Origin: Lancefieldella rimae ATCC 49626
Lineage (GTDB): Bacteria > Actinomycetota > Coriobacteriia > Coriobacteriales > Atopobiaceae
Length of the DNA: 64,000 nucleotides
Direction of reading: 5' to 3'
Assembly: GCF_000174015.1 (NCBI RefSeq)
Contig: NZ_ACFE01000002.1
Location: 376,430 to 440,429 of the forward strand
The translations under genes and the position numbers were made by a program. This document shows positions 1-64,000 of this stretch, in pieces. The notes under the pieces are model-generated. The model did not search any database. It had not been told where the DNA came from and was given only the letters and a program-made list of their open reading frames with translations. The first letter of the stretch is position 1; each line of letters starts with the position of its first letter.

Positions 1-329
1 TTCGTGGTAAGAACAAGCCACAGTACACGCCCAATGCCGACACAGGTGACTTTGTTGTCATCATCAATGCAGATAAGGTAGTTTTGACTGGCGTTAAAGC
101 TGACCACAAAGAGTACTGGCGTCATTCCGGATATCTCGGTGGTCTGAAGATCGAGTCCTTCCAGGAGGCTATGGAAAAGCATCCGGAGCGTGTGGTTGAG
201 CACGCTGTCAAAGGTATGCTTCCAAAGACCACTCTTGGTCGCAAGCAGGGTATGAAGCTTAAGGTGTATACCGGCGCCGAGCACCCGCATGCTGCACAAA
301 ATCCCGTTAAGATTGAGCTGGAGGACTAA
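1..329 (+). CDS. rplM: 50S ribosomal protein L13 (3' part)
   Basis: The frame is open from the left edge and ends at a TAA at 327-329, so the 5' end lies outside the window. The visible 108 residues match the C-terminal two-thirds of L13, a large-subunit protein that binds 23S rRNA early in assembly. They include the segment [12 protein letters not shown], the GYLGG turn and the closing TLGRKQ...LKVY...HPHAAQNP block. rpsI follows after 2 nt, the usual L13-S9 operon in bacteria, so the two are presumably co-transcribed. Identity is clear; only the start is missing. Confidence 0.96.
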
Positions 330-331
330 CG

Positions 332-727
332 ATGGCTGATAAAACTGCAGTTTATACCGGCACCGGTCGTCGTAAAGAGGCTGTTGCTCGTGTTCGTCTT
401 ATTCCCGGTACCGGTAAAGTAACCGTCAACGGTCGCGAGGCAACCACATACTTTGGTCGCCAGCAGCTTGTTGATAACGCAGTGGCTCCACTGCGCATCA
501 CTGATACCCTTGGTCATTTCGACGTTTTCGCCAATTGCGATGGCGGCGGCATCAACGGTCAGTCCGGCGCTCTGCGTCTGGGCATCGCACGCGCACTTCT
601 CGAGGCAGGCGAGTATCGTGATGACCTCAAGAAGGCCGGCTACCTCACCCGCGATTCTCGCGCGGTCGAGCGTAAGAAGTACGGTCTGAAGAAGGCACGT
701 AAGCGCCCGCAGTTCTCAAAGCGTTAA
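332..727 (+). CDS. rpsI: 30S ribosomal protein S9
   Basis: 131 residues, the usual length for S9. Visible landmarks are [14 protein letters not shown] at the N-terminus, the central [18 protein letters not shown] region and the basic C-terminal tail ending in QFSKR, which in the family reaches the tRNA in the P site. The ATG lies 2 nt after the rplM stop, so translation is probably coupled. A hairpin with a T-run follows at 762-797 and probably ends the operon. Confidence 0.97.
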
Positions 728-761
728 GGTTTTTGGGAGCAAGGTTTTGCTCAAAGTGTAC

Positions 762-797
762 AAGGGTCTGTCGTTTTTTACGATGGACCCTTTTTTG
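762..797 (+). terminator. Rho-independent terminator after rpsI
   Basis: AAGGGTC at 763 pairs with GACCCTT at 786 across a T-rich loop, and a run of T follows. It sits about 35 nt after the rpsI stop and before glmM, so it probably ends the L13-S9 transcript. Confidence 0.7.
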
Positions 798-939
798 TGC
801 CGTCAAGATGTCATTTTCACGTAAAATATATATACCGCTGTGCTGTTTATGCACGGGGTAAAAAGCGAGAAGAACATGCAAGTATTGCCGTGTTGTAGGC
901 GGCACGGTGGCGTGACATGAGATATAGCAAGGAGCTGCT

Positions 940-2283
940 ATGAAGTATTTTGGTACCGATGGCTTTAGAGGGCGCGCAAACGAGGGACTCAACGTTGACC
1001 ATGCGTATAAGATCGGCCGTTTCATTGGCTGGTATTACGGACTTCGCCAGGCTCGACGTGCCCGTGTGATTTTGGGAAAGGATACGCGCCGTTCCAGCTA
1101 TATGTTTGAGTCCGCACTGGTCTCGGGCCTTGTTGCCTCCGGGGCAGACGCATATATCTTGCACGTTATCCCAACGCCGGGCGTGAGCTATGAGGTTGTT
1201 GATGGGGCCTTTGATTGTGGCGTTATGATTACCGCTTCACACAATCCCTTTACCGACAACGGCATCAAGCTGGTAAACAAAGACGGCTATAAGATGGAAG
1301 AGGAAATTCTTGAGCAGCTTGAGAATTATATCGACAACAAGTTTGAGGTTCCTCTCGCCACCGGAGAGCAAATCGGATGCACCGTTGATTATATGCAGGG
1401 TCGTAACCGGTATATCTCCAGCTTGATTGCGTCATGTGGCTTTAGCCTCCAGGGTATGAAGATTGGCCTTGATTGCGCCAACGGTGCCGCTTCAAGCGTT
1501 GCTCGCCCTGTTTTTGATGCACTGGGCGCAGAAACGCATGTCATCAATAATGCCCCTAACGGCCTGAACATCAACGTAGACTGCGGCTCCACGCACATCG
1601 ACCAGCTGCAGCGCTTTGTCGTGCAAAATGGGCTTGACGTGGGTTTTGCCTACGACGGAGATGCCGACCGTTGCCTTGCAGTTGACGAGCGCGGTCATGT
1701 GGTTGACGGCGATCTCATCTTGTATGTGTGCGGCTGCTATCTGAATAAATATGGCCGCCTTGCAAAGCAGACGGTCGTCACCACCGTTATGAGCAACTTT
1801 GGGCTGTTCAAAGCCTTTGAGGACGCGGGACTTTCCTACGAAAAGACCGACGTGGGTGACAAAAACGTGTATGCGTGCATGAATGAACACGAGTATAGCC
1901 TCGGCGGCGAGCAGTCCGGCCATATTATTTTTGGCGATCTTGAAAAGACCGGCGACGGCATCATGACGAGTCTCCGCATCATGGAAGTTCTTCGTGCCGA
2001 GCGCGAGAAACTCTCCGAGCTTGTCCGTCCCGTTCGCCTGTATCCGCAACAGTTGGTAAACGTTCGGGTGACGGATAAGAATGCCGCCATTGGTTCCACC
2101 TCCGTTACTGCGGCTATAGCTGCTGCCGAGAAGTACTTGGAGGGTGACGGCCGCGTTCTCGTGCGCGCATCCGGCACCGAGCCGCTTATTCGAGTGCTTG
2201 CAGAGGCGTCATCGGAGCGGCTTTGCCAAGAGGCAAACAACATTGTTCTGAAGTCGCTTGAGCCCTTCAAATGTATGGCATAG
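940..2283 (+). CDS. glmM: Phosphoglucosamine mutase GlmM
   Basis: 447 residues, full family length. The enzyme converts glucosamine-6-phosphate to glucosamine-1-phosphate for UDP-GlcNAc and peptidoglycan synthesis. Visible motifs are the N-terminal FGTDGFRG, the catalytic serine loop TASHNP (Ser about 100), the magnesium loop DGDADR near 239 and the phosphate-binding RASGTEPLIRV near 408. AAGGAG at 928-933 precedes the ATG. It heads a plus-strand run glmM-acpS-nnr-alr-UDG-tsaE with short gaps. glmU, the next enzyme of the pathway, is at 44321-45712 in the same window, outside this cluster. Confidence 0.96.
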   Translation: MKYFGTDGFRGRANEGLNVDHAYKIGRFIGWYYGLRQARRARVILGKDTRRSSYMFESALVSGLVASGADAYILHVIPTPGVSYEVVDGAFDCGVMITASHNPFTDNGIKLVNKDGYKMEEEILEQLENYIDNKFEVPLATGEQIGCTVDYMQGRNRYISSLIASCGFSLQGMKIGLDCANGAASSVARPVFDALGAETHVINNAPNGLNINVDCGSTHIDQLQRFVVQNGLDVGFAYDGDADRCLAVDERGHVVDGDLILYVCGCYLNKYGRLAKQTVVTTVMSNFGLFKAFEDAGLSYEKTDVGDKNVYACMNEHEYSLGGEQSGHIIFGDLEKTGDGIMTSLRIMEVLRAEREKLSELVRPVRLYPQQLVNVRVTDKNAAIGSTSVTAAIAAAEKYLEGDGRVLVRASGTEPLIRVLAEASSERLCQEANNIVLKSLEPFKCMA

Positions 2284-2295
2284 CGCAGGTGTCGT

Positions 2296-2808
2296 ATGGC
2301 TCTTGCAGGTATTGGCGTTGACATGCTGGAGATTGCGCGTATGCAGCACGCTCTTGATGAGAGGCCTTATTTTATTCGCCGTCTGTTTACGGAAGACGAG
2401 CGTATGTATTGCGAACATACCGCACGGCCGGCTGAGCACTATGCCGGTCGTTTTGCCGCGCGCGAGGCCGTGCTTAAAGCACTCGGTTTGGGCTTTGGTA
2501 ATGGCGTCGGAATAACGGACGTCTCGGTGGTACGGGATGATTCGGGGCGTCCGCATGTACTTCTCGCCGGTCGTGCAGCCGAAGTTGCCCGCGAGCAGGG
2601 AGTTCGTGAAGTGGCTTTGTCCATTTCACATACGCGTGACGTTGCGGTAGCGAATGCGGTTGCTGTGACGGATGTGGTGCGCCCGAAACCTGACGAAAAA
2701 GAAGACGCAGCTAAAGCGCTTGCGGTGTCATTCAAAGAAGCCCGCTCGGTAATCGACGAGTTGGAGCGCGTGCAAGAAACTATAATGGATACCGTTGATG
2801 AGGCATGA
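2296..2808 (+). CDS. acpS: Holo-[acyl-carrier-protein] synthase with C-terminal extension
   Basis: AcpS transfers 4'-phosphopantetheine from CoA to apo-ACP for fatty acid synthesis. Family signatures are the N-terminal GIGVDMLEI (metal-binding Asp), FAAREAVLKALG (metal-binding Glu) and SISHTRDVAVANA. The protein is 170 residues against about 120 for typical AcpS. The extra C-terminal residues after about 130 are charged (KPDEKEDAAKAL...) and look like a helical tail of unknown role. The start is 12 nt after glmM, and the next gene follows after 10 nt. Another possible reading is that the tail derives from a neighbouring fused ORF, but no domain is recognisable. Confidence 0.93.
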   Translation: MALAGIGVDMLEIARMQHALDERPYFIRRLFTEDERMYCEHTARPAEHYAGRFAAREAVLKALGLGFGNGVGITDVSVVRDDSGRPHVLLAGRAAEVAREQGVREVALSISHTRDVAVANAVAVTDVVRPKPDEKEDAAKALAVSFKEARSVIDELERVQETIMDTVDEA

Positions 2809-2818
2809 GGAGTAAAAC

Positions 2819-4435
2819 ATGCAGCCTGTTTTGAATGTTGAAGACATTAAACGTGTTGAGGTATCTCTCACCCGTGTGGGCGTAAGCGTATCCGAGCTTA
2901 TGCATCGTGCCGGATATGCGGCGGCTCAGGAAGTTTTGAACCTGGGCGGATCCATCGATAACGTGGTGATTCTTGCCGGTATGGGCAACAACGGCGGCGA
3001 TGGATGGGTGGCCGCCGAAGCATTGCGTTCTCGCAACGTAAACGTGAAAGTCATCACTCCCATTGAGCCCGATCAGATTTCGGGAGATCTTGCGCGCCAG
3101 ATGGCACAGCGCGCGGTTCGCTCTGGAGTATCGGTGCTGGTGGGGCCTCCAAAAACCGAGCTTGCCGACTTGCTTTCAACAACCGATGCCGTTTTGGACT
3201 GTATGCTGGGCACCGGCTTTCACGGAAAAGTCCGCGCTCCTTTTGACATTTGGATTGAGACGCTTAACGAATCGGGCGCACGGGTGCTTGCGGTGGATGT
3301 ACCGTCGGGTTTGGATTCCCAGACGGGTCACGCGGAAGGCGCGTGTGTCATTGCGGATATGACCGTTACCATGATTGCTCTCAAGCCGGGTCTTTTGGCC
3401 GATGCGGGCCGTGACGTGTGCGGCTCCATTGTGGTGGCACCGCTTGCGGAACAAACCGAGCGCTTGGTAGTCGATGCGGACCCCGTGGCATGGCGCACCG
3501 ATCTTGAGGATTATCTCACCAATATTCCGGCACAACTTAATGATGTCGATAAGTTCTCGCGTGGTTCGGTGCTTGTGGTGGGAGGTTCTTCTCGCTTCCC
3601 GGGAGCGGTCGTGATGGCCGCTCGCTCTGCCGCGCGTGCGGGAGCAGGATATGTAACCTTGGCGGTTCCGGAGGCCATCGTGCCTATCGTACAGATTCAA
3701 TGCCCCGAGATTCCCGTGGTGGGATTGCCGTGCGACGCCGAGGGCGTGCTGACGGAGGATGCCGTTTCTTCGGTGGCAGAGCTCGCCGGTATGCGTACGG
3801 TGACTTTGGTCGGTCCCGGCATGCGCGTGTCCGGTGGTACCGTGGCGGTGATGTCCTCGCTTATTGACTCCGGACTTCCGCTGGTTGTTGATGCGGATGC
3901 GCTTAATTGCATTGCACGTTTGACCAACAATAACCTTCCTGATTTTCCCGAGGTAACCCGTAGATCCGCTCCGCTTATTCTGACGCCGCATCGCCGCGAG
4001 CTCGGCCGTTTGGTGGGCATGCTTGATACGCCGCCGGCAAGCCTTGTTGAGCAGCTTGATGCGTCTCGCAAAATCATCTGGGCCGATGGTGGCTCTGAAC
4101 TCGTGATTGTTGCAAAGAGCACGGCAACCGCGTGCGTGGGCGTTCAGAAAGCGGTTTTGCCCAAGCCCGGTCCGGCAACGCTTGCAACGGCAGGTTCAGG
4201 CGACGTGCTTTCGGGTATCATTGCCGGTCGTTTGGCGCTTGCAGGTGGCGCTTCCGATGACCTTCCGGTTTTCTGCGCTCTTGCGTGCGAAGTTCATGCC
4301 TATGCGGGACAGCTTGCGGCCGAGAAGTTTGGTACACGCGGGGTCTTGGCATCTGATATTTCGGATGCCATTGGACTTGCCGCTGATACCATTGAGGAAC
4401 AAATTGCGTTTCCGGTGGATACGATGGCAGAGTAG
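2819..4435 (+). CDS. nnr: Bifunctional NAD(P)H-hydrate epimerase / ADP-dependent dehydratase
   Basis: 538 residues with two domains: a YjeF_N epimerase domain (about 1-220, with GMGNNGGDGW near 58) and a C-terminal ribokinase-like dehydratase domain (about 230-520, with TPHRRELGRL and AGSGDVLSGIIAG near 458). The enzyme repairs damaged NAD(P)H hydrates formed by heat or by side reactions. The start follows GAGGAG, 7 nt upstream of the ATG. The acpS-nnr-alr order is common in Gram-positive bacteria, and the dense spacing suggests one operon. Confidence 0.94.
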   Translation: MQPVLNVEDIKRVEVSLTRVGVSVSELMHRAGYAAAQEVLNLGGSIDNVVILAGMGNNGGDGWVAAEALRSRNVNVKVITPIEPDQISGDLARQMAQRAVRSGVSVLVGPPKTELADLLSTTDAVLDCMLGTGFHGKVRAPFDIWIETLNESGARVLAVDVPSGLDSQTGHAEGACVIADMTVTMIALKPGLLADAGRDVCGSIVVAPLAEQTERLVVDADPVAWRTDLEDYLTNIPAQLNDVDKFSRGSVLVVGGSSRFPGAVVMAARSAARAGAGYVTLAVPEAIVPIVQIQCPEIPVVGLPCDAEGVLTEDAVSSVAELAGMRTVTLVGPGMRVSGGTVAVMSSLIDSGLPLVVDADALNCIARLTNNNLPDFPEVTRRSAPLILTPHRRELGRLVGMLDTPPASLVEQLDASRKIIWADGGSELVIVAKSTATACVGVQKAVLPKPGPATLATAGSGDVLSGIIAGRLALAGGASDDLPVFCALACEVHAYAGQLAAEKFGTRGVLASDISDAIGLAADTIEEQIAFPVDTMAE

Positions 4436-4441
4436 GCATAT

Positions 4442-5593
4442 ATGGGGCTTCCAAATAACAGATGGGCATGGGCAGAAATTAACCTTGGAGCGCTCAGACG
4501 CAATGCAAAGGCGTTTAAGGCACAGCTGGCGCGCGGCGTAAAATTCATGGCGATAGTCAAGGCTGACGCTTACGGTCATGGTGCCGCTGCCTGTGCAAAA
4601 GCTCTGCGCAGTGTAGGTGCCGATCAGTTTGGGGTGGCAACGGTCGATGAGGGAATTGCGCTGCGCCAATCGGGTATTGAAGACCCCATTCTTGTACTCA
4701 ACCAGCCGCCTCTTGAGAGCATAGATGACCTTGTGACCTTTGATTTAATGCCGTCGGTCTATGAGATAGATTTTGCGCTTGGCTTTGGCGAGGCGTCTTC
4801 TGCCGCGGGTAAAGTCGGCAAATACCACCTGGCCATTGACAGCGGAATGACCCGTATTGGCGTGAGGCGAGAAGAAGCCCTTGAGCTGAGACGTGCCATT
4901 GATTTCCACCGCGGTCTTGAATGTGCAGGTACGTTTACGCATTTTGCGACGGCAGATCTGCTCGACGACTGGGATTTTGCGCTGCAGGTAAACCGCTTTA
5001 CCGAGGCGGTGTCCGTCATTCATGAGGCGGGCCTTGAGACCGGTCTTGTGCATGCGGATAATACGCCGGGCACGATTCTTCATCCCGATGTGCAGTTTGA
5101 CATGTGCCGGATAGGCATTGGACTGTACGGTCTGCATCCTGCAGAAAACACGATACCGCGCATTGCTTTGGAACCCGTGATGAGTGTTCGCGGTCGAGTT
5201 ACCCGGGCAATCTATCCCAACGTAGGTGACGGTGTGGGGTACGGTTTGACGTGGAGGGTTCCTCGAAAGAACATTCAGGTGGCAACGGTTCCCATTGGGT
5301 ATGCCGACGGTCTTGCACGTTGTCTTTCCAACCGGATGGATGTGCTGGTCGATGGCATGCGCGCGCGCCAGGTGGGCAATATCTGCATGGATCAGTTTAT
5401 GTTTGCCGTTGACATTAATAGGGCACGTTCGTATCGCCCTGGATATGAAGTTATAGAAGGCGACATGGTGACCATTATGGGCGCCGATGGCGATGAGTAC
5501 ATTTCAGCCGATGAGATTGCCAAGCTGAGAGGTACTATAAACTATGAGGTGGTATGCGATTTTGGTATGCGCCTTGATAAAGTTTACCTTTAA
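4442..5593 (+). CDS. alr: Alanine racemase
   Basis: 383 residues, fold type III PLP enzyme that makes D-alanine for peptidoglycan. The PLP lysine is in AIVKADAYGHG (Lys about 40) and the second catalytic base is the Tyr in GVGYGLTW near 265. The C-terminal beta domain carries GNICMDQFM. The ATG lies 6 nt after the nnr stop with only a weak ribosome-binding site, which fits translational coupling. It is the fourth gene of the glmM cluster, and its product feeds the same cell-wall pathway as GlmM. Confidence 0.95.
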   Translation: MGLPNNRWAWAEINLGALRRNAKAFKAQLARGVKFMAIVKADAYGHGAAACAKALRSVGADQFGVATVDEGIALRQSGIEDPILVLNQPPLESIDDLVTFDLMPSVYEIDFALGFGEASSAAGKVGKYHLAIDSGMTRIGVRREEALELRRAIDFHRGLECAGTFTHFATADLLDDWDFALQVNRFTEAVSVIHEAGLETGLVHADNTPGTILHPDVQFDMCRIGIGLYGLHPAENTIPRIALEPVMSVRGRVTRAIYPNVGDGVGYGLTWRVPRKNIQVATVPIGYADGLARCLSNRMDVLVDGMRARQVGNICMDQFMFAVDINRARSYRPGYEVIEGDMVTIMGADGDEYISADEIAKLRGTINYEVVCDFGMRLDKVYL

Positions 5594-5682
5594 TGAAATG
5601 CAGGAAGAAAGGCGCGGTTAGTGCGGCGTGATGAGTGCACTATCGTTTGTTCGATTATGGTTGATTGAAAAGTGGTTAAAAG

Positions 5683-6363
5683 ATGTCCGAGAATCCGTCT
5701 CAACACGTTTCGTCCGTTACACTTGAAGAGGTTCGCGAGCAGATGAGGGATTGTCGCCTCTGCCGGCTTTGCGAAGGGCGCAACACCATTGTCTTTGGTG
5801 ACGGTAACCCCCACGCGCGCGTTATGTTTATCGGCGAAGGACCCGGTAAAAATGAAGACCTCGGCGGAAGGCCGTTTATCGGCGCGGCGGGCAAGAAGCT
5901 CGATGGCTATCTTGCGGCGGCAGGTCTTTCTCGCGACGACATCTTCATTACCAATGTGGTTAAATGCCGACCACCCTCGAACAGAAACCCCCGCCCGGAA
6001 GAAATTGAGGCGTGCGCTCCGTACCTGCGCAATCAGGTTCGCGCCATCTGGCCCGATGCGATTGTGTGCCTGGGTAACTTTGCGTCTCAGTTTATTCTGC
6101 GTACCGAGAAGGGCGTAACATCTCTGCGTGGACGCCTGTATCAGACGGGTCACTTTGTTGTGCTGCCGACGTTTCATCCGGCGGCGACCATCTACCATCC
6201 TGCGTGGGAGCCGCTCTTGACCGATGACTTGCGTCTTTTGGGTCAGTGGCTCCAAGAGCATCCGAAGGGACAGGAGATCCCTGCGGAGCAAGGGGTTCCT
6301 CGAGGACAGGGGATATCTGCGAAGCAGGCATTTTCTCAGGGACGGGAGGCCTCGCATGAGTAA
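5683..6363 (+). CDS. Uracil-DNA glycosylase, family 4 (Fe-S type)
   Basis: 226 residues. Family-4 UDGs remove uracil from DNA and hold a [4Fe-4S] cluster. The N-terminal Cys pair is in MRDCRLCRLC near 22-28 and further ligands are in VKCRPPSNRNP and EIEACAPYL. The active-site motif GEGPGKNEDL is near 49 and the HPAA-type motif TFHPAATIYHP is near the C-terminus. The last 35 residues are low in complexity, rich in Gln, Gly and Glu, and lie outside the fold. The stop overlaps the tsaE start by 8 nt, so the two are translationally coupled. Confidence 0.92.
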   Translation: MSENPSQHVSSVTLEEVREQMRDCRLCRLCEGRNTIVFGDGNPHARVMFIGEGPGKNEDLGGRPFIGAAGKKLDGYLAAAGLSRDDIFITNVVKCRPPSNRNPRPEEIEACAPYLRNQVRAIWPDAIVCLGNFASQFILRTEKGVTSLRGRLYQTGHFVVLPTFHPAATIYHPAWEPLLTDDLRLLGQWLQEHPKGQEIPAEQGVPRGQGISAKQAFSQGREASHE

Positions 6364-6931
6364 GCTTCCTCGCATGGTTGACTCCGGTATTTTCGTATCT
6401 TCTTCCACTGCCGAGACGATTGCTCTTGGCGAGAAGTGCGGAGAGCTTCTCGCGGCCGGCGATGTGTTGGTGCTGACAGGTGATCTTGGAGCGGGAAAGA
6501 CGCAGTTCACCAAAGGTATTGCGCGGGGTATGGGTATCACGGCGGATGTGACAAGCCCTACCTTTACGATAGAGATGGTGTACGAGGGTAGTGTGATGCC
6601 GCTTTATCACTTTGATTTGTACCGGTTGAATGACTCAAGCCAGTTAGATGATATCGGCCTGTTTGATGCCATGGAATCCGATGGTCCTACGGTGATTGAG
6701 TGGGGCGAGCAGTTTGCCGATGATATCGGTGACGACCGCGCTGATGTTTTTATTTCTCGCCTTGACGGCGCTGGTGATGCTAATGCTACCGATGCCGCTA
6801 CTTCCGATCTCGGCGAAGGCACTGGCGATATTTCGGCTACTAGCGCTGAACCTCTGCGAGAGATCCGCTTTGTGGCGCATAACAAGCGCGGTCAAGAGTT
6901 GATTGAGAGACTTGTATTGTTCCTCCACTGA
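6356..6931 (+). CDS. tsaE: tRNA threonylcarbamoyladenosine biosynthesis ATPase TsaE, chimeric 3' end
   Basis: 191 residues from the ATG at 6356. TsaE is the ATPase of the t6A37 tRNA modification complex with TsaB and TsaD. Walker A is GDLGAGKTQF near 41; TSPTFTIE and YHFDLYRL follow. A Thr/Ala/Asp-rich insert lies near 140-165 before the closing strand. The last codons are suspect: in another frame, from about 6916, the DNA already encodes the PTS EIIC remnant (IVPPLITTFA...). The true tsaE end is therefore probably replaced by a few foreign codons. The usual partner tsaB does not follow, which marks a rearrangement or a misjoin at this point. Confidence 0.88.
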   Translation: MSKLPRMVDSGIFVSSSTAETIALGEKCGELLAAGDVLVLTGDLGAGKTQFTKGIARGMGITADVTSPTFTIEMVYEGSVMPLYHFDLYRLNDSSQLDDIGLFDAMESDGPTVIEWGEQFADDIGDDRADVFISRLDGAGDANATDAATSDLGEGTGDISATSAEPLREIRFVAHNKRGQELIERLVLFLH

Positions 6932-7293
6932 TTACCACTTTTGCCGTCCTTTTTGGCAAGAAGTACTTTACGCAAGAAGATCATGATGCCGGCCTGGTTA
7001 ACTTCATTTTGGGTTGTACTCATATTACTGAAGGTGCAATTCCCTTTATGACCAAGAACATTTGGCCTGTCATGCCCATCATGATGCTTGGTTCTTCTAT
7101 TGGTGCCATTCTTACCATTTTCTTTGGGGTACATGATCCGGCTCCTCATGGTGGTTTCTTGGTACTGCCCGTAGTTGATGGTGGCTTGATGTGGGTTGTG
7201 GCAATCCTTATTGGTACTATTGTGGGCGGTCTGCTGTTCTTGCTCTTTAAGCGCGGTCAATACGTGAAGAATGGTAACAAGGTTATTGAGTAG
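6916..7293 (+). pseudogene. PTS fructose-type EIIC component, C-terminal remnant
   Basis: An open frame with no start of its own that reads IVPPLITTFAVLFGKKYF, then HITEGAIPF, then HGGFLVLP and a final hydrophobic helix. This is the C-terminal end of a fructose-family PTS membrane component, about 125 residues of a domain normally near 350 or of a longer fused protein. The 5' part is missing at the junction with tsaE. It cannot form a working permease. A strong hairpin follows at 7369-7405. The fragment marks the left edge of the accessory region. Confidence 0.8.
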
Positions 7294-7368
7294 TTTGGTT
7301 TAATCTCGCCCGCGTTTTCTACATTTTCTTGGGCAGATCACGAAGTCTATCCCGGTAAAGCTTTTATC

Positions 7369-7405
7369 AAAGGAAACTCAGCTTATTGCAAGTTGAGTTT
7401 CCTTT
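7369..7405 (+). terminator. Terminator after the EIIC remnant
   Basis: AAAGGAAACTCA at 7369-7380 pairs perfectly with TGAGTTTCCTTT at 7394-7405 across a 13-nt loop. It lies between the EIIC remnant and the truncated cas1. It probably belongs to the PTS gene, and the cas1 homology begins within about 10 nt of its end. Confidence 0.75.
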
Positions 7406-7411
7406 GTTGTT

Positions 7412-8092
7412 TCTGATGAGAAGAGAAATCCTATAGGTCAGTATTTGCCCTTGTATGGCGCTCACAATACGCCTAAGCGAGTTGTTGAACAGCTTGGATG
7501 GAGTGAACCTTCAAAAAAGCGTGTATGGCAGCGTGTTGTTAGAGATAAGATAACCCATCAGGCGCAGGTTCTTAATGCTCGTGCAAGAGAAGAGATAGGA
7601 CAACAGCTGTTTGGGCTTATTCCAGAGGTTCGGTCAGGAGATACTACAAATAGAGAGGCTCACGCTGCTCGCCTATACTTTCATGCTTTATTTGGGCATG
7701 AATTCTCGCGGGATGATGAAACGCCAATTAATGCAGCGCTTGATTATGGTTATGCGATTCTACTTTCTGCGGTAAATCGTGAGATTGTAGCTCGCGGCTA
7801 TTTGACTCAATCTGGCATCTGCCATAGAAGCGAGTATAACCAGTTTAATCTTGGCTGTGATTTTATGGAACCATTTAGACCGATTGTCGATCGGTTGGTA
7901 TTTGATAACGTTGAAGGTGATTTTACGAAAGATACAAAACGCTTACTGATTGATATGCTTAATCAATCACTTTCTTATCGAGGCGGAGTGTATCGCGTAG
8001 GTTCAATTATCTCGTTGTATGTACAAGACTGTTTGAGTGCACTTAATAAAAGACTATCTATTGATAGCATTGAGGCTTTTGATGCTATATGA
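7412..8092 (+). pseudogene. cas1: cas1 (type II), 5'-truncated
   Basis: The open frame enters Cas1 homology at SDEKRNPIGQYLPLYG, a segment that normally lies about 65-75 residues into type II Cas1. The N-terminal beta domain that forms most of the dimer interface is therefore absent. The catalytic alpha-helical domain remains: the Glu in NREAHAARLYF, the His in CHRSEYNQF and the Glu in DFMEPFRP are all present. About 226 codons remain of a usual 290-300. In-frame TTG codons (for example at 7445) could start a short product, but a functional integrase is unlikely. cas2 overlaps the stop by 4 nt. No cas9 precedes it. Confidence 0.88.
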
Positions 8093-8424
8093 GTGAAAGT
8101 GCCAGGGTTCGTTATATGAGACTTGTTCTGTTCTTTGATCTTCCAGTAGAGACAGCTGTTCAAAGGAAGAATTATAGATTGTTTCGTAAGTTTTTGCTTA
8201 AAGATGGGTTTTTGAGATTACAAGAATCTGTATATGCAAAACTTGTAATTAACGATGGAGCTGCCGGTGCAGCGATTGCACGTGTACGAAAGAATAGACC
8301 TCCCGCTGGTCTTGTGCAAATTCTTAAGGTTACTGAGAGCCAATTTGCAATGATGGACTACATTACAGGGAATCGCGAAGCATATGATGAAGTGGACACT
8401 ATGGAGGAACTCTTGATTTTATGA
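8089..8424 (+). CDS. cas2: CRISPR-associated endonuclease Cas2
   Basis: 111 residues. Cas2 dimers bridge two Cas1 dimers in the spacer integration complex. The ferredoxin-like fold starts with MRLVLFFDLPVET, where the family's conserved Asp follows the first strand, and continues with RLFRKFLLKDGF and LQESVYAKL. The ATG overlaps the cas1 stop (ATGA), and csn2 overlaps the cas2 stop in the same way, so cas1-cas2-csn2 is one coupled operon. A later start at Met10 would also fit. The gene looks intact although cas1 is not. Confidence 0.93.
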   Translation: MSESARVRYMRLVLFFDLPVETAVQRKNYRLFRKFLLKDGFLRLQESVYAKLVINDGAAGAAIARVRKNRPPAGLVQILKVTESQFAMMDYITGNREAYDEVDTMEELLIL

Positions 8425-9101
8425 GACTTATTTTTAGTGGACTAGAAAGAGCAATAAAGATTGAGCCAGGCTTTGCTGCTGTTTTACAGATAGAGAATCA
8501 AGCGTTATTTTCTAGAATTGTTTTATCACTCATGAAAGGGAATAATGAAGACTCTCTTGAACCTTATACATTATGGGACAGAGATGAAAAAGTCTGCTTT
8601 CAAAATCAATCCATTTTCATTTCTGATCCTCTCAATCTTCCTTGGGATAATAAAAGTCTTATAGGAGAGGTTATTAAGAAAATGGAACGCGAGCTTTTAG
8701 AAGATGAAATTATAAGAACTGAGATTGAATCTACTGAGCGTTTGCTTATGACAAATCTAATGAAGCTTGGTGTGGGACTTCAGTCTCAATATGAATTTAG
8801 TTTAGAATGGGACTTTAAGCGATACCTTAAGATGCTTGGTTTTGGTATCGGTATTCAAATAGATCGGCCGTACCTTGATAATTTGATATCTTTCGTTTCA
8901 CTGGCACTTGATGCAGGATGTAATAAGATTCTGACATTTGTTAATCTCAAGACTTTTTTGACAAAAAGTGAGCTTGAAAGGTTCTACGAGTATATATTTT
9001 TCTCGAAAATCCGTGTCTTGTTGCTTGAGAACAAAGTGGATGAGTCGTACTATAAGTACGAACAAAAAAATACCGTTGACCAGCACTTCCTTGAGTTATG
9101 A
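8421..9101 (+). CDS. csn2: Csn2, type II-A CRISPR adaptation protein
   Basis: 226 residues. Csn2 forms a tetrameric ring that slides on DNA ends during spacer acquisition and defines subtype II-A. The sequence begins with MRLIFSGLERAIKIEPG, matches the Csn2 length and has the mixed charged/helical body of the family (about 100-130: ELLEDEIIRTEIESTERLL; later a KILTFVNLKTFLT strand-turn). It is AT-richer than the housekeeping genes. The first array repeat begins only 56 nt after the stop, the standard II-A order cas1-cas2-csn2-array. Confidence 0.85.
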   Translation: MRLIFSGLERAIKIEPGFAAVLQIENQALFSRIVLSLMKGNNEDSLEPYTLWDRDEKVCFQNQSIFISDPLNLPWDNKSLIGEVIKKMERELLEDEIIRTEIESTERLLMTNLMKLGVGLQSQYEFSLEWDFKRYLKMLGFGIGIQIDRPYLDNLISFVSLALDAGCNKILTFVNLKTFLTKSELERFYEYIFFSKIRVLLLENKVDESYYKYEQKNTVDQHFLEL

Positions 9102-9157
9102 TAGGGATACTAGTTGGAATTACTGTCTCCTTTGCAGTAGGAGAATTTGCTCTAATG
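9102..9157 (+). promoter_or_regulatory. Short CRISPR leader
   Basis: 56 nt between csn2 and the first repeat, AT-rich, ending in AATTTGCTCTAATG next to the repeat. In type II-A systems new spacers are inserted here, so the first spacers (9194-9354) would be the newest. Position is the only evidence. Confidence 0.55.
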
Positions 9158-9390
9158 GTTTTGGAGCAGTGTCATTCTGACTGGTAATCAAACGAGACTG
9201 GATTGGATCGTTTCTTATTAGGGGTTTTGGAGCAGTGTCATTCTGACTGGTAATCAAACTTTTACCGGGGAAATAGAAGCTGACGCGTGTTTTGGAGCAG
9301 TGTCATTCTGACTGGTAATCAAACCTTAGAAGCAGCTTTAAGCAGAGCATATCCGTTTTGGAGCAGTGTCATTCTGACTGGTAATCAAAC
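9158..9390 (+). CRISPR. Type II-A CRISPR array, leader-proximal part (4 repeats, 3 spacers)
   Basis: Four identical 36-bp repeats at 9158-9193, 9224-9259, 9289-9324 and 9355-9390. The repeat starts GTTTTGGAGCAG and ends GGTAATCAAAC, the GTTTT...AAAC form typical of type II-A, in the same orientation as the cas genes. Spacers are 9194-9223 (30 nt), 9260-9288 (29 nt) and 9325-9354 (30 nt). After the fourth repeat the array does not end in a normal way: further repeat copies recur over the next 6.3 kb, separated by long inserts. No tracrRNA anti-repeat was seen by eye. Confidence 0.97.
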
Positions 9391-9558
9391 ACCGATACTG
9401 CTGTAATTGCATCCACCTGTAAAAATACAGAATGTATGTCATATGGGCCTGGAGAACTTGAACGTGCTCATAAACCAAATGAGTACGTCCCTGTAGAAGA
9501 TTTAACACGCGTGTATCGAGTATTTAAATCACTGATAAACACCGTATGCGACTTTTAG
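9391..9558 (+). pseudogene. M20-family peptidase, 3' end fragment
   Basis: Starting at the first base after a CRISPR repeat, the frame reads through 55 codons to TAG at 9556-9558. The segment GPGELERAHKPNEYVPVEDL is the C-terminal signature of M20 metallopeptidases (ArgE/DapE/PepT type), which carries a late zinc-side His. The rest of the gene, about 350 residues, is absent. The cut falls exactly at the repeat border, so the fragment is part of insert 1 (9391-10496). Confidence 0.7.
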
Positions 9559-9599
9559 ACTGATTTATAAGAAGCACTATCTTATGCAATACAACTTAC

Positions 9600-10211
9600 C
9601 TACTGACCTGCATTGTCTGCATTACTTCTTCTTCTCACAAAGAAAACCACGGTTGCTACGCAGAGAATTAACCCCAATACTGCGGGCTTTACAATAGATA
9701 GAGCATCTTCTCCACTAAAGACAAGACTATGAATTACTTTTAGCACCGCACCAGCAGCAATTACCACCAAAAGCCATTTCCATTTTCTGTTCCATGTTGT
9801 AGAAATCAAGAATATAAAGAACAGAATAATCGCGATAAGAGCAACAATTTTATCTGGAGACCAACCACTTGTAAGATACGTTTTCTCAAAATTCAAAAAA
9901 CCGTCTACGCTTTTATCCACTACTGCTGGTTCTGGAAACCAAAACATACTTGTAAACAAACAAAATATTGACGCAAAAGTAATGGTGTATGACCTCTTGA
10001 ACGCTCCAAGAGCTATTGGAATAATAAAAAGAGGTCGAATATACCAGCTTAACGTATTGTGATGACGGGCAAATGCCCACTCAAAGAACGTACTATTAGT
10101 AAAAAAGACTGTAATAATGGCTACCGTTAAAACGGCAAAAACAATTCCACCAATTACGTCGACTTGTTTCAACTTTTGATGTTTATCAGTATGAACTGAA
10201 ACAATACCCAT
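9600..10211 (-). CDS. Hypothetical membrane protein in CRISPR insert 1
   Basis: 203 residues with about five hydrophobic segments (for example near 19-37, 52-70, 75-92, 120-140 and 175-195) and a basic C-terminal end (RRRSNADNAGQ). No family was recognised. It reads opposite to the repeats and is complete within the insert, with a weak AGAAAG-type site before the ATG. AT-rich DNA with no clear gene lies upstream at 10212-10496. A permease-like or stress-related role cannot be told from the sequence. Confidence 0.6.
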   Translation of the reverse strand: MGIVSVHTDKHQKLKQVDVIGGIVFAVLTVAIITVFFTNSTFFEWAFARHHNTLSWYIRPLFIIPIALGAFKRSYTITFASIFCLFTSMFWFPEPAVVDKSVDGFLNFEKTYLTSGWSPDKIVALIAIILFFIFLISTTWNRKWKWLLVVIAAGAVLKVIHSLVFSGEDALSIVKPAVLGLILCVATVVFFVRRRSNADNAGQ

Positions 10212-10496
10212 TTAATACAACGCTTTCTACTTAACCATGCCTTCATTGACATTAGAACCTAAAAAAATACGAACTCAAGTACTATACCCAAACACAAAGT
10301 ACACTTACTCGAATTTTCTGGCAACAAGAACAATTTGATTCTTAATAAATTCATACTTTAAATAAATCTGATAGAAATCCTTTATCTTGTATGTGTACCA
10401 AAATGTATAAAGTCTAAAAGATTAGTATTTTTATAACAGCATGTAATAATGCATTGGAATGGAGAAAGAATGGGAAACTTCCTGCTCGAAGAAACT
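10212..10496. other. Gene-poor end of insert 1
   Basis: AT-rich DNA between the membrane protein and the fifth repeat. The last 38 nt hold two possible starts (10459 and 10470; the second reads MGNFLLEET) that run straight into the CRISPR repeat. It may be the cut 5' end of a gene. Nothing else is recognisable. Confidence 0.4.
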
Positions 10497-10598
10497 GTTT
10501 TGGAGCAGTGTCATTCTGACTGGTAATCAAACCATACCGACGGCAAAGGCTCATGGTGGTACGTTTTGGAGCAGTGTCATTCTGACTGGTAATCAAAC
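10497..10598 (+). CRISPR. CRISPR repeat pair (repeats 5-6) with one 30-nt spacer
   Basis: Two perfect copies of the 36-bp repeat at 10497-10532 and 10563-10598, same orientation as the leader-proximal array, with a 30-nt spacer at 10533-10562. Insert 1 (1106 bp) lies upstream and insert 2 (1152 bp) downstream. Confidence 0.97.
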
Positions 10599-10599
10599 C

Positions 10600-11346
10600 A
10601 CAGAGGGTACCTATACCAGCCGAGCAGCTCAAGCGGAGGAGCTGAAGCGTGAAGGCTTTGAGGAATACACTGTGGAAGTCGTCCATGATGGTCACACTTG
10701 CGAAGAGTGCCACGCTGTGGATGGTAAGACTTTTCGCTTTGATGATGCAGAGCCCGGTGTGAACTTCCCACCACTTCATCCATACTGCAGGTGCCAGATT
10801 GCTCCTGCTGTGACGGATTGGGATGCATGGCAAGCACGCCAGCTTGATAAGACGTCTGAACAGGTAGAGAAAGTGGCGCAAGTGATATCGATCTCCGGCA
10901 AAGCGCGTACAGCGCCCAATCCGTTTAAGCCGGTCCCAGGCACGGGTTCGGTCACCTACGACAAGCCGGAAGATAGGCTGCTTGCGCACGAGGCTAAGGC
11001 GGTCCGCGATCTCGAGGCGCTCGGCTACCAAGTAAAAGTATTGAAAGAAGACGACAAAGCGCCGGCGAATATAGACCTAGAGCTTGGCTCGAAGGGGCAG
11101 CTGTGGGAGATGAAGAACATCGGCGACGGCAAGCACTCAGTCAACGACCAGATGCGCGTGGCCTGTCGCAAATGGAAGAAGCTCGGCATAAGTTCGTCTG
11201 AGTCTCGCGTGGTAATCACTTCATATGGGGCTACTAGAGATGAGCAAGATATCATTGACGAAGTCAAACGCCGCATGAGCAAGTATGCAGTTGAAGTCAT
11301 ATACATCTATCGTGATGGAAGTAAATCAGTGTTCTTATCGAGATAA
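10600..11346 (+). CDS. Phage MuF-type head protein fragment with C-terminal nuclease-toxin domain (5' cut)
   Basis: 248 codons from the repeat border to TAA at 11344-11346. The first 70 residues carry C-x2-C (HTCEEC), FRFDDAEPGVNFPPLHPYCRC, the zinc-like end of phage minor head (MuF/SPP1 gp7) proteins. After a linker (about 95-140) comes a separate domain with an Asp in ANIDLEL, then LWEMKNIG and HSVNDQMR. This D...ExK pattern resembles PD-(D/E)xK or CdiA-C-like polymorphic toxin nucleases. MuF proteins that carry such toxins are known from phages; the activity here is inferred. The N-terminal head domain (usually about 200 residues) is lost at the repeat. A ribosome could not start this piece properly. 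A thioredoxin-like gene follows. Confidence 0.7.
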   Translation, partial: TEGTYTSRAAQAEELKREGFEEYTVEVVHDGHTCEECHAVDGKTFRFDDAEPGVNFPPLHPYCRCQIAPAVTDWDAWQARQLDKTSEQVEKVAQVISISGKARTAPNPFKPVPGTGSVTYDKPEDRLLAHEAKAVRDLEALGYQVKVLKEDDKAPANIDLELGSKGQLWEMKNIGDGKHSVNDQMRVACRKWKKLGISSSESRVVITSYGATRDEQDIIDEVKRRMSKYAVEVIYIYRDGSKSVFLSR

Positions 11347-11460
11347 AGAATGCGAGACCGTGTCCTCCCACTTAGCTGGGCGGGCGTACCTCGCTTCAAT
11401 TGCAATATACCACAGTCTCCAATTTTTATACAGCGACGAGTGGTGATTGGTGGTGAGATT

Positions 11461-11730
11461 ATGCCCAAAGTGATGATTTATGTCGCTGATTGGTGTGCGC
11501 TATGTCGCTCCACGATTCGACGCATTGTGCCGCAGCTGTCAGAAGAAGACATCGAATACGTGGTAGTAGATGTCGGTTGGCATCCAAATGATGCGAAGGA
11601 GCGAGACATTGAACACTTGCCGACGATATGTGTAGTGGACTCCGGCGAGAACGAACTCATGCGCTGTCGTGGATGTCCCACAGATGAAGTACTAGAAAAG
11701 ATTATTGAATTGTGTATTGAGAGCGACTAG
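11461..11730 (+). CDS. Small thioredoxin/glutaredoxin-like protein
   Basis: 89 residues. MPKVMIYVADWCALCRSTIRR has the WC-x2-C redox motif (ADWCALC) directly after the first beta strand, and LPTICVVDSGENEL holds the conserved cis-Pro region, so a thioredoxin fold is likely. GGTGGTGAG precedes the ATG. It stands 114 nt after the MuF-toxin gene and just before a phage-type terminator. Being small and directly downstream, it could be a partner or immunity protein for the toxin, but that is only positional. It is intact within insert 2. Confidence 0.65.
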   Translation: MPKVMIYVADWCALCRSTIRRIVPQLSEEDIEYVVVDVGWHPNDAKERDIEHLPTICVVDSGENELMRCRGCPTDEVLEKIIELCIESD

Positions 11731-11750
11731 GGATAGTCACTTTTTTAATA

Positions 11751-11850
11751 GTTTTGGAGCAGTGTCATTGACTGGTAATCAAACAGGGATGGTAAAAATG
11801 AGAGCTGAGTATCAGTTTTGGAGCAGTGTCATTCTGACTGGTAATCAAAC
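11751..11850 (+). CRISPR. CRISPR repeat pair (repeats 7-8); repeat 7 has a 2-bp deletion
   Basis: Repeat 7 (11751-11784) is 34 bp because CT is lost inside CATTCTGACTGG. Repeat 8 (11815-11850) is perfect. They enclose a 30-nt spacer (11785-11814). The 30 nt before repeat 7 are the terminator of the phage toxin locus. Confidence 0.95.
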
Positions 11851-11879
11851 TAATAATTCGGTAATTTACCGAATTATTA
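11851..11879. repeat. Perfect palindrome at the start of insert 3
   Basis: TAATAATTCGGTAA, one T, then TTACCGAATTATTA: 14-bp arms, perfect, starting at the first base after repeat 8. It would fill the position of a normal spacer. It could be a protein-binding site from the source replicon. Confidence 0.85.
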
Positions 11880-11969
11880 CCACCCAGAAGGCAGTTTAAA
11901 GTTTCGTCCAACGATTGTTAATTAATTATGACTTTTCGTCTGCATCAAAGAAATTATAAGCATATAACT

Positions 11970-12269
11970 TTAATGTTTTTTGATTTTTTCTTTTTCCAAA
12001 TTATATCCGCGAATAAATTCACTGATTTCAAAAGCTTTGTCATTAAATAATTTGTTTGCGACATCAATTGCTAGCTTTGGATAGATCGCAAATGTCCCGC
12101 TTTTTTTATAATCGCTTTGGGCTTTTTGGATACCCATTTCAAAATCGGTTAGATTAGATTGCTGGTTATTCTCGGTTTTCCAAGAAGTATAGGCTGCCTT
12201 GGCATCATCATAGTTTCCCGCTTCGTAATCCTTTTTTATGTAATCATGGATATCTTTCAGCATACTCAT
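11970..12269 (-). CDS. Hypothetical small acidic/helical protein in CRISPR insert 3
   Basis: 99 residues, Lys- and Asp-rich, mostly helical by composition (MSMLKDIHDYIKKDYEAG... FEMGIQKAQSDYKKSG...), no signal peptide or membrane segment. GTGGGG lies upstream of the ATG on the minus strand. The DNA is clearly more AT-rich than the flanking chromosome, suggesting a different source such as a plasmid or another species. No family recognised. It is complete within the 532-bp insert, with some 110 nt of possible promoter region upstream before repeat 9. Confidence 0.55.
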   Translation of the reverse strand: MSMLKDIHDYIKKDYEAGNYDDAKAAYTSWKTENNQQSNLTDFEMGIQKAQSDYKKSGTFAIYPKLAIDVANKLFNDKAFEISEFIRGYNLEKEKIKKH

Positions 12270-12382
12270 AGTATTTGCCCCACTTTCTGAGTTTCTAACT
12301 ACACTGGCTGTTCCATGCTAGTTCTACTCAATTAATTTGTCGATAGCTAGGTGTGGTGAATTTTAAATTACTGTGGTTAAAA

Positions 12383-12484
12383 GTTTTGGAGCAGTGTCAT
12401 TCTGACTGGTAATCAAACAGAGGTTATCGTAGAGTTGCCAGCCGGTGAGTTTTGGAGTAGTGTCATTCTGACTGGTAATCAAAC
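12383..12484 (+). CRISPR. CRISPR repeat pair (repeats 9-10); repeat 10 has one substitution
   Basis: Repeat 9 (12383-12418) is perfect. Repeat 10 (12449-12484) has C to T at position 10 (GTTTTGGAGTAG). The spacer at 12419-12448 is 30 nt. Insert 4 (1087 bp, high GC) follows. Confidence 0.96.
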
Positions 12485-12550
12485 CGCATCCCGTGGGGAG
12501 TCCCTTGTCCCCGCGTCGGCATGGAAGACGATGAAGGACAGGTAAGGAGC

Positions 12551-13111
12551 ATGATGAGACTACAGAAGGTTGGCGCCGTGCTCGCAGGCGCCGTGCTGGT
12601 GTTCGCACTTTCGGGCTGCAATCTGTTCGCCCCGCAGGTCACCGACGACAATTCCGGTTCGACCCAGACGACGAAGGAGGAGACGAAGTCCGACGACTCG
12701 AAGACGAAGTCCGAGGACTATGCCACCAAGCTCGTCGGCACCTATGAGCTGGATAACGAGGACTTCACGGAGAAGGATGGCAAGGTGACGCATGTCTCGA
12801 ACGAGGACTACCAGGCCACGGTCGACCAGACGGGACTGCGCTTCACCCTCGACCTCAAGAGCGACGGCACCGGCATCCTGACGTCGCCCGACATCACGAA
12901 CAAGAGGCAGCGCACGGCCTCGCTCACGTGGAAGACCGATGACGGCAAGAGCATTACCTTCTCGGGCTCCACGGCGGACGACAAGATGGCAGGCCAGATC
13001 GACGGGGACGGCAACATCACCCTCGAGCTCTCCCAGGGCGGCGAGAAGGGCACCTTGGTGTTCAAGAAGATAAGCGACAAGCCCGGTTACTACGGCGGAT
13101 CCTCCAAGTAG
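12551..13111 (+). CDS. Lipoprotein of unknown function (high-GC insert 4)
   Basis: 186 residues from the ATG at 12551, preceded by GGTAAGGAG. The signal peptide ends in a lipobox (FALSGC), so the mature protein is membrane-anchored. A Thr/Lys/Asp-rich linker follows and then a beta-rich domain with VGTYELDNEDF, GTGILTSPD and GNITLELSQGG, like small extracytoplasmic lipocalin-style repeats in coriobacterial lipoproteins. No exact family. GC is well above the rest of the window, closer to Olsenella-type DNA, which points to a foreign source. A terminator follows at 13142-13175. Confidence 0.75.
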   Translation: MMRLQKVGAVLAGAVLVFALSGCNLFAPQVTDDNSGSTQTTKEETKSDDSKTKSEDYATKLVGTYELDNEDFTEKDGKVTHVSNEDYQATVDQTGLRFTLDLKSDGTGILTSPDITNKRQRTASLTWKTDDGKSITFSGSTADDKMAGQIDGDGNITLELSQGGEKGTLVFKKISDKPGYYGGSSK

Positions 13112-13141
13112 GCTCCACCACGGTCGGGTTTTACGTCCGAG

Positions 13142-13175
13142 TCCCAGTCGGCCCTCCGCCGGCTGGGATTTTCCT
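13142..13175 (+). terminator. Terminator between the two lipoproteins
   Basis: CCCAGTCGGC pairs with GCCGGCTGGG, followed by a T-rich stretch (ATTTTCCTTT). It separates the two lipoprotein genes of insert 4. Confidence 0.75.
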
Positions 13176-13226
13176 TTGCCGGGCGATTCTCCTATCATAG
13201 AGGCAGCCGTCATCGAGGAGATGCCC

Positions 13227-13571
13227 ATGCAAACCCGCAAGTTCGTCGCATACCTGTCTGCCTGCGTCCTTGCCGTGGCCCTCATGTGCCTGGTCGGCTG
13301 TACCGCGGCATCGGGGCAAAAGGGGGCGGAAACCCCGACTGAACAATCGTCGGGCGTACCGGTCGTCGGCACATGGCAGGCGACCCGCCTCGACTGGAAG
13401 GACCCGGACGGGGACGACATGGACGAGACGGCCTTGGAGGAGCGCCAGAAGCAGTCCGAGTCGGGCTTCTACATCACGTTCAAGGCCGACGGCACCGGGG
13501 CCTTCTATGCGGAGGACCTGGAGTACCAGGTGAGTTGGAAGTCCTCCGGCGACGCCGTCACCTTTCCTCTG
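13227..13571 (+). pseudogene. Second lipoprotein, 3' cut by a CRISPR repeat
   Basis: From the ATG at 13227 (GAGGAG upstream) it reads 115 residues before the repeat. The signal peptide has the lipobox CLVGC. The mature part, VVGTWQATRLDW...GFYITFKADGTG...YQVSWKSSGD, resembles the first lipoprotein in design (a GTW/GTY opening, then a KADGTG beta hairpin), so the two are probably paralogues. The frame runs into repeat 11 and stops inside it. The natural C-terminus is absent. Confidence 0.75.
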
Positions 13572-13607
13572 GTTTTGGAGCAGTGTCATTCTGACTGGTA
13601 ATCAAAC
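13572..13607 (+). CRISPR. Single CRISPR repeat (repeat 11)
   Basis: Perfect 36-bp copy, same orientation. It cuts the second lipoprotein on its left and begins insert 5 (753 bp) on its right. No normal spacer touches it on either side. Confidence 0.96.
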
Positions 13608-13608
13608 A

Positions 13609-13722
13609 AACACTGCGGATGAGAATAGCGACATTGTACGACCAGATATTTTATTTTCATCAAGCATTGACACTCCTGAAGAATTGGCATTCTACCAGGA
13701 GTTCTTCTCGCAAGAGATGTAG
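13609..13722 (+). pseudogene. Unidentified protein, 3' end fragment
   Basis: Open frame of 37 codons from the repeat border to TAG at 13720-13722 (ends FYQEFFSQEM). It is the tail of an unknown gene whose 5' part is absent. The convergent DUF488 gene lies 18 nt further on. Confidence 0.4.
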
Positions 13723-13740
13723 TTACAGCCCATAAGCCTA

Positions 13741-14100
13741 TTATTTTAATTTACTCTTAAGCCACTTCTTGAGCACTACAGCGTTGTTGTATTTAGTGTC
13801 TTTGTCCGAGAAAAGCAGCGTCACGGTAGTTGAATCGAGCTTTTTGAGCTGTTTAACAAAGGTTTCTGCGTCGGGATTGCTGTTAAGCTCGGCCGTATAC
13901 ATAGACACAAAGTTGTCAAAACGCTCTGGGTCGTGGTTGAATGCTTTTCTACACTCAGTGGTAGGAGCAATAGTTTTAGCCCATTCATCAGCGTGTAAGT
14001 TCTCTTTTTTGATGCCACGAGGCCATAGTCTATCGACAAGCACGCGATACCCATCGTTAGCTTCTGGCGCTTCGTAAGTCCTCTTGAGTTTGATATTCAT
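13741..14100 (-). CDS. DUF488 family protein
   Basis: 119 residues with the DUF488 (YeaO-like) signature VLVDRLWPRGIKKE at 22-35, followed by DEWAKTIAPTTECRKAFNHDP and TLLFSDKD near 95. These small cytoplasmic proteins are widespread and of unknown function. The start at 14100 has GGGAGCAACA before the ATG; a longer frame to 14265 is less likely. It is complete inside insert 5 and divergent from the ilvE fragment that follows. Chromosomal in character rather than phage-like. Confidence 0.85.
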   Translation of the reverse strand: MNIKLKRTYEAPEANDGYRVLVDRLWPRGIKKENLHADEWAKTIAPTTECRKAFNHDPERFDNFVSMYTAELNSNPDAETFVKQLKKLDSTTVTLLFSDKDTKYNNAVVLKKWLKSKLK

Positions 14101-14236
14101 TGTTGCTCCCTTCAGCTCATGTACGTTATACCGCAAAATAACTATTCGGTTACAAACTATTTGATATGGCAAGGTATTCAAATTTGCACGTTTAAGATGG
14201 AGTTCATTCTTTGAAATCCACGGAGAAAGGAAAGCC

Positions 14237-14360
14237 ATGGCAAACTCAGTGGAGAAGAAAGACATCGATTGGACATCGCTTGGCTTTGCATATACGCAGT
14301 GTGATTACAGTTACGTTGCCCACTACAAAGATGGTGCTTGGGATGAAGGTGGACTTACTA
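14237..14360 (+). pseudogene. ilvE: Branched-chain amino acid aminotransferase, 5' fragment
   Basis: From the ATG at 14237 (GGAGAAAGG upstream) it encodes 41 residues with IDWTSLGFAY and YVAHYKDGAWDEGGLT, the N-terminal signature of bacterial BCATs, in a form typical of Coriobacteriia. The frame is then cut by repeat 12 and runs SFGAVSF-stop through the repeat. About 300 residues, including the PLP lysine, are missing. That an amino-acid biosynthesis gene sits in a CRISPR insert is notable: it is not phage DNA. Confidence 0.72.
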
Positions 14361-14396
14361 GTTTTGGAGCAGTATCATTCTGACTGGTAATCAAAC
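14361..14396 (+). CRISPR. Single CRISPR repeat (repeat 12), one substitution
   Basis: 36 bp with G to A at position 14 (AGTATCATTC). It ends insert 5 inside ilvE and opens insert 6 (606 bp). Confidence 0.95.
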
Positions 14397-14462
14397 TGTC
14401 CCTGGCATCTTGCCGGCGGGGATGTGAACTGCAGCAGGCGAGGACATGCGTGAGGAGAAGAC

Positions 14463-14681
14463 ATGCTGTTTGGAAGACGGAAAGTTGTCGACAAGGTAAC
14501 CCAGAACGACGACGGGACGACGACCGTCGAGATGCACGATCCGACGAAGGTGGAGATGACTACCGACGGCAAAGTCGGCGTCAACCTCTTCGACAAGGAG
14601 GTCGTGAAGGGTAAGACAGTCGGTACCGAGAAGGAGGTTTCCATCGACCTGAAGTCGCTGTTCCGTCGTAAGAAGAAGTAA
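14463..14681 (+). CDS. Hypothetical small basic protein in insert 6
   Basis: 72 residues, opening MLFGRRKVVDKV and closing LKSLFRRKKK, with a Thr/Val/Lys-rich beta-type middle (DDGTTTVEMHDPTKVEMTTD). GTGAGGAGAAGAC gives a good ribosome-binding site. No family recognised. Basic ends suggest contact with nucleic acid or membrane, but this is not established. It is complete within the insert. Confidence 0.5.
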   Translation: MLFGRRKVVDKVTQNDDGTTTVEMHDPTKVEMTTDGKVGVNLFDKEVVKGKTVGTEKEVSIDLKSLFRRKKK

Positions 14682-14859
14682 CGGACAAGGGTTCTTCCAG
14701 TCCTTTAGGCCAGGACAGACGTTCGTGTTTGAGATCGTGTGCAAAAAGGTATTCGTTTGGGACTGGAGGTATCTTGTCGAAGGCTTCCGGAGGCCCGCGG
14801 CTCTATCCCAGTCTTACAAACGCCCAGTTGGCGTCCTCCTGCGTAGGATCCTGGGGTCA

Positions 14860-15002
14860 AGTCCGAATCAGTGTGTAAATTCGCAACCGTCCCCCTCAGG
14901 CCACCATCTTCAGCCGCCGTTGGTTCTCGGCTATCCCGGCGAGGTGGCCCGCCCCCGCTTCGAGCGCCTTCCGCGACGGCCTGTAGTAGCGCTGCCTTGA
15001 GT
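14860..15002 (-). mobile_element. Possible insertion-sequence end with transposase C-terminus
   Basis: On the minus strand an open frame enters from repeat 13 and reads RQRYYRPSRKALEAGAGHL and AENQRRLKMVA before a stop at 14896-14898. The DNA after the stop contains GCGAATTTACACACTGATTC followed by a GGACTTGACCCC run, resembling the outer ends of IS256-type elements. The rest of the element is absent and the family is not certain. It may instead be another kind of transposase tail. Between 14682 and 14860 nothing was recognised. Confidence 0.4.
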
Positions 15003-15038
15003 GTTTTGGAGCAGTGTCATTCTGACTGGTAATCAAAC
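15003..15038 (+). CRISPR. Single CRISPR repeat (repeat 13)
   Basis: Perfect 36-bp copy in the same orientation, between the IS-like end and the terminase fragment (insert 7, 597 bp). Confidence 0.96.
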
Positions 15039-15635
15039 GATGTGCTGGTTTACCCAGGCGTCTCTTGAGCGTGGGGGATTGTGGTCAAAGAAACGGAAGT
15101 ACACAGAGCCTTCAGGCGCGTCTCTTGTGACGGACTGCATAACCACTCTAAGCTCACCCCAGCCGTCGAACTGATCCACCTCAGAAAACCATTGATAGGC
15201 GTAATACGTTCCGTTTGGCGCTTTGATGGCTTTGGTCTTTTGTGTACGGTCGCCGCCACGGAAGGTGATTACTTGCCCTGTAGTGTGCCTGGTGAGCTTA
15301 TAGGGGCTCTTGGAAGCGGTCCACTCATCGCGTATACCGAGCTTATCGAGCGCCCAGAGCATCTGTTCAAAGACACCCTCGCCAATGTCTTTTCCAATCT
15401 TTGGCATCACAAAGGCACTTCTATCCTCATGTTCCATGAGACCAGCTGCAATCTCCAAAGAAACAGTAGAGCTCTTAAGCGAAAAACGCCCTCCTCTCAG
15501 CCACCACTCACCACCTGCATCTGCCGCAATGGCCCGATACAAAGCAAGGAAAGGAGGAGCTAAGAGAAGGGCGAAGTCTGCCACAAACGGCAGCTTATCG
15601 TCTGTTGTATTTTCCGGGATTGCATCTAAGAGCGT
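15039..15635 (-). pseudogene. Phage terminase large subunit, internal fragment
   Basis: One open frame fills the insert on the minus strand, cut by a repeat at each end. It contains the ATPase P-loop variant GGRFSLKSS, the segment FVMPKIGKDIGEGVFEQM and the Walker-B-like FSEVDQFDGW, as in PBSX-family terminases that pump DNA into the phage head. About 195 of a usual 420-450 residues are present: the C-terminal nuclease domain and the start are missing. It reads opposite to the MuF and scaffold pieces, though in a phage all would read the same way, so this insert is inverted relative to them. Confidence 0.85.
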
Positions 15636-15671
15636 GTTTTGGAGCAGTGTCATTCTGACTGGTAATCAAAC
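15636..15671 (+). CRISPR. Last type II-A CRISPR repeat (repeat 14)
   Basis: Perfect 36-bp copy. Downstream there is no further copy. The next 30 nt belong to a phage terminator hairpin, and the DNA then continues as phage structural-gene sequence. Confidence 0.96.
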
Positions 15672-15713
15672 CGCATTAAAAAAGCGACTAGGGATAGTCG
15701 CTTTTTTAATGCG
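15672..15713 (+). terminator. Perfect 19-bp-arm terminator hairpin of phage origin
   Basis: CGCATTAAAAAAGCGACTA, a GGGA loop and TAGTCGCTTTTTTAATGCG form a perfect inverted repeat starting at the first base after repeat 14. A close variant lies at about 11722-11750, after the thioredoxin-like gene and directly before repeat 7. Both probably represent the same terminator between the MuF-toxin unit and the scaffold gene in the source phage. Confidence 0.85.
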
Positions 15714-15794
15714 TGACCAGGACGGGAAGTCACTAAAAGCTCGTGAGAAAAGGTACGCCGACAGCCTGGGAATGTCGGGAGAAAAGGAGATGCT

Positions 15795-15985
15795 ATGGAA
15801 GGCAACAACAAGACTACGACAACGACAACCACTACTACATCGAACGCGGGAGACTCTAAACAACGGCCAGCAGCGACCACACCGCAAGGCACTGGCGCTG
15901 ACCCGAAACAGCTGGAAGGCGACAATAAGGGTGGCAAAAACAGCGAGCTGAAATATACAGACGCTGATGCGGATGCCATTATTGC
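15795..15985 (+). pseudogene. Phage scaffold-like protein (DUF4355 type), N-terminal fragment
   Basis: 63 residues from an ATG after GGAGAAAAGGAG. A run of Thr is followed by a charged linker and then LKYTDADADAIIA, the opening of DUF4355-type phage capsid scaffold proteins (usually YTDEDVDKII). The sequence then stops being phage: it joins a type I-E-like CRISPR repeat at 15986. The reading frame happens to stay open through the repeat into the next piece, so an automatic call would fuse the two. Confidence 0.6.
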
Positions 15986-16018
15986 GTGTTCCCCGCGTAG
16001 GCGGGGGGGGGGTGATCC
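15986..16018 (+). CRISPR. Single type I-E-like CRISPR repeat with extended G-run
   Basis: GTGTTCCCCGCGTAGGCG followed by a run of G and GTGATCC. This is the GTGTTCCCCGC...GCGGGG...GATCC form of type I-E repeats in actinobacteria (normally 28 bp), here 33 bp because the G-run has about 10 instead of 5 residues. Only one copy exists and no type I-E cas gene is in the window. It joins phage scaffold DNA to a ParB-like gene piece. Confidence 0.8.
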
Positions 16019-16019
16019 T

Positions 16020-16500
16020 ACTTCGTCTGAAAGGCTTCATGTGAAGATTTCTGACATTATCCCGTATGAGCGTAATGCACGGCATAACAAGAAGGCAATT
16101 CCAGCTGTTGCAGACTCTATCCGGGAGTTTGGTTTACGTGGCCAAATTGTCCTAGAAAGCCGACAAAACCCGGTTATTGTCACGGGTCATATACGCGTTG
16201 CGTCGTGTAAATCGCTTGGCTGGGCTGAGATACCGGACGAGAATATCGCGTACTGTGACGGTCTTACTGAGGATCAAATCAAGGCGTATCGTATTGCGGA
16301 CAACAAGACGGGCGAGATTTCAACATGGAATATCTCCATGCTCAAAAGCGAGGTTAAAAGCATCGGCAAGCTGGATATGTCAAAGTTCGGCTGTGATTTC
16401 AAAAACAAAAGCCTCACGTATGGCGCAGAGCGACTAAAAACAGACAAAGGCTATAACCTCGATATCATCAATCGTTGCGATTGCGGGGCATCAAAAGCGC
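16020..16500 (+). pseudogene. ParB-like nuclease domain protein (phage), fragment
   Basis: About 160 residues. ISDIIPYERNARHNKKAI, VADSIREFGLRGQIVL and VIVTGHIRVASCKSLGW are the ParB/Srx N-terminal domain as found in phage proteins that precede DNA methylases. YCDGLTEDQIKAYRIADNKT and the later NLDIINRCDCG fit the usual linker. The 5' end is replaced by a CRISPR repeat, and the 3' end runs into an intergenic repeat element at 16503. No start codon with a ribosome-binding site is visible. Confidence 0.75.
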
Positions 16501-16502
16501 TC

Positions 16503-16639
16503 TTTAGTGGTGATTTGATTCACCACTAAACGCTCAAATTCCGGAAAAACCACCACTAAACATCGTTTTTACGGGAAAATCCACCACTAAACAGTCGATT
16601 TCCGGCAGATTCCAGAAATTCTCGTTTAGTGGTGGATTT
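16503..16639 (+). repeat. TTTAGTGGTG intergenic repeat element, copy A
   Basis: Five copies of TTTAGTGGTG or its complement CACCACTAAA (16503, 16521, 16551, 16582, 16625) with conserved spacers such as CAGTCGATTTCCGGCAGATT. A second copy in inverted orientation, over 85% similar by eye along about 137 bp, is at 43055-43191. It forms the right end of the phage-derived DNA. Confidence 0.85.
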
Positions 16640-16666
16640 GCTAGCAAAAATTCTCGTTTGCTTCCG

Positions 16667-16996
16667 CTAACGACCGTTCATAATGATGTATTTAACCATT
16701 CTAAAAAAAGTAATTATTGCAAATATACTGGAAAAACATAGAACAACATCAAAGATGATGGGATTAACTTCCCGCAACCACCACTCGAAAGCGAAGGTCA
16801 ATAAAAGCAACCCCATAGAAAAAGACGACATTGAGGCTCTCTGCACATAGGGTCGAATGTCAATATACTCCCGAGCATCTTTTGGCAATGCATTATAACC
16901 TGCTAGCGATCCATACCACTTTCCTCGGTGGTATTGAATTGAAAAAAGAAAAAGAATGGCTGAAATAACCAAGCACGTAATGTCTTTAGTATTCAT
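16667..16996 (-). CDS. DUF3784-like small membrane protein
   Basis: 109 residues with three hydrophobic segments (about 6-22, 56-75 and 83-100). KWYGSLAGYNALPKDAREYID resembles the short motif between helices 1 and 2 in DUF3784 proteins, which are small Gram-positive membrane proteins of unknown role. TAGGAGGAG precedes the ATG. A perfect GC-rich hairpin (17016-17048) separates it from the toxin gene upstream on the same strand. Confidence 0.65.
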   Translation of the reverse strand: MNTKDITCLVISAILFLFSIQYHRGKWYGSLAGYNALPKDAREYIDIRPYVQRASMSSFSMGLLLLTFAFEWWLREVNPIIFDVVLCFSSIFAIITFFRMVKYIIMNGR

Positions 16997-17015
16997 TACT
17001 CCTCCTATAAGTAGC

Positions 17016-17048
17016 TGGCCCCACCCACACTTAAGATGGGTGGGGCCA
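17016..17048 (-). terminator. GC-rich hairpin between the toxin gene and the DUF3784-like gene
   Basis: TGGCCCCACCCA pairs perfectly with TGGGTGGGGCCA across 9 nt. There is no long T-run, so it may be a terminator or an RNA-stabilising stem after the relE-type gene. Confidence 0.55.
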
Positions 17049-17062
17049 GGGGTTAGCTGATA

Positions 17063-17314
17063 TTACTCAATAGCCACAGCTTTAGCGTAAACTGTAGCAT
17101 AAACCTTACTTCTGTGGTTTACTTCAACTACGAGAATAACGAGTACTTCATCTTCGATATCGCAGATTATGCGGTAATCACCTACTCGATATCTCCAAAA
17201 CCCGGTTTTGTTGCTACTGAGTGCTTTTCCCATACTTCTAGGATTATCTAATTGAGAAATTTCTCTTAGCTTAGATGTAATCCTTTTGGCAGTTTGCTTA
17301 TCTAGCTTTCCCAA
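17063..17314 (-). CDS. RelE/ParE-type toxin, possibly 5'-truncated
   Basis: 83 residues from a TTG at 17314: LGKLDKQTAKRITSKLREI, then GFWRYRVGDYRIICDIEDEVLVILVVEVNHRSKVY. This is the RelE-family core (Txe/RelE ribosome-dependent mRNA interferases) with the conserved YRVGDYRII strand and the late HRSKVY. The first beta strand normally found before KLGKLDK is missing: an in-frame TAA shared with the antitoxin stop lies a few codons upstream. Antitoxin and toxin are in the same frame, which is unusual. Function is doubtful. Confidence 0.75.
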   Translation of the reverse strand: MGKLDKQTAKRITSKLREISQLDNPRSMGKALSSNKTGFWRYRVGDYRIICDIEDEVLVILVVEVNHRSKVYATVYAKAVAIE

Positions 17315-17338
17315 TTTACGCTGAATATTTTGTTGGTC

Positions 17339-17508
17339 TTAATCTGTCAAGCCAAGGTTCTCCTTCAACTCATCAAGCGTTATGGTTTCAAGTCTTCCTG
17401 CTTGATAGTCTTCAACCATTTTTATGAGTTCAGCTTCATGCTCAAACTCATCGATAGCATTCTCCAAGGCCTCGGTAATGTAGTAAGAACGTGTACGTCC
17501 TGTAGTCT
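17339..17508 (-). pseudogene. RelB-like antitoxin, 5'-disrupted
   Basis: Minus-strand reading gives AETTGRTRSYYITEALENAI, EFEHEAEL and ITLDELKENLGLTD-stop, the ribbon-helix-helix antitoxin type that pairs with RelE toxins. The GRTRSYYI segment normally follows about 20 N-terminal residues that form the DNA-binding strand. Here an in-frame TGA and a shift near 17515-17520 separate it from a plausible upstream piece in another frame (IEALALSL...). The antitoxin therefore looks broken. Confidence 0.7.
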
Positions 17509-17662
17509 CTGCAGCCGGATATCAACATATCTGGCTCGCTTATTAGTAAGCGATAATGCTAGAGCTTCAATACGTCAAGTTTTCCACCTTAAAGACAAGC
17601 TGTTGCAAGAAAAGAAAACGTGTAGAATCAACGGGCAAATAGCAAGCTCTTGAGGAGGATGC

Positions 17663-18334
17663 ATGCTTATCAAATCTCGCGGTGCATCATGCGCGTTTAA
17701 GTTGTTCATCGCTATTGTGGGAACGATGGCTCTTGTCAACTCAATCGGACTGTTTAAGCTGACGTTTCATGGCAATTTCTTTCTGTACTTTACCAATATC
17801 TCAAACCTCGCAACGGTGCTGTATTACTGGTGCAATATCGTGCAAATTCACAAAAATAGAGAGCTCGGACAGAAGCCGTGGTTCCCAAAGCTCAAGCACA
17901 CCCTTATGCTTGGCATTACGGTAACCGGACTTGTGGCGTATTTCTTGCTCGATCACGGCGGTGTTTTTAAGAATGGGGTTTTTAATCCAAATAACTTTGT
18001 CCTGCACGACCTTATCCCGCTCTGTTCTGTTCTCGACTGGCTTATTTTTGACGAAAAACCGACCATGAAAATACAAGAACCCCTGCTGTGGCCCTTATAT
18101 CCGCTGGCATACTTTGCCTACATTACAACACTCGTGAGCCTGTGCGGTGTACGAGTGCAGGAAACCACGCGCTGGCCTTATGGGTTTATGGATTTTGACA
18201 AGCTCGGTATCCCTACGGTGCTTATAACCATTGGAGTCCTTCTCGTCATTTTTATAATTATCGGGTACATGTATGTTCTCATTGACCGAGTGTGCGGTAA
18301 AAAGATATCAGGACAGGGTGAGAAGGTCTCATGA
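17663..18334 (+). CDS. Pr6Pr-family membrane protein
   Basis: 223 residues with six hydrophobic segments, a pattern of the Pr6Pr (FAR-17a/AIG1-like) family: FFLYFTNISNLATVLYY near 35-50, LLDHGGVFKNG, FVLHDLIPLCSVLDWLIF near 115 and WPYGFMDFDKLG near 170. The His in LLDH and the His in LHD are conserved in the family; the biochemical role in bacteria is unknown. TGAGGAGGATGC precedes the ATG. Its TGA overlaps the next ATG by 4 nt. First gene of clear chromosomal character after the accessory island. Confidence 0.8.
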   Translation: MLIKSRGASCAFKLFIAIVGTMALVNSIGLFKLTFHGNFFLYFTNISNLATVLYYWCNIVQIHKNRELGQKPWFPKLKHTLMLGITVTGLVAYFLLDHGGVFKNGVFNPNNFVLHDLIPLCSVLDWLIFDEKPTMKIQEPLLWPLYPLAYFAYITTLVSLCGVRVQETTRWPYGFMDFDKLGIPTVLITIGVLLVIFIIIGYMYVLIDRVCGKKISGQGEKVS

Positions 18335-18975
18335 ACCAAGACATCATTGCACACGCAATCGACTATGTAAAAGACGTCTTTGCGGGTGATGCAAGCGGAC
18401 ACGATTATTTCCATACGCTGCGGGTCTATAAAATGGCGATTCGGCTGGCTCAGGAAGAAGGCGCTGATGAGCAGATCGTGGCACTGGCAGCTCTTCTCCA
18501 TGATGCCGATGACAGAAAGCTTTCGCCCGAGACTGCCAGAGGCAAAGATCGTGCGGTGGCATTTCTGCGTAAGCGGGGCGTTGCGGAGGAAGAGCTTCGT
18601 GCTATCGTAAAGGCAATTGACGAGGTATCGTATGCCGGAGTGGATTCCGTGGAGCCGTCAACGATTGAGGGAGCCTGCGTGCAGGACGCTGATCGCCTTG
18701 ACGCTCTGGGAGCCATCGGGATTGCGCGTACGTTTGCGTACGGTGGCAGTCATAACCGCGCGTTATACGACCCGGATGAGGCGCCTGTGCCGGATATGAG
18801 CGGCGAGGAATATCGCAATCATGTCTCAAGCTCGCTGAACCACTTTTACGAGAAGCTCTTTAATTTGGCGCCGCTGCTCAATACCCGGTCGGCGCGCAAA
18901 ATCGGCAGCGCCCGCGAAGCGTATATGAGGGAGTTCGTTGACAGGTTTCTGGCAGAGTGGGATGGCATGAGGTAG
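18331..18975 (+). CDS. HD-domain phosphohydrolase
   Basis: 214 residues. The HD metal-binding set is visible: HDYFHTLRVYKMA near 24, the signature LLHDADDRK near 56 and the later QDADRLDALGAIGIARTFAYGG near 116, as in YedJ/YpgQ-type hydrolases. These proteins cleave phosphomonoesters or nucleotides; the substrate cannot be deduced. The start overlaps the Pr6Pr stop (ATGA), so the two are coupled. The closing MREFVDRFLAEWDG is typical of the group. Confidence 0.88.
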   Translation: MNQDIIAHAIDYVKDVFAGDASGHDYFHTLRVYKMAIRLAQEEGADEQIVALAALLHDADDRKLSPETARGKDRAVAFLRKRGVAEEELRAIVKAIDEVSYAGVDSVEPSTIEGACVQDADRLDALGAIGIARTFAYGGSHNRALYDPDEAPVPDMSGEEYRNHVSSSLNHFYEKLFNLAPLLNTRSARKIGSAREAYMREFVDRFLAEWDGMR

Positions 18976-19135
18976 GGCGGCTGTGCGTTGCAAGGCTCCG
19001 GTCTTTTTGATTTGAGTCCTGTGCGGTATCCTTAGAAGAGAATAACCGGAGTTTTGAAGAAACAGCTTTGAGGCAATGACCGAAGCTTAGGGCACCAAAG
19101 TTGAATTCGCAAGGTTCTAAGCGTGAGGAGGCTAC

Positions 19136-19630
19136 ATGGAGCGCATTGCAAGCTTTTCCGTCGATCATCGGGTCCTTGAACCGGGCGTCTATGTTTCTCG
19201 TCGCGACGTTGACGAGAAAACCGGCGCAGTAGTAACTACCTTTGATTTGCGCCTTACGGCCTCGAACCGCGAGCCTGTTATGGATACCGCCGCGGTGCAT
19301 GCCCTTGAGCATCTGGGAGCAACTTTTTTACGCAATGACCCCGCATGGTCTTCTCGCATTATTTATTTTGGGCCAATGGGCTGTCGTACAGGGTTTTACC
19401 TTGTGGTATTTGGTGAGGCGGAGCCGATGGATGTAGCGGATCTGCTCGTACGTCTTTTTGAATTTGTCCGTGATTATGAAGGTGAGATTCCCGGTGCACG
19501 TCCTGCAGAATGCGGGAATTGGCATGATGCCGACCTTGTGCAGGCACAGTGGTGGGCACGCCGGTATCTGGAGAAAACGCTGTATTGTCTTGATGATGCC
19601 CATATACATTATCCGGCGCTGTTAAGTTGA
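19136..19630 (+). CDS. luxS: S-ribosylhomocysteine lyase LuxS
   Basis: 164 residues. LuxS cleaves S-ribosylhomocysteine to homocysteine and DPD, the precursor of autoinducer-2. The metal site is HALEH near 55 (usually HTLEH) and the catalytic Cys is in GPMGCRTGFYL near 82. The third metal His is in ECGNWHDADL near 126. CGTGAGGAGGCTAC precedes the ATG. The 160-nt leader upstream contains short stems, but no known SAM or SAH riboswitch was recognised. Confidence 0.93.
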   Translation: MERIASFSVDHRVLEPGVYVSRRDVDEKTGAVVTTFDLRLTASNREPVMDTAAVHALEHLGATFLRNDPAWSSRIIYFGPMGCRTGFYLVVFGEAEPMDVADLLVRLFEFVRDYEGEIPGARPAECGNWHDADLVQAQWWARRYLEKTLYCLDDAHIHYPALLS

Positions 19631-19642
19631 GTGGAGGCTGAT

Positions 19643-19867
19643 ATGTCCCGGCGTAAGATTTTTGCAACATCGGCGTTACTTTCAACATCACTGTTACTTA
19701 TGGCATGTCTTATGCTCTTTCCGCTTATTGCTCGTGCGGATACGATACCCGAGCCCGAATGGGAATCAACCAATGGCGCCGGCGATGCACTTGTCGTTAT
19801 AGTGCCGGTGCTTATTCTCGCATTTGCAATCATTGCGGTTATTGCCATTATAAAAAGTAAAAAATAG
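19643..19867 (+). CDS. Small secreted/membrane protein
   Basis: 74 residues from the ATG at 19643 (GTGGAGG upstream), 12 nt after luxS. A signal-like hydrophobic segment (about 10-30, ending LIARADT) is followed by an acidic stretch (PEPEWESTNGAGD) and a C-terminal membrane helix ending in KSKK. It is probably anchored in the membrane with a short outside loop. No family recognised. Confidence 0.65.
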   Translation: MSRRKIFATSALLSTSLLLMACLMLFPLIARADTIPEPEWESTNGAGDALVVIVPVLILAFAIIAVIAIIKSKK

Positions 19868-19895
19868 CGCGCGTATTTGTTGGGGGGTGATACGG

Positions 19896-21059
19896 ATGAG
19901 CGCAGCGGATGCGGCATACACGATGTCCCATACGGTATATGAAGGAGAGGTCTTTGTTCCCGAACCGCCGGCAGCAGGATCGATGGTTTTTACCTATGCC
20001 ATCTGCCATTTTGTTGTGGATCTTGCCTGTGTGTCCACGATGCTCGGAGCAGTGAGCGCAACGCTGAATCTTGCCGGCACGTCAGATCATCCAAGTCCGT
20101 TTGCGGTGTTTTTTGCAATCCTCTTATACGACGTGCTTGCCTTTGCGCTGCAGCTCCCCATAGGTGCGCTTCTTGACCGTGTCGACAAGAACGAGCGCGC
20201 GGCATTGGTTTCTTTTGCTCTTATTACGTTTGGCATCGTCGTCTCTCTGGTTCCTTTGGGAGTTTGTGCCTGGATTGCGGTGTGTTTCTTGGCCATAGGG
20301 AATGCGGTGTTTCACTGTGCTGGCGGCATTGACGTACTGAATGTTTCCGATAAGCGCTCGGCGCCGTCCGGCATTTTTATTTCAACCGGAGCGGCGGGAG
20401 TTTTTCTAGCTACGCTCCTGGTTCAAAGAAACAAACTCCTGGTTGCGTTTACGTTGTTGACGTTGCTTTTGATATGCGCCGCCATGGTTTTTGCTCTCTG
20501 GCGCATGAACGTAAAGCACTGGCAAAAGCACAATTTGCCTTTTATGGTGCCAACATTTACGCGCGCTCGGACGATGGCGGTAGTTCTTTTGGCGGCAACC
20601 GTACTTCTCCGTAGTTATGCAGGCATGGTAATGGCGTTTCCCTGGAAGGCAGATCCGCTTCTTGCGGCTTTTGCGGTGGGAGGCGTGGTCGTTGGAAAGG
20701 CTTGCGGCGGTGTGGTCGCCGACAAATACGGACTGCGTTTGACGTCTGCCGTCTCTCTTGCAACTTCGATGCTCTTGTTTTTGTTTGCGTGGGAATATCC
20801 GGTAGCGGGGCTTCTCGCGGTGTTTTTATTTAACTTTACGATGCCGATCACGCTGTCCGTCCTTGCCCGACTTTTACCTTGCGCCAAGGGTACGGCCTTT
20901 GGCATTGCTTCGTTTTCGTTGGCGGTAGGCTCACTGCCGGCGCTTTTGGGGTTTGCCTCGTTGAGTCCGCTTGTGCTTGCAGTGTTGGCAGCCGTATCGC
21001 TCGCGTTACTTCTTGGAGGGCTTTACTGTGCCGATCAGGCTGATGCTTGTGGAATGTAG
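19896..21059 (+). CDS. MFS-type membrane transporter-like protein
   Basis: 387 residues from the ATG at 19896 (GGGGGG upstream). About eleven or twelve hydrophobic segments. GALLDRVDKNERAALV near 95 resembles the MFS loop 2-3 motif, and KACGGVVADKYGLRLTSA near 275 its second-half counterpart. This supports a major facilitator fold; the substrate is unknown. The N-terminal 30 residues (SAADAAYTMSHTVYEGE) are polar and cytoplasmic. The last 30 nt overlap the start of the next gene. Confidence 0.7.
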   Translation: MSAADAAYTMSHTVYEGEVFVPEPPAAGSMVFTYAICHFVVDLACVSTMLGAVSATLNLAGTSDHPSPFAVFFAILLYDVLAFALQLPIGALLDRVDKNERAALVSFALITFGIVVSLVPLGVCAWIAVCFLAIGNAVFHCAGGIDVLNVSDKRSAPSGIFISTGAAGVFLATLLVQRNKLLVAFTLLTLLLICAAMVFALWRMNVKHWQKHNLPFMVPTFTRARTMAVVLLAATVLLRSYAGMVMAFPWKADPLLAAFAVGGVVVGKACGGVVADKYGLRLTSAVSLATSMLLFLFAWEYPVAGLLAVFLFNFTMPITLSVLARLLPCAKGTAFGIASFSLAVGSLPALLGFASLSPLVLAVLAAVSLALLLGGLYCADQADACGM

Positions 21060-21426
21060 CGTCGACCTCGTCCAAGAGATGTTTTTTGTTTTTGTCCGGA
21101 GCTTGACGGTAACGATTGTCGTTGAGCTTGTTGTTGCTGCGTTTCTGTTTCATATCCGAGACGTGCGTCGGCTGTTGGTCGTGGCTCTTGCTCAAGTGGC
21201 AACGAATCCGTTTGTGGTGTATCTGTCCCTTCTTGCGGCAGGTCTTACGCAAGATTTTGTGCTTTATTATGTTGCGGTGGGTTTCTTGGAATTGAGTGCA
21301 ATCGTTGTCGAGAGTGTTCTCTATCGGGCAACACATCGCTTTGACCATCCGGTAGAACTTTCGCTGGTGGCTAACACGTGCTCCTTTGCCGGTGGTTTTT
21401 TGTTGCATACGGTTTGTAGTCTTTAA
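21028..21426 (+). CDS. Hypothetical membrane protein, overlaps the MFS-like gene
   Basis: 132 residues from a GTG at 21028 (an ATG at 21043 is the alternative), overlapping the previous gene by 32 nt in another frame. Four hydrophobic segments, with HIRDVRRLLVVALAQVATNP near 45, QDFVLYYVAVGFLELSAIVVE near 85 and a final LVANTCSFAGGFLLH. No named family was recognised. Tight overlap suggests it works with the MFS-like protein. Confidence 0.65.
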   Translation: MPIRLMLVECSVDLVQEMFFVFVRSLTVTIVVELVVAAFLFHIRDVRRLLVVALAQVATNPFVVYLSLLAAGLTQDFVLYYVAVGFLELSAIVVESVLYRATHRFDHPVELSLVANTCSFAGGFLLHTVCSL

Positions 21427-21438
21427 GGTGATACGCAT

Positions 21439-22257
21439 ATGGATTCAAAAGTCATTCTCATAACGGGAGCAAGCGGCGGCATGGGCTACAGGGCTGCGGA
21501 AGCTCTTGCCAAGCAGGGCCATATTGTTTACGGTGCCGCTCGACGTGTCGAGAAAATCGCGCCGCTGATCTCGTGTGGTGTTCACCCCTTGCGCCTGGAT
21601 GTTACCGATGCGAATTCCTGCACTGCCGTGGTTAAGCGGGTGATTGGCGAGCAGGGACGTATTGACGTATTGATAAACAATGCAGGCTATGGATCGTTTG
21701 GAGCCATTGCAGATGTGACTTCTGATGAAGCGCACCACCAATTTGAGGTAAATGTCTTCGGCTTGGCTGAGCTTACCAAAAAGGTTCTTCCGTATATGCG
21801 CATAAAGGGGTGTGGCCGAATTATCAATATCGGCTCGGTGGGAGGCCGTTTGGTGAGCTATCTTGGCGGCTGGTATCATGCCACCAAGTATTCCGTGGAG
21901 GCGCTCTCTGATGCCCTGCGTATGGAGCTGAGTGATTTTGGTATTGACGTGGTTCTTATTGAGCCGGGTTTCATAAAAACCAATTGGCCCTATATTGCAG
22001 CCGACCACCTGGAGGCATCTTCTCGCGGTGGCGTATATGAACATCGTGCCGTCGAAACTGCCCGCAACATACGGGGGATTTATAACGGACCGATTGCGAG
22101 CAGACCGAGTGTGGTGGTAAAGGCCATCCTTAAGGCGGTAAACGTGCGCAGACCGAAACCTCGGTATCTTGTAGGAGCCGGGGCACACGCTGGTGTTTTC
22201 TGGCACTCGGTGCTTCCCACGCGGGTATTTGATTTCATTATCAAGCGTATGATGTAG
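21439..22257 (+). CDS. Short-chain dehydrogenase/reductase
   Basis: 272 residues, classical SDR. The nucleotide site is ITGASGGMGYRAA near 8-20, the NNAGYGSFG motif is near 90 and the catalytic YHATK is near 155. Substrates of this type (YusZ/DltE-like) are often lipids or sterol-like alcohols, but nothing here defines one. AAGGTGATACGCAT precedes the ATG. A terminator hairpin with T-run follows at 22272-22306. Confidence 0.88.
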   Translation: MDSKVILITGASGGMGYRAAEALAKQGHIVYGAARRVEKIAPLISCGVHPLRLDVTDANSCTAVVKRVIGEQGRIDVLINNAGYGSFGAIADVTSDEAHHQFEVNVFGLAELTKKVLPYMRIKGCGRIINIGSVGGRLVSYLGGWYHATKYSVEALSDALRMELSDFGIDVVLIEPGFIKTNWPYIAADHLEASSRGGVYEHRAVETARNIRGIYNGPIASRPSVVVKAILKAVNVRRPKPRYLVGAGAHAGVFWHSVLPTRVFDFIIKRMM

Positions 22258-22271
22258 GGCATTGGTGCAAC

Positions 22272-22306
22272 AAAAAAGCTGTGTCAAATACGTGGCACAG
22301 CTTTTA
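22272..22306 (+). terminator. Terminator after the SDR gene
   Basis: AAAAAGCTGTG pairs with CACAGCTTTT across a short loop, followed by more T. Clear bidirectional-type hairpin. Confidence 0.8.
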
Positions 22307-22322
22307 TGGGGAGATATGTTAC

Positions 22323-22463
22323 CTACAGGATACTGAGAATCGATAAAATCAAAGCTCCACACGCAATTCCAATAGCACTGCGGAGGCCTGCTGTAAGCTG
22401 TCGGTTCAGTGCCCGCTCAGCTCTCGGAATATACGTGGAAGCGAGAATAGACGTGTTCAGCAC
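22323..22463 (-). CDS. Candidate small membrane peptide (46 aa)
   Basis: A GTG start at 22463 with AAAGGAGG 6 nt upstream reads 46 codons to TAG. The second half (SAIGIACGALILSILSIL) is one hydrophobic helix, and the first half is basic and polar (YIPRAERALNRQLTAGLR). The strong ribosome-binding site is the main reason for the call. No homology was recognised. The remaining DNA between 22464 and 22874 has no clear gene apart from the very short frame at 22696. Confidence 0.45.
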   Translation of the reverse strand: MLNTSILASTYIPRAERALNRQLTAGLRSAIGIACGALILSILSIL

Positions 22464-22695
22464 AGATCCTCCTTTCAGGGTTATCTTGTTCAGTATATCC
22501 CCATAAGTTAGCCTTAGTAAACATATATCTTGAAACGTGTGGATTAAACATCCATTCGGAGATGCTTTTACTCCACTTACTGCATATCCACCAAGAATTC
22601 TTTTCTATAAGTGTTCCTAGACTTGCCATTCAGATAGGCCATGTGTCTGTACTGCAAAAACCAGGCAGACGGAGCCAGAGGAGGATGTGAGAAGT

Positions 22696-22874
22696 ATGAG
22701 TAAGCATGTAAAGGAAGGCGCTATCATTACTCGCGGTAGTTTCTAAGGTATATTGGAACGTACAGTGGAATCCCGGCTTTCGGGTTGGGGTTCCTCTTTA
22801 TGGTCAGTGATGGCGGCCCGTTATGGTGGCCTGTGATGACGGGACATTATGGCGGCTTGTAATAGGAGTTTGTG
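22696..22874 (+). promoter_or_regulatory. Possible leader region of the CobW-type GTPase gene
   Basis: A 16-codon frame at 22696-22746 (opens MSKHVKEG) has GAGGATG upstream and could be a leader peptide. A hairpin follows at 22767-22794 (GGAATCCCGGC with GTTGGGGTTCC), then short direct repeats of TTATGGYGGC at 22819 and 22850 lie just before the gene. Together they look like an attenuator-type leader. No known riboswitch was recognised. Confidence 0.35.
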
Positions 22875-24011
22875 ATGGCCGATTCCAAAGAAGTCAAAAT
22901 TGCCCTGCTTACCGGGTATCTCGGTGCAGGAAAGACAACCATTTTGAATCATATCCTTTCCAATACCCAAGGTATTCGCGCTGCCGTTATTGTGAATGAC
23001 ATTGGTGAGATTAATGTGGATGCCAGCTTGATCCGAGACGGTGGATATGCAAAAGAGGGCGATGTCATCCCGCTGACAAATGGCTGTCTTTGCTGCACGC
23101 TTTCAAATGACCTTGCCTTGCAGCTTGGCGATTTGGCCGATACCGGGGAGTTTGATTACATCATTATCGAGGCGTCCGGCATTTGTGAGCCTATCCCTAT
23201 CACTTACAACATCTCGGCATTCTGCAATCAGAGCCAGCATACCTCCAAGCACTCTCACGTAAGCCTTGACAATATCATTGCCGTGGTCGATTGCGCGCGC
23301 ATGTACGACGAGTTCAACGGCGGAAAAGCTCTTCTCGCCAGCGATATAGAAGAAGACGATATTGAGAGCCTTTTGATTCAGCAGATTGAGTTTTGCTCGA
23401 CGTTGGTTTTGAATAAGACCGATCTGGTGACTGCGGAACAGTTGACGGAGCTCGAGGCTCTGGTGCGCGGGCTGCAAAGAGATGCGGTCATCGTTGAGGC
23501 TCAGAATGGCAACATTCCTCTTACCGAGCTTATCAACACCGGTCGTTTTGACTTTGATAAGGCCTATGCGTCGACTGCGTGGATGAACGCAATGGAGCAT
23601 CCGGAAGAGCATGAAGATCCTGAGGTGCTGGAATACGAGATTACAACCTTTGTGTACAAGCGTCGTAAACCCTTTGACCTCAAGAAACTGAATGAGTTTG
23701 TGTCCGGATGGCCAAAGAGCATCATTCGCGTGAAGGGGTCGCTGTGGGTGGCGCAAGATCCCGATATGAGCTATGTGTTTGAACAGGCCGGTAAGCAGGT
23801 GCAGTTTTACGAGAACGGTCTCTTTTATGATTCCATGCCGCTTGAGGCTCGTGAAGCATTGCTTGACGAGAAGCCCGAGCTGCGCGAAGACTGGGATCCC
23901 AGGCTGGGGGACCGCCAAACAAAACTCTGCTTCATCGGTCGGCACATGGACCATAAAGAGCTTAAAGCCGGTTTGGATGCGTGCCTCACCGAGTATATTC
24001 CCGAAGCTTAG
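22875..24011 (+). CDS. CobW/COG0523 family zinc-chaperone-type GTPase
   Basis: 378 residues from the ATG at 22875. Walker A is GYLGAGKTTILNHIL near 13, the family metal motif is NGCLCCTL near 69 (C-x-C-C) and the guanine-specificity motif is LNKTDL near 176. The CobW C-terminal domain follows from about 260 (PFDLKKLNEFVSGWP). These GTPases deliver metal, often zinc, to client proteins. A His/Glu-rich stretch (EHPEEHEDPE) near 240 may bind metal. The gene is convergent with the ABC ATPase at 24039, only 27 nt away. Confidence 0.9.
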   Translation: MADSKEVKIALLTGYLGAGKTTILNHILSNTQGIRAAVIVNDIGEINVDASLIRDGGYAKEGDVIPLTNGCLCCTLSNDLALQLGDLADTGEFDYIIIEASGICEPIPITYNISAFCNQSQHTSKHSHVSLDNIIAVVDCARMYDEFNGGKALLASDIEEDDIESLLIQQIEFCSTLVLNKTDLVTAEQLTELEALVRGLQRDAVIVEAQNGNIPLTELINTGRFDFDKAYASTAWMNAMEHPEEHEDPEVLEYEITTFVYKRRKPFDLKKLNEFVSGWPKSIIRVKGSLWVAQDPDMSYVFEQAGKQVQFYENGLFYDSMPLEAREALLDEKPELREDWDPRLGDRQTKLCFIGRHMDHKELKAGLDACLTEYIPEA

Positions 24012-24038
24012 GCGATACGTACGCGTAGTCGGACACAA

Positions 24039-24797
24039 TCAATCGTTTTCGGCAGATAGATCCTGATAGACACCACGGTTTACCAATTGCCTGACAAAAT
24101 CCGTTGCGGGTTTATGGAAGATTTCGTGAGGCGTTCCATATTGCTGGATCTCTCCTGCATTCATGACCAATATCTTTGTGCCAAGCTTGAGTGCTTCAGA
24201 AATATCATGAGTAACAAAGAGAATGGTAATGTGCGTTTCGTTATGGATACGCTTGATTTCTTCTTGGAGCTGATCGCGGGTAATCTCGTCAACCGCGCCA
24301 AAAGGCTCGTCCATAAGCAGAATGTCTGGCGACGCCGCAAGAGAGCGGGCAATACCTACGCGTTGTGCCTGGCCTCCGGAGAGTTCGGCAGGATAGTGAT
24401 CTTTAAGCTCTTCGTCAAGACCTACGATTTGCATCCATTTGGTAACGGCATCCTTGGTTCGCTTGGTATCCTTTTTATTAAGGAGATTGGGCACATAAGC
24501 AATATTTTGTTCAACGGTCATGTGTGGGAACAAAACGCTGCCTTGGATGGCGTAGCCGATGTTTCTCCTCAGCTCAATGAGGTTCTTCTCGCGAATGTCT
24601 TCTCCATTAACAAGAACGTTTCCGCTGGTGGGCGTAGTAAGGCCATTGACCATTTTGAGAAGCGTTGTTTTGCCGCAACCCGAAGATCCAATGAACGTGA
24701 CAAATTCACCTTGCTCAATCGTAAGAGACAAATCGCTGATGATGATTTTCTCGCCATAGGCTTTGTGGATATGTTGGAATTCGATTGCAGTTGCCAT
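24039..24797 (-). CDS. Glycine betaine/choline-type ABC transporter ATPase
   Basis: 252 residues. Walker A is IGSSGCGKTT (37-45), the signature is LSGGQAQRVGIARS near 140 and Walker B is ILLMDEPFGAVD near 161, close to the OpuCA/OsmV class of quaternary-amine importers. The CBS domains found at the C-terminus of longer OpuCA proteins are absent. It is the second gene of a two-gene unit: the fused permease/binding protein ends 12 nt upstream. Supports osmoprotectant uptake (inference from family). Confidence 0.9.
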   Translation of the reverse strand: MATAIEFQHIHKAYGEKIIISDLSLTIEQGEFVTFIGSSGCGKTTLLKMVNGLTTPTSGNVLVNGEDIREKNLIELRRNIGYAIQGSVLFPHMTVEQNIAYVPNLLNKKDTKRTKDAVTKWMQIVGLDEELKDHYPAELSGGQAQRVGIARSLAASPDILLMDEPFGAVDEITRDQLQEEIKRIHNETHITILFVTHDISEALKLGTKILVMNAGEIQQYGTPHEIFHKPATDFVRQLVNRGVYQDLSAEND

Positions 24798-24809
24798 GGG
24801 TATTACCTC

Positions 24810-26351
24810 CTACACGAGACCCTTGGACACAAGGTATTCATGGGCCACGTCTTTGGGCTCCCTGCCGTTGGTTTCAACTTCGTAATTCATACGAGCCATG
24901 TCCTCGTTGGTGATGGTGTTGGTAAGGCTGTCGAGAAGATCCTTGAGCTCAGGATGTTTTTGCAAGACCTCGCTTCGCACTACATTACCTGCCTGATATG
25001 AGGCAAAGAAGTGGCGATCATCTTTTAGAACGACGACATTGGCAGTATTGAGTTTACCGTCAGTAGTAAAGACTATCATGGCGTCGATCTTTCCTTGGCT
25101 CATGGCTTCATATTTAAGACCGATGTCTAAATCAACGGTCTTTTTGAAGGTCATTCCATATGCTGTGCAAAGGGCGGTATATCCATCTTCGCGTTCAAAG
25201 AAGTCATATTCTCCGCCAAAGGTAAGTTGGTCTGAGACGCGCGCAAGATCGGAATAGGTTTGCAGGTTATATTTTTGGGCAATGTCTTTCCTGACGGCAA
25301 GGCCAAAGGTGTTCTCAAATCCGTACATACCTAACCAGTCCATATTGTATTTTTGCTGGTATTCGCTCTGAAGTTGTGAGAACTTGTCGTTGGAATAGAA
25401 ATCGGCATTTTTCAGGACCAGGTTCCATCCGGTACCCGTATATTCCGGATAGATGTCGAACGAGCCCTTCTCCATTCCGGGCTGAATGTTTGAAGTACCG
25501 CCACCGACTCCCTGCGTAAGATTTACTTTGAGGTTTGTTTTGTGTTCGATGAGTTCTTTGAGTGCCTCGCCAAGTATGTATTGTTCAGTCATTGGTTTGG
25601 TTGCAATGTTGATAGTTTCTTTCTGACCAAAAGGTAAAAAGAGCGCAACAGCAGCGATGGCAGCAAGGACAATACCCATAATACCTGCAATTTTATTATG
25701 CCCGTGAGCCTCGGCGCTTCTGAGCTTCATGCGCTTTTCGATACATCCAAGCAAAAAATCTACGGTTAAGGCGAGAAAGGCAATAAGGAGGCTGCCGTCC
25801 ATGGTCATAGCCGAGTTATTGGTGGTAATGCCGCGATAAATGGCAACGCCCAAGCCTCCCGCTCCGATGAAGGATGCAATACCGCCAAGCGCAATGGTCA
25901 TGACGGTCATACTGCGGATGCCTGACATAATAACGGGAAGTGCCAGAGGAATTTTGATTTTGACAAGCGTTTGTAGGGTGGTACTACCCATACCTTCGGC
26001 AGCTTCAACGAGCAGCGGATCAATGTTGGTAAGTCCGGTGTGCGTATTGATAACCATGGGAAGCAGAGCATAAACCGTTAGGGCAATGACGGCGGTGGCG
26101 TTGCCGATCCCTGAGAACGGGATCAAAAAACCAAGCATGGAGATGGACGGGATGGTGTAGAGGAAGTTAATGACGGCAAGCGTGGGCTTTGCAGTTCTTT
26201 GAAAGTGGCTTATGAGAATGCCGGTTATACCACCTACGATGATGGCAATAACAACTGCCGCAAAAGAGATCTTGATATGTTCAAGAAGCAGTCCACCAAA
26301 GAAATCCCAGCGAGAGGTAAGGAGTGCCCACATGTTTTGCAACATACTCAT
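24810..26351 (-). CDS. Glycine betaine/choline-type ABC permease fused to substrate-binding domain
   Basis: 513 residues from the ATG at 26351 (GGAG upstream). The permease domain (about 1-215) has several membrane helices and the EAA loop AAEGMGSTTLQTLVKIKIPLA. A further helix leads to an OpuAC-type binding domain (about 250-513) with GGTSNIQPGMEKGSFDIYPEYTGTGW, the quaternary-amine site region. Fused OpuB/OpuC-type permease-receptor proteins are known in Gram-positive bacteria. With the downstream ATPase it makes a complete importer. Confidence 0.9.
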   Translation of the reverse strand: MSMLQNMWALLTSRWDFFGGLLLEHIKISFAAVVIAIIVGGITGILISHFQRTAKPTLAVINFLYTIPSISMLGFLIPFSGIGNATAVIALTVYALLPMVINTHTGLTNIDPLLVEAAEGMGSTTLQTLVKIKIPLALPVIMSGIRSMTVMTIALGGIASFIGAGGLGVAIYRGITTNNSAMTMDGSLLIAFLALTVDFLLGCIEKRMKLRSAEAHGHNKIAGIMGIVLAAIAAVALFLPFGQKETINIATKPMTEQYILGEALKELIEHKTNLKVNLTQGVGGGTSNIQPGMEKGSFDIYPEYTGTGWNLVLKNADFYSNDKFSQLQSEYQQKYNMDWLGMYGFENTFGLAVRKDIAQKYNLQTYSDLARVSDQLTFGGEYDFFEREDGYTALCTAYGMTFKKTVDLDIGLKYEAMSQGKIDAMIVFTTDGKLNTANVVVLKDDRHFFASYQAGNVVRSEVLQKHPELKDLLDSLTNTITNEDMARMNYEVETNGREPKDVAHEYLVSKGLV

Positions 26352-26443
26352 GCTAGTCTCCACGTTAAAGACCTGGTTCATCTGATGATGTAAACCAGGT
26401 CGAGGTTTTTATCGTGATATGTCCTTACCCGGATGGGAGCTTT

Positions 26444-27262
26444 CTAAACGCGCGCTACAGAAGGCAGACTCTTGATAACAAAAATAATGCAAAAGATGAT
26501 TCCAAGGGTGAGGCCGATCATGCCGCCGGATGAGGCGTCGAAATAGTAGCTGCCGGTAATGCCTACAAGCACGCTCACGATGGCAATAAGCGGGGAGATC
26601 CACAGCATGTGGCGCATGCGGCTCGTAAGGAGACGCGCACACGCTCCCGGGACGATTAAAAGCGAAACGGAGAGAATGACGCCTACTGCCTGCAGTGATA
26701 TCACGATAGCCAGCGCAAGGGCAACAAGCAAAAGCGAAGTCAACCACCGCACGGAAAGCCCGATTGCCTGTGCATGGGTAGGATCGAATGCCAAGAGCGT
26801 GAGGTCTCTGTTTTTAAGTACAAGAACAAGCGCGATGGGAAGGCCGATGAGAAGTACCTGCAGCATGTCGGGAACCGTGACGCCCAGCAAGTTGCCAAAG
26901 AGGATGTGTGAAAGGTTGATTTGGCTGGGTACCTTGGATATCAGGACGGTGCCGAGAGCAAAAAACGTTGTAAAGACGATGCCTATGGCTGTGTCCGGTT
27001 TGACAATCTGGCTCTTCTTGACCTGTCCAACCAGTATGACCGTAATAAGTGCAAAAACCAGAGCACCCACCAGGTACGGCAGCCCCAAAAGATGAGAAAT
27101 GACTACGCCGGGAAGAATGGAGTGCGAAATGGCGTCTCCCATCAGCGACCATCCCATATGCGTAATCCAGCAGCTCAAAAGGCCGCATACGAGTGCGGTG
27201 GCAAGGCCCGTTACCAAGGCGCGCTGCATGAACGCGTATTTGAGGATTTCGATCTCAGGCAT
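26444..27262 (-). CDS. Metal ABC transporter permease (Zn/Mn type)
   Basis: 272 residues with about eight membrane helices, ABC-3 family (ZnuB/MntB/PsaC). Family segments are MGWSLMGDAISHSILPGVVISHLLGLP near 35-60, KSQIVKPDTAIGIVFTTFFALG near 85 and VGVILSVSLLIVPGACARLL near 190. The start overlaps the ATPase gene by 8 nt (27255-27262). Third gene of a minus-strand operon: binding protein, ATPase, permease. Confidence 0.92.
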   Translation of the reverse strand: MPEIEILKYAFMQRALVTGLATALVCGLLSCWITHMGWSLMGDAISHSILPGVVISHLLGLPYLVGALVFALITVILVGQVKKSQIVKPDTAIGIVFTTFFALGTVLISKVPSQINLSHILFGNLLGVTVPDMLQVLLIGLPIALVLVLKNRDLTLLAFDPTHAQAIGLSVRWLTSLLLVALALAIVISLQAVGVILSVSLLIVPGACARLLTSRMRHMLWISPLIAIVSVLVGITGSYYFDASSGGMIGLTLGIIFCIIFVIKSLPSVARV

Positions 27263-28007
27263 GGGGCACCTCCTCGATATGTCCGTGTTCGCTAAGTCCC
27301 AGGCTGGCGAGAAGTTCCGTGCTTCTCAAAACGTCGGATGCAAGACCCTGGGCGGTTATCGTCTTGTTGATAACCAGACAATCCTGGAAATTCTCCCGGG
27401 CCGAATGGATGTCGTGGATGGAAACAAGCAGCGTGCGTCCCTCTTCTGCAAGAAGGCGGAGCTGCTGGGTGATAATTGCTTCGGATTTTGCATCGACTCC
27501 GGCAAACGGTTCGTCCAGCAGCAAAAGCTCGGCTTTCTGGGCAATGCCGCGTGCCACAAAAACGCGCTTACGTTGTCCGCCGGAAAGCTGTGAAAGCGGT
27601 CGGTCTATCAGCTCCAAAAGCCCTACTCGCCCCAAAGCCTGAGCTACGAGTGTGCGATCTTCTTGCGAAGGAACGCGGAACCAGCCCTGATGGCAGTAGC
27701 GCCCCTGCATAACCACGTCCTCCACCAATAGCGGAAACGAGGCGTCGATGGCTTCTGTTTGCGGTACGTATCCAATGAGTCCCTGGCGACGCGCTTCGCG
27801 GAAGGGCCGCCCGTTCCACGTGATGGACCCGCTGAAAGGAATGAGTTCCATCAGAGCTTTAAACAGCGTTGATTTGCCGGCTCCGTTGACGCCCACCAGA
27901 GCGCAGAGCCTGCCGCTTTTGAGCGTGAAGGTGATGTCGTGGATGACGGGTGTTTTGTCTTGGCTTCCCTCATACCAGGCGGATACCTCTGAAACGTTAA
28001 GTGACAT
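27255..28007 (-). CDS. Metal ABC transporter ATPase
   Basis: 250 residues from the ATG at 28007, chosen because the frame upstream is a shadow of the binding-protein gene. Walker A is VGVNGAGKSTLFK near 40, the Q-loop is GYVPQTEAIDASFPLLVEDVVMQGRY, typical of the manganese/zinc group, the signature is LSGGQRKRVFVAR near 140 and Walker B is LLLLDEPFAGVD. It starts 1 nt from the binding-protein stop. Confidence 0.93.
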   Translation of the reverse strand: MSLNVSEVSAWYEGSQDKTPVIHDITFTLKSGRLCALVGVNGAGKSTLFKALMELIPFSGSITWNGRPFREARRQGLIGYVPQTEAIDASFPLLVEDVVMQGRYCHQGWFRVPSQEDRTLVAQALGRVGLLELIDRPLSQLSGGQRKRVFVARGIAQKAELLLLDEPFAGVDAKSEAIITQQLRLLAEEGRTLLVSIHDIHSARENFQDCLVINKTITAQGLASDVLRSTELLASLGLSEHGHIEEVPHA

Positions 28008-28008
28008 G

Positions 28009-28974
28009 TTAGTTCGCGCTCTTTCCCGTAAGTCCTTCAACAATGACATCCGCATCGTGTTTAAGAAGGTCAAGATACGTGGGTACCGGTCCTTCTGCTT
28101 CGGAAAGGGAATCCACATAGAGCATGTGAGCCTCATCCGTCTTGAGAATGGCCCCTGTTTCGTCGGCGACTTGCTGCATGGCTTTGGGGCTGACGGTCGA
28201 TTCGCAGAAGACGGAGCGTACCTGCTGTTTTTTGACCTCTTCAACCACCTTTGCAATCTGCTGCGGAGTACCTTCCTCGGACGCGTTGACCGGCCAAAGG
28301 TAGATCTCATTCAAACTGGTATCGCGGCAAAGATACGAGAAAGCTCCTTCGCACGTTACTAGCGTGCGTTGGTTTTGAGGCAGGGAAGAGAGTTCTTCCG
28401 TGAGATCCGAGGAGATCTTTTGAAGTTTGCCCTTGTATGTCTCGCCGTTTTTTGCAAAGTCATCCGCATGATCGGGAACCAAAGCACTCAAGCCCTTTAC
28501 GATGTTGTCAACGTAGATTTGGCCATTTGCGGGAGACATCCATGCGTGTGGATTGGCTTCTCCCGCATACTCTCCTTCGGAGATGTTCATGGGAGTGACC
28601 CCTTGGCTCAGGTCTACGCGCTCGGCTGTTGAGTCGGCGACAAAACGCTCAAACCAGCGCTCAAGTCCAAGACCGTTGTTGAGGATCAGATTGGCTTTCT
28701 GGGCAAGCTTAAGGTCTTCGGGCGTTGGTTCGTAATCGTGAATCTCCGCTCCTGCCTTTGTGATGGATTGCACGTCGCAAAAGTCGCCCGCAATATTTGC
28801 AGCCATGTCTTGGATGACCGTGAACGTGGTAAGTACGAGCGGCTTTTTTACTTCTTTCGACTCAGGAGTGGGAGAGGTATTGTTTGTGCAGCCTGCAAGA
28901 GACGCAGTGGCTAAGGTGCCGAGAAGAGCTATGGCTTGTCGGCGTGTAAAAGATGATGCTGAGAAACGGTACAT
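28009..28974 (-). CDS. Metal-binding lipoprotein of an ABC importer (ZnuA/MntA type)
   Basis: 321 residues. The N-terminus has twin arginines (TRRQAIALLG) and a lipobox (SLAGC), so it may be a Tat- or Sec-exported lipoprotein. The cluster-9 binding fold shows the metal ligands His in IHDYEPT near 80, His in NPHAWMSP near 142 and Glu in CEGAFSYL near 210; no His-rich zinc loop is present, which favours manganese or iron. A palindrome upstream at 29021-29044 could be the operator of a DtxR/MntR-type regulator. Confidence 0.9.
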   Translation of the reverse strand: MYRFSASSFTRRQAIALLGTLATASLAGCTNNTSPTPESKEVKKPLVLTTFTVIQDMAANIAGDFCDVQSITKAGAEIHDYEPTPEDLKLAQKANLILNNGLGLERWFERFVADSTAERVDLSQGVTPMNISEGEYAGEANPHAWMSPANGQIYVDNIVKGLSALVPDHADDFAKNGETYKGKLQKISSDLTEELSSLPQNQRTLVTCEGAFSYLCRDTSLNEIYLWPVNASEEGTPQQIAKVVEEVKKQQVRSVFCESTVSPKAMQQVADETGAILKTDEAHMLYVDSLSEAEGPVPTYLDLLKHDADVIVEGLTGKSAN

Positions 28975-29020
28975 GTAAACCTCTTTTCCGATGTGTTGTT
29001 TGTCAACGTCATTCTAGTCC

Positions 29021-29044
29021 ATAGAGTTAGCCTTGTCTAACTAT
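29021..29044. promoter_or_regulatory. Palindromic operator candidate before the metal ABC operon
   Basis: ATAGAGTTAGCC and TTGTCTAACTAT form an imperfect 24-bp palindrome (GTTAG...CTAAC arms) about 50 nt upstream of the lipoprotein start. The TTAG/CTAA arms resemble binding sites of DtxR-family metal repressors. No regulator gene of this type is in the window. Confidence 0.5.
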
Positions 29045-29154
29045 TTTTGTTTCAATTAAAAACTGCCTGAACGAGCGCCGTATTGGTTGAACTTTGTAGT
29101 GCTGCCAGGGCTCTAGGGCTACCAGAGCTACCGGAACTTTGTAGTGCTGCTAGC

Positions 29155-29313
29155 GCTGCCAAAAATGCGCCAAGTATGGCTTGGATTACCATACTTACTG
29201 CAAGTTTGGTATATATAGACCATACTTGCTGCAAGTATGGCAAATCGTGCTCAACTTGCTGCAAGTTTGGCAGCGCTATTCCAGTAGCACTAACTTGGCG
29301 TATTTTCGGCAGC
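29155..29313. repeat. GCTGCC-ended inverted-repeat element, copy A
   Basis: The left end GCTGCCAAAAATGCGCCAAG is mirrored at the right end, whose complement begins GCTGCCGAAAATACGCCAAG. The 159-bp interior is built from repeats of CTTGCTGCAAGTATGG, including a near-perfect palindrome at 29220-29240. Related copies lie at 49361-49480 and 50952-51080. The remainder of 28975-29417 holds the operator and no gene. Confidence 0.75.
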
Positions 29314-29417
29314 GCTGTTCCGGAACATCAATCAAATTGCCCTCTGAAGCAGGGTTCTGCCGTTGAGGTGTATTGGTATATGCTTGGGTATAAACGTGTG
29401 TGGAGTCAGGGGGTGGC

Positions 29418-30314
29418 ATGAGCGATATGGCCAAAAGATACGACGAGTACGATACAACTGAAAAACAGGCTGCAGACAGTGCCATACAACAGCTCAAACG
29501 ATGGATTGATGGGGCGTCTCATCTTGTCTTTTTTGGAGGAGCCGGTGTTTCCACGGAAAGCGGTATTCCTGACTTCAGAGGAAAGAACGGATTGTATCGC
29601 CAAGGCGGGATCAAAGTCGGTGCTATGACCGTTGGCTGTAACGCTTCAGGCGGAGAAGCTTCTTTTGACTCCGGTAACGATGCACTTGTTGATCCGGAAG
29701 CCGAATCCTTGGGACATACGGGAGAAGAGCCTGACTTTACCCTTGAGGAGATCTTCTCGCGTGACGTGTTTGACGATACTCCCGAGGCGTATTACACCTA
29801 TTTCAGAAATTCTCACCACCTTGGTGAGGCAAAGCCCAACATTACCCACCGTAAGCTGGCCGAGTGGGAACGCGCGGGCAAGCTTTTGGCGATAATAACG
29901 CAAAACATTGACGGACTCCATCAGGCCGCCGGCTCCAAGAAGGTGTTTGAGCTGCATGGTAACGAGATTCGGTTTTACTGCTCCGATTGCAGACATGCGT
30001 ATACGTTAGATGAGGTGGAGGCCTCTTCGGCGCTGGTACCGCTGTGTTCATGCGGAGGGGTTATCAGGCCGGACATTGTGTTTTACGGCGAGGGCCTCAA
30101 CATGAATGTCTTTTACGGTGCGCTTGAGGCCATTGCCGCCGCTGACGTGTTGATTGTTGCGGGCAGCTCGCTGGTGGTGTATCCGGCAGCCGGTCTTCTC
30201 GACTATTACACGGGGGAGCGGATGGTTATTATTAACGATATGCCAACTCCGTATGACAGAAGAGCCAATCTGGTGATTCGCCGTAAGATCGGAGAGGTTT
30301 TTTCGCAACTTTAG
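29418..30314 (+). CDS. NAD-dependent protein deacylase (sirtuin)
   Basis: 298 residues from the ATG at 29418 (GGGGGTGGC upstream). The sirtuin NAD site is GGAGVSTESGIPDFRG near 36-51, TQNIDGLH is near 165 and the catalytic His is in ELHGN near 181. The zinc ligands are CSDC and CSCGG. An insert of about 50 residues rich in Gly, Ser and acidic residues (SGGEASFDSGNDALVDPE...) interrupts the small domain after LYRQGG, longer than in most bacterial Sir2. The protein removes acyl groups from lysines using NAD. Confidence 0.92.
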   Translation: MSDMAKRYDEYDTTEKQAADSAIQQLKRWIDGASHLVFFGGAGVSTESGIPDFRGKNGLYRQGGIKVGAMTVGCNASGGEASFDSGNDALVDPEAESLGHTGEEPDFTLEEIFSRDVFDDTPEAYYTYFRNSHHLGEAKPNITHRKLAEWERAGKLLAIITQNIDGLHQAAGSKKVFELHGNEIRFYCSDCRHAYTLDEVEASSALVPLCSCGGVIRPDIVFYGEGLNMNVFYGALEAIAAADVLIVAGSSLVVYPAAGLLDYYTGERMVIINDMPTPYDRRANLVIRRKIGEVFSQL

Positions 30315-30372
30315 CGGTATGCGAGGATGTAGGCTTTAAGTGAGAAGCACCGGTCGGCATAAATAAAAAAAT

Positions 30373-30405
30373 AGGCATTTATGCTTTTATAGATGCCTGT
30401 TTTCG
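30373..30405 (+). terminator. Terminator after the sirtuin gene
   Basis: AGGCATTTAT pairs with ATAGATGCCT across TGCTTTT, followed by GTTTT. Confidence 0.65.
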
Positions 30406-30548
30406 GCTAGTATAGACGCCGTTGTTTAAGCGGTTCTTTAGGCTTCTAATCACTTCTTAACGTAAGTTAAAAAATGACTGAAAGGCGCGGAGCCGCGTAG
30501 GTTCTGTGGCCGATATCAGCCACAGCTGAATGTTGAGGAGTGGGACGT

Positions 30549-31301
30549 ATGGCATTTGATTTCACCGGAAAAATTGCGCTGGTTACCGGCGGCTCTGCGG
30601 GCATTGGCGCAGAGATTTCCAAGGGCATCGTTGCGGGCGGCGGCCATGTGGTGGTTTGCGCTCGTAATGAAGAGACAGGCAAGAAGTTTGTCGAGGAGCT
30701 TGGAGAAGGAAACTACTTCTATAAGATGGACATCTCCGATGCCGAGGGTGTTAAGGCTACTATCGCAAAGATCCTTAAAGAGGTCGGCGACGTCTCCGTC
30801 CTTATCAACAATGCAGGACGAATCAGCTCTGTTCAGTTTGACCAGGTAGACGATGCAGAGTGGAACAACACCATCAACACCAACCTTACCGGCACCTATA
30901 ACGTGACGCACGCTCTTTGGCAGCATTTTAAGGATCGCGGTGGCGCACGTATCGTGAACGTCTCTTCCGTCGCAGGTAAGATTGGCGGCGGCCTGCTGGG
31001 AACCGTTGCCTACGCTTCCTCCAAAGCGGGAGTCAACGGCTTCACCAAGGCTATTGCCAAAGAAGGCGGCAAGTTTGGTATTTCCTGCAATGCCGTTTGC
31101 CCTTCTTTCACCATTACCGACATGACCGATGCACTTTCCAATGATCCCGAGAAGTACAAGAAAGTCGTCGGCATCATTCCTCTGGGACGTCCTGCTCAGG
31201 CATCCGAGCCAGCACAGATGGTCCTCTTCTTTGCATCTGACCTTGCCAGCTTTGTCAACGGAGAAGTTGGCGACTGCGACGGCGGAATCGTGATGGACTA
31301 G
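30549..31301 (+). CDS. SDR-family oxidoreductase (FabG-like)
   Basis: 250 residues from the ATG at 30549 (TGAGGAGTGGG upstream). NAD(P) site TGGSAGIGAEI near 12, NNAGRI near 88, catalytic Ser in NVSSVAGKIGG near 140 and YASSK near 155. The sequence is close to FabG, KduD and sugar-alcohol dehydrogenases. The next gene encodes a KdgT-type sugar acid permease with no gap, so a role in sugar-acid catabolism is more likely than fatty acid synthesis; this is inference from context. Confidence 0.88.
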   Translation: MAFDFTGKIALVTGGSAGIGAEISKGIVAGGGHVVVCARNEETGKKFVEELGEGNYFYKMDISDAEGVKATIAKILKEVGDVSVLINNAGRISSVQFDQVDDAEWNNTINTNLTGTYNVTHALWQHFKDRGGARIVNVSSVAGKIGGGLLGTVAYASSKAGVNGFTKAIAKEGGKFGISCNAVCPSFTITDMTDALSNDPEKYKKVVGIIPLGRPAQASEPAQMVLFFASDLASFVNGEVGDCDGGIVMD

Positions 31302-32306
31302 GTGAGACTTGTGGCAACTGCAAAATCAACAACAAAAGAACCGATTTCCATTCAGCATCCCTTTAAGGCACTTGGGAGACTTCCGGGTGCAAATATCCTT
31401 GTTCCCTTGCTGCTGGGCTGCTTTATCAACACGTTTTTTCCTAATGTGCTCCCCACGCTAGGAAGTTTTACCAAGGCTATGAGCGTTTCTGGAACAGGAG
31501 CTTTGGTGGGTGCCTTTATGCTTTGCGTTGGTACGACCATTTCTTTCAAGAGTGCCCCGAAAGCAGCCCTTCGCGGAGCTATTATCATCATTTCAAAGGT
31601 AATCTTCTGCGTTGCCCTTGCAATGGCTGTTTTGTTCCTTTTGGGCGATAATCTCTTTGGTTTGTCGGCCATGGTTATTCTCGCCGCATGCTCAGGCGCA
31701 AACAATGCAATGTATTCGGGTCTGATGGCTGACTATGGCAATGAGTATGAGCAGGGAGCGGTTGCAATTACCACGCTCATTGTTGGTCCTCCCGTTACCA
31801 TGATTGCTCTTGGTGCTGCTGGCCAGGCTCCTATCGGTTGGTCGCTTTTGGGTGCCGTGCTCCCAATCATCGTCGGTATCATTTTTGGTAATTGCTTCCC
31901 AAGTCTGAAGAAAATGTTTTCTTCCGCGCTTCCAGGAATCATTGTGATGACGTTTTTTGCCATGGGCACCACGATGAAATTTGACCAGCTTCTCGCGGCT
32001 GGTCCCTCCGGAATTCTGCTGGGCATCATTTGCTCCTGCCTTGGTGGATGCATAAACTTCTTTGCTGATCGTGCAACCGGAGGAACGGGTGTTGCCGGCG
32101 TTGGTATTTCTAGCTGTGCGGGTGCAAATGCTCTAACCCCCGCTGCAATGGCTGAAGCTAATCCGGCCGTGTATGGTGGCGCTGTTCTTGCGGCAGCGAC
32201 GGCTCAGGTAGCAGCGGCCGTTATCGTGACCGCGATTTTGACGCCGCTCATAACGGCATACGTGTTTAATCACTTTGCCGAAAAAAGTGAGGAAAAGGCA
32301 GCGTAG
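31302..32306 (+). CDS. 2-keto-3-deoxygluconate permease (KdgT family)
   Basis: 334 residues, about ten membrane helices. IQHPFKALGRLPGANILVPLLLG, FMLCVGTTISFKSAP and AACSGANNAMYSGLMADYGN are family signatures of KdgT, a proton symporter for 2-keto-3-deoxygluconate. The frame begins with a GTG directly after the SDR stop; a second GTG 9 nt later is possible. It is probably co-transcribed with the SDR. A long terminator hairpin follows at 32435-32498. Confidence 0.87.
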   Translation: MRLVATAKSTTKEPISIQHPFKALGRLPGANILVPLLLGCFINTFFPNVLPTLGSFTKAMSVSGTGALVGAFMLCVGTTISFKSAPKAALRGAIIIISKVIFCVALAMAVLFLLGDNLFGLSAMVILAACSGANNAMYSGLMADYGNEYEQGAVAITTLIVGPPVTMIALGAAGQAPIGWSLLGAVLPIIVGIIFGNCFPSLKKMFSSALPGIIVMTFFAMGTTMKFDQLLAAGPSGILLGIICSCLGGCINFFADRATGGTGVAGVGISSCAGANALTPAAMAEANPAVYGGAVLAAATAQVAAAVIVTAILTPLITAYVFNHFAEKSEEKAA

Positions 32307-32434
32307 CGGCTGCCAAAGGCGGCGTAGCGGCTCTGCCAAAACGCAGCGTAGAAGCCGTTGCTGAATACACGAGACGTGCAGATTGCTGTTGGGTGGCGGC
32401 CTTTCCTGTCCACGTCAAAATGTACCAAAAAGGA

Positions 32435-32498
32435 CGAACGGTAGGTACTTGAGTGCAGAGCGTCAATCGCGATGCATCGGCCTACCGTTCGTTTTTTT
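32435..32498 (+). terminator. Terminator after the KdgT-type gene
   Basis: CGAACGGTAGG pairs perfectly with CCTACCGTTCG over a 35-nt loop, followed by seven T. Confidence 0.8.
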
Positions 32499-32591
32499 AA
32501 CAAGCGCTTTTTGCGAGACGGACGTCCTTGTCGCGCGGGAGCGATAAGCTTGTTACAATAGGCCTGTTACATATATCGTCAGGAGGTAGAG

Positions 32592-33518
32592 ATGCCGTCG
32601 TCAAACCTTCCGGAGCGAGATCTCAGTGATTTAGAGATTGAGCTCGCAGCCAATTCGATGCGTCGCAATATTATTACGATGCTCGAAAAGAGTAAGTCGG
32701 GACATCCCGGCGGATCACTCAGCTCAGCGGACATTGTGGCCACGTTATTTTTTTCAGGTGCTATGAAATACAATCACAACAATCCCGAAGATCATACGCA
32801 AGATCGGTTCTTTCTCTCCAAAGGGCACGTTGCGCCTGTGGTTTATGCAGCGTATTACCTGCTTGGATGGCTGCATGACGACGACATGATGACATTGCGT
32901 CAGCTGGGCAGCCGCTTGCAGGGACATCCCGACAATCATGCTTGTCCCGGCTTTGAGGTGTGTTCAGGTTCGCTTGGCCAGGGGCTTTCGGTGGCTGCGG
33001 GCTGTGCCCTAGGGCTTAAGCTAACCTCTCTTGAAACCGGTGAGCGGTCTCCCAAGGTGTTCGTATTGCTTGGTGACGGCGAGTTGCAAGAGGGCTCCAA
33101 CTGGGAGGCACTCATGTTTGCCGCCCATCACAAGCTTGACAATCTTATCGCCCTTGTTGACTTCAATAACCTGCAGATAGATGGCCATGTAACTGATGTC
33201 TGTTCGTTGGGTGATCTTGGTGAGAAGCTCCGTGCATTCGGGTGGAATGTAATTCGCATCAACGGACATGATGTCTTGGAGGTTCGCAAGGCACTTCTCG
33301 CCGCGCGAGATGGCAAGGAGGCAGGTAACACCGCTCCTACTGCGATTATTTGCACAACCGTTAAGGGCAAGGGCGTCTCGTTTATGGAGGACAAGGTGAA
33401 CTGGCATGGAGTTGCTCCGAGTGAGGCGCAGGCCGAGCAGGCGCGAGAAGAACTTGACGCAGCGCGAGAGTTGCTGTTGATTCAGGCCGAAAGCACAAAG
33501 GAGGCTGCAGATGTCTAG
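32592..33518 (+). CDS. Transketolase, N-terminal subunit
   Basis: 308 residues. The thiamine diphosphate motif is GDGELQEGSNWEALMFA near 160 and the N-terminal His regions are KSGHPGGSLSSADI near 36 and LSKGHVAPVVYA near 74. Split transketolases, with TPP-binding and pyrimidine-binding halves as separate genes, are typical of many Actinobacteria, Firmicutes and archaea. AGGAGGTAGAG precedes the ATG. The second half overlaps by 8 nt. Confidence 0.94.
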   Translation: MPSSNLPERDLSDLEIELAANSMRRNIITMLEKSKSGHPGGSLSSADIVATLFFSGAMKYNHNNPEDHTQDRFFLSKGHVAPVVYAAYYLLGWLHDDDMMTLRQLGSRLQGHPDNHACPGFEVCSGSLGQGLSVAAGCALGLKLTSLETGERSPKVFVLLGDGELQEGSNWEALMFAAHHKLDNLIALVDFNNLQIDGHVTDVCSLGDLGEKLRAFGWNVIRINGHDVLEVRKALLAARDGKEAGNTAPTAIICTTVKGKGVSFMEDKVNWHGVAPSEAQAEQAREELDAARELLLIQAESTKEAADV

Positions 33519-34437
33519 AGCAACCCGTGAGGCGTATGGCGAGACTTTGGTTGAGTTGGTTCGCGAGGGTCACGATATCATGGCCGTTGACGCCGATCTT
33601 GCCGGGTCTACAAAACTTGCCGATTTTCAGAAGGCGTTCCCGAAGCGTTTTGTTGACGCAGGCATTGCGGAACAAGATATGGTCGGTGTTGCGGCAGGTC
33701 TTTCTCTGACGGGACGTACGGTATTTACCGGATCGTTCGCAGTCTTTGCCACCGGACGCGCCTATGATCAGATTCGCAATACCGTGTGTGATTCCGGCCT
33801 TAATGTCAAGATTTGCCCTACTCATGCTGGGATTACGGTAGGCGAGGACGGCGCAACCCATCAGTCACTGGAAGACGTTGGCATGATGCGAGCCCTTCCA
33901 CAGATGCGCGTGTTGGTACCTGCGGATTATTGGGCCGCAAAGGCAGCGTTGCGTCTTGCGGCGGAAGCCGACGGCCCATTTTACGTACGTATGGGTCGCC
34001 ATAAAGTGGACGAAATATACGACGAAACGTTCAAAGGTGGCATACCGTATGCAGGGGTCTTGCGTGAGGGAACGGACGTTACCTTGGCTGCCTGTGGTGT
34101 TGAAGTGGCACAATCGCTGAAAGCCGCCGAGATTCTAGCTCAGGAAGGCATTTCTGCTGAGGTTATTGACGTCTTTTCCATTAAGCCTTTAGACGAAGGG
34201 GTTATTCTCGCATCAGCCGCTAAAACAAGGCGTGTTGTTACGGTAGAAGAACACAATATAGCAGGTGGTCTTGGTGCAGCGGTGGCAGAGCTTCTGTCAG
34301 AAAAGCTTCCAACACCCATGCGCTTTGCAGGTATGCGTACCTTTGGCACATCGGCGCCGGGGGATGTATTGCTTTCGCATTTCCACCTTGATGCAGAAGG
34401 CATTGCGGGGCGTGTACGGGAGTTTGTGTTGGCATAG
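33511..34437 (+). CDS. Transketolase, C-terminal subunit
   Basis: 308 residues with the pyrimidine-binding domain (FVDAGIAEQDMVGVAAGLS near 48, the catalytic Glu in AEQ; FCHTHAGI-type region CPTHAGITVGEDGATHQS near 107) and the C-terminal domain (EVIDVFSIKPLDEGVI near 215, VEEHNIAGGLG near 248). Together with the N-terminal subunit it forms the complete non-oxidative pentose-phosphate enzyme. ATG within the end of the upstream gene, so translation is coupled. Confidence 0.94.
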   Translation: MSRATREAYGETLVELVREGHDIMAVDADLAGSTKLADFQKAFPKRFVDAGIAEQDMVGVAAGLSLTGRTVFTGSFAVFATGRAYDQIRNTVCDSGLNVKICPTHAGITVGEDGATHQSLEDVGMMRALPQMRVLVPADYWAAKAALRLAAEADGPFYVRMGRHKVDEIYDETFKGGIPYAGVLREGTDVTLAACGVEVAQSLKAAEILAQEGISAEVIDVFSIKPLDEGVILASAAKTRRVVTVEEHNIAGGLGAAVAELLSEKLPTPMRFAGMRTFGTSAPGDVLLSHFHLDAEGIAGRVREFVLA

Positions 34438-34504
34438 GTTTGATTTCTTGCCGGTCGGTTTGCTGCGGCAAAAGGAAAAGGCATTGGCTGCAAGGTGGGT
34501 TTTC

Positions 34505-34670
34505 AGACCTGTGATGCAGTTTTGAAAAGCTGTGATGTACTTTTTTGTAGCGAGAAGAGCGGTTTTCTCGCCAAATGTGCATCACAGCCCCTTGTTTTGA
34601 AGCAGAAATGTGCATTACAGGTCGCGAGAAGTGCATCACAGGTCGTAAGATTCGCATTACGGCTCTCAGA
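34505..34670. repeat. Cluster of TGTGATGCA motifs in both orientations
   Basis: CTGTGATGCA (34509), CTGTGATGTA (34530), TGTGCATCACAG (34576), TGTGCATTACAG (34609), GTGCATCACAG (34631) and CGCATTACGG (34653). The 384-bp gap 34438-34821 holds only this cluster and a terminator. TGTGCATCACAG is itself near-palindromic, like a regulator site. Confidence 0.6.
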
Positions 34671-34744
34671 GATCTAACAGTATAGGTATTGTGCTTTAAG
34701 AAATGCTTTAAGGGGTACCTCCACATCGTTGCGGAGAAGAGAGA

Positions 34745-34775
34745 AAACCCCGGCTACCAAAAGTAACCGGGGTTT
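34745..34775. terminator. Bidirectional terminator between the transketolase and gltA-like genes
   Basis: AAACCCCGGCTAC pairs with GTAACCGGGGTTT across CAAAA (one mismatch). It lies between two convergent genes. Confidence 0.7.
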
Positions 34776-34821
34776 AGTGTGCAGCAATGCGAATCGAGAA
34801 ATCTAAAGCGACAACCGCTGA

Positions 34822-36219
34822 TTAGCCAAGGTGTTTGGTAATGGAAGCTGCTGCGGTTTTACCGGCACCCATGGCCAAAATAACCGTTGCAGCACCAGTA
34901 ACAATGTCGCCACCGGCCCAGATACGCGGATCCGATGTACGACCCTCATCATCGGCCTCAATGTAGCCCCATTTATTGAGCTTGATGTCGCCAATCATCT
35001 TGGCGAAGGGGTTGGCATTGGTGCCGATGGCAGAGATGGCAACGTCGCAAGGGATTTCCTCAATGGCGCCTTCAATAGGCACGGGGCGACGGCGACCGGA
35101 GTCATCGGGCTCGCCGAGTTCCATCTTCTGGACACGAACGGCGCATACCGTGCCGTCTTCTCCGGCAATGAACTCAAGCGGGGAGACAAGCGGCATAACC
35201 TCAACGCCTTCCGCCTTTGCGTGGTGCAACTCAGCGCGACGTGCAGGCATTTCTTCCTCGGTACGGCGATATGCGATGATGGCACGCTCGGCACCAAGAC
35301 GCTTTGCCGTACGGACGGCATCCATGGCAACGTTGCCGCCACCAAAGACGATAACGTTCTTGCCGTGCTTGGTAGGGGTGTCATACTCAGGGAAGTTGTT
35401 AGCCTTCATGAGGTTAACGCGGGTGAGATACTCGTTTGCGAAAAAGACATTGGGGAGGTTCTCACCTGGGATGTTCAGAAGTTTTGGCAGGCCGGCGCCG
35501 GTTGCGATGTAGATGGCATCGAAGCCCTTCTCGAAAAGTTCGTCAGCATCAGTGATGCGACCTACAACCGAGTTGTACTCAAACTTCACGCCAAGGTCTT
35601 TGAGGCCGTCAATCTCGCGCTTAACAACAGCCTTTGGAAGACGGAATTCTGGAATGCCATATACCAATACGCCGCCACCGGTGAAGAATGCTTCAAAGAC
35701 CGTGACGTCAAAGCCGTTGCGCGCAAGTTCTCCGGCGCATGCAATGCCGGAAGGACCAGAGCCGACCACGGCGACCTTCTTGCCGTTTCTCGGAGCAACT
35801 TTGGTTTCGGAGGCAAGTTCTGGCTGGTCTCCGAGGAAGCGCTCCAACTGGCCGATGGCAACGGGCTCTGAGCGCTTGCCCATGACGCAGACGCCTTCGC
35901 ACTGGTTTTCCTGGGGGCATACACGACCGCAGACAGCGGGAAGCATCGATGCCTCGTGGATGATGTCCAAACCACGGCCGAACTCTTCGGCGCGGATGGC
36001 CTCAATAAAGCGAGGGATATTAATGTTGACCGGGCAACCCTGTACACAGAGTGGATTTTTGCAGTCAAGGCAGCGATTGGCCTCGGCAATTGCCATCTCT
36101 TTGGTGAAGCCCTTATCTACCGGGCGGAAGTCCTTTGCGCGGACATCGGCTGGCTCTTCGTTATCAGCGGTACGAGGAGCTTTTACATTAGGAATGTAGC
36201 GACCATTTACCTGTGGCAT
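34822..36219 (-). CDS. NfnB/GltA-like NADPH flavoprotein (glutamate synthase small-subunit family)
   Basis: 465 residues from the ATG at 36219 (GAGGTGC upstream). The N-terminus carries two Cys clusters (CLDCKNPLCVQGCP near 41 and CGRVCPQENQCEGVC near 86) for [4Fe-4S] centres, then two nucleotide sites: VVGSGPSGIACAGELARNG near 150 and VFGGGNVAMDAVRTAKRLG near 290. The end has WAGGDIVTGAATVI. The gene is paired with an NfnA-like partner, which points to NADH-dependent ferredoxin:NADP oxidoreductase (electron bifurcation). Glutamate synthase small subunit is the alternative, but no large subunit is near. Confidence 0.88.
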   Translation of the reverse strand: MPQVNGRYIPNVKAPRTADNEEPADVRAKDFRPVDKGFTKEMAIAEANRCLDCKNPLCVQGCPVNINIPRFIEAIRAEEFGRGLDIIHEASMLPAVCGRVCPQENQCEGVCVMGKRSEPVAIGQLERFLGDQPELASETKVAPRNGKKVAVVGSGPSGIACAGELARNGFDVTVFEAFFTGGGVLVYGIPEFRLPKAVVKREIDGLKDLGVKFEYNSVVGRITDADELFEKGFDAIYIATGAGLPKLLNIPGENLPNVFFANEYLTRVNLMKANNFPEYDTPTKHGKNVIVFGGGNVAMDAVRTAKRLGAERAIIAYRRTEEEMPARRAELHHAKAEGVEVMPLVSPLEFIAGEDGTVCAVRVQKMELGEPDDSGRRRPVPIEGAIEEIPCDVAISAIGTNANPFAKMIGDIKLNKWGYIEADDEGRTSDPRIWAGGDIVTGAATVILAMGAGKTAAASITKHLG

Positions 36220-37049
36220 GCGCACCTCGTTTCCTCATATGCCTTGAGCGATTGACCTTCTTCTGTGAGGTACGCTGCTTGGCGTGCGCGAAGGTCGTTC
36301 CAGTCAACTTTTGTGGCATCAAAGTCGGGGCCGTCAACGCAGGCAAACTTGGTTTCGCCGCCAACTTCAACACGGCAGCAACCGCACATGCCGGTTCCGT
36401 CAACCATGATGGGGTTCAGGGAGGCAATGATAGGTGTGTCGTACTTCTCGGCAGTGAGAGCGGAGAACTTCATCATAGGAACGGGGCCGACACAGAAAAC
36501 GTGATCAACCTTCTTCTCCTGAAGCAGGCGCTCAAGTGGTGCAGTGACGACGCCCTTCTCGCCATACGAGCCGTCGTCGGTGGTGATGTGGATGTGCTCG
36601 TCATCCAGCACGCTGCGGAATTGATCCTCAAGAAGCAGGAGGTCCTTGGTGCGTGCGCCCATGATGGCGTGAACTTCATGACCAGTGGCTTTGAGCTGGC
36701 GTGCAACGGGGAAGGCAATGGCCAAGCCGACGCCGCCTCCGATAACCGCCCAGTTGCCTTCGCCCATTTCAGTGGGCTGGCCAAGAGGACCGGTAACGTC
36801 TTGGATGGCGTCGCCTGCCTCGTAGGTGGACAGCATTTCTGTGGTTTTACCAATTACCATAAAGATGAATTCGACCCAACCCTCTTCAGGATTCCAGTCA
36901 GCAAACGTGAACGGAACACGCTCGCCGGTCTCATTGGCGCGAACCATAAGGAATTGACCAGCGTGTGCATGCTTGGCCATCTCAGGTGCTTCAATGCGGA
37001 ACTTAAAAACCTTTTCAGAGAACTGCGTCTTTTCGAGGATCTTATACAT
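36207..37049 (-). CDS. NfnA-like ferredoxin-NADP reductase subunit
   Basis: 280 residues. The FAD-binding domain (HAGQFLMVRANETGERVPFTF near 31-51) is followed by an NAD-binding domain (GGGVGLAIAFPVARQLKATG near 105) and a [2Fe-2S] Cys set (GMCGCCRVEVG...FACVDGPDF near 225). This is the PyrK/NfnA arrangement. Its 3' end overlaps the NfnB-like start by 13 nt. Together they probably make an electron-bifurcating transhydrogenase in an anaerobe. The upstream 249 bp to 37298 hold the promoter and no gene. Confidence 0.9.
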   Translation of the reverse strand: MYKILEKTQFSEKVFKFRIEAPEMAKHAHAGQFLMVRANETGERVPFTFADWNPEEGWVEFIFMVIGKTTEMLSTYEAGDAIQDVTGPLGQPTEMGEGNWAVIGGGVGLAIAFPVARQLKATGHEVHAIMGARTKDLLLLEDQFRSVLDDEHIHITTDDGSYGEKGVVTAPLERLLQEKKVDHVFCVGPVPMMKFSALTAEKYDTPIIASLNPIMVDGTGMCGCCRVEVGGETKFACVDGPDFDATKVDWNDLRARQAAYLTEEGQSLKAYEETRCACHR

Positions 37050-37298
37050 TCAGCGGTACTCCTCTCCCGAACCGGATATCCTCGTGCAGTTGATCGAGGC
37101 TATGCTCGACCTGCTGATCATTTAAACGACCACCTGGGTGATGGCCGAAAAATGCGCAACCGTTATTGTATAACGTGCCGTGTGCTAATGTGGCGAGAAA
37201 AGCTATCTCATTTTGCGAAGGATTTGTGAAGAAGTGGAATTTGTGAGGAGGTTGATCATAACCTGATTGCAGCAAGAGGAGTGTGAGGAGTCAAGAAG

Positions 37299-37907
37299 TT
37301 ATATAAGCAGAGCATATAAAAGCTTTACGACAACAGTGCTAGCGCTCTCAAGTATGTTTCGATACGATAGCGCGAAGGCTGAGGGAAAGACCAAGCCAGA
37401 ATATATGAGTAGGCATGCGTATCCGAAATTGAGTGCAACTGAGATACGCTCAAATTTCAACGTAAGCCAAATAATAAGCAGATACAAAAGGAAGAAGAAC
37501 AGATAGTGCATGAGAGCCATGACAAATACTGATGGAGAAAAGACAGGCTGCAGAAGACCTGTGGGCATAAGAAGAAGTAGTACCGCACAGGACAGTCCAA
37601 ATATAGTTGCGTTATAGAGGAAGTAGCCTGCGATACGATCCATGTAGACTACATAGATCGAACGGTCATTGTGACGCAGATTGTCTACTTGTCCGCTTCT
37701 AATCTCAAATTCCAATTCGTTATTAGCGGCAAGAATAGTATTGGTGGCAGTAAAGAACAGAAAGAACATTATAAGATTTAGATTTGGTTGGTGGAGAAGT
37801 AGCATACACATGCCAAGCACAAAAATCATCTGATAGAGGATCTCACATACGCTATCAACAAGATAGTGGCGCTTAAAAAAGAAGTATCGCTTTATCTCGT
37901 TATACAT
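37299..37907 (-). CDS. ABC-2 type transporter membrane subunit
   Basis: 202 residues from the ATG at 37907 (GGGGAAG upstream), with about six membrane helices (for example near 20-35, 40-60, 85-105, 115-130, 140-160). No substrate can be told. It overlaps the upstream permease gene by 8 nt. In composition this three-gene unit is AT-richer than its neighbours, so it may be acquired. Family assignment rests on context with an ABC ATPase. Confidence 0.7.
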   Translation of the reverse strand: MYNEIKRYFFFKRHYLVDSVCEILYQMIFVLGMCMLLLHQPNLNLIMFFLFFTATNTILAANNELEFEIRSGQVDNLRHNDRSIYVVYMDRIAGYFLYNATIFGLSCAVLLLLMPTGLLQPVFSPSVFVMALMHYLFFFLLYLLIIWLTLKFERISVALNFGYACLLIYSGLVFPSAFALSYRNILESASTVVVKLLYALLI

Positions 37908-38631
37908 AGAACATGCTTCCCCTTTTAAGACTACGGTTAAGGATGCATCGAAAGACAACACTACCGAGCACCCAGTACATGAGGCTTTGGAACAAAATAA
38001 TGAGCAGGTAGATGTAGTTTCCAGTTGCTATATAGTGCTTAAACCAGATGAATGGGAACGCCTCAGCAAACAGAGGAAATATACTTGGCGTCTCAAGCAC
38101 GCCCGCGAAGAAAAATATGAAATACGAGAGAAGCGCCGCAATATTGGAGGTTCTATGTGACACTAATGTAAAAGAGCCTATCAGGGTGCCAAGACCGTAT
38201 ATCCCAATAACAACCAACATCACAATGACAAAGAGTACTGACATCGTTGCAGGTATTTGAATATTCATAAAAATTGCGATAAAGGCAAAAAGAGGAAGAG
38301 CTTTTACAAGGTCAAGAACCATTTGTATGAGCATCCTTTGCACAAGTACAAAGAGAACCCCCTGGTCGCTGCTGACAACTGATACGATGGTCCGATCTTG
38401 TATCTCGTCTTCGAGAAAGAACGATGGATGCGTAATGCCATGAGTTGCCATATACCAGCAAAAGAGGCTTGCAAAGGTAGTAAATACATCTGCAGTACTG
38501 GAAAAGAGGCCAAGATATCCCGTAATCATGACCAATAAGGAGAGGTTTGCAAACACAAGGTTGATTTTGTACTGACCGAGTTCCAAAAATTGACGGCGAA
38601 ATTCATGAGCGAGGATTTTGAGGCTCATCAA
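37900..38631 (-). CDS. ABC-2 type transporter membrane subunit
   Basis: 243 residues. About six hydrophobic segments, with KILAHEFRRQFLELGQYKINLVFANLSLLV at the start and SHRTSNIAALLSYFIFFFAGVLETPSIFPL near 155-185, which is like the ABC-2 permease core. Start at MMSLKIL (or Met2). The ATPase gene ends inside its first codons (29-nt overlap). Confidence 0.75.
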   Translation of the reverse strand: MMSLKILAHEFRRQFLELGQYKINLVFANLSLLVMITGYLGLFSSTADVFTTFASLFCWYMATHGITHPSFFLEDEIQDRTIVSVVSSDQGVLFVLVQRMLIQMVLDLVKALPLFAFIAIFMNIQIPATMSVLFVIVMLVVIGIYGLGTLIGSFTLVSHRTSNIAALLSYFIFFFAGVLETPSIFPLFAEAFPFIWFKHYIATGNYIYLLIILFQSLMYWVLGSVVFRCILNRSLKRGSMFYV

Positions 38632-39532
38632 ACACCTTCTTTAGATCATTTGCAAGCGCCTCTTTATGAGTGAGGCTCAGCACGTCAGCGGTCTCAAAAA
38701 TTAATTGTTTTGCTTCCTCATGTGAGGTAGACATGATAGTGGTGTTTTCATGAGTATGTATATTCATGCTTTCTAAAAGTTGTCGGCCGGCGAGGGCGGC
38801 TTCAACACGTGCTAAATCCGAATTTGAGATCTCTATGGTGAAGAACTTCCTTCTCAGGCGGCTCCGCGTGATGGTATCAAGCTTCCTGTCAAGTACAATT
38901 TTTCCTGCGCTGAGTTGAATGACCCTTGTTGCGCAGAGCTCAATATATTCAGCGTCGTGTGTGGTGAGAAGTACTATCATCCCTTTTTTCGCAGCAGCTG
39001 ATACGACTTGGGAAAGTTTTTGCTTGCCAGGCGCGTCAAGCCCGTTTGTGGGTTCGTCCAAGCACAGTATGCGCGGATGATAGAGCATTGCAACAATCAG
39101 AGAGAGTTTTTGGCGGTTACCCTGCGAAAGTTCAGAGACAAGATGGTCTTGGTACTCGCTAAACTCAAACAGCTCAAAAAGCTCCGAGATTTCGTGTGAA
39201 CATGCATGATAGGAGAGATGATTGAGGTGAAGAAAGTATTCTATGTTCTGCTTGACGCTTAGGTATTGGTAATAGCCGCCACCACTCTCAAGTACAAACT
39301 TTGCAATGCGATGAATTTGTCTGCTGCTATTAGCAACGCCTAATACGTCTACACTTCCTGAATCTTGCAGCAAAAGTCCCGATATGATTTTTATGAGAGT
39401 TGATTTCCCTGAACCATTTTTGCCTACAATAGCAGCGATTTCGCCTGGTTCAAACACAAGTTCATTAATAGAGAGGACAGGGGAGCCCTTATAGCTTTTC
39501 TCGACGTTTTTAAGAATGATGATTTCAGCCAA
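38603..39532 (-). CDS. ABC transporter ATPase (drug/lantibiotic-export type)
   Basis: 309 residues if the TTG at 39532 is used (GGGAG lies 8 nt upstream of it); a TTG three codons earlier is the alternative. Walker A is IVGKNGSGKSTLIK near 36, the signature is ELSQGNRQKLSLIVAML near 135 and Walker B is ILCLDEPTNGLDAPG near 156. A C-terminal domain of about 80 residues follows, as in bacitracin/lantibiotic-type exporter ATPases. With two membrane subunits it forms an exporter of unknown cargo. Confidence 0.87.
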   Translation of the reverse strand: MAEIIILKNVEKSYKGSPVLSINELVFEPGEIAAIVGKNGSGKSTLIKIISGLLLQDSGSVDVLGVANSSRQIHRIAKFVLESGGGYYQYLSVKQNIEYFLHLNHLSYHACSHEISELFELFEFSEYQDHLVSELSQGNRQKLSLIVAMLYHPRILCLDEPTNGLDAPGKQKLSQVVSAAAKKGMIVLLTTHDAEYIELCATRVIQLSAGKIVLDRKLDTITRSRLRRKFFTIEISNSDLARVEAALAGRQLLESMNIHTHENTTIMSTSHEEAKQLIFETADVLSLTHKEALANDLKKVFDEPQNPRS

Positions 39533-39570
39533 GACGAACAACTCCCAACTTGACGAGATTCAACTAACAC

Positions 39571-40239
39571 TTATAGACGCCGTTCTATCTTAATACCGTT
39601 TGTTCCCGCGGCTTGAGTGCTTGTTTTCAGAAGCTTTTCTACCTCATCGGCTGCCACCTCAACGGTGACAAGAAACTCTTCAAGAGCGGTGCCTTTGAGC
39701 TCTTTCAAGACGTAGTCAACTACCTTCATTCGACCAGGCGGGCGCCCGATGCCGCACTGCAGGCGCATGAAATCGCGGGTGCCAAACTTGTCTGCAATGG
39801 AGCGCAGGCCGTTATGGGCATTAAGTCCGCCACCGGCTCGTGTTCGTATGCTTCCGGCTGCAAGATCAACTTCATCATGAACGACAAGTATGTTGGCAGG
39901 GGAGATGCGCCTCGCCTGAGCGAGCTTTGAGAGAGGTCCTCCGCTGGTGTTCATAAAATCCTGCGGTTTGGCGAGAAGCACTTCTTGCCGTTGTGCGTCT
40001 GCATCCGTGACTATGATGGTGGTAACCAGGCAACCTGCTTCGCTTTTCCAATAGCGGACGTCATAACGACGTGCAAGCGCGTCGATTACCGCAAAGCCGA
40101 TGTTGTGTCTGGTGTGTGCGTACTTCTCGCCAGGATTGCCGAGGCCGCAGATAAGAGTCGGAGACTCAAGGAGTTCACGGGGTGCTTGAGGCGTGGAAGA
40201 TCTTCTCGGTCCATGGTGTGTCTGCCTTTGTGCGCTCAT
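39571..40239 (-). CDS. pth: Peptidyl-tRNA hydrolase (Pth1 type)
   Basis: 222 residues with an N-terminal extension of about 25 polar residues before the usual start LICGLGNPGEKYAHTRHNIGF. The catalytic His is in TRHNIGF, Asn in PQDFMNTSGG and Asp in LVVHDEVDLAAGSIRTRAGGG. The enzyme recycles peptidyl-tRNA. The closing KTSTQAAGTNGIKIERRL is typical. A separate Pth2-type hydrolase is encoded at the right edge of the window. Confidence 0.93.
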   Translation of the reverse strand: MSAQRQTHHGPRRSSTPQAPRELLESPTLICGLGNPGEKYAHTRHNIGFAVIDALARRYDVRYWKSEAGCLVTTIIVTDADAQRQEVLLAKPQDFMNTSGGPLSKLAQARRISPANILVVHDEVDLAAGSIRTRAGGGLNAHNGLRSIADKFGTRDFMRLQCGIGRPPGRMKVVDYVLKELKGTALEEFLVTVEVAADEVEKLLKTSTQAAGTNGIKIERRL

Positions 40240-40372
40240 TATTTCTCCCGGAAGCTTTGAGTAGTTTTGTTTACGGAATGTAACATATTATTCAAATTTT
40301 TGCACTTTACCTTTGTGTTGGGGATTTTGTGTGTAATCTTGTGGTAAGAAAGGCGCATATCAAGGAGGCGGT

Positions 40373-41152
40373 ATGGATATATCTGAGTTGGTCAAACTGC
40401 TGGGAATTATTGTGGTCATTGTCGGCTTCACGCTGAAGCTCGACTCCATTCTCACGATTCTCATAGCGGCAGTAACAACGGCCGTGATTGCCGGCATGGA
40501 TCCGATTGTATTTTTGCAGACGCTTGGTAAGAGCTTTGTCTCAACGAGAACCATGCTGATTTGCGTAGTGGTCTTTGTGCTTACGGGAACGCTTGAGCGA
40601 AACGGCCTTCGCAATGCGGCCCGCGAGCTGATGAGGCGCGTCAAGGGCGCAAGCGGTGGCATCATCATGGCAGCGTATGGCGTCTTCCGCGTTATTTTTG
40701 CCGCATTCAACGTTGGCTTTGGCGGCGTTGCCGGATTCATCAAGCCGGTCGTGATGCCGATGGCTGAGGCCGCGGACGACCCCGATGGCACGCTCATGAC
40801 ATCGAAGCATCGCGATGACCTCAAGGGCATGGCATCCGGTATGGAAAATGTGGCATGGTTCTTTGGTCAGGTGCTTTTTGTGGGCTCATCAGGCATGCTG
40901 CTGGTGCAAAGTACGCTTAAGGAGCTGGGATACACCGTTGAGCTTGCGCATCTTGCGGCCATAGAAATTCCGGTGGCGCTTATCGCTGTGGCGTTTACCT
41001 CGGCATACTACATCTTCCTCGACCGTCGCTGCCAAAAGCGCGACCTTGAGGCTGCTGCTGAAAAAGCAGGAAACACGGCTGTTACCTCAGCTCTTGTCGC
41101 TGACAATGCCGCCGACAACGCTCATGCTACCGTAGAAGGAGGCGAGGCATAA
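40373..41152 (+). CDS. DUF969 subunit of a 5-oxoproline-type transporter
   Basis: 259 residues, about six membrane helices. ISELVKLLGIIVVIVGFTLKLDS, TLERNGLRNAARELMRRVKGASGG and FNVGFGGVAGFIKPVVMPM are DUF969 features. DUF969 and DUF979 proteins are paired beside pcp in many bacteria and are named a 5-oxoproline transporter. The Ala/Asp-rich tail (about 230-259) is outside the conserved part. AAGGAGGCGGT precedes the ATG. The next gene starts on the last base of the stop. Confidence 0.86.
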   Translation: MDISELVKLLGIIVVIVGFTLKLDSILTILIAAVTTAVIAGMDPIVFLQTLGKSFVSTRTMLICVVVFVLTGTLERNGLRNAARELMRRVKGASGGIIMAAYGVFRVIFAAFNVGFGGVAGFIKPVVMPMAEAADDPDGTLMTSKHRDDLKGMASGMENVAWFFGQVLFVGSSGMLLVQSTLKELGYTVELAHLAAIEIPVALIAVAFTSAYYIFLDRRCQKRDLEAAAEKAGNTAVTSALVADNAADNAHATVEGGEA

Positions 41153-42129
41153 TGGATGCCGTTATCGCGTTTTATACCTCTACCGATCCCAAGATTACGC
41201 TCTCAACAAAATTGCTTGAAGTTGTGTTTGTGCTGATTGGCCTTGTCGCAATTTATGCGGGCATTTCAAACTTTCGCGACAAGACCAATGCAAAGCGCAT
41301 CGGTACCGGGGTATTTTGGACCATGCTCGGTCTTCTTTTTATTGTGGGCAAGTGGATCCCTTCGGAGTGGACAGGCGTTGGCCTTATTGTTATGTTGCTT
41401 CCGGCAGTGTTCAAGCAGGTCGGACGCGGTGAAGATGTAATAAAGCCGACTGAGGAAGAAATGTCTCTGGCATATAAGAGCGTCGGAAACAAGATTTTTC
41501 TCGCGTCGTTTAGTATCGGCGTTTTTGCGCTTCTGTTTGCCTTTTTCTTCCCAAAGATTTCAACTCTGGTCGGTTTGACCGTAGGTGTTTTTGTGGGTTG
41601 TGGAATCCTTTTGGCGATGCGCCCCGGCGTCAATACGCCTAAGCTTTTCTTGGACGATTCAAGACGCATGCTGGATATTGTCGGACCTTTGGTTATGCTG
41701 CCGACGCTCCTCTCGATCCTTGGTGCCACTTTTACGGCGGCCGGCGTTGGGGAGGTCATTTCTCACCTTGTGGGAGCTGTCATTCCAGAGGGCAATCTGG
41801 TTGTCGGCATTATTGTCTACTGCGTTGGCATGGCGCTCTTTACCGCCATTATGGGCAACGCCTTTGCGGCAATTACCGTGCTGACGGTGGGTATTGGAGC
41901 TCCGTTTGTCCTCTCGCTGGGCGCCGACCCAACGGTTGTGGGAGCGCTTGCCTTAACCTGTGGATTCTGTGGAACTCTTATGACGCCCATGGCTGCCAAC
42001 TTCAATATTGTTCCGGTGGCAATTCTTGAGATGGACGACGAATACGGAGTCATTAAAAAGCAGGTCATCCCTGCGGTTTTCATGCTTACCGTTCAGGTTC
42101 TTATGATGATCGTTCTTGTGGCGTTTTAA
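41152..42129 (+). CDS. DUF979 subunit of a 5-oxoproline-type transporter
   Basis: 325 residues with eight to nine membrane helices. VLIGLVAIYAGISNFRDKTNAKRIGTG near 28-55 and AITVLTVGIGAPFVLSLGADPT...CGFCGTLMTPMAANFNIVPVAILEM near 250-300 are family segments. It overlaps the DUF969 gene by 1 nt. It would bring in 5-oxoproline (pyroglutamate) or pyroglutamyl compounds, matching the peptidase gene that follows after 197 nt. Confidence 0.87.
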   Translation: MDAVIAFYTSTDPKITLSTKLLEVVFVLIGLVAIYAGISNFRDKTNAKRIGTGVFWTMLGLLFIVGKWIPSEWTGVGLIVMLLPAVFKQVGRGEDVIKPTEEEMSLAYKSVGNKIFLASFSIGVFALLFAFFFPKISTLVGLTVGVFVGCGILLAMRPGVNTPKLFLDDSRRMLDIVGPLVMLPTLLSILGATFTAAGVGEVISHLVGAVIPEGNLVVGIIVYCVGMALFTAIMGNAFAAITVLTVGIGAPFVLSLGADPTVVGALALTCGFCGTLMTPMAANFNIVPVAILEMDDEYGVIKKQVIPAVFMLTVQVLMMIVLVAF

Positions 42130-42326
42130 GACAGACGCAGAGACGACAAGTACATCAAGGTGCGGCGAGCATGACGTGGTGCAATGGGTACGACACCGCC
42201 GGCTCGATGTGGGCGGCAAGTGAGGCGGGCGTGCAACGAACGCGATTGTGCTAACCACGATTCGCATGTATGAAATTCGTTGTGGTGGGTACTTAGAGTA
42301 CTTAACTTCGTCTTAAGGAGGTCGTT

Positions 42327-42977
42327 GTGTCAACGATTCTTGTAACTGGTTTTCAACCTTTTGGTGGCGAGAAAATCAACCCGGCATGGGAAGCCGTCCG
42401 AGCGCTTCCGGATACCATTGCCGGTGCCAATGTAGTGAAACTTGAGATTCCTGTAGTCTTCGGCTCAGGTGCCGACGCGGTATCCGCAGCGATTGATCAT
42501 ATTGATCCCGATATCGTGCTTTGCGTTGGACAGGCGGGAGGTCGCGCAAAGATTACCCCGGAGTTTGTGGGCATCAATTATCGCGACGCTCGCATTCCCG
42601 ACAACGACGGCAACCAACCACATGCCGAGAAGATCGTCGAGGACGGTCCCGATGCTTATTTTGCGACACTTCCCGTTCGTGCCATGACAGAGGCAATGAA
42701 TGAAGCAGGTATTCCTGCCGCTGTGTCGTATACGGCAGGTACGTATGTCTGCAACGATGTGATGTATTCCATGTTGCATGCGCTTGCCACCAAGCACCCC
42801 AATACTCGCGGGGCTTTCCTGCACGTTCCTTTCGCAACCGAGCAGGCAACAAAGCAGCCTGCAAATACCGCAAGTCTTCCTATTGAGGTTATGACGCGTG
42901 GTCTTGAGGTTGCCTTGGCAGCCGCCGTGGAGCATGAGGTTGATACCGTCGGCGAGTCTCTCGGAACTACCCATTAA
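42327..42977 (+). CDS. pcp: Pyroglutamyl-peptidase I
   Basis: 216 residues from a GTG with AAGGAGGTCGTT upstream. The cysteine peptidase removes N-terminal pyroglutamate. The catalytic Glu is in ITPEFVGINYRDARIPDN near 81, Cys in GTYVCNDVMY near 143 and His in GAFLHVPF near 166. Its neighbours encode the putative 5-oxoproline transporter, so uptake and release form one small unit. An inverted copy of the TTTAGTGGTG element follows downstream. Confidence 0.93.
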   Translation: MSTILVTGFQPFGGEKINPAWEAVRALPDTIAGANVVKLEIPVVFGSGADAVSAAIDHIDPDIVLCVGQAGGRAKITPEFVGINYRDARIPDNDGNQPHAEKIVEDGPDAYFATLPVRAMTEAMNEAGIPAAVSYTAGTYVCNDVMYSMLHALATKHPNTRGAFLHVPFATEQATKQPANTASLPIEVMTRGLEVALAAAVEHEVDTVGESLGTTH

Positions 42978-43054
42978 GTTTCGTCGAGAGGTTGTTGGTC
43001 TTTGGGGACTATCAGTTTTTGAGAGCTGCCAGTTTTTGAGGCTGACAGTCTTTG

Positions 43055-43191
43055 AAAACCACCACTAAACGAGAATTTCTGAAATCTGCCGGAAATCGAC
43101 TGTTTAGTGGTGGTTTTTCCCGTAAAAACGATATTTAGTGGTGGTTTTTCTCGGATTTGAGCGTTTAGTGGTGAATCAAATCACCACTAAA
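43055..43191 (-). repeat. TTTAGTGGTG intergenic repeat element, copy B
   Basis: Reverse-complement relative of 16503-16639, with the same five motif copies (43060, 43103, 43134, 43164, 43182) and the shared block AATCTGCCGGAAATCGACTG. It lies in the 347-bp gap between pcp and prs, together with a terminator at 43248-43282 and no gene. Confidence 0.85.
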
Positions 43192-43247
43192 CTCCCGATT
43201 TGCTATCTTTTCCGAAAAATTTGATTTGTCGGTGGTTTTTCAAGGCA

Positions 43248-43282
43248 ATAACCCCACTCAGGGTTTTTTGGAGTGGGGTTAT
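43248..43282. terminator. Bidirectional terminator between pcp and prs
   Basis: ATAACCCCACTC pairs perfectly with GAGTGGGGTTAT across an 11-nt loop. The genes on both sides converge here. Confidence 0.8.
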
Positions 43283-43324
43283 CTTGGCTAAAAAGATCCT
43301 GAGAGACGTTCTTCTCGCGATCTC

Positions 43325-44320
43325 TTACAGATTCAAGTCGCCACCAAAGATGTCGGAAACGGGACGATCCGTATAGACGGCATAGATGGCTTCTGCAAGT
43401 TCATTTGCGACGGTGATGGTCCTGATTTTTGAGCCCGGCTGGTTTGCTGCCGCACAAGGAATAGCGTCGGTTACTACGCACTCCTCGATAGGGGCTTCAT
43501 TCAGACGCTCAATGGCAGGTCCCGAGAAGATGCCGTGGGTTGCGCAGACATAGATATCTCCCGCGCCCATTTCTTTGAGCTTTAAGACGGAAGCGCAGAG
43601 AGTTCCTGCGGTATCAATCATGTCGTCGTTGACGATGCAGGTTTTACCGGTGATGTCGCCGATGATACCCATGACGGCCGACTCGTTGTGACGAGGACGG
43701 CTCTTGTGGGCGATGGCAAGGCCGCAGTCAAGGTAATCGGAAAGCTTTTTAGCCGCCTTCGCGCGACCCATATCGGGAGAGACAACGACGGTGTTTTCCC
43801 AGTCAAACGGCTTTTTCTTGAAGTAGTCGCCCAAAAGATACAGCGCCGTAAGGTGTGAGACAGGAACGTCAAAGAAGCCCTGAATCTGACCCTGGTGCAG
43901 ATCGAGCGTGATAACGCGATCAACACCGGCCTCTTCAAGTAAATTTGCCATGAGACGTGCGGTGATAGGCTCACGAGCGGCGGCTTTGCGGTCTTGACGC
44001 GCATAGGCGTAGTGGGGAATAACGGCGGTGAAGTTCTTTGCGGAAGCTCTCTTGGCGGCATCGGCAACGATCAAGGTTTCCATAACCAGGTCGTTGACGT
44101 TTTTGCCCGCAAGCGTTTGGATGAAGAAGACCTCATCGCCACGGACAGACTCGTCAAAGCGGGCATAGATTTCGCCGTTGGCAAATTTTTCCAGCAACAA
44201 ACCGGAGAGTTCAAGATGAAGGATTTCAGCAACTTTGCGGGCAAGTTCTGGGTTTCCTGTACCACAATACAGTTTAATGTTCTTCTCGACATTAAGCGGT
44301 TCACACAGTTGCTCGAACAT
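43325..44320 (-). CDS. prs: Ribose-phosphate pyrophosphokinase
   Basis: 331 residues. PRPP synthase makes phosphoribosyl pyrophosphate for nucleotide, histidine and tryptophan synthesis. Motifs are LYCGTGNPELARKVAEIL near 18, the ATP-binding YARQDRKAAAREPITARL near 102, the ribose-phosphate loop IVNDDMIDTAGTLCASVLKL near 230 and VVSPDMGRAKAAKKL near 177. The ATG directly follows the glmU stop (TAA then ATG), the common actinobacterial glmU-prs order. Confidence 0.94.
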   Translation of the reverse strand: MFEQLCEPLNVEKNIKLYCGTGNPELARKVAEILHLELSGLLLEKFANGEIYARFDESVRGDEVFFIQTLAGKNVNDLVMETLIVADAAKRASAKNFTAVIPHYAYARQDRKAAAREPITARLMANLLEEAGVDRVITLDLHQGQIQGFFDVPVSHLTALYLLGDYFKKKPFDWENTVVVSPDMGRAKAAKKLSDYLDCGLAIAHKSRPRHNESAVMGIIGDITGKTCIVNDDMIDTAGTLCASVLKLKEMGAGDIYVCATHGIFSGPAIERLNEAPIEECVVTDAIPCAAANQPGSKIRTITVANELAEAIYAVYTDRPVSDIFGGDLNL

Positions 44321-45712
44321 TTAATCCTCTTTCTCCTCGAGCTTTGCGCGCCTTGTGGCGGCATATCCTTCAACAATACGCTGTTCTGTGCGCTCAAGTG
44401 CAAGAGCGTCTGCGGGAACATCCTGAGTGATGCAGGAGCTTGCGCCTACCAGTGCACCGTCTCCAATGGTGACAGGAGCCACCATCATGGTATCGGATCC
44501 AATGAACACGTGGTTGCCGATGGTGGTATGGAATTTGTGATAGCCGTCATAATTGCAGGTAATAGAGCCGGCGCCTACGTTAACGCCTTCACCCATGGTT
44601 GTGTCGCCAATGTAGGAAAGGTGAGGCACCTTAGAGCCCGCACCGATGGTGGAGTTTTTGATCTCTACATGGGTTCCCGCTTTTGCGTGTGGCATGAGGT
44701 GCGCTCCCGGGCGCAGATACGCACGGGGCCCGCAGGTGGCGCCATCTTCAATAATCGCGGAAAGTGCAACTGTTTCATCAACAACGCAACCGTTTCCGAC
44801 ACGCGTGTCGGTGAGGCGCGTATTCGGCCCGATAACGCAATCGGACCCGACATGCGTTGACCCAAAGAGCATGGTCATCGGAAGAATTTCCGTATCCTGG
44901 CCCACGGTAACGTCTGCGCCAATCCAGACCGTAGACGGATCGAGCATCGTGACACCTTCTGCCATCAGGCGCTCGTTGATCCGTTCCTGCATAACGCGGG
45001 TGGCGACGGCAAGTTGCGCGCGGGAATTGATACCCAAAGCTTCGCGGTAATCGTCAACGTGCACGGCAGATACCGGCTCACCTTGGCTGACGTATATGCC
45101 GACCATATCGGTGATGTAGTATTCGCCCTGTACGTTGTCATGGGCGAGAAGATCGATGTTTTTTGTAAGGCGACTGCCACAGAAACAATAAACGCCGACG
45201 TTGCATTCTGTCTCGTGTATACGCTGTTCCGGCGTGGCATCTTTGTGCTCGACAATGCCGCTTACACGACCGTCTGAAAAAACAACGCGACCGTATCCCG
45301 TGGGATCCGGTGGCGTCATGGTAAGGAGCGTGCAAGCGTTGTGATGCGCGCGGGTTTCATCAAGAAGAGCCGTAATCGTTTCCGGGCGCAGGAGAGGAGC
45401 ATCGCCATTAATGACAACGACAGGTCCACTGAAGCCGCCAACGGCATCGCGGACCACCCGAACCGCATGACCGGTACCTAGGCGCTCGCGCTGCTCGACA
45501 TACTCAATTGCGTCAAAACCAGCAAGCGCGTCTTTAATCTCATCGGCATGATTTCCCACAACAACAATCGTGCGCTCAGCGCCTGCGGCTTGAGCGGCAC
45601 GGACAGTCCACCAAACGATGGGCTTATCGAGTAGGTTGTGTACTACCTTAGGGTGACGGGACTTCATGCGCGTTCCCTCGCCTGCAGCGAGGACAATCGC
45701 AGTAAGTGGCAT
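44321..45712 (-). CDS. glmU: Bifunctional GlmU: GlcN-1-P acetyltransferase / GlcNAc-1-P uridylyltransferase
   Basis: 463 residues from the ATG at 45712 (GGAGG 8 nt upstream). The uridylyltransferase domain begins LTAIVLAAGEGTRMKSRHPKVVHNL and has GDAPLLRPETI near 100. The C-terminal left-handed beta-helix carries acetyltransferase residues (YLRPGAHLMPHAKAGTHVEIKNS, NYDGYHKFHTTIG near 380). It makes UDP-GlcNAc from the product of GlmM, encoded at the start of the window. Confidence 0.95.
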   Translation of the reverse strand: MPLTAIVLAAGEGTRMKSRHPKVVHNLLDKPIVWWTVRAAQAAGAERTIVVVGNHADEIKDALAGFDAIEYVEQRERLGTGHAVRVVRDAVGGFSGPVVVINGDAPLLRPETITALLDETRAHHNACTLLTMTPPDPTGYGRVVFSDGRVSGIVEHKDATPEQRIHETECNVGVYCFCGSRLTKNIDLLAHDNVQGEYYITDMVGIYVSQGEPVSAVHVDDYREALGINSRAQLAVATRVMQERINERLMAEGVTMLDPSTVWIGADVTVGQDTEILPMTMLFGSTHVGSDCVIGPNTRLTDTRVGNGCVVDETVALSAIIEDGATCGPRAYLRPGAHLMPHAKAGTHVEIKNSTIGAGSKVPHLSYIGDTTMGEGVNVGAGSITCNYDGYHKFHTTIGNHVFIGSDTMMVAPVTIGDGALVGASSCITQDVPADALALERTEQRIVEGYAATRRAKLEEKED

Positions 45713-45797
45713 GTGAAAAGCCTCCAAGCATACAGTATGCGTTGACGCGGGAGTATTGCGTCCGTGTCCCTTACGCAGTCATCATATCAAACGAGAA

Positions 45798-45872
45798 TGG
45801 CTGGGATAGTAGGACTCGAACCCACATTCCAGGCACCAAAAACCCGTGTCCTAACCGTTGGACGATATCCCA
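45798..45872 (-). tRNA. tRNA-Gln (UUG)
   Basis: Minus strand: acceptor TGGGATA pairs with TATCCCA, D-arm GTCC/GGAC, anticodon stem CGGGT with GCCTG, loop TTTTGGT with anticodon TTG, and T-arm TGGGTTCGAGTCC-type. Discriminator G and CCA are encoded (45798-45800). It reads CAA codons. It lies alone between glmU and the peptidoglycan-binding protein gene. Confidence 0.92.
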
Positions 45873-45932
45873 ATGTACTCGCTACGTTGGATGTCAGCGT
45901 CCTCGTCAAAAAATGACTGACTTAAGAGTGTA

Positions 45933-46862
45933 TCAGCTATGGGCGGCAAATGCGCCACAAATTGCATCTAATACAAGAACTGCAAAAGTTTGTGCGTCTG
46001 CGAGGGTAAATGAACCGTTCGCCGATGCCTTTTCGGGAAGCGAAACGCGCACAATCCGAGGGGATCCCTCTGCCGATTGAAACGCAGTGCGAAGGCGTAT
46101 CGGGAGCGTTTCATTTTCATCCATACTTACGCTGCCGATAACAACCTTGCCTCGCGCCGGTTTGACGGGAGCAGGTTGTGAGGTAATGGCGAGAATCGCA
46201 TCCGCGTGTGTGGGCGTTTTGATGGAGTCCACCAGCTCGATGCCCGACGCTTCGGAGGTTGCCGTTGCAAGGTTCACCACGCGTCCCGCAACGTTTCTGG
46301 CAATGGGGTCTTCTCCTGTGATGGCAAGCTTGATGGTCTCCAGTACGTTTGCGGCTCGTGCAAAACCCATGCCGCCTTGGGGATGCGGGCCTTTTGCCTG
46401 CTTGCCGGACCAGACATGACGCAGGCGCTCGATGGCGTCCAAGGTGTCTTGAAAGGCCATGCCATCGGCAAGTTCGCCGACGCTTTCTTGAAAGAGCTTT
46501 ACGGCAGCCTCCGTGTGGACACCGTACTGGCCATCCGGTTTGCCGCAGGAAAATCCCAGGATGTTCAGGCGTTCTTGAAGCTGACGCACGTCATTGCCGT
46601 GAAAGTTTGGCAGCCGCAGATACAGCGTGCGATCTCCAAGTTGATAGCTTTCATCGACAAGCAGCATCCATGTGGCGGTGTCAACGTCTTCACCAAGCGA
46701 AAGATCATGGTCAAGACGGAACCGAGCAACGGCTTTGGCGGTGGAAGGACCATAGGTGTTCTTCTCGCGTTCAGAGTCGTCGATGACGTAGTCGAGCCGT
46801 ACCAATCGCTCCTGAATATCTTCAACGGCAGCGCCGGTGCTACCGGGTGTAATAGGATCCAT
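45933..46862 (-). CDS. Peptidoglycan-binding-domain protein
   Basis: 309 residues. Two PG_binding_1 repeats: about 1-70 (PGSTGAAVEDIQERLVRLDYV...YGPSTAKAVARFR) and about 78-145 (FHGNDVRQLQERLNILGFSCGKPDGQYGVHTEAAVKLFQ). The C-terminal half has no recognised domain. No signal peptide is seen, so export is uncertain. The layout resembles spore/cell-wall-associated CwlM-type proteins without the amidase domain. Follows polyprenyl synthetase by 9 nt on the same strand. Confidence 0.8.
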   Translation of the reverse strand: MDPITPGSTGAAVEDIQERLVRLDYVIDDSEREKNTYGPSTAKAVARFRLDHDLSLGEDVDTATWMLLVDESYQLGDRTLYLRLPNFHGNDVRQLQERLNILGFSCGKPDGQYGVHTEAAVKLFQESVGELADGMAFQDTLDAIERLRHVWSGKQAKGPHPQGGMGFARAANVLETIKLAITGEDPIARNVAGRVVNLATATSEASGIELVDSIKTPTHADAILAITSQPAPVKPARGKVVIGSVSMDENETLPIRLRTAFQSAEGSPRIVRVSLPEKASANGSFTLADAQTFAVLVLDAICGAFAAHS

Positions 46863-46871
46863 GGTGTTTAG

Positions 46872-47969
46872 TTACCTCTCCCGATTCACAAAAAAGTCGG
46901 CCATTGAAAGCAAGGTGTCACGTGCTTCAGCGTCAAACGGAGCTTCTTCCAAATATCCTTTTGCCTCGGCTATCAGCGTCTGGGCGTAGGCACGGACATC
47001 GTCGACTGCTCCGGTGGACACAATGAGTTCAACGGCCTCCTCTAACAGTATAGGGTCATTTGTCTTTGACGACAAAAGAGAGATGAGTTTTTTATAAGAA
47101 GCCTTGGCAGCCGCAGCGTCTGGTGTGTTGTCCTTTGCGTTGGCGAGAAGCACCTCAATCGCTTTGACCACCAAAAGAGTGCGCTTGCCTTCTGTGATAT
47201 CGGAGCGAAAATCTTTGCCCTGAGTCTTGGCATCGCCGACGAGGTTTAGCAGGTCGTCTTGAAGCTGAAACGCAAGCCCCGCTTTGAGACCAAAAGCCTT
47301 GAGTGCCGAGCGTTGCTCTGCAGTGCCTCCACCCACGATGGCACCGCAAAGAAGCGGATATGCCGCCGAGTAGTAGGCTGTTTTTGACGTTGCCATAAAA
47401 AGATACTCATCGGGGGTAATGTCCCAGCGATTCTCCTGCGTCCATCCAAGATCAAGCGCTTGACCTTCAAGAGTGTGTTCCTGCATGGAGATAAGAGCGT
47501 CGATAAGGCGCAGCCGCGTTGCTTCGTCATACGTATTGCCGTGACATATGCGTCCTATGGTATGCACAAGGGCGGCGTCACCGACATTGATAGCAAGTCC
47601 GGTTCCAAGTCGGCGATACAGACAGGGCTCGCCTCGTCTCAGCTCAGATTTATCGGCAATATCATCGTGAATCAGTGCGGCTGATTGAAAGTCTTCGATT
47701 GCACAGGCGACCGGTAGGGCTGCTTCAACGTCCCCGTGAACCGCTTGCGTGGCGAGAAGCACCAGTGCAGGTCGTACGCGCTTGCCGCCCGTGGCGGAAA
47801 ATCCGCGTAAGGGCTGGTACAGATAGGTGTTCAGGTCGGCGACGACAGAATTGCACGCAGCCGGTTCGGCCTCTTGGAGGTGCTTTTGCGATACGGGAAT
47901 AGGAAGTCCAGCGTCCAGTTCCTTCTCGACACGAGGCCTGACGGATGTGAGATAGTCGATAAAGTCCAC
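46872..47969 (-). CDS. Polyprenyl (isoprenyl) diphosphate synthase
   Basis: 365 residues from a GTG with AAGGGA upstream. The first Asp-rich motif is ALIHDDIADKSELRRG near 95 (DDIAD) and the second is LQDDLLNLVGD near 230; GKRVRPALVLLATQAV is the FPP-synthase substrate site. It makes linear C15-C50 prenyl diphosphates, used for undecaprenyl phosphate or quinones. Whether short or long chain cannot be read with confidence. Confidence 0.92.
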   Translation of the reverse strand: MDFIDYLTSVRPRVEKELDAGLPIPVSQKHLQEAEPAACNSVVADLNTYLYQPLRGFSATGGKRVRPALVLLATQAVHGDVEAALPVACAIEDFQSAALIHDDIADKSELRRGEPCLYRRLGTGLAINVGDAALVHTIGRICHGNTYDEATRLRLIDALISMQEHTLEGQALDLGWTQENRWDITPDEYLFMATSKTAYYSAAYPLLCGAIVGGGTAEQRSALKAFGLKAGLAFQLQDDLLNLVGDAKTQGKDFRSDITEGKRTLLVVKAIEVLLANAKDNTPDAAAAKASYKKLISLLSSKTNDPILLEEAVELIVSTGAVDDVRAYAQTLIAEAKGYLEEAPFDAEARDTLLSMADFFVNRER

Positions 47970-47999
47970 GATAATCCCTTGCTGCTTGAGGTGCGAGCG

Positions 48000-49055
48000 T
48001 TAGCCGCGGTATCCGTTAGGGTTCATGGACTGCCACTTCCACGAGTCTCGGCACATGTCATCAAGATTGTATTGAGCGGTCCAGCCGAGTTCTTTCGCCG
48101 CCTTGGAGCAATCGGCGTAGTTGGCGTCTACGTCTCCCGCGCGGCGCGGGTCAATAACGTAGGGGATATCCTTGCCACATGCGCGGGAGAAAGCCTTGAT
48201 GATATCAAGGACCGAGCTTCCGACGCCGGTACCGAGGTTGAAGATCTCAACACCCTCGCGACCGTTCATCCATGTAAGTGCTGCAACGTGGCCGGTTCCC
48301 AGGTCGCAGACGTGGATGTAGTCGCGCACGCCGGTGCCGTCCGGGGTGTTGTAGTCGTTGCCAAAGACATGAACGGCCTCTCGCTTGCCAATGGCGGTTT
48401 GAGCCACGTAAGGAACCAAGTTGTTGGGAATGCCCGTAGGATCTTCGCCGATAAGTCCGGACTGGTGTGCGCCGATGGGATTGAAGTAGCGGAGCAGGAC
48501 AACGTTCCATGTGGGATCTGCGGTATGCACATCGGTGAGGATCTGCTCAATCATCCATTTTGTCCAGCCGTATGGGTTGGTAGCAGGCTTTTTGGGGCTC
48601 TCTTCAGTCAGGGGCAGCGTGTCAGGATCGCCATAGACGGTTGCCGAGCTGGAGAAGATGATGGATTTGCAATCGTGTGCACGCATCACGTCCAGCAAGG
48701 TGAGCGTGGAGCCGAGGTTATTGGAGTAGTACTCAATCGGTTTAGTAACGGATTCCCCAACGGCCTTGAAGCCCGCAAAATGAATAACGCGGTCGACATG
48801 GTGGGAATCAAAGATACGATTGAGCTCCGAGCGATTGTTGACATCGGCTTTGTAAAACGTCAGACGCTCGGCATTCTTCTCGCCTACAATGGTTTTAATG
48901 CGGTCGATGACTTTTTCTGATGCGTTGGAAAGATCGTCAACGATGATTGCTTCGTAGCCGCAATTGAGCAGCTCAACCACCGTATGGCTGCCAATGAATC
49001 CGGCGCCTCCGGTAACGAGGACGCAGGTGTCTTTCGGATCTTTCTTCTGGCTCAT
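48000..49055 (-). CDS. galE: UDP-glucose 4-epimerase
   Basis: 351 residues, extended SDR. NAD site VTGGAGFIGSHTVVELL near 14, catalytic Ser in FSSSATVYGDP near 129 and YGWTKWM near 155 (YxxxK). GVRDYIHVCDLGTGHVAAL near 240 is characteristic of GalE. It interconverts UDP-glucose and UDP-galactose for surface polysaccharide and galactose use. GAAGGGG precedes the ATG. The 536-bp gap 49056-49591 beyond it holds a repeat element and no gene. Confidence 0.93.
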   Translation of the reverse strand: MSQKKDPKDTCVLVTGGAGFIGSHTVVELLNCGYEAIIVDDLSNASEKVIDRIKTIVGEKNAERLTFYKADVNNRSELNRIFDSHHVDRVIHFAGFKAVGESVTKPIEYYSNNLGSTLTLLDVMRAHDCKSIIFSSSATVYGDPDTLPLTEESPKKPATNPYGWTKWMIEQILTDVHTADPTWNVVLLRYFNPIGAHQSGLIGEDPTGIPNNLVPYVAQTAIGKREAVHVFGNDYNTPDGTGVRDYIHVCDLGTGHVAALTWMNGREGVEIFNLGTGVGSSVLDIIKAFSRACGKDIPYVIDPRRAGDVDANYADCSKAAKELGWTAQYNLDDMCRDSWKWQSMNPNGYRG

Positions 49056-49360
49056 ACGAGACCCCTTCTGTGACGGCGCGAGCGGTTTTTGTGATGCACA
49101 AGGCTGCTGCGCGTAATTTTTCTACTAGTAAGTATAAGGCTTTGCGCAGAATGAAGCTGTGCTCGGGTCGGCCTCAAGTAATTCAAATCGCGCTACTTTG
49201 AGCGTGTATGCGTGTGTAGTCTATGTGTGGGCCGCGTACACGTGGGCCGCACTTCTTGATCGTGCCTGATGCTGGAAACCAGACGGCGTGGGCTGTACAC
49301 GCATGAGCCACACAGGCACGGACTGCGAGTGGGGGGGTCAACGGCAGTGGTCCCGAAGGA

Positions 49361-49480
49361 GCTGCCGGAAATGTACCAAGTTGGGCTATATTAACCAAAC
49401 TTGCTGTAAGTATGGTTAATATAGCCACATTTGCTGCAAGTATGGCAGGCTAGAGCCAAACTTGGTGCGTTTTTGGCAGC
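49361..49480. repeat. GCTGCC-ended inverted-repeat element, copy B
   Basis: Left end GCTGCCGGAAATGTACCAAG, right end complement GCTGCCAAAAACGCACCAAG, 120 bp apart. The interior repeats CTTGCTGTAAGTATGG and TTGCTGCAAGTATGG. Related to 29155-29313. Confidence 0.75.
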
Positions 49481-49591
49481 ACACTATCAGCAGCACAACT
49501 CAGCAGCGCGCTACTTGCCATCACTACTCGGCAATACTATCAGCAACACTACCGGTAGCACTAAAGACTTTTCGGATTGCAGCACATAATT

Positions 49592-50662
49592 CTAGAGCGT
49601 CTCCCGAAGTACATTTTCAAATACATTTTTGTCAGAATCAGTAAAATATCCGTCAATTTGTTCGAGGGCATTGTAAAGTGCCATTTGCGCATCATACTCT
49701 TTTTGCTTTCTCGTCTTCGAGCAGATACGTTTTGGTAACCCGACAGTATTGCGAATTTCTTGAAAGATCCCTCTCATATAAACAGCATCATCATACGTAG
49801 ATTTCCAGATAATATATTCCTTTATGTCAGTGCCCATAAACTCATTTGCACGCAGTGCATCTTTTAGCTGTTGGTCTTTTGTAGAGTGATGCTCTCCTTG
49901 GTATTCTATGGCTGCCGAGAAGCACTTCTTGTCTCTGAGCTCTGAGTCTCTGTTGCCAATGTGCGGAAACAGTAAGTCCGGTTTGCGAATGCGGTTTACT
50001 GGATTTGAGCCGATTGTTTTTGTTAATATTTCAGGATTCAGCGATACCGTCGGAAACCCGAATCCGCCTTGCGCAAAAGGAAGTGTTGCTCTTAGGTAAA
50101 GTTTGACTTCCATAGGAGATGCAGCGTTTTCGCAGGATATCCTTGTGGCCTTCGCTACGCGATGAGTACCTTTTATTCCTCTTGCGTTTTCAAGTTGCTG
50201 GAGTATTTCTGATTTGTTTAAAAACGGCTTACGTTCAAACAGGGTTTTCTCGCCCTTATGAGGTGACAGTGAATAGAGCCCCATAAACTCTGAGAGAAGA
50301 TAAGCGAGTTCAAGATTACTGAGTTGACTTGACATCTGAAGGGCAGTCAGGAATGGCGAGGAACAGCCGATGCCCGGCAGCAATTCTATAAAAAGTCCTT
50401 TGCAATCTTTATTTGTAAAGTAATGAGCATGTGCTATGTGAGAACGACGCAACTTCTCCCTATTGCTAACGACATAATGAATCGGCAGGCTGAGACGTAT
50501 TCCGTAAGCTTGCTTAATCATCGAGAAGACCTTTCGTAGTTCTTCTTTATTGAGAGAGGTATTCGGTACTTTGTCTCCACAAACGTATTTAATCTTCTGA
50601 CCTGAAAGGGATTGAGTCCGAAGAAGCTCTAGAGCAGTTGTATGAGAAAACAATATCTTCAT
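49592..50662 (-). CDS. Hypothetical protein with nuclease-like C-terminal region
   Basis: 356 residues. The N-terminus KILFSHTTALELLRTQSL resembles a coriobacterial family that starts with a SHTTALE-type motif. The C-terminal third has PDLLFP, FSAAIEYQGEHHSTKDQQLKDALRANE and YIIWKSTYDDAVYMRGI, like the D...E-x-Q/H core of very-short-patch-repair-type (DUF559-like) endonucleases. Activity is not established; a defence or abortive-infection role is possible. It stands alone between two repeat elements, and its GC is lower than that of the neighbours. Confidence 0.55.
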   Translation of the reverse strand: MKILFSHTTALELLRTQSLSGQKIKYVCGDKVPNTSLNKEELRKVFSMIKQAYGIRLSLPIHYVVSNREKLRRSHIAHAHYFTNKDCKGLFIELLPGIGCSSPFLTALQMSSQLSNLELAYLLSEFMGLYSLSPHKGEKTLFERKPFLNKSEILQQLENARGIKGTHRVAKATRISCENAASPMEVKLYLRATLPFAQGGFGFPTVSLNPEILTKTIGSNPVNRIRKPDLLFPHIGNRDSELRDKKCFSAAIEYQGEHHSTKDQQLKDALRANEFMGTDIKEYIIWKSTYDDAVYMRGIFQEIRNTVGLPKRICSKTRKQKEYDAQMALYNALEQIDGYFTDSDKNVFENVLRETL

Positions 50663-50951
50663 AGATACGATGCTACATTACTTCTAAAAAAGTTATTTGA
50701 CCGCTATCTGACAGGTGTCTGACTGGAATTCAAGTGAAAAAGAATAAGAGGAAGCGTGGCATAGTCGAAACAATTTAGGCGTTTATAGGTTTTGTATAGA
50801 TTTGGAAGATTTTGTTTTTGCTCATTCACAGAATCTCCATGTCTAGCCTTCTGATAGGAGTATTTAAACGAGCTACTTAATGAAGTACTTAGGGTTTCGT
50901 GACTTTAGGGAGACTGCTTAGAGGAGCTGTTTAGAGAGGCTGCTTAGAGAG

Positions 50952-51080
50952 GCTGCCGGAAATGCGCCAAGTTGGTCTTGAGTTAACCAAACTTGCAGCA
51001 AATGTGGCAAAACTAACCATACTTGCAGTAAGTTTTGGTGAATGTAGCCATACTTGCTGCAAATGTGGCAAATGCGAGTA
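50952..51080. repeat. GCTGCC-ended element, copy C (right end unclear)
   Basis: Left end GCTGCCGGAAATGCGCCAAG, interior repeats CTTGCAGCAAATGTGG and CTTGCTGCAAATGTGG. The right end is not as clear as in copies A and B. The 520-bp gap 50663-51182 otherwise holds no gene; short direct repeats of GAGGCTGCTTAGA lie just upstream of the element. Confidence 0.6.
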
Positions 51081-51182
51081 CAGCAAACGCAAGTATGGAA
51101 AACGAAGAGAACCCCAGCAACTTCCGGGTGTCGACAAGAACTTTGAGAAAGGCTCTTGGTGAAAACTCCAAGCGTGGTTCTA

Positions 51183-52880
51183 TCATTCCCAGATAAAGGC
51201 TCGTGCCTCAAAAGGACGGAGTACAAGCGCATCTGCATCCGTTACGGTATCGGGATAGTTGCCAATGAGGACGTCAGAGCCATCGATTACAGTTTTCGGC
51301 GCGCAGCAAACCTTTTGGTCAGAGAAGTTTGCAAAGACACGCACGCAACAGCTATCCAAGGTACGCTCATAAGCAATGACCTTCTCGCCAGCGCAATCGA
51401 TGAAGTGAACATTTCCCTTGCTGATAACGGAATGAGTCTTTCGGAGAGTAATAAGCTTTTGATAGAAGGAGAATATCGAGTCGGGATCATCAACTTCTGC
51501 GGCAGCATTGATGACGGTGTGGTTGTCGGGAATGCCAATCCACGGCGTACCGGAAGTGAAACCTGCGGTTTTTGAGGCATCCCATTGAACGGGTGTGCGT
51601 CCATTATCGCGGGAGCGCTCGGAGATGATGTGGAGCGCTTCTTTGGGGGAGCAGCCCCGCTCCTGAAGAATTTTAAAGTAATTGAGGGATTCCACGTCTC
51701 GATACTGTGTGATATCGGTAAATCCTGCGTTGGTCATACCCAGCTCTTCTCCCTGGTAAATATAGGGAGTCCCGCGCAGAAGATGTGCGGTAACGGCAAG
51801 CAGCTTGCTGGACATTTCCCAGTAGCGCTCGGTATCGCCAAAGCGAGAATTCGGACGAGGCTGATCGTGATTGGCCCAAAACAGCGCATTCCAGCCACCA
51901 CCGTCCGTAATCTGTTCTTGCCACGATTTCAGCAGCTCACGAAGCTTGCCGATGTCCGGCTCTTTGAGCGCCCACTTGTCTCCGTTGAGGTAGTCAACCT
52001 TGAGGTGATGAAACGAGAAGGTCATGGCAAGCTCATGGTCAGCGGGATTGGAATATCGGATGCAGTTTTCAATTGAGGTGGAGCTCATTTCACCGACGGT
52101 CATCAGCCCGTCGATACCACCGCGCTTGACGAGTTCCTGCAGGTATTCGTGGACATGTGGCCCGTCGGTGTAAAAGCGCCTGCCGTCTCCTATGGTGTCG
52201 TCCTCAAAGACAGCCGGCTTGGAAATGAGATTAACAACGTCAAAGCGAAAACCATCGACACCTTTGTTGTGCCAGAAACGCACTATGTCGGCAAGCTCGG
52301 CTCGGACGTTTGGGTTGTCCCAATTGAGGTCCGCCTGCGTGGTGTCAAAGAGATGGAGGTACCACTTATGAAGTGCGGGAACCCATTCCCATGCACTTCC
52401 GCCAAACTTGGACTTCCAGTTTGTTGGCGGCGTATCGGGACTGCCGTCGACAAAGGTATAGTAGGCAAGGTATTGAGGATCGCCGGCAAGTGCCCGTTGG
52501 AACCATGGATGCTCGGTTGACGTGTGGTTAAAGACCATATCAAGCATCAGCTTGATGCCGTGCTTTTTTGCCTCGACCGAGAGTTCATCGAAGTCTGCCA
52601 TGGTGCCAAAGAGAGGCTCGACGTTGCGATAATCTGCAACGTCGTAGCCATTGTCATGTTGGGGTGAAACAAAAAACGGAGTAAGCCACAGATAGTCAAC
52701 ACCGAGTTTTTGCAGGTAGTCAAGACGCTGCGTGATACCGGGGAGGTCCCCGATGCCGTCTCCGTTTGAATCGTTAAAGGAGCGGACATAGATTTGATAC
52801 ACAACCTTGGTGCCGAGAAACTCAGCGCGCGCGCGAGTGTCCTTGGGATTGCTTGTTACTCGTGAAGATTGCCCTGACAT
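51183..52880 (-). CDS. treC: Alpha-glucosidase / trehalose-6-phosphate hydrolase (GH13)
   Basis: 565 residues. GH13 family: the catalytic nucleophile Asp is in GFRFDVVNL near 217, the acid Glu in TVGEMSS near 268 and the transition-state Asp in WANHDQPR near 345. VYQIYVRSFNDSNGDGIGDLPGI at the start is typical of TreC and oligo-1,6-glucosidases. The name rests on the neighbours: a trehalose-type PTS gene ends 23 nt upstream and a GntR regulator is divergent. AGAGGAG precedes the ATG. Confidence 0.88.
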   Translation of the reverse strand: MSGQSSRVTSNPKDTRARAEFLGTKVVYQIYVRSFNDSNGDGIGDLPGITQRLDYLQKLGVDYLWLTPFFVSPQHDNGYDVADYRNVEPLFGTMADFDELSVEAKKHGIKLMLDMVFNHTSTEHPWFQRALAGDPQYLAYYTFVDGSPDTPPTNWKSKFGGSAWEWVPALHKWYLHLFDTTQADLNWDNPNVRAELADIVRFWHNKGVDGFRFDVVNLISKPAVFEDDTIGDGRRFYTDGPHVHEYLQELVKRGGIDGLMTVGEMSSTSIENCIRYSNPADHELAMTFSFHHLKVDYLNGDKWALKEPDIGKLRELLKSWQEQITDGGGWNALFWANHDQPRPNSRFGDTERYWEMSSKLLAVTAHLLRGTPYIYQGEELGMTNAGFTDITQYRDVESLNYFKILQERGCSPKEALHIISERSRDNGRTPVQWDASKTAGFTSGTPWIGIPDNHTVINAAAEVDDPDSIFSFYQKLITLRKTHSVISKGNVHFIDCAGEKVIAYERTLDSCCVRVFANFSDQKVCCAPKTVIDGSDVLIGNYPDTVTDADALVLRPFEARAFIWE

Positions 52881-52903
52881 ATCCGCTCCTCTTACAGGTT
52901 TTA

Positions 52904-54397
52904 TTAGGCCGAAAGGGCACCGTTTTTCTCGCCATCAAGCGTGACGACATTGGTATCGATACCTTTATCAATACCTTGGCGTTTGCCGATGGTGAATGTA
53001 AGAACAAATGGAACCACTACAGCGATTGCCATGCAAACGGCGAAAATGCCGATAAACTCGGGGCGAATTGAAAGAATTCCGGGGAGTCCACCAACACCAA
53101 TGGAGAGGGCGTTGACGCCAAAGGCCGTGCAGACCCCTCCTGCAATGGAGCTACCAATCATAGCGCATACGAAGGGGAAACCGTATTTGAGGTTGACACC
53201 AAACATGGCGGGTTCGGTAACGCCAAGGTAGCAAGAAATGATGGAAGGAATGTTTACCTGCTGGGCGTTTTCGTCATGCTTCTGGAGGACTGACATGGCG
53301 AGAACCGATGAACCCTGAGCAATGTTGGAAAGTGCGATCATGGGCCACAGTGGCGTGCCATAGTTATTGGAACTTGCAATAAGCTGCATGTCAACGGCAT
53401 TGGACATGTGGTGCAAGCCAGTGATGACAAGGGGGGCATATACGGCGCCAAAGATAAGGCCAAAGAGCCATGCAAACGGGCTCGTGATGCCTGCAAGAAC
53501 AATGTTTCCGATCCAAGATCCGATGGTCCAGCCAATGGGGCCAAGCACGAAGTGAGCAGCCATAACGGCAAGCAAAAGTGAGCAGAAGGGCACTACGATC
53601 ATCTGAATGACGGATGGCGTAATCTTCTTGAAGAATCGCTCAAGGTAGTTGAAGGTAATCGCGGCGAGAATAGCAGGGATGACCTGTGCCTGATATCCAA
53701 TCATACGAACCTGTGCGAAGTCAAAATTCCATGTATGGGTAGCCCAATCGGCGGCGGTTGCTCCTGAAACGGCATACGCATTCATGAGCTGACCGGAAAC
53801 AAGGGTGAGGCCAAGCACAATGCCGAGCATGGGGGTCCCACCCATTTTCTTTGTGATCGACCAACAAATGCCTACGGGGATGCCGGCATGGAAGACTGCC
53901 TCGCCAATAAGCCACAAGAAGTTATATACGCCCGTCCAGAAAACGGAAAGCGAAGCTAGAGTCTGGTTACCTTCAGGTCCAAAGTAGGGCATCTCGCCAA
54001 GCACGTTTCGGAAGCCAAGAATAAGGCCGCCGGTAATGATTGCGGGAATCAAAGGAGCAAAGACTTCGGCAATGGCACCCATGGCTCGCTGCAAAATGTT
54101 TGTGTTTTGAAGAGCGGCTGATTTGACGTCTTGTTTTGAAGCCTCACTTACGCCGGAAATACCGACAAAGGTGTCGTAAAAGTCAGCGACGTCATTGCCG
54201 ATAATAACTTGAAACTGGCCGGCTTGCGTGAAACTTCCCTTAACGGATGCAAGCTTTTCAATGGCAGCCACATCCGCTTTTGAAGGATCTTTCAAGGCAA
54301 ATCGCATGCGCGTCATACAGTGTGAAGCCGCAGCAATGTTGTCTGTGCCGCCAACGAGCTCAAGGAGTTCACGAGCATCATGGTCGAACTTTGCCAT
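52904..54397 (-). CDS. treP: PTS trehalose-type EIIBC
   Basis: 497 residues. The EIIB domain carries the phosphorylated Cys in SHCMTRMRFALKD near 27; the EIIC domain (about 110-490) has about ten helices with FGPEGNQTLASLSVF and GVTEPAMFGVNLKYG, the glucose/sucrose-superfamily sugar site. No EIIA domain is present, so a separate EIIA is used. It forms trehalose-6-phosphate for TreC. A 26-bp palindrome at 54418-54443 lies just upstream of the start. Confidence 0.92.
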   Translation of the reverse strand: MAKFDHDARELLELVGGTDNIAAASHCMTRMRFALKDPSKADVAAIEKLASVKGSFTQAGQFQVIIGNDVADFYDTFVGISGVSEASKQDVKSAALQNTNILQRAMGAIAEVFAPLIPAIITGGLILGFRNVLGEMPYFGPEGNQTLASLSVFWTGVYNFLWLIGEAVFHAGIPVGICWSITKKMGGTPMLGIVLGLTLVSGQLMNAYAVSGATAADWATHTWNFDFAQVRMIGYQAQVIPAILAAITFNYLERFFKKITPSVIQMIVVPFCSLLLAVMAAHFVLGPIGWTIGSWIGNIVLAGITSPFAWLFGLIFGAVYAPLVITGLHHMSNAVDMQLIASSNNYGTPLWPMIALSNIAQGSSVLAMSVLQKHDENAQQVNIPSIISCYLGVTEPAMFGVNLKYGFPFVCAMIGSSIAGGVCTAFGVNALSIGVGGLPGILSIRPEFIGIFAVCMAIAVVVPFVLTFTIGKRQGIDKGIDTNVVTLDGEKNGALSA

Positions 54398-54417
54398 CTT
54401 TCCTCTTTTCCTCGTGG

Positions 54418-54443
54418 AACTAACTTATGCAAATAAGTTAGTT
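54418..54443. promoter_or_regulatory. Palindromic operator, probable TreR site
   Basis: AACTAACTTAT, GCAA, ATAAGTTAGTT: perfect 11-bp arms 21 nt upstream of treP, between treP and the divergent treR. Position and symmetry fit a GntR-family operator controlling both genes. Confidence 0.75.
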
Positions 54444-54613
54444 CATTGGAGCAATTTCTTTGGCGGAAAATGAAAAATCGACAGTTTCGTATCGCCGAAC
54501 GGTATAAATTTGCCTATGAACGTCTTATGCAGATGATTTGGATAAGTAGGTGATATGCTGTTTTTGGTGAAAAAATATAAAATAATTGCAACTAAACAGC
54601 GATGGAGATATGC

Positions 54614-55333
54614 ATGAAGGCAATTTATGATGAGATTTATAGGAATCTTTTAGGAAAAATAGAGCGAGGAGAATATCCCTATCAGACCTATATTCCATCT
54701 GAGGCGAATCTTATAAAAGAATACAGTTGCTCGCACAACACGCTCAGAAAGGCAATTGCACTTTTAACACAGCAAGGAGCATTGCAGCCCGTACATGGCA
54801 AAGGGGTACGCGTTATTTACCAAAAGCGCCCGCGAGCTCTTTTTGAGCTGGGAGGTATTGAAACATTTCAAGAGGCATCCGAGCGCAATCAACTCGATAC
54901 GGAAACACGGGTTCTCAAATTTGAACGTATTGTTGCCGATAAAGACCTCGCACGCTACACCGGATTTGATGAGGGCGATGAGCTTTTGTATGTTGTTCGA
55001 GTGAGGGTCGTAGGCGGCAAAGCATCGATTCTTGACTGCAATTACTTTCTAGCAAGTCTTGTACCAGGCTTGACTCCGGATATAGCTCAGTTTTCAATCT
55101 ATGACTATATCGAGAAGACTCTCAATATGCAGATTGCAACCAGCAAACGAACCGTTACCGTTGAGCGTGTTACCCGAGAAGATCAAGACTATCTTGACCT
55201 TGACGGAGCAGATTACCTAGCTGTGGTAACCGGACAAACGTTCAATTTCCAAGGCGCGATGTTTGAGTTTACGCAGTCTAAGCACCGTCCGGATTACTTC
55301 TCGTTTTTTACGGTTGCTCGTCGCGAGATATAG
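54614..55333 (+). CDS. treR: GntR-family repressor TreR-like
   Basis: 239 residues from the ATG at 54614 (GGAGAT upstream; another ATG four codons earlier). The winged HTH domain (about 1-70) has YIPSEANLIKEYSCSHNTLRKAI, and the UTRA ligand domain follows (about 85-235: FELGGIETFQEASERNQ...ETRVLKFERI). Divergent from the treP-treC operon. Homologues bind trehalose-6-phosphate and release DNA. Ends 26 nt into the histidine kinase gene on the opposite strand. Confidence 0.88.
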   Translation: MKAIYDEIYRNLLGKIERGEYPYQTYIPSEANLIKEYSCSHNTLRKAIALLTQQGALQPVHGKGVRVIYQKRPRALFELGGIETFQEASERNQLDTETRVLKFERIVADKDLARYTGFDEGDELLYVVRVRVVGGKASILDCNYFLASLVPGLTPDIAQFSIYDYIEKTLNMQIATSKRTVTVERVTREDQDYLDLDGADYLAVVTGQTFNFQGAMFEFTQSKHRPDYFSFFTVARREI

Positions 55334-56633
55334 TAACGGTGAATCGCGTGCCTACGCCTTCGCGCGAGAGCACGTCGATAGAGCCGTCATGACTGTCAAC
55401 GATCCACTTTGCAATAGAGAGACCAAGGCCGGACCCGTCGTTGTTTTCCGCACGAGCGTTGTCGGCACGCCAGAACCGCTCAAAAATATGTGAAGCCGCT
55501 GCGTCGGATATACCAATGCCTTCGTCTTGTATGGATACACGGACGTACCTCTCGTCATATGAAACGCCAAATGTAATGGACGTTTGGGAGGGAGAATAGC
55601 GGGCGGCGTTGTGGACAATGATTCTCAGGCATTGTTTGAGCAGCGCAACGTCGCCAACGACTTGATAGTGGGTTTCGTTCACGGCTGTTGCGTCAAAGCC
55701 CAAGACATAACGATGGTCAGGGTCAATCATTTCGGACTCTTCCCACACCTCATAGGCAAGCCGTGCAAAATTTACGTGAGTTGTGGTAAGGGTATTTCTG
55801 CCCGCATCGCCCCGCGCAAGGAAGAGCAGCTGTTCCACGAGCTCATGCATGTGCTCACTTTCGGATTTTAATGCGGCGATAGATTCATCAAGGACCGCCT
55901 CATCGGTTTTTCCCCAACGATCAAGCATGTCGGCATACCCGCGAATAACCGCAATGGGGGTGCGCAATTCGTGGCTCGCGTCATTCACAAAACGCATCTG
56001 TTGCAGCTTTGCCTCCTGCATTTGGCGCAGAAGTTTGTTCAGGGCAACCTCAATGCTGGCAAGATCTTCGTCTCCTGTTTGAATATAGGGCGAATCAACA
56101 CTTGCGTGGTCAATGGCCTGCTCAAGGCTGTTTATTTTGCTCTGGCTGAGTGTCCCGGAAGTGCCGGGAGCCGCTGCATGAGCAAGCGGATCGGAGCTGC
56201 TCAGTTGCTCGGCCTTAAGAGCAAGCGTGTTGAGGGGGAGAAGCGCCCGTCTGACACGCCTGGTATCACTGAAGAAATGGAGAAGATCAATGAGTTCCCA
56301 CACAAGAACCGCTATATAGAGAGGCCAAAGAGCTATGAAATCGGAGCCAAGGGCAAACGATAGCGTGTCGTGGTAAGAGGTTCGCACCACATAGTGGAGG
56401 CTTGAAAGGAACCATCCGGTCTGAGCTCCGTCGAGAGCGATTTCAACGGGAGGAGCCGGGAAAAACCCGTATAAAAACGTTCCTGCGGGGAAGGTTTGGT
56501 TGTAGCCATGTATGAGAATGGCTACGACACAGGCTGCGAGAAATATGTTAAACGAGAGGTAATTGAGTAATTTTCGCCACCAAAATCCCCAGCTGATGGA
56601 GCGGGCGGTCGATGATTCAGGATGCGTTTTCAA
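55308..56633 (-). CDS. Sensor histidine kinase
   Basis: 441 residues if a TTG at 56633 is used; no ribosome-binding site is clear, and the frame runs on into the regulator gene. Two membrane helices (about 25-45 and a second near 90-125), then a linker and the HisKA motif NDASHELRTPIAVIRGYADML near 220, the N-box IVHNAARYSP, the G1 box DEGIGISDAA and the G2 box GSGLGLSIAKWIV. It overlaps treR by 26 nt tail to tail. Its regulator directly upstream is truncated. Confidence 0.87.
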   Translation of the reverse strand: MKTHPESSTARSISWGFWWRKLLNYLSFNIFLAACVVAILIHGYNQTFPAGTFLYGFFPAPPVEIALDGAQTGWFLSSLHYVVRTSYHDTLSFALGSDFIALWPLYIAVLVWELIDLLHFFSDTRRVRRALLPLNTLALKAEQLSSSDPLAHAAAPGTSGTLSQSKINSLEQAIDHASVDSPYIQTGDEDLASIEVALNKLLRQMQEAKLQQMRFVNDASHELRTPIAVIRGYADMLDRWGKTDEAVLDESIAALKSESEHMHELVEQLLFLARGDAGRNTLTTTHVNFARLAYEVWEESEMIDPDHRYVLGFDATAVNETHYQVVGDVALLKQCLRIIVHNAARYSPSQTSITFGVSYDERYVRVSIQDEGIGISDAAASHIFERFWRADNARAENNDGSGLGLSIAKWIVDSHDGSIDVLSREGVGTRFTVTISRDEQP

Positions 56634-57183
56634 AAAAGAGAACGCCGACGTGTTCCATGAGCGTGCGGAGTACTTCAAATTCTTTGTTTGTGAGTTCAAC
56701 GGAGTCCTCGTTGACGCAGACTTCTCGGCGATCAACATCAAGCGTGATGCCTCGTATCGTGAAAGTTTGCGTTGAGAGAGCTCTGGGTTCATCAAACCCA
56801 TCGGGTGAGGCATCGTTTTTTGTTGCGTGATGTTTAAGGGCCACTCGGATGCGGGCGAGAAGTTCCTCAATGGCAAAGGGTTTTGTGAGGTAGTCATCAG
56901 CACCCGCATCAAGTCCGGCAACCTTATCCATGACAGAGTCACGTGCGGTGAGCATAATGGTCGGTGTGCTCTTCTCGCGGCGTATGCGTCGCAAGACTTC
57001 AAGGCCGTTCAGTTGGGGGAGAAGAATGTCCAGCAAGATAAGGTCGTAATCGCCAGAGAGCGCTTTTTCCACACCGACTCTGCCATCCTGCGCCTTATCG
57101 ACCTCATAGCCTTCGTGCACAAGCTCGAGTTCTATAAAACGCGCTATTTTATCCTCGTCCTCAATAATAAGAATCTTGACCAT
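56617..57183 (-). CDS. OmpR-type response regulator with truncated DNA-binding domain
   Basis: 188 residues. The receiver domain is intact (acidic pair EDED near 9, phospho-Asp in LILLDILLP near 53, Lys in DYLTKPF near 102). The winged helix begins at about 140 (FTIRGITLDVDRREV...LTNKEFEVLRTLMEH) but ends at GVLFFENAS-stop. About 40 residues, including the recognition helix and wing found in every OmpR regulator, are missing. The kinase frame starts 16 nt before the stop. A small deletion at this junction is likely. Confidence 0.85.
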   Translation of the reverse strand: MVKILIIEDEDKIARFIELELVHEGYEVDKAQDGRVGVEKALSGDYDLILLDILLPQLNGLEVLRRIRREKSTPTIMLTARDSVMDKVAGLDAGADDYLTKPFAIEELLARIRVALKHHATKNDASPDGFDEPRALSTQTFTIRGITLDVDRREVCVNEDSVELTNKEFEVLRTLMEHVGVLFFENAS

Positions 57184-57206
57184 GCATGCTCCGCGTAAAG
57201 TGTTGA

Positions 57207-57749
57207 TTATTTGCCTTTGGTGACGTCGTGTTTAATGGTCTCGGCGGCGTTTGCTACCGTATCCATGGCTTCGTTCACATCAACGGTTACCGGGTGAGCT
57301 CCCTTGATGTGGTAGCGTAGATCAAAGAAGAGTCCAATGATAAGAAGCCAAATTGTGGCACCCCATAAAAAGAGACCGGCAATGGGGACAAGAATTGGCA
57401 TACTCATAAACTGTTCGTCATAGCGCATGACAATGAACTTGGTCTCAATTCCTTTGTGGAGCAGCTTCTTGCAATTGTCCCATAGTGAGTCCATATGCTG
57501 AGAGAAATCGGATTTCTTGCTTGATTCTTGATAGGCCGTTTGTGCCGCTTCCATTTCAGATGAAATGCCCGACTGAGTCTGAGCCTCGGTCGTATAATTT
57601 GTCGCCTGCTTAGCGGTTTTTCCCTGCTTCTCAAGCCAAATAATGGCGTCAAGCGTGTCGTCACTGCACGCATCAAGTGCAGCTTTTGCATCTTCGTAAC
57701 TTACACCGCACTTCTCGCGGATGAGTTCGACTTTTTCAAGTTTCTCCAT
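57207..57749 (-). CDS. DUF4342 domain protein
   Basis: 180 residues from the ATG at 57749 (AAGGAGG upstream). The N-terminal EKLEKVELIREKCGVSYEDAKAALDACSDDTLDAIIWLEKQGK matches DUF4342, a UBA-like helical bundle. A linker follows, then a hydrophobic pair of helices near 115-145 (SMPILVPIAGLFLWGATIWLLIIGLFFDL), so it is probably a membrane protein with a cytoplasmic head. Function unknown. Homologues stand next to two-component systems in several Gram-positives. Confidence 0.82.
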   Translation of the reverse strand: MEKLEKVELIREKCGVSYEDAKAALDACSDDTLDAIIWLEKQGKTAKQATNYTTEAQTQSGISSEMEAAQTAYQESSKKSDFSQHMDSLWDNCKKLLHKGIETKFIVMRYDEQFMSMPILVPIAGLFLWGATIWLLIIGLFFDLRYHIKGAHPVTVDVNEAMDTVANAAETIKHDVTKGK

Positions 57750-57867
57750 GATTGTTGCCTCCTTGGCAATTTGAAGACGCCGTTCGCCTTCGTTGCCTCT
57801 CATGGTCTTCTTATAAGATTAACCGATTCTTGCGATTTGATTAAGTTTTAGGAAATGGAAGGATTGT

Positions 57868-58845
57868 CTATGAGTTACTTGGTGTTTCGGAGGGGTTGTC
57901 TGTCACCTCGGGTGAGATGTCTGCCATTTCGAATGAATTACCTGCTACCTCGGCAAAGATTGCTCCACCGATGATACAGCATGCTCCGGCAATCTTAAGA
58001 GGCCCCAGCTGTTCTCCCAAGAGAATCGCAGAAAAGATTACGGCAGAAAGAGGCTCGAGGTACCCAAAGACAGCAACGCGCTGTACCGGAATCTTGGTAA
58101 GTTGCGGAAAATAAAGACCTCCTCCAACACCGGTATTAAAGAGGCCGAGCAGTACCAGTGCTCCCCAGTTGACGGATGAGCCGTCAGGAGGCAGCTCAAT
58201 ACCGTGTAAAACCAGCGTAAGAAGGCCGACGAAAAGAGCACCTATGCCCAGCTGTATGGTTGTGCTTTCAATTCCTTTAATGTCGGGGGCATATCTGTTT
58301 GAGATAATCATGGCAGCATACAGTACGGCTGCAATCGCGCCAAACGAAAGACCGGCCAAAGAGAGCTTCTCGCCAACACCGTAGCCAACGATAAGTCCCA
58401 TTCCGACCATGACGACAACCAGTCCGCTGACTTTTTGCCACGTAAGACGTTCATGAAAGAGGATGGGCGAAAGTGCCATTACGATGATGGGACCGCAATA
58501 GTACTCAAGCGTTGCGACGCCAACCCCCACTTGTCGGTATGCCTCAAATAACAATGACCACTGCAAACCGAGCGCCAGTCCGGAAAAGATCAGGTATTTG
58601 ATTTGACTGACATGGTCTGTGCAAGACGGTTTCGAGTGCGTTATTAGAAGAAGAACGCCGAGAAAAAGGGCTCCCAGCATCATGCGGAAAAAGACAATTT
58701 GATAGCTGGGAAGGTTGATGTAACTGGCAACAATTCCATTTGACCCGCAAATAAGAAGCGCTACAAGGTACATAGCGGTTGGGCCGAGGGTGCTATTTGT
58801 GGGGCGCGTTGTGAGCGCCGTGCACCTGTGCGTGAACATACTCAT
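57868..58845 (-). CDS. EamA/DMT-family transporter
   Basis: 325 residues, ten membrane helices in two EamA repeats (about 25-150 and 165-300). NLPSYQIVFFRMMLGALFLG is the typical first-helix region and VQRVAVFGYLEPLSAVIFSAILLGEQLG near 255 the second-half signature. Substrates of this family include amino acids and metabolites. The ATG overlaps the asparaginase stop (ATGA), so they are coupled; export or import of an amino acid is plausible. Confidence 0.87.
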   Translation of the reverse strand: MSMFTHRCTALTTRPTNSTLGPTAMYLVALLICGSNGIVASYINLPSYQIVFFRMMLGALFLGVLLLITHSKPSCTDHVSQIKYLIFSGLALGLQWSLLFEAYRQVGVGVATLEYYCGPIIVMALSPILFHERLTWQKVSGLVVVMVGMGLIVGYGVGEKLSLAGLSFGAIAAVLYAAMIISNRYAPDIKGIESTTIQLGIGALFVGLLTLVLHGIELPPDGSSVNWGALVLLGLFNTGVGGGLYFPQLTKIPVQRVAVFGYLEPLSAVIFSAILLGEQLGPLKIAGACCIIGGAIFAEVAGNSFEMADISPEVTDNPSETPSNS

Positions 58846-59951
58846 AGAGCTTTAGTATCCTGAGATGCATGCAAAGATGTGTCTTGCTCTTTGGGCGAAT
58901 CAGTCCTCTGATTGGGCACGCGATCGTAAAATACAACGCGGTAGAAAAGCTCGGAAATTTCGCGCTGGTCGTGTGTTTGTCCCAGTATCCACATTGTTTT
59001 GGCGACAAGAGCTTCGGTGCTCATGTCATCACCCGCAAGAATGCCGTCTTTGTGAGCATAGGTGCTTCCAACCTGATACACGCCAAGATCGAGGCCTTCT
59101 TCGGGTACCTGTGTGGTAACTACGATGATGCGCCCGGATGAAATCCAATCGTTGATGGCTTTTTCGTATTCACCGTCGTGATCGGGAATGCCTCCGATGC
59201 CAAATGTTTCCAGCACGATTGCGTCGTAATCACGCTTGAGCAGATAAAATATGCTTGGATTGAGCTCTGGTGTGAGCTTGAGTACGATAACTCGTTCGTT
59301 GAGTTTGGTATAGGTTTGCAAGCTGGTATGTGTGCGAGAGTCGTGAGGGCCTGCCTTCTCGTCAAGACAGATAACTCCTGCATCAGCTCCAGTATAACTG
59401 CGGATAATTCGATTACCGCGAATATGAGCCAAAGCGGGAAAGTTCATGCTGGTAAATGCATTGAAGCTAAGGGTGCGCTGCTTATGTGCGCGTGTCCCCG
59501 CAATGACTTCATTGCCAAAGACTACGACAACTCCGCAGCTCTTCTCGTCAATGGCGTAAAGTACCGAATGGTAGAGGTTAAGTTTTGCATCGGTAAACGG
59601 ATTTGCCATGGGTTGCTGGGAACCGGTCAGCACGATTGGCTTGGGGCTATTCTGAATAAGATACGACAGAGCGGCTGCGGTGTATGCCATGGTGTCGGTG
59701 CCGTGCAGGATAACAAAGCCGTCGTAGTTGTCGTAATTTTCGATGATGTCACGGCACAGGTGTATCCAATCGCGAGGACGCATGTTGGTACTGTCGATAT
59801 TCATGGGTTGGATAAAGTCAAACGCACAGAGTTCATTGATGAGAGGAACGTTTGCGACCAAATCTTCTCCCGATATATTAGGAGTAAGGCCTGCTGCGGT
59901 GGAGACGGAAGCAATGGTCCCCCCGGTGGCAATGATTAAAAGTTTTTTCAC
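58842..59951 (-). CDS. L-asparaginase (type I)
   Basis: 369 residues. ATGGTIASVSTAAGLTP near 8 holds the first catalytic Thr and HGTDTMAYTAAALSYL near 83 the second Thr with Asp. Cytoplasmic in type. A tail of about 40 residues follows the normal end. It is coupled to the DMT transporter gene downstream. The enzyme releases ammonia from asparagine. The 200 bp up to 60155 contain the divergent promoters and no gene. Confidence 0.9.
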   Translation of the reverse strand: MKKLLIIATGGTIASVSTAAGLTPNISGEDLVANVPLINELCAFDFIQPMNIDSTNMRPRDWIHLCRDIIENYDNYDGFVILHGTDTMAYTAAALSYLIQNSPKPIVLTGSQQPMANPFTDAKLNLYHSVLYAIDEKSCGVVVVFGNEVIAGTRAHKQRTLSFNAFTSMNFPALAHIRGNRIIRSYTGADAGVICLDEKAGPHDSRTHTSLQTYTKLNERVIVLKLTPELNPSIFYLLKRDYDAIVLETFGIGGIPDHDGEYEKAINDWISSGRIIVVTTQVPEEGLDLGVYQVGSTYAHKDGILAGDDMSTEALVAKTMWILGQTHDQREISELFYRVVFYDRVPNQRTDSPKEQDTSLHASQDTKAL

Positions 59952-60155
59952 AACCGCACGACCTCCAGATATTTCGCGGATACCCGCCAGCCGAACTATT
60001 GTAATCGCCTTCGGAGCGGAATGGCTCGAAAACTAAGATCTGTAACAGCTTTGTATTTTTTAGCGAGAAGAACGCAAGAATTGCAGTATATTCATACCTG
60101 TTTGAAACAATGCATACGGCAGGTGTCTGTGTGCGGAGGAGAATGACACGGGTAA

Positions 60156-60629
60156 ATGGCACAGAAGAATTTATTTGGACGTCAACGACGTACAACGCAG
60201 GTCCCACCTACTATATCTCGCGACGGTTCTACGGCATCTCGGGATGAGCGTTCGACATCTCCGCGTCGTGTACAAGGCCGTCACGCTGCTCATTATATGC
60301 GCCCACAAAATGAACGGCGCACCGATCCGGTACGTCATGCACGTGCAGATGTTGCTCGAGCACAAGGTCACCCGGCTACCCGATACGGTACGCATTACGG
60401 AACTCTAAACCCTCGCGATGAAGTTCAGGCGGCATATGCAAACAGACGCCGCCGTTCTTCTCGCATGAAAACAGGGCGGGTGGCGATTGCCGTTGTTATT
60501 GCACTCATTTTATTGTGGTTGGTGGTTACGCTCGTGAGCTCATGTGTACAGAGCGGTGCCACAAAGGATGTGACATCGTCTGACGCACAAACGACCGTAA
60601 TGGGAACCGTGTCTACGTCTACCAATTAA
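60156..60629 (+). CDS. Hypothetical Arg-rich single-pass membrane protein
   Basis: 157 residues. The first 105 are polar and Arg-rich (RRTTQVPPTISRDG..., RRVQGRHAAHY..., RRRRSSRMKTG), then one helix (about 108-127: VAIAVVIALILLWLVVTLV) and a short Ser/Thr-rich outer tail. Basic inside, membrane-anchored: possibly DNA- or envelope-associated. The ATG is the first after an in-frame TAA; GGAGGAG is 17 nt upstream, farther than ideal. No family. Confidence 0.55.
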   Translation: MAQKNLFGRQRRTTQVPPTISRDGSTASRDERSTSPRRVQGRHAAHYMRPQNERRTDPVRHARADVARAQGHPATRYGTHYGTLNPRDEVQAAYANRRRRSSRMKTGRVAIAVVIALILLWLVVTLVSSCVQSGATKDVTSSDAQTTVMGTVSTSTN

Positions 60630-60712
60630 AAGCTTGTCAAGAGCGCGGGGCGCAAAGCTCCAATCAATGTCGCACTGAGAGGTCAAGGGTCAGATGTTTG
60701 CGCACTAAATGC

Positions 60713-61612
60713 TTACGAGGCACTCTTTGGCACATCCGACAGGTCAAGGTTGAGATCTACCGAGCCAGAAATACCGGCCACGGTACCTTTTGGTGTGTAT
60801 TGCCACATGACAAAGGAAATTGAACCGTCGGGCTTTCCATCATATTGTGCCAGCCAAATACGCCCCGTGAGGGTAGAGAGGTCATATTTGCTGAGGTCAT
60901 AGCTGTTGCCGTATATGATTGCTCGGTACCCATTCTTCTGTATTTCATCGCAAAATGCATTGGCTATGGCAGTTGCTTCTTCACGGGTAAGCGCATCGGC
61001 CCGACCGCCTCCTTCCGGCGACGGTTCCATATCGAAGGCTATCGGATAATCAAGTGATGCTCCATCGAGCTGCTTGAGCACGAACCGCGCTTCTTCTCTG
61101 GCCTCTTCCTCGGTGATTGCCTGTGAGAAAAAGTACACGCCGACATCAATTCCCGCATTTTTTGCACCGGAAAGGTTTTGGGTAAAGAAGTCGTCAACAT
61201 GTAAGGTTCCCTCTGAAGACCCTCGGTAGCCAAGACGAATATAGGCAAACGATATGCCGTCTTGTGCAACGGAGCTCCAGTTAATCTGTTGCTGGTGAGA
61301 AGAGACATCGATACCGGTGCGAGAGATTGTCTGTCCGTTTTGTACATAGCTCAAACGACCCGACTCATCGGTTTTAAGATTGCTCCAGTCGTAAGGTGAG
61401 GGCACCTTTTGCTGAGAAGAAAACGGAGAGAGAAGAAAGAGGTTGTACACGCAGGAGCCGATAAGTGCTACGACAAAGATGCTGCATACCAAAAAGATTC
61501 CAAAGCCAAGGGTCTTCCCTTTGGAAGAGAGCCTTTGGAGTCGATGCGTGCGGCGCACGTTTTGGCCGCCTTTGTGTGGTTTTTTGTTTTTGCTGCGTGA
61601 ACTGTTCGGCAT
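60713..61612 (-). CDS. GH25 lysozyme (N-acetylmuramidase), membrane-anchored
   Basis: 299 residues. An Arg/Lys-rich N-terminus and one membrane helix (about 36-60) precede the GH25 domain (about 95-299), which has GIDVSSHQQQINW (catalytic-side Asp), YIRLGYRGSS, GVYFFSQAI and YPIAFDMEPS (catalytic Asp/Glu). It cleaves peptidoglycan glycan chains. The anchor suggests a role in the cell's own wall growth rather than a phage lysin. Confidence 0.9.
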   Translation of the reverse strand: MPNSSRSKNKKPHKGGQNVRRTHRLQRLSSKGKTLGFGIFLVCSIFVVALIGSCVYNLFLLSPFSSQQKVPSPYDWSNLKTDESGRLSYVQNGQTISRTGIDVSSHQQQINWSSVAQDGISFAYIRLGYRGSSEGTLHVDDFFTQNLSGAKNAGIDVGVYFFSQAITEEEAREEARFVLKQLDGASLDYPIAFDMEPSPEGGGRADALTREEATAIANAFCDEIQKNGYRAIIYGNSYDLSKYDLSTLTGRIWLAQYDGKPDGSISFVMWQYTPKGTVAGISGSVDLNLDLSDVPKSAS

Positions 61613-61636
61613 TATGCGCTGCGCCTTACGTGTCGT

Positions 61637-63118
61637 TTACTGGTGATAAAACGAACCCTGTTCAAAGAGGGGCTCACAGCATACGTTAATGCCCAGCTTT
61701 CGGAACACCTCTTCATCGGCGGCGGGAATGATGGAAGAGAAGTATACGTCACATCCCTTGAGGAAATCCGCAGAAGCTATGGCATCTTTTGCGAGACTGT
61801 TGGAAATGGAGCTGATGGAAAGGGCGATAAGCATTTCTCCTGCCGTCAGGGCATGCTGCTTTTCTCGCAATGTTTTTGACTTTAAGCTGCAGATGGGTTC
61901 AAGAGCTTCATCCGATACGATGTACGCTTTTTTATCAACGTGTGCACTGTACTTAAGCGCTTTCAGCAGCACCGAAGCGCTTGCGTCGAGCAGCTCCGAA
62001 GCCTTTCCGGTAATAACTGTGCCGTCGGGTGCAACCAAGGCACCGGCCTGTTTTCCGGTGACTTCGGCCTTAATAAGCGCGCTGGCATGTGCTGGCGAGA
62101 AGTTCTGGTCTACTCCCACTTCTTTCATGAGGAGACTGATCTTATCGAGCTCGCGCTCACCCATGCCGGTTCTCTCAAGGCGTTCCGCCGTCTTGAACCA
62201 GCGGCGAACGATTTCGGCACGGCTTGCATTTTGACACGCTTCGTCGTCGATGATGCAGTTGCCGACCATGTTGACGCCCATATCGGTGGGCGACTGATAC
62301 GGGCTTGTACCGGCAATCTTCTCCATAATGGCCTTGAGAACGGGGAAGGCTTCCACGTCTCGGTTGTAGTTAACCGTGACGGTATTGTGCGCTTCAAGAT
62401 GATAAGGATCGATGACGTTATTGTCGTCAAGATCGGCGGTTGCGGCCTCATAGGCAACGTTAACCGGATGTTTAAGTGGGAGGTTCCATACCGGAAACGT
62501 CTCAAACTTTGCATAGCCAGCCTTTATGCCGCGGGTGTTTTCGTTGTAAAGCTGAGAGAGGCATACGGCCAGTTTGCCCGAACCCGGACCGGGAGCGGTG
62601 ACTACTACCAAAGGATGAGAAGTTTTTACATACTCGTTTTTCCCGTAGCCTTCTTCGGAAACAATGAGATCCACATTTGATGGATATCCCAAAATGGGAT
62701 AATGACGATATACGTGGATTCCCATGTTTTCGAGACGTGTCTGATACGCCTCTGCCTTTGGTTGTCCCGAGAATCGGGTGATGACTACGCCGCCAATGGC
62801 CAAGTCACGGCCACGGAAAATGTCCATCAGACGTAAGACGTCATCGGCATACGTAATACCGATATCGCTGCGACGTTTTCCAGATTCAATGTCGGCGGCA
62901 CTGATGGCAAAGATAACCTCGGCTTCTTCTGAGAGCTGCTGCAGCATTCGAGCCTTTGAGTCGGGCTCAAATCCGGGGAGCACCCGGGAAGCATGATTAT
63001 CATCAAGAAGCTTGCCGCCAAACTCAAGGTACAACTTTCCGCCAAATTCGCTGATGCGCTGACGGATTCTATCTGCTTGCATGCTGATGTACATAGTATT
63101 GTCAAATCCGATACGCAT
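61637..63118 (-). CDS. DUF1846 family protein
   Basis: 493 residues from the ATG at 63118 (GGGAGG upstream), family length about 500. It opens MRIGFDNTMYISMQADRIRQRI and has GGVVITRFSGQPKAEAYQTRLENMGI, VVVTAPGPGSGKLAVCLSQLY near 170 and DPYHLEAHNTVTVNYNRDVEAFP near 250. DUF1846 proteins are conserved in anaerobic Gram-positives; a P-loop-like GPGSGK is present. No function is established. Confidence 0.9.
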   Translation of the reverse strand: MRIGFDNTMYISMQADRIRQRISEFGGKLYLEFGGKLLDDNHASRVLPGFEPDSKARMLQQLSEEAEVIFAISAADIESGKRRSDIGITYADDVLRLMDIFRGRDLAIGGVVITRFSGQPKAEAYQTRLENMGIHVYRHYPILGYPSNVDLIVSEEGYGKNEYVKTSHPLVVVTAPGPGSGKLAVCLSQLYNENTRGIKAGYAKFETFPVWNLPLKHPVNVAYEAATADLDDNNVIDPYHLEAHNTVTVNYNRDVEAFPVLKAIMEKIAGTSPYQSPTDMGVNMVGNCIIDDEACQNASRAEIVRRWFKTAERLERTGMGERELDKISLLMKEVGVDQNFSPAHASALIKAEVTGKQAGALVAPDGTVITGKASELLDASASVLLKALKYSAHVDKKAYIVSDEALEPICSLKSKTLREKQHALTAGEMLIALSISSISNSLAKDAIASADFLKGCDVYFSSIIPAADEEVFRKLGINVCCEPLFEQGSFYHQ

Positions 63119-63230
63119 AAAATCCTCCCTTGAGCTCTTTGCTGGTGAGATTGTATCATCGTGGGCGGACAACAATGAGATGATGCTCAAACACAAGGCA
63201 AGAAGCCTCAGAAGTCTTGAAGGGATTTGT

Positions 63231-63680
63231 ATGAAAACAACACCACAACAACCCGGCTCTTCTCGCGTGAAAATCGTCATCAAGAGTGTAGGTACGGCTT
63301 TTGGATACGGTATGCTTGCAGCTCTTGGTTTGGGTCTTTTTGTTTTTCTTTTTGGAACGCTAACTTCGGGCGGCAATATTGAGGTTGGGTCGGATTGGAC
63401 CCGCCGCGTGTTGTATGTGGTTTCCTCTCTTGCAATTATTGCCGCCGGTGCAGGCATGTTGTTTTCAGGCAGAGAGTATGCCGAAAAGCAGCGAGGATTT
63501 ACAAAAGATATCGCGGCACTTGAAACGCACATCACAGACGACGGGAAGATTGATTCAAGAATTAAAGACCTTGCGCCTGCGGGTATCCAATGGGCAACGG
63601 CGATTCTTGTGGCTGCGGCAGGTTCCTTTTTTGTTGCCGCACTCTACGATGAAATTATGGGCAGATTCTTTCTTTTATAG
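63231..63680 (+). CDS. Hypothetical membrane protein
   Basis: 149 residues from the ATG at 63231 (GAAGGG upstream). Three hydrophobic segments: FGYGMLAALGLGLFVFLFG near 24-43, VLYVVSSLAIIAAGAGMLF near 60-79 and IQWATAILVAAAGSFFVAAL near 118-138. Charged middle (REYAEKQRGFTKDIAAL). No family recognised. Divergent from the DUF1846 gene across a 112-bp gap that must hold both promoters. Confidence 0.65.
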   Translation: MKTTPQQPGSSRVKIVIKSVGTAFGYGMLAALGLGLFVFLFGTLTSGGNIEVGSDWTRRVLYVVSSLAIIAAGAGMLFSGREYAEKQRGFTKDIAALETHITDDGKIDSRIKDLAPAGIQWATAILVAAAGSFFVAALYDEIMGRFFLL

Positions 63681-63687
63681 GGAGCAG

Positions 63688-64000
63688 CTAGTAAAGCGGG
63701 AGTTCTCCTGTTAAAGGATCAATTTTCTCTGCCGGCAAAGGCTCAAAGGCAAGACAGGTAAACGTAGGCTCTCCATGGAATTCGGTGAAGCCTGCGTCGC
63801 GGATGAGTGCTACGGCAAAACCGAGTTCTCTTCCGCGTTCATATAAATCGAGAAGCGCTTCTTCCGAGTCAACATATACGCATACCTTTGCAACGCCCGC
63901 ATCAAACCAATCGGAGAGCGGCGTTGCGTCTTGCCGGTCATGGTCAAGGTAAACCCAGCTTTCGGCTGCATTGAGACGTACTTGCGAGAGACGGTTTTCT
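63688..64000 (-). CDS. Pth2-type peptidyl-tRNA hydrolase, 3' part
   Basis: The frame enters from the right edge and ends at TAG (63688-63690). The visible 103 residues include KVCVYVDSEEALLDLYERGRE, the family signature AVALIRDAGFTEF and TFTCLAFEPLPAEKIDPLTG, as in Pth2 (archaeal/eukaryotic-type) hydrolases. These also occur in some bacteria. Its first half, with the catalytic Lys, is outside the window. Convergent with the previous gene. Confidence 0.78.
   Translation of the reverse strand, partial: ENRLSQVRLNAAESWVYLDHDRQDATPLSDWFDAGVAKVCVYVDSEEALLDLYERGRELGFAVALIRDAGFTEFHGEPTFTCLAFEPLPAEKIDPLTGELPLY

Follow-up and report, generated by a model that had tools for sequence, protein, structure and literature searches.

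A single type I-E-like CRISPR repeat in Lancefieldella rimae ATCC 49626 stands just downstream of a type II-A array whose repeats enclose kilobase-scale pieces of foreign DNA, and we tentatively favor the reading that it is the relic of a real composite array, which took up long, untrimmed DNA by Cas1-Cas2-type integration. The repeat, located at 15986-16018 on the plus strand of the 64,000-nucleotide stretch of DNA that was analyzed (the window), is 33 nt long and has the sequence GTGTTCCCCGCGTAGGCGGGGGGGGGGTGATCC. It contains a run of 10 G where the usual 28-nt form has 5, as the initial annotation had estimated when it put the run at about five residues longer than in the 28-bp form. The annotation was also correct in describing the repeat as solitary: its core is matched once in the window, where 0 matches are expected (100 shuffles), and once in the whole genome when the exact pattern is used.

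In Lachnoanaerobaculum, Lacticaseibacillus absianus and some MAGs the form with 28 nt and 5 G builds arrays whose gaps measure 33 nt, the call of type I-E for the arrays of the two named taxa being made from repeat and spacing and not from neighboring cas genes. The repeat of the window matches the repeats of these 28/33-nt arrays save for the five extra G, and we take it to be of type I-E from the consensus of that type and from the spacing of the arrays elsewhere. In the I-E-type array of Lachnoanaerobaculum sp. OBRC5-5 (L083) one of 50 gaps measures 541 nt. A succession of at least two repeats with 32-33-nt spacers, as in a type I-E array, was not found in the genome with the exact pattern. 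Of the I-E cas genes the search covered cas1, and no I-E Cas1 was found in the genome, the sole Cas1 match being a truncated type II enzyme; the earlier statement that type I-E cas genes are missing thus stands for Cas1. The initial annotation had proposed a search for an array with this repeat in related strains; by exact pattern the I-E-like repeat occurs in one of 140 genomes of the family, the Lancefieldella rimae genome. A repeat pattern search found no IMG/VR contig with the repeat either, and no second copy of the junction at 15986-16018 was found in IMG/VR, the 140 family genomes or the genome itself, which we count against the relic-array account.

The type II-A locus upstream is on the plus strand. 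Its cas1 remnant (7376..8092), the only Cas1 match in the genome, is without the first ~63-75 residues and has an in-frame TGA upstream; it matches residues 64-299 of the Cas1 of genome G278 at 63% (tblastn) and TIGR03639 from profile position 76. It is followed by cas2 (8104..8421; TIGR01573, E 2e-17) and csn2 (8421..9101; TIGR01866, E 5e-64). Cas9, searched for in the window and the array loci, had no match in the window. The row that begins at 9158 is made up of 14 II-A repeats, all on the plus strand and one of them shortened by a 2-nt deletion, together with seven long inserts (A-G) and six spacers of normal length. It opens on the leader-proximal side with four 36-nt repeats and three normal spacers of 29-30 nt (9158..9390), a normal spacing nearest the leader that we count against the integration account. 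Then come insert A (9391..10496; 1106 nt), a repeat, a 30-nt spacer and a repeat (10497..10598), insert B (10599..11750, plus strand; 1152 nt) with a phage MuF fragment (PF04233) and a thioredoxin-like gene (PF00085), the 34-nt repeat carrying the deletion, a spacer and a repeat (11751..11850), insert C (11851..12382; 532 nt), a repeat, a 30-nt spacer and a repeat (12383..12484), and insert D (12485..13571, plus strand; 1087 nt, 62% GC). From here on single repeats alternate with inserts: a repeat at 13572..13607, insert E (13608..14360, minus strand; 753 nt) with a DUF488 gene, a repeat at 14361..14396, insert F (14397..15002, plus strand; 606 nt), a repeat at 15003..15038, insert G (15039..15635, minus strand; 597 nt) and the last II-A repeat at 15636..15671. 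Insert G comes from within a terminase large subunit gene (PF04466, E 1e-16) and is open at both ends. The seven inserts between II-A repeats are 0.5-1.2 kb long; an eighth, H, of 0.3 kb, lies between the last II-A repeat and the I-E-like repeat, beyond which insert I follows.

Insert H (15672-15985, plus strand; 314 nt) consists of an imperfect palindrome of 42 nt (15672-15713) and, further on, the 5' end of a phage scaffold gene (ATG at 15795). The open reading frame 15795-15985, which forms the left flank of the I-E-like repeat, had been taken for the N-terminus of a scaffold protein. Its own sequence gives this identity weak backing (a 19-aa match, E 3e-5), with no match in Pfam or PHROG and no relative found in IMG/VR; firmer backing comes from the 108 nt at 15683-15790, which are 100% identical to the DNA upstream of a DUF4355/phrog_172 scaffold gene in a prophage on contig C7 of the same genome, although the coding parts of the two genes diverge. 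The match to the C7 prophage starts only at 15683, inside the palindrome. On the other side of the repeat, insert I (16019-16490, plus strand) is a ParB-like gene fragment (phrog_620, E 1.6e-30), which is 75% identical to an IMG/VR contig, has relatives at 13 loci in IMG/VR and has no Pfam match. The initial annotation had rightly seen a ParB-like gene here and had described it as lacking a start; a GTG at 16041, preceded by GAAAGG, is a plausible start, since it yields VKISDIIPYERN and lines up with the ATG at which the relative in L003 starts. Insert I ends at a dispersed resident repeat of ~160 nt (16490-16652), which occurs at ~20 other places in the genome and marks the return to native DNA. 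One further copy of this element lies within the window on the minus strand (43055-43191). A short diverged repeat family is present in both orientations at 29151-29278, 49361-49494 and 50939-51073.

Two of the inserts could be traced to a single source. Insert A is one contiguous stretch of the chromosome of genome G023 (94%), and so is insert E (13611-14360; 95%), both matches ending at, or no more than 3 nt from, the repeats, which thus bound the inserts precisely. G023 is a single-contig genome with a 1.5-Mb chromosome from another species of the same genus, presumably L. parvula. Elsewhere in the L. rimae genome the two regions have native counterparts with 65-78% identity to G023; both inserts are foreign and uninterrupted. 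Insert B matches the C7 prophage at its ends and in order (79% over 10627-10833, 92% over 11449-11749), its middle being without a match. A pattern search of G023 found one lone II-A repeat with flanks unlike each other. The right flank is 94% identical to 14358-14760 of the window, through the repeat and into insert F, of which 14397-14760 is shared and the part beyond 14760 has no match there; the junction of repeat and insert F therefore exists in an independent single-contig genome. The left flank has no Pfam match and by eye is deoC-like.

Other searches for sources gave no DNA matches for the window inserts in phage and plasmid collections, none for the arrays of G163 and G226 in the phage collection, and none for two window spacers in IMG/VR; when 166 spacers were compared with the fetched loci, the full-length matches among those listed were arrays. 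The region from MuF to scaffold of phages is the source of several inserts, B and H in the window and others in L113, L173, L109 and L184, and one insert from this region encodes a papain-fold toxin domain. In G023 the right-hand source flanks of A (GCAACCA) and E (CCAATCA) agree at 5 of 7 positions, but the B flank in the C7 prophage (CGTGACC) departs from both, and for this reason no PAM is claimed. Among 50 inserts, a set from which a gap was removed if it contained N or if a repeat at its edge had over 3 mismatches, and to which one missed window repeat was added by hand, there is no motif at insert positions 31-36, and there are no conserved ends or terminal inverted repeats.

The long inserts recur in other genomes. 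The exact II-A pattern, which variants such as that of G039 escape, matched 33 of 395 genomes of the order, and 30 II-A loci were read, for which G039 and 29 of the 33 matching genomes were the source. In several families of this one order, pieces of phage or foreign chromosome of 0.1-2.5 kb lie between precise repeats. Altogether 76 of 527 inter-repeat gaps exceed 60 nt, the other 451 measuring 26-34 nt; the window array entered this readout with 13 repeats and one 1216-nt gap, its repeat with the 2-nt deletion having been missed. Long gaps are enriched where no intact II-A Cas1 was found: they make up 50 of 96 gaps in 14 loci from genomes without it (46 normal) and 26 of 431 in 16 loci from genomes with it (405 normal), where the classes were assigned by PF01867 score or adjacent genes, the gaps of one array are not independent and some arrays are cut by contig ends. 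Decay of the II-A system seems to raise the share of long inserts. No weight was given to a 1690-nt gap in G043 (a duplicated stretch with N), to a 1981-nt gap in G120 (a 597-aa open reading frame for a putative transposase and half a repeat) or to gaps in G031 that adjoin N runs.

Six genomes with such arrays (G163, G226, G258, G216, G058 and G059) had no Cas1 match at all, G226 being 92% complete. In G163 the array lies on a 1.73-Mb contig of a 3-contig genome and has 15 perfect repeats, with 8 of its 15 gaps long; as no Cas1 match accompanies these perfect repeats, the enzyme would have disappeared recently or worked from another place, which we count against the integration account. G258 and G270 are single-contig genomes with long inserts. 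In G270 cas9-cas1-cas2-csn2 stand beside the array, in which long gaps of 1687, 889, 625 and 1242 nt come after many normal ones, beyond gap 43; an extra stretch of G270 beside an intact cas set, with 3 long and 56 short gaps, is outside the counts for the 30 loci. G342, G320, G120 and G199 also retain cas genes and have long gaps, so loss of Cas9 is not required. The candidate explanation that long inserts follow the loss of cas genes is weakened by G270, with its four cas genes and a mostly normal array upstream. Where the cas genes are intact, most long gaps are leader-distal (18 of 19 in the four loci of this kind that were read first), and the array of G342 (L182) runs through 27 normal gaps before 12 long ones with decayed repeats. 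Six loci without adjacent cas genes (L172, L173, L112, L114, L183 and L185) have an array that starts with a TTTGACT-type repeat-like copy, preceded by a conserved stretch; this first copy may be the anti-repeat that ends a tracrRNA gene, together with the terminator.

The same pattern is found beside I-E-like repeats. Of the 30 loci, 4 have them downstream of the II-A array on its strand, and one has such a repeat upstream. When the flanks of all 30 were scanned with a looser I-E pattern, there were eight matches downstream on the array strand (one in the window, two in G043, one in G035 and four in G277), one upstream on the array strand (G339) and one downstream on the opposite strand (G321); in resampled sequence the mean was 0.88 matches and the largest number 4. 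In G277 (L184) the four I-E-like repeats, which follow a normal II-A array, are separated by gaps of 1366, 416 and 984 nt, the first of which contains an open reading frame that resembles the C-terminus of the C7 MuF protein (E 6e-8) and has no Pfam match. In G339 an I-E repeat precedes the first II-A repeat by 467 nt, with a HicB-like gene between them. G277 and G339 are independent composite cases. Most I-E arrays of the order keep a spacing of 33 nt, but a 2048-nt gap occurs in G378, and gaps of 1752 and 664 nt occur in G389, whose repeats are decayed. The repeats and long gaps beside II-A arrays elsewhere make the earlier suggestion plausible that one process underlies the common pattern of both repeat types, and the repeat of the window fits a class in which what is left of an I-E array adjoins a II-A array and long foreign pieces take the place of spacers.

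The origin that we propose is as follows. Foreign pieces, phage genes and chromosome of a related species, would become bounded by the repeats of the II-A array and, just downstream, likewise by those of a partly preserved I-E array of which one repeat is left. The agents would most likely be Cas1-Cas2-type integrases, which would insert long linear DNA, left untrimmed, at the repeats and duplicate the repeat as usual; if trimming of prespacers failed, long inserts with normal repeat duplication would result. Such uptake may be occasional in intact systems and dominate arrays whose II-A genes are decayed. The available text of PMC8034620 describes for type II-A a Cas9-containing complex that trims prespacers to ~30 bp and Cas1-Cas2 that alone accepted unprocessed substrates in vitro. 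Length control that has weakened may accordingly be the reason for the long inserts; against this account we count that, in the same text, the Cas9 nuclease was dispensable for normal spacer length in vivo (PMC8034620). The I-E-like repeat would on this proposal be resident rather than imported.

The strongest rival to integration is slow survival of rare long units: these would persist while short spacers are deleted between close repeats, and units of repeat plus insert would move by recombination at repeats. The leader-distal position of most long gaps in arrays with intact cas genes, including those after gap 43 in G270, the decay of the leader-distal repeats in G342, and the repeat plus insert F common to two species at 94% all agree with it. 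We nevertheless think it rather unlikely, since G163, in which more than half of the gaps are long, has no imperfect copy among its 15 true repeats, which makes this array too young for slow enrichment. A separate question is whether the I-E repeat arrived as a passenger within one captured fragment (H-repeat-I) of the I-E array of another bacterium. Lachnoanaerobaculum, from which the repeat type is known, is an oral genus, and the absence of an I-E Cas1 match in this genome would suit a passenger; however, in the retrieved portions of 11 loci no spacer matches either flank, and in other genomes I-E-like repeats are similarly placed and oriented next to II-A arrays, which suggests a resident relic, so that we regard import as distinctly improbable.

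Homologous recombination could also have produced long inserts if incoming DNA recombined with a pair of normal spacers acquired earlier from a single source, so that the segment between them was exchanged for part of an array that had ceased to defend itself. The enrichment seen where an intact II-A Cas1 is missing would then be expected, since matching DNA might escape cutting in such genomes, but two spacers within ~1 kb of a 1.5-Mb chromosome would be needed twice, for A and for E, arrays with intact cas genes have long gaps as well, and positions 31-36 of the inserts show no motif; this origin is very unlikely. That the junctions are an assembly chimera, with phage or other bacterial reads joined through spacer-protospacer identity or through the repeats, was the reading of the initial annotation. 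The genome is a draft of 9 contigs, the inserts are foreign, the run of 10 G equals two runs of five, and N runs occur in the G043 and G031 arrays and a duplicated stretch in G043. Against this, G258 and G270, both single-contig genomes, and G163, with 3 contigs, have the pattern as well, the junction of repeat and F is present in G023, and two joins to one stretch of ~1 kb would be required for A and likewise for E; a join of spacer and protospacer also predicts the motif that the 50 inserts lack, although PAMs may differ between species. A chimera is therefore hardly credible, and for the II-A inserts it was rejected on account of the contiguity of A and E in G023, the junction found there and the recurrence of long inserts in many genomes, some of them single-contig; for the I-E junction the rejection is less complete. 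An independent record, which had been named as an argument against a chimera, thus exists for the junction of II-A repeat and insert F, but none was found for the junction at the I-E repeat.

If long inserts are indeed acquired by integration, it is conceivable, though we hold it with more doubt than conviction, that CRISPR integrases of types II-A and I-E alike sometimes capture kilobase-long DNA, which decayed arrays store, and that this is an order-wide, natural return to casposon-like capture. A fixed spacer length is the usual view of CRISPR adaptation; the long-insert arrays may show how CRISPR integration proceeds when the control of spacer length fails. They would make the determinants of this length testable in natural genomes, and CRISPR arrays would be a place where foreign DNA is kept. 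A published description of such arrays with kilobase inserts was not found in the literature searched, outside which most subscription papers lay.

Compared with known systems, the locus has in common with a type II-A system the 36-nt repeats, the six normal spacers of ~30 nt, cas2, csn2 and the remnant of a type II cas1, and differs from an intact cas9-cas1-cas2-csn2 locus by the truncation of cas1, the lack of cas9 in the window and the kilobase-scale inserts. With a type I-E array it shares the sequence type of the repeat and differs from it in the single copy, the five extra G, the missing 33-nt spacer and the missing I-E Cas1. Gene cassettes of integrons are unrelated DNA segments in a row with a recurring short site between them. 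The window array is likewise a row of unrelated segments split by a short recurring site; the site, however, is a CRISPR repeat, and many of the inserts hold gene fragments. Isolated CRISPR arrays resemble some of the loci described here in that cas genes are not nearby; in the available text of PMC5294841 long spacers are mentioned only as a cause of split array calls and not as kilobase-long inserts. From casposons, as they appear in the available text of PMC6977970, the inserts of the window differ by having unrelated sources and no shared terminal motif, whereas the placing of kilobase-long DNA at a duplicated target by a Cas1-family enzyme, of which the casposon transposases are members, would be alike in both (PMC6977970).
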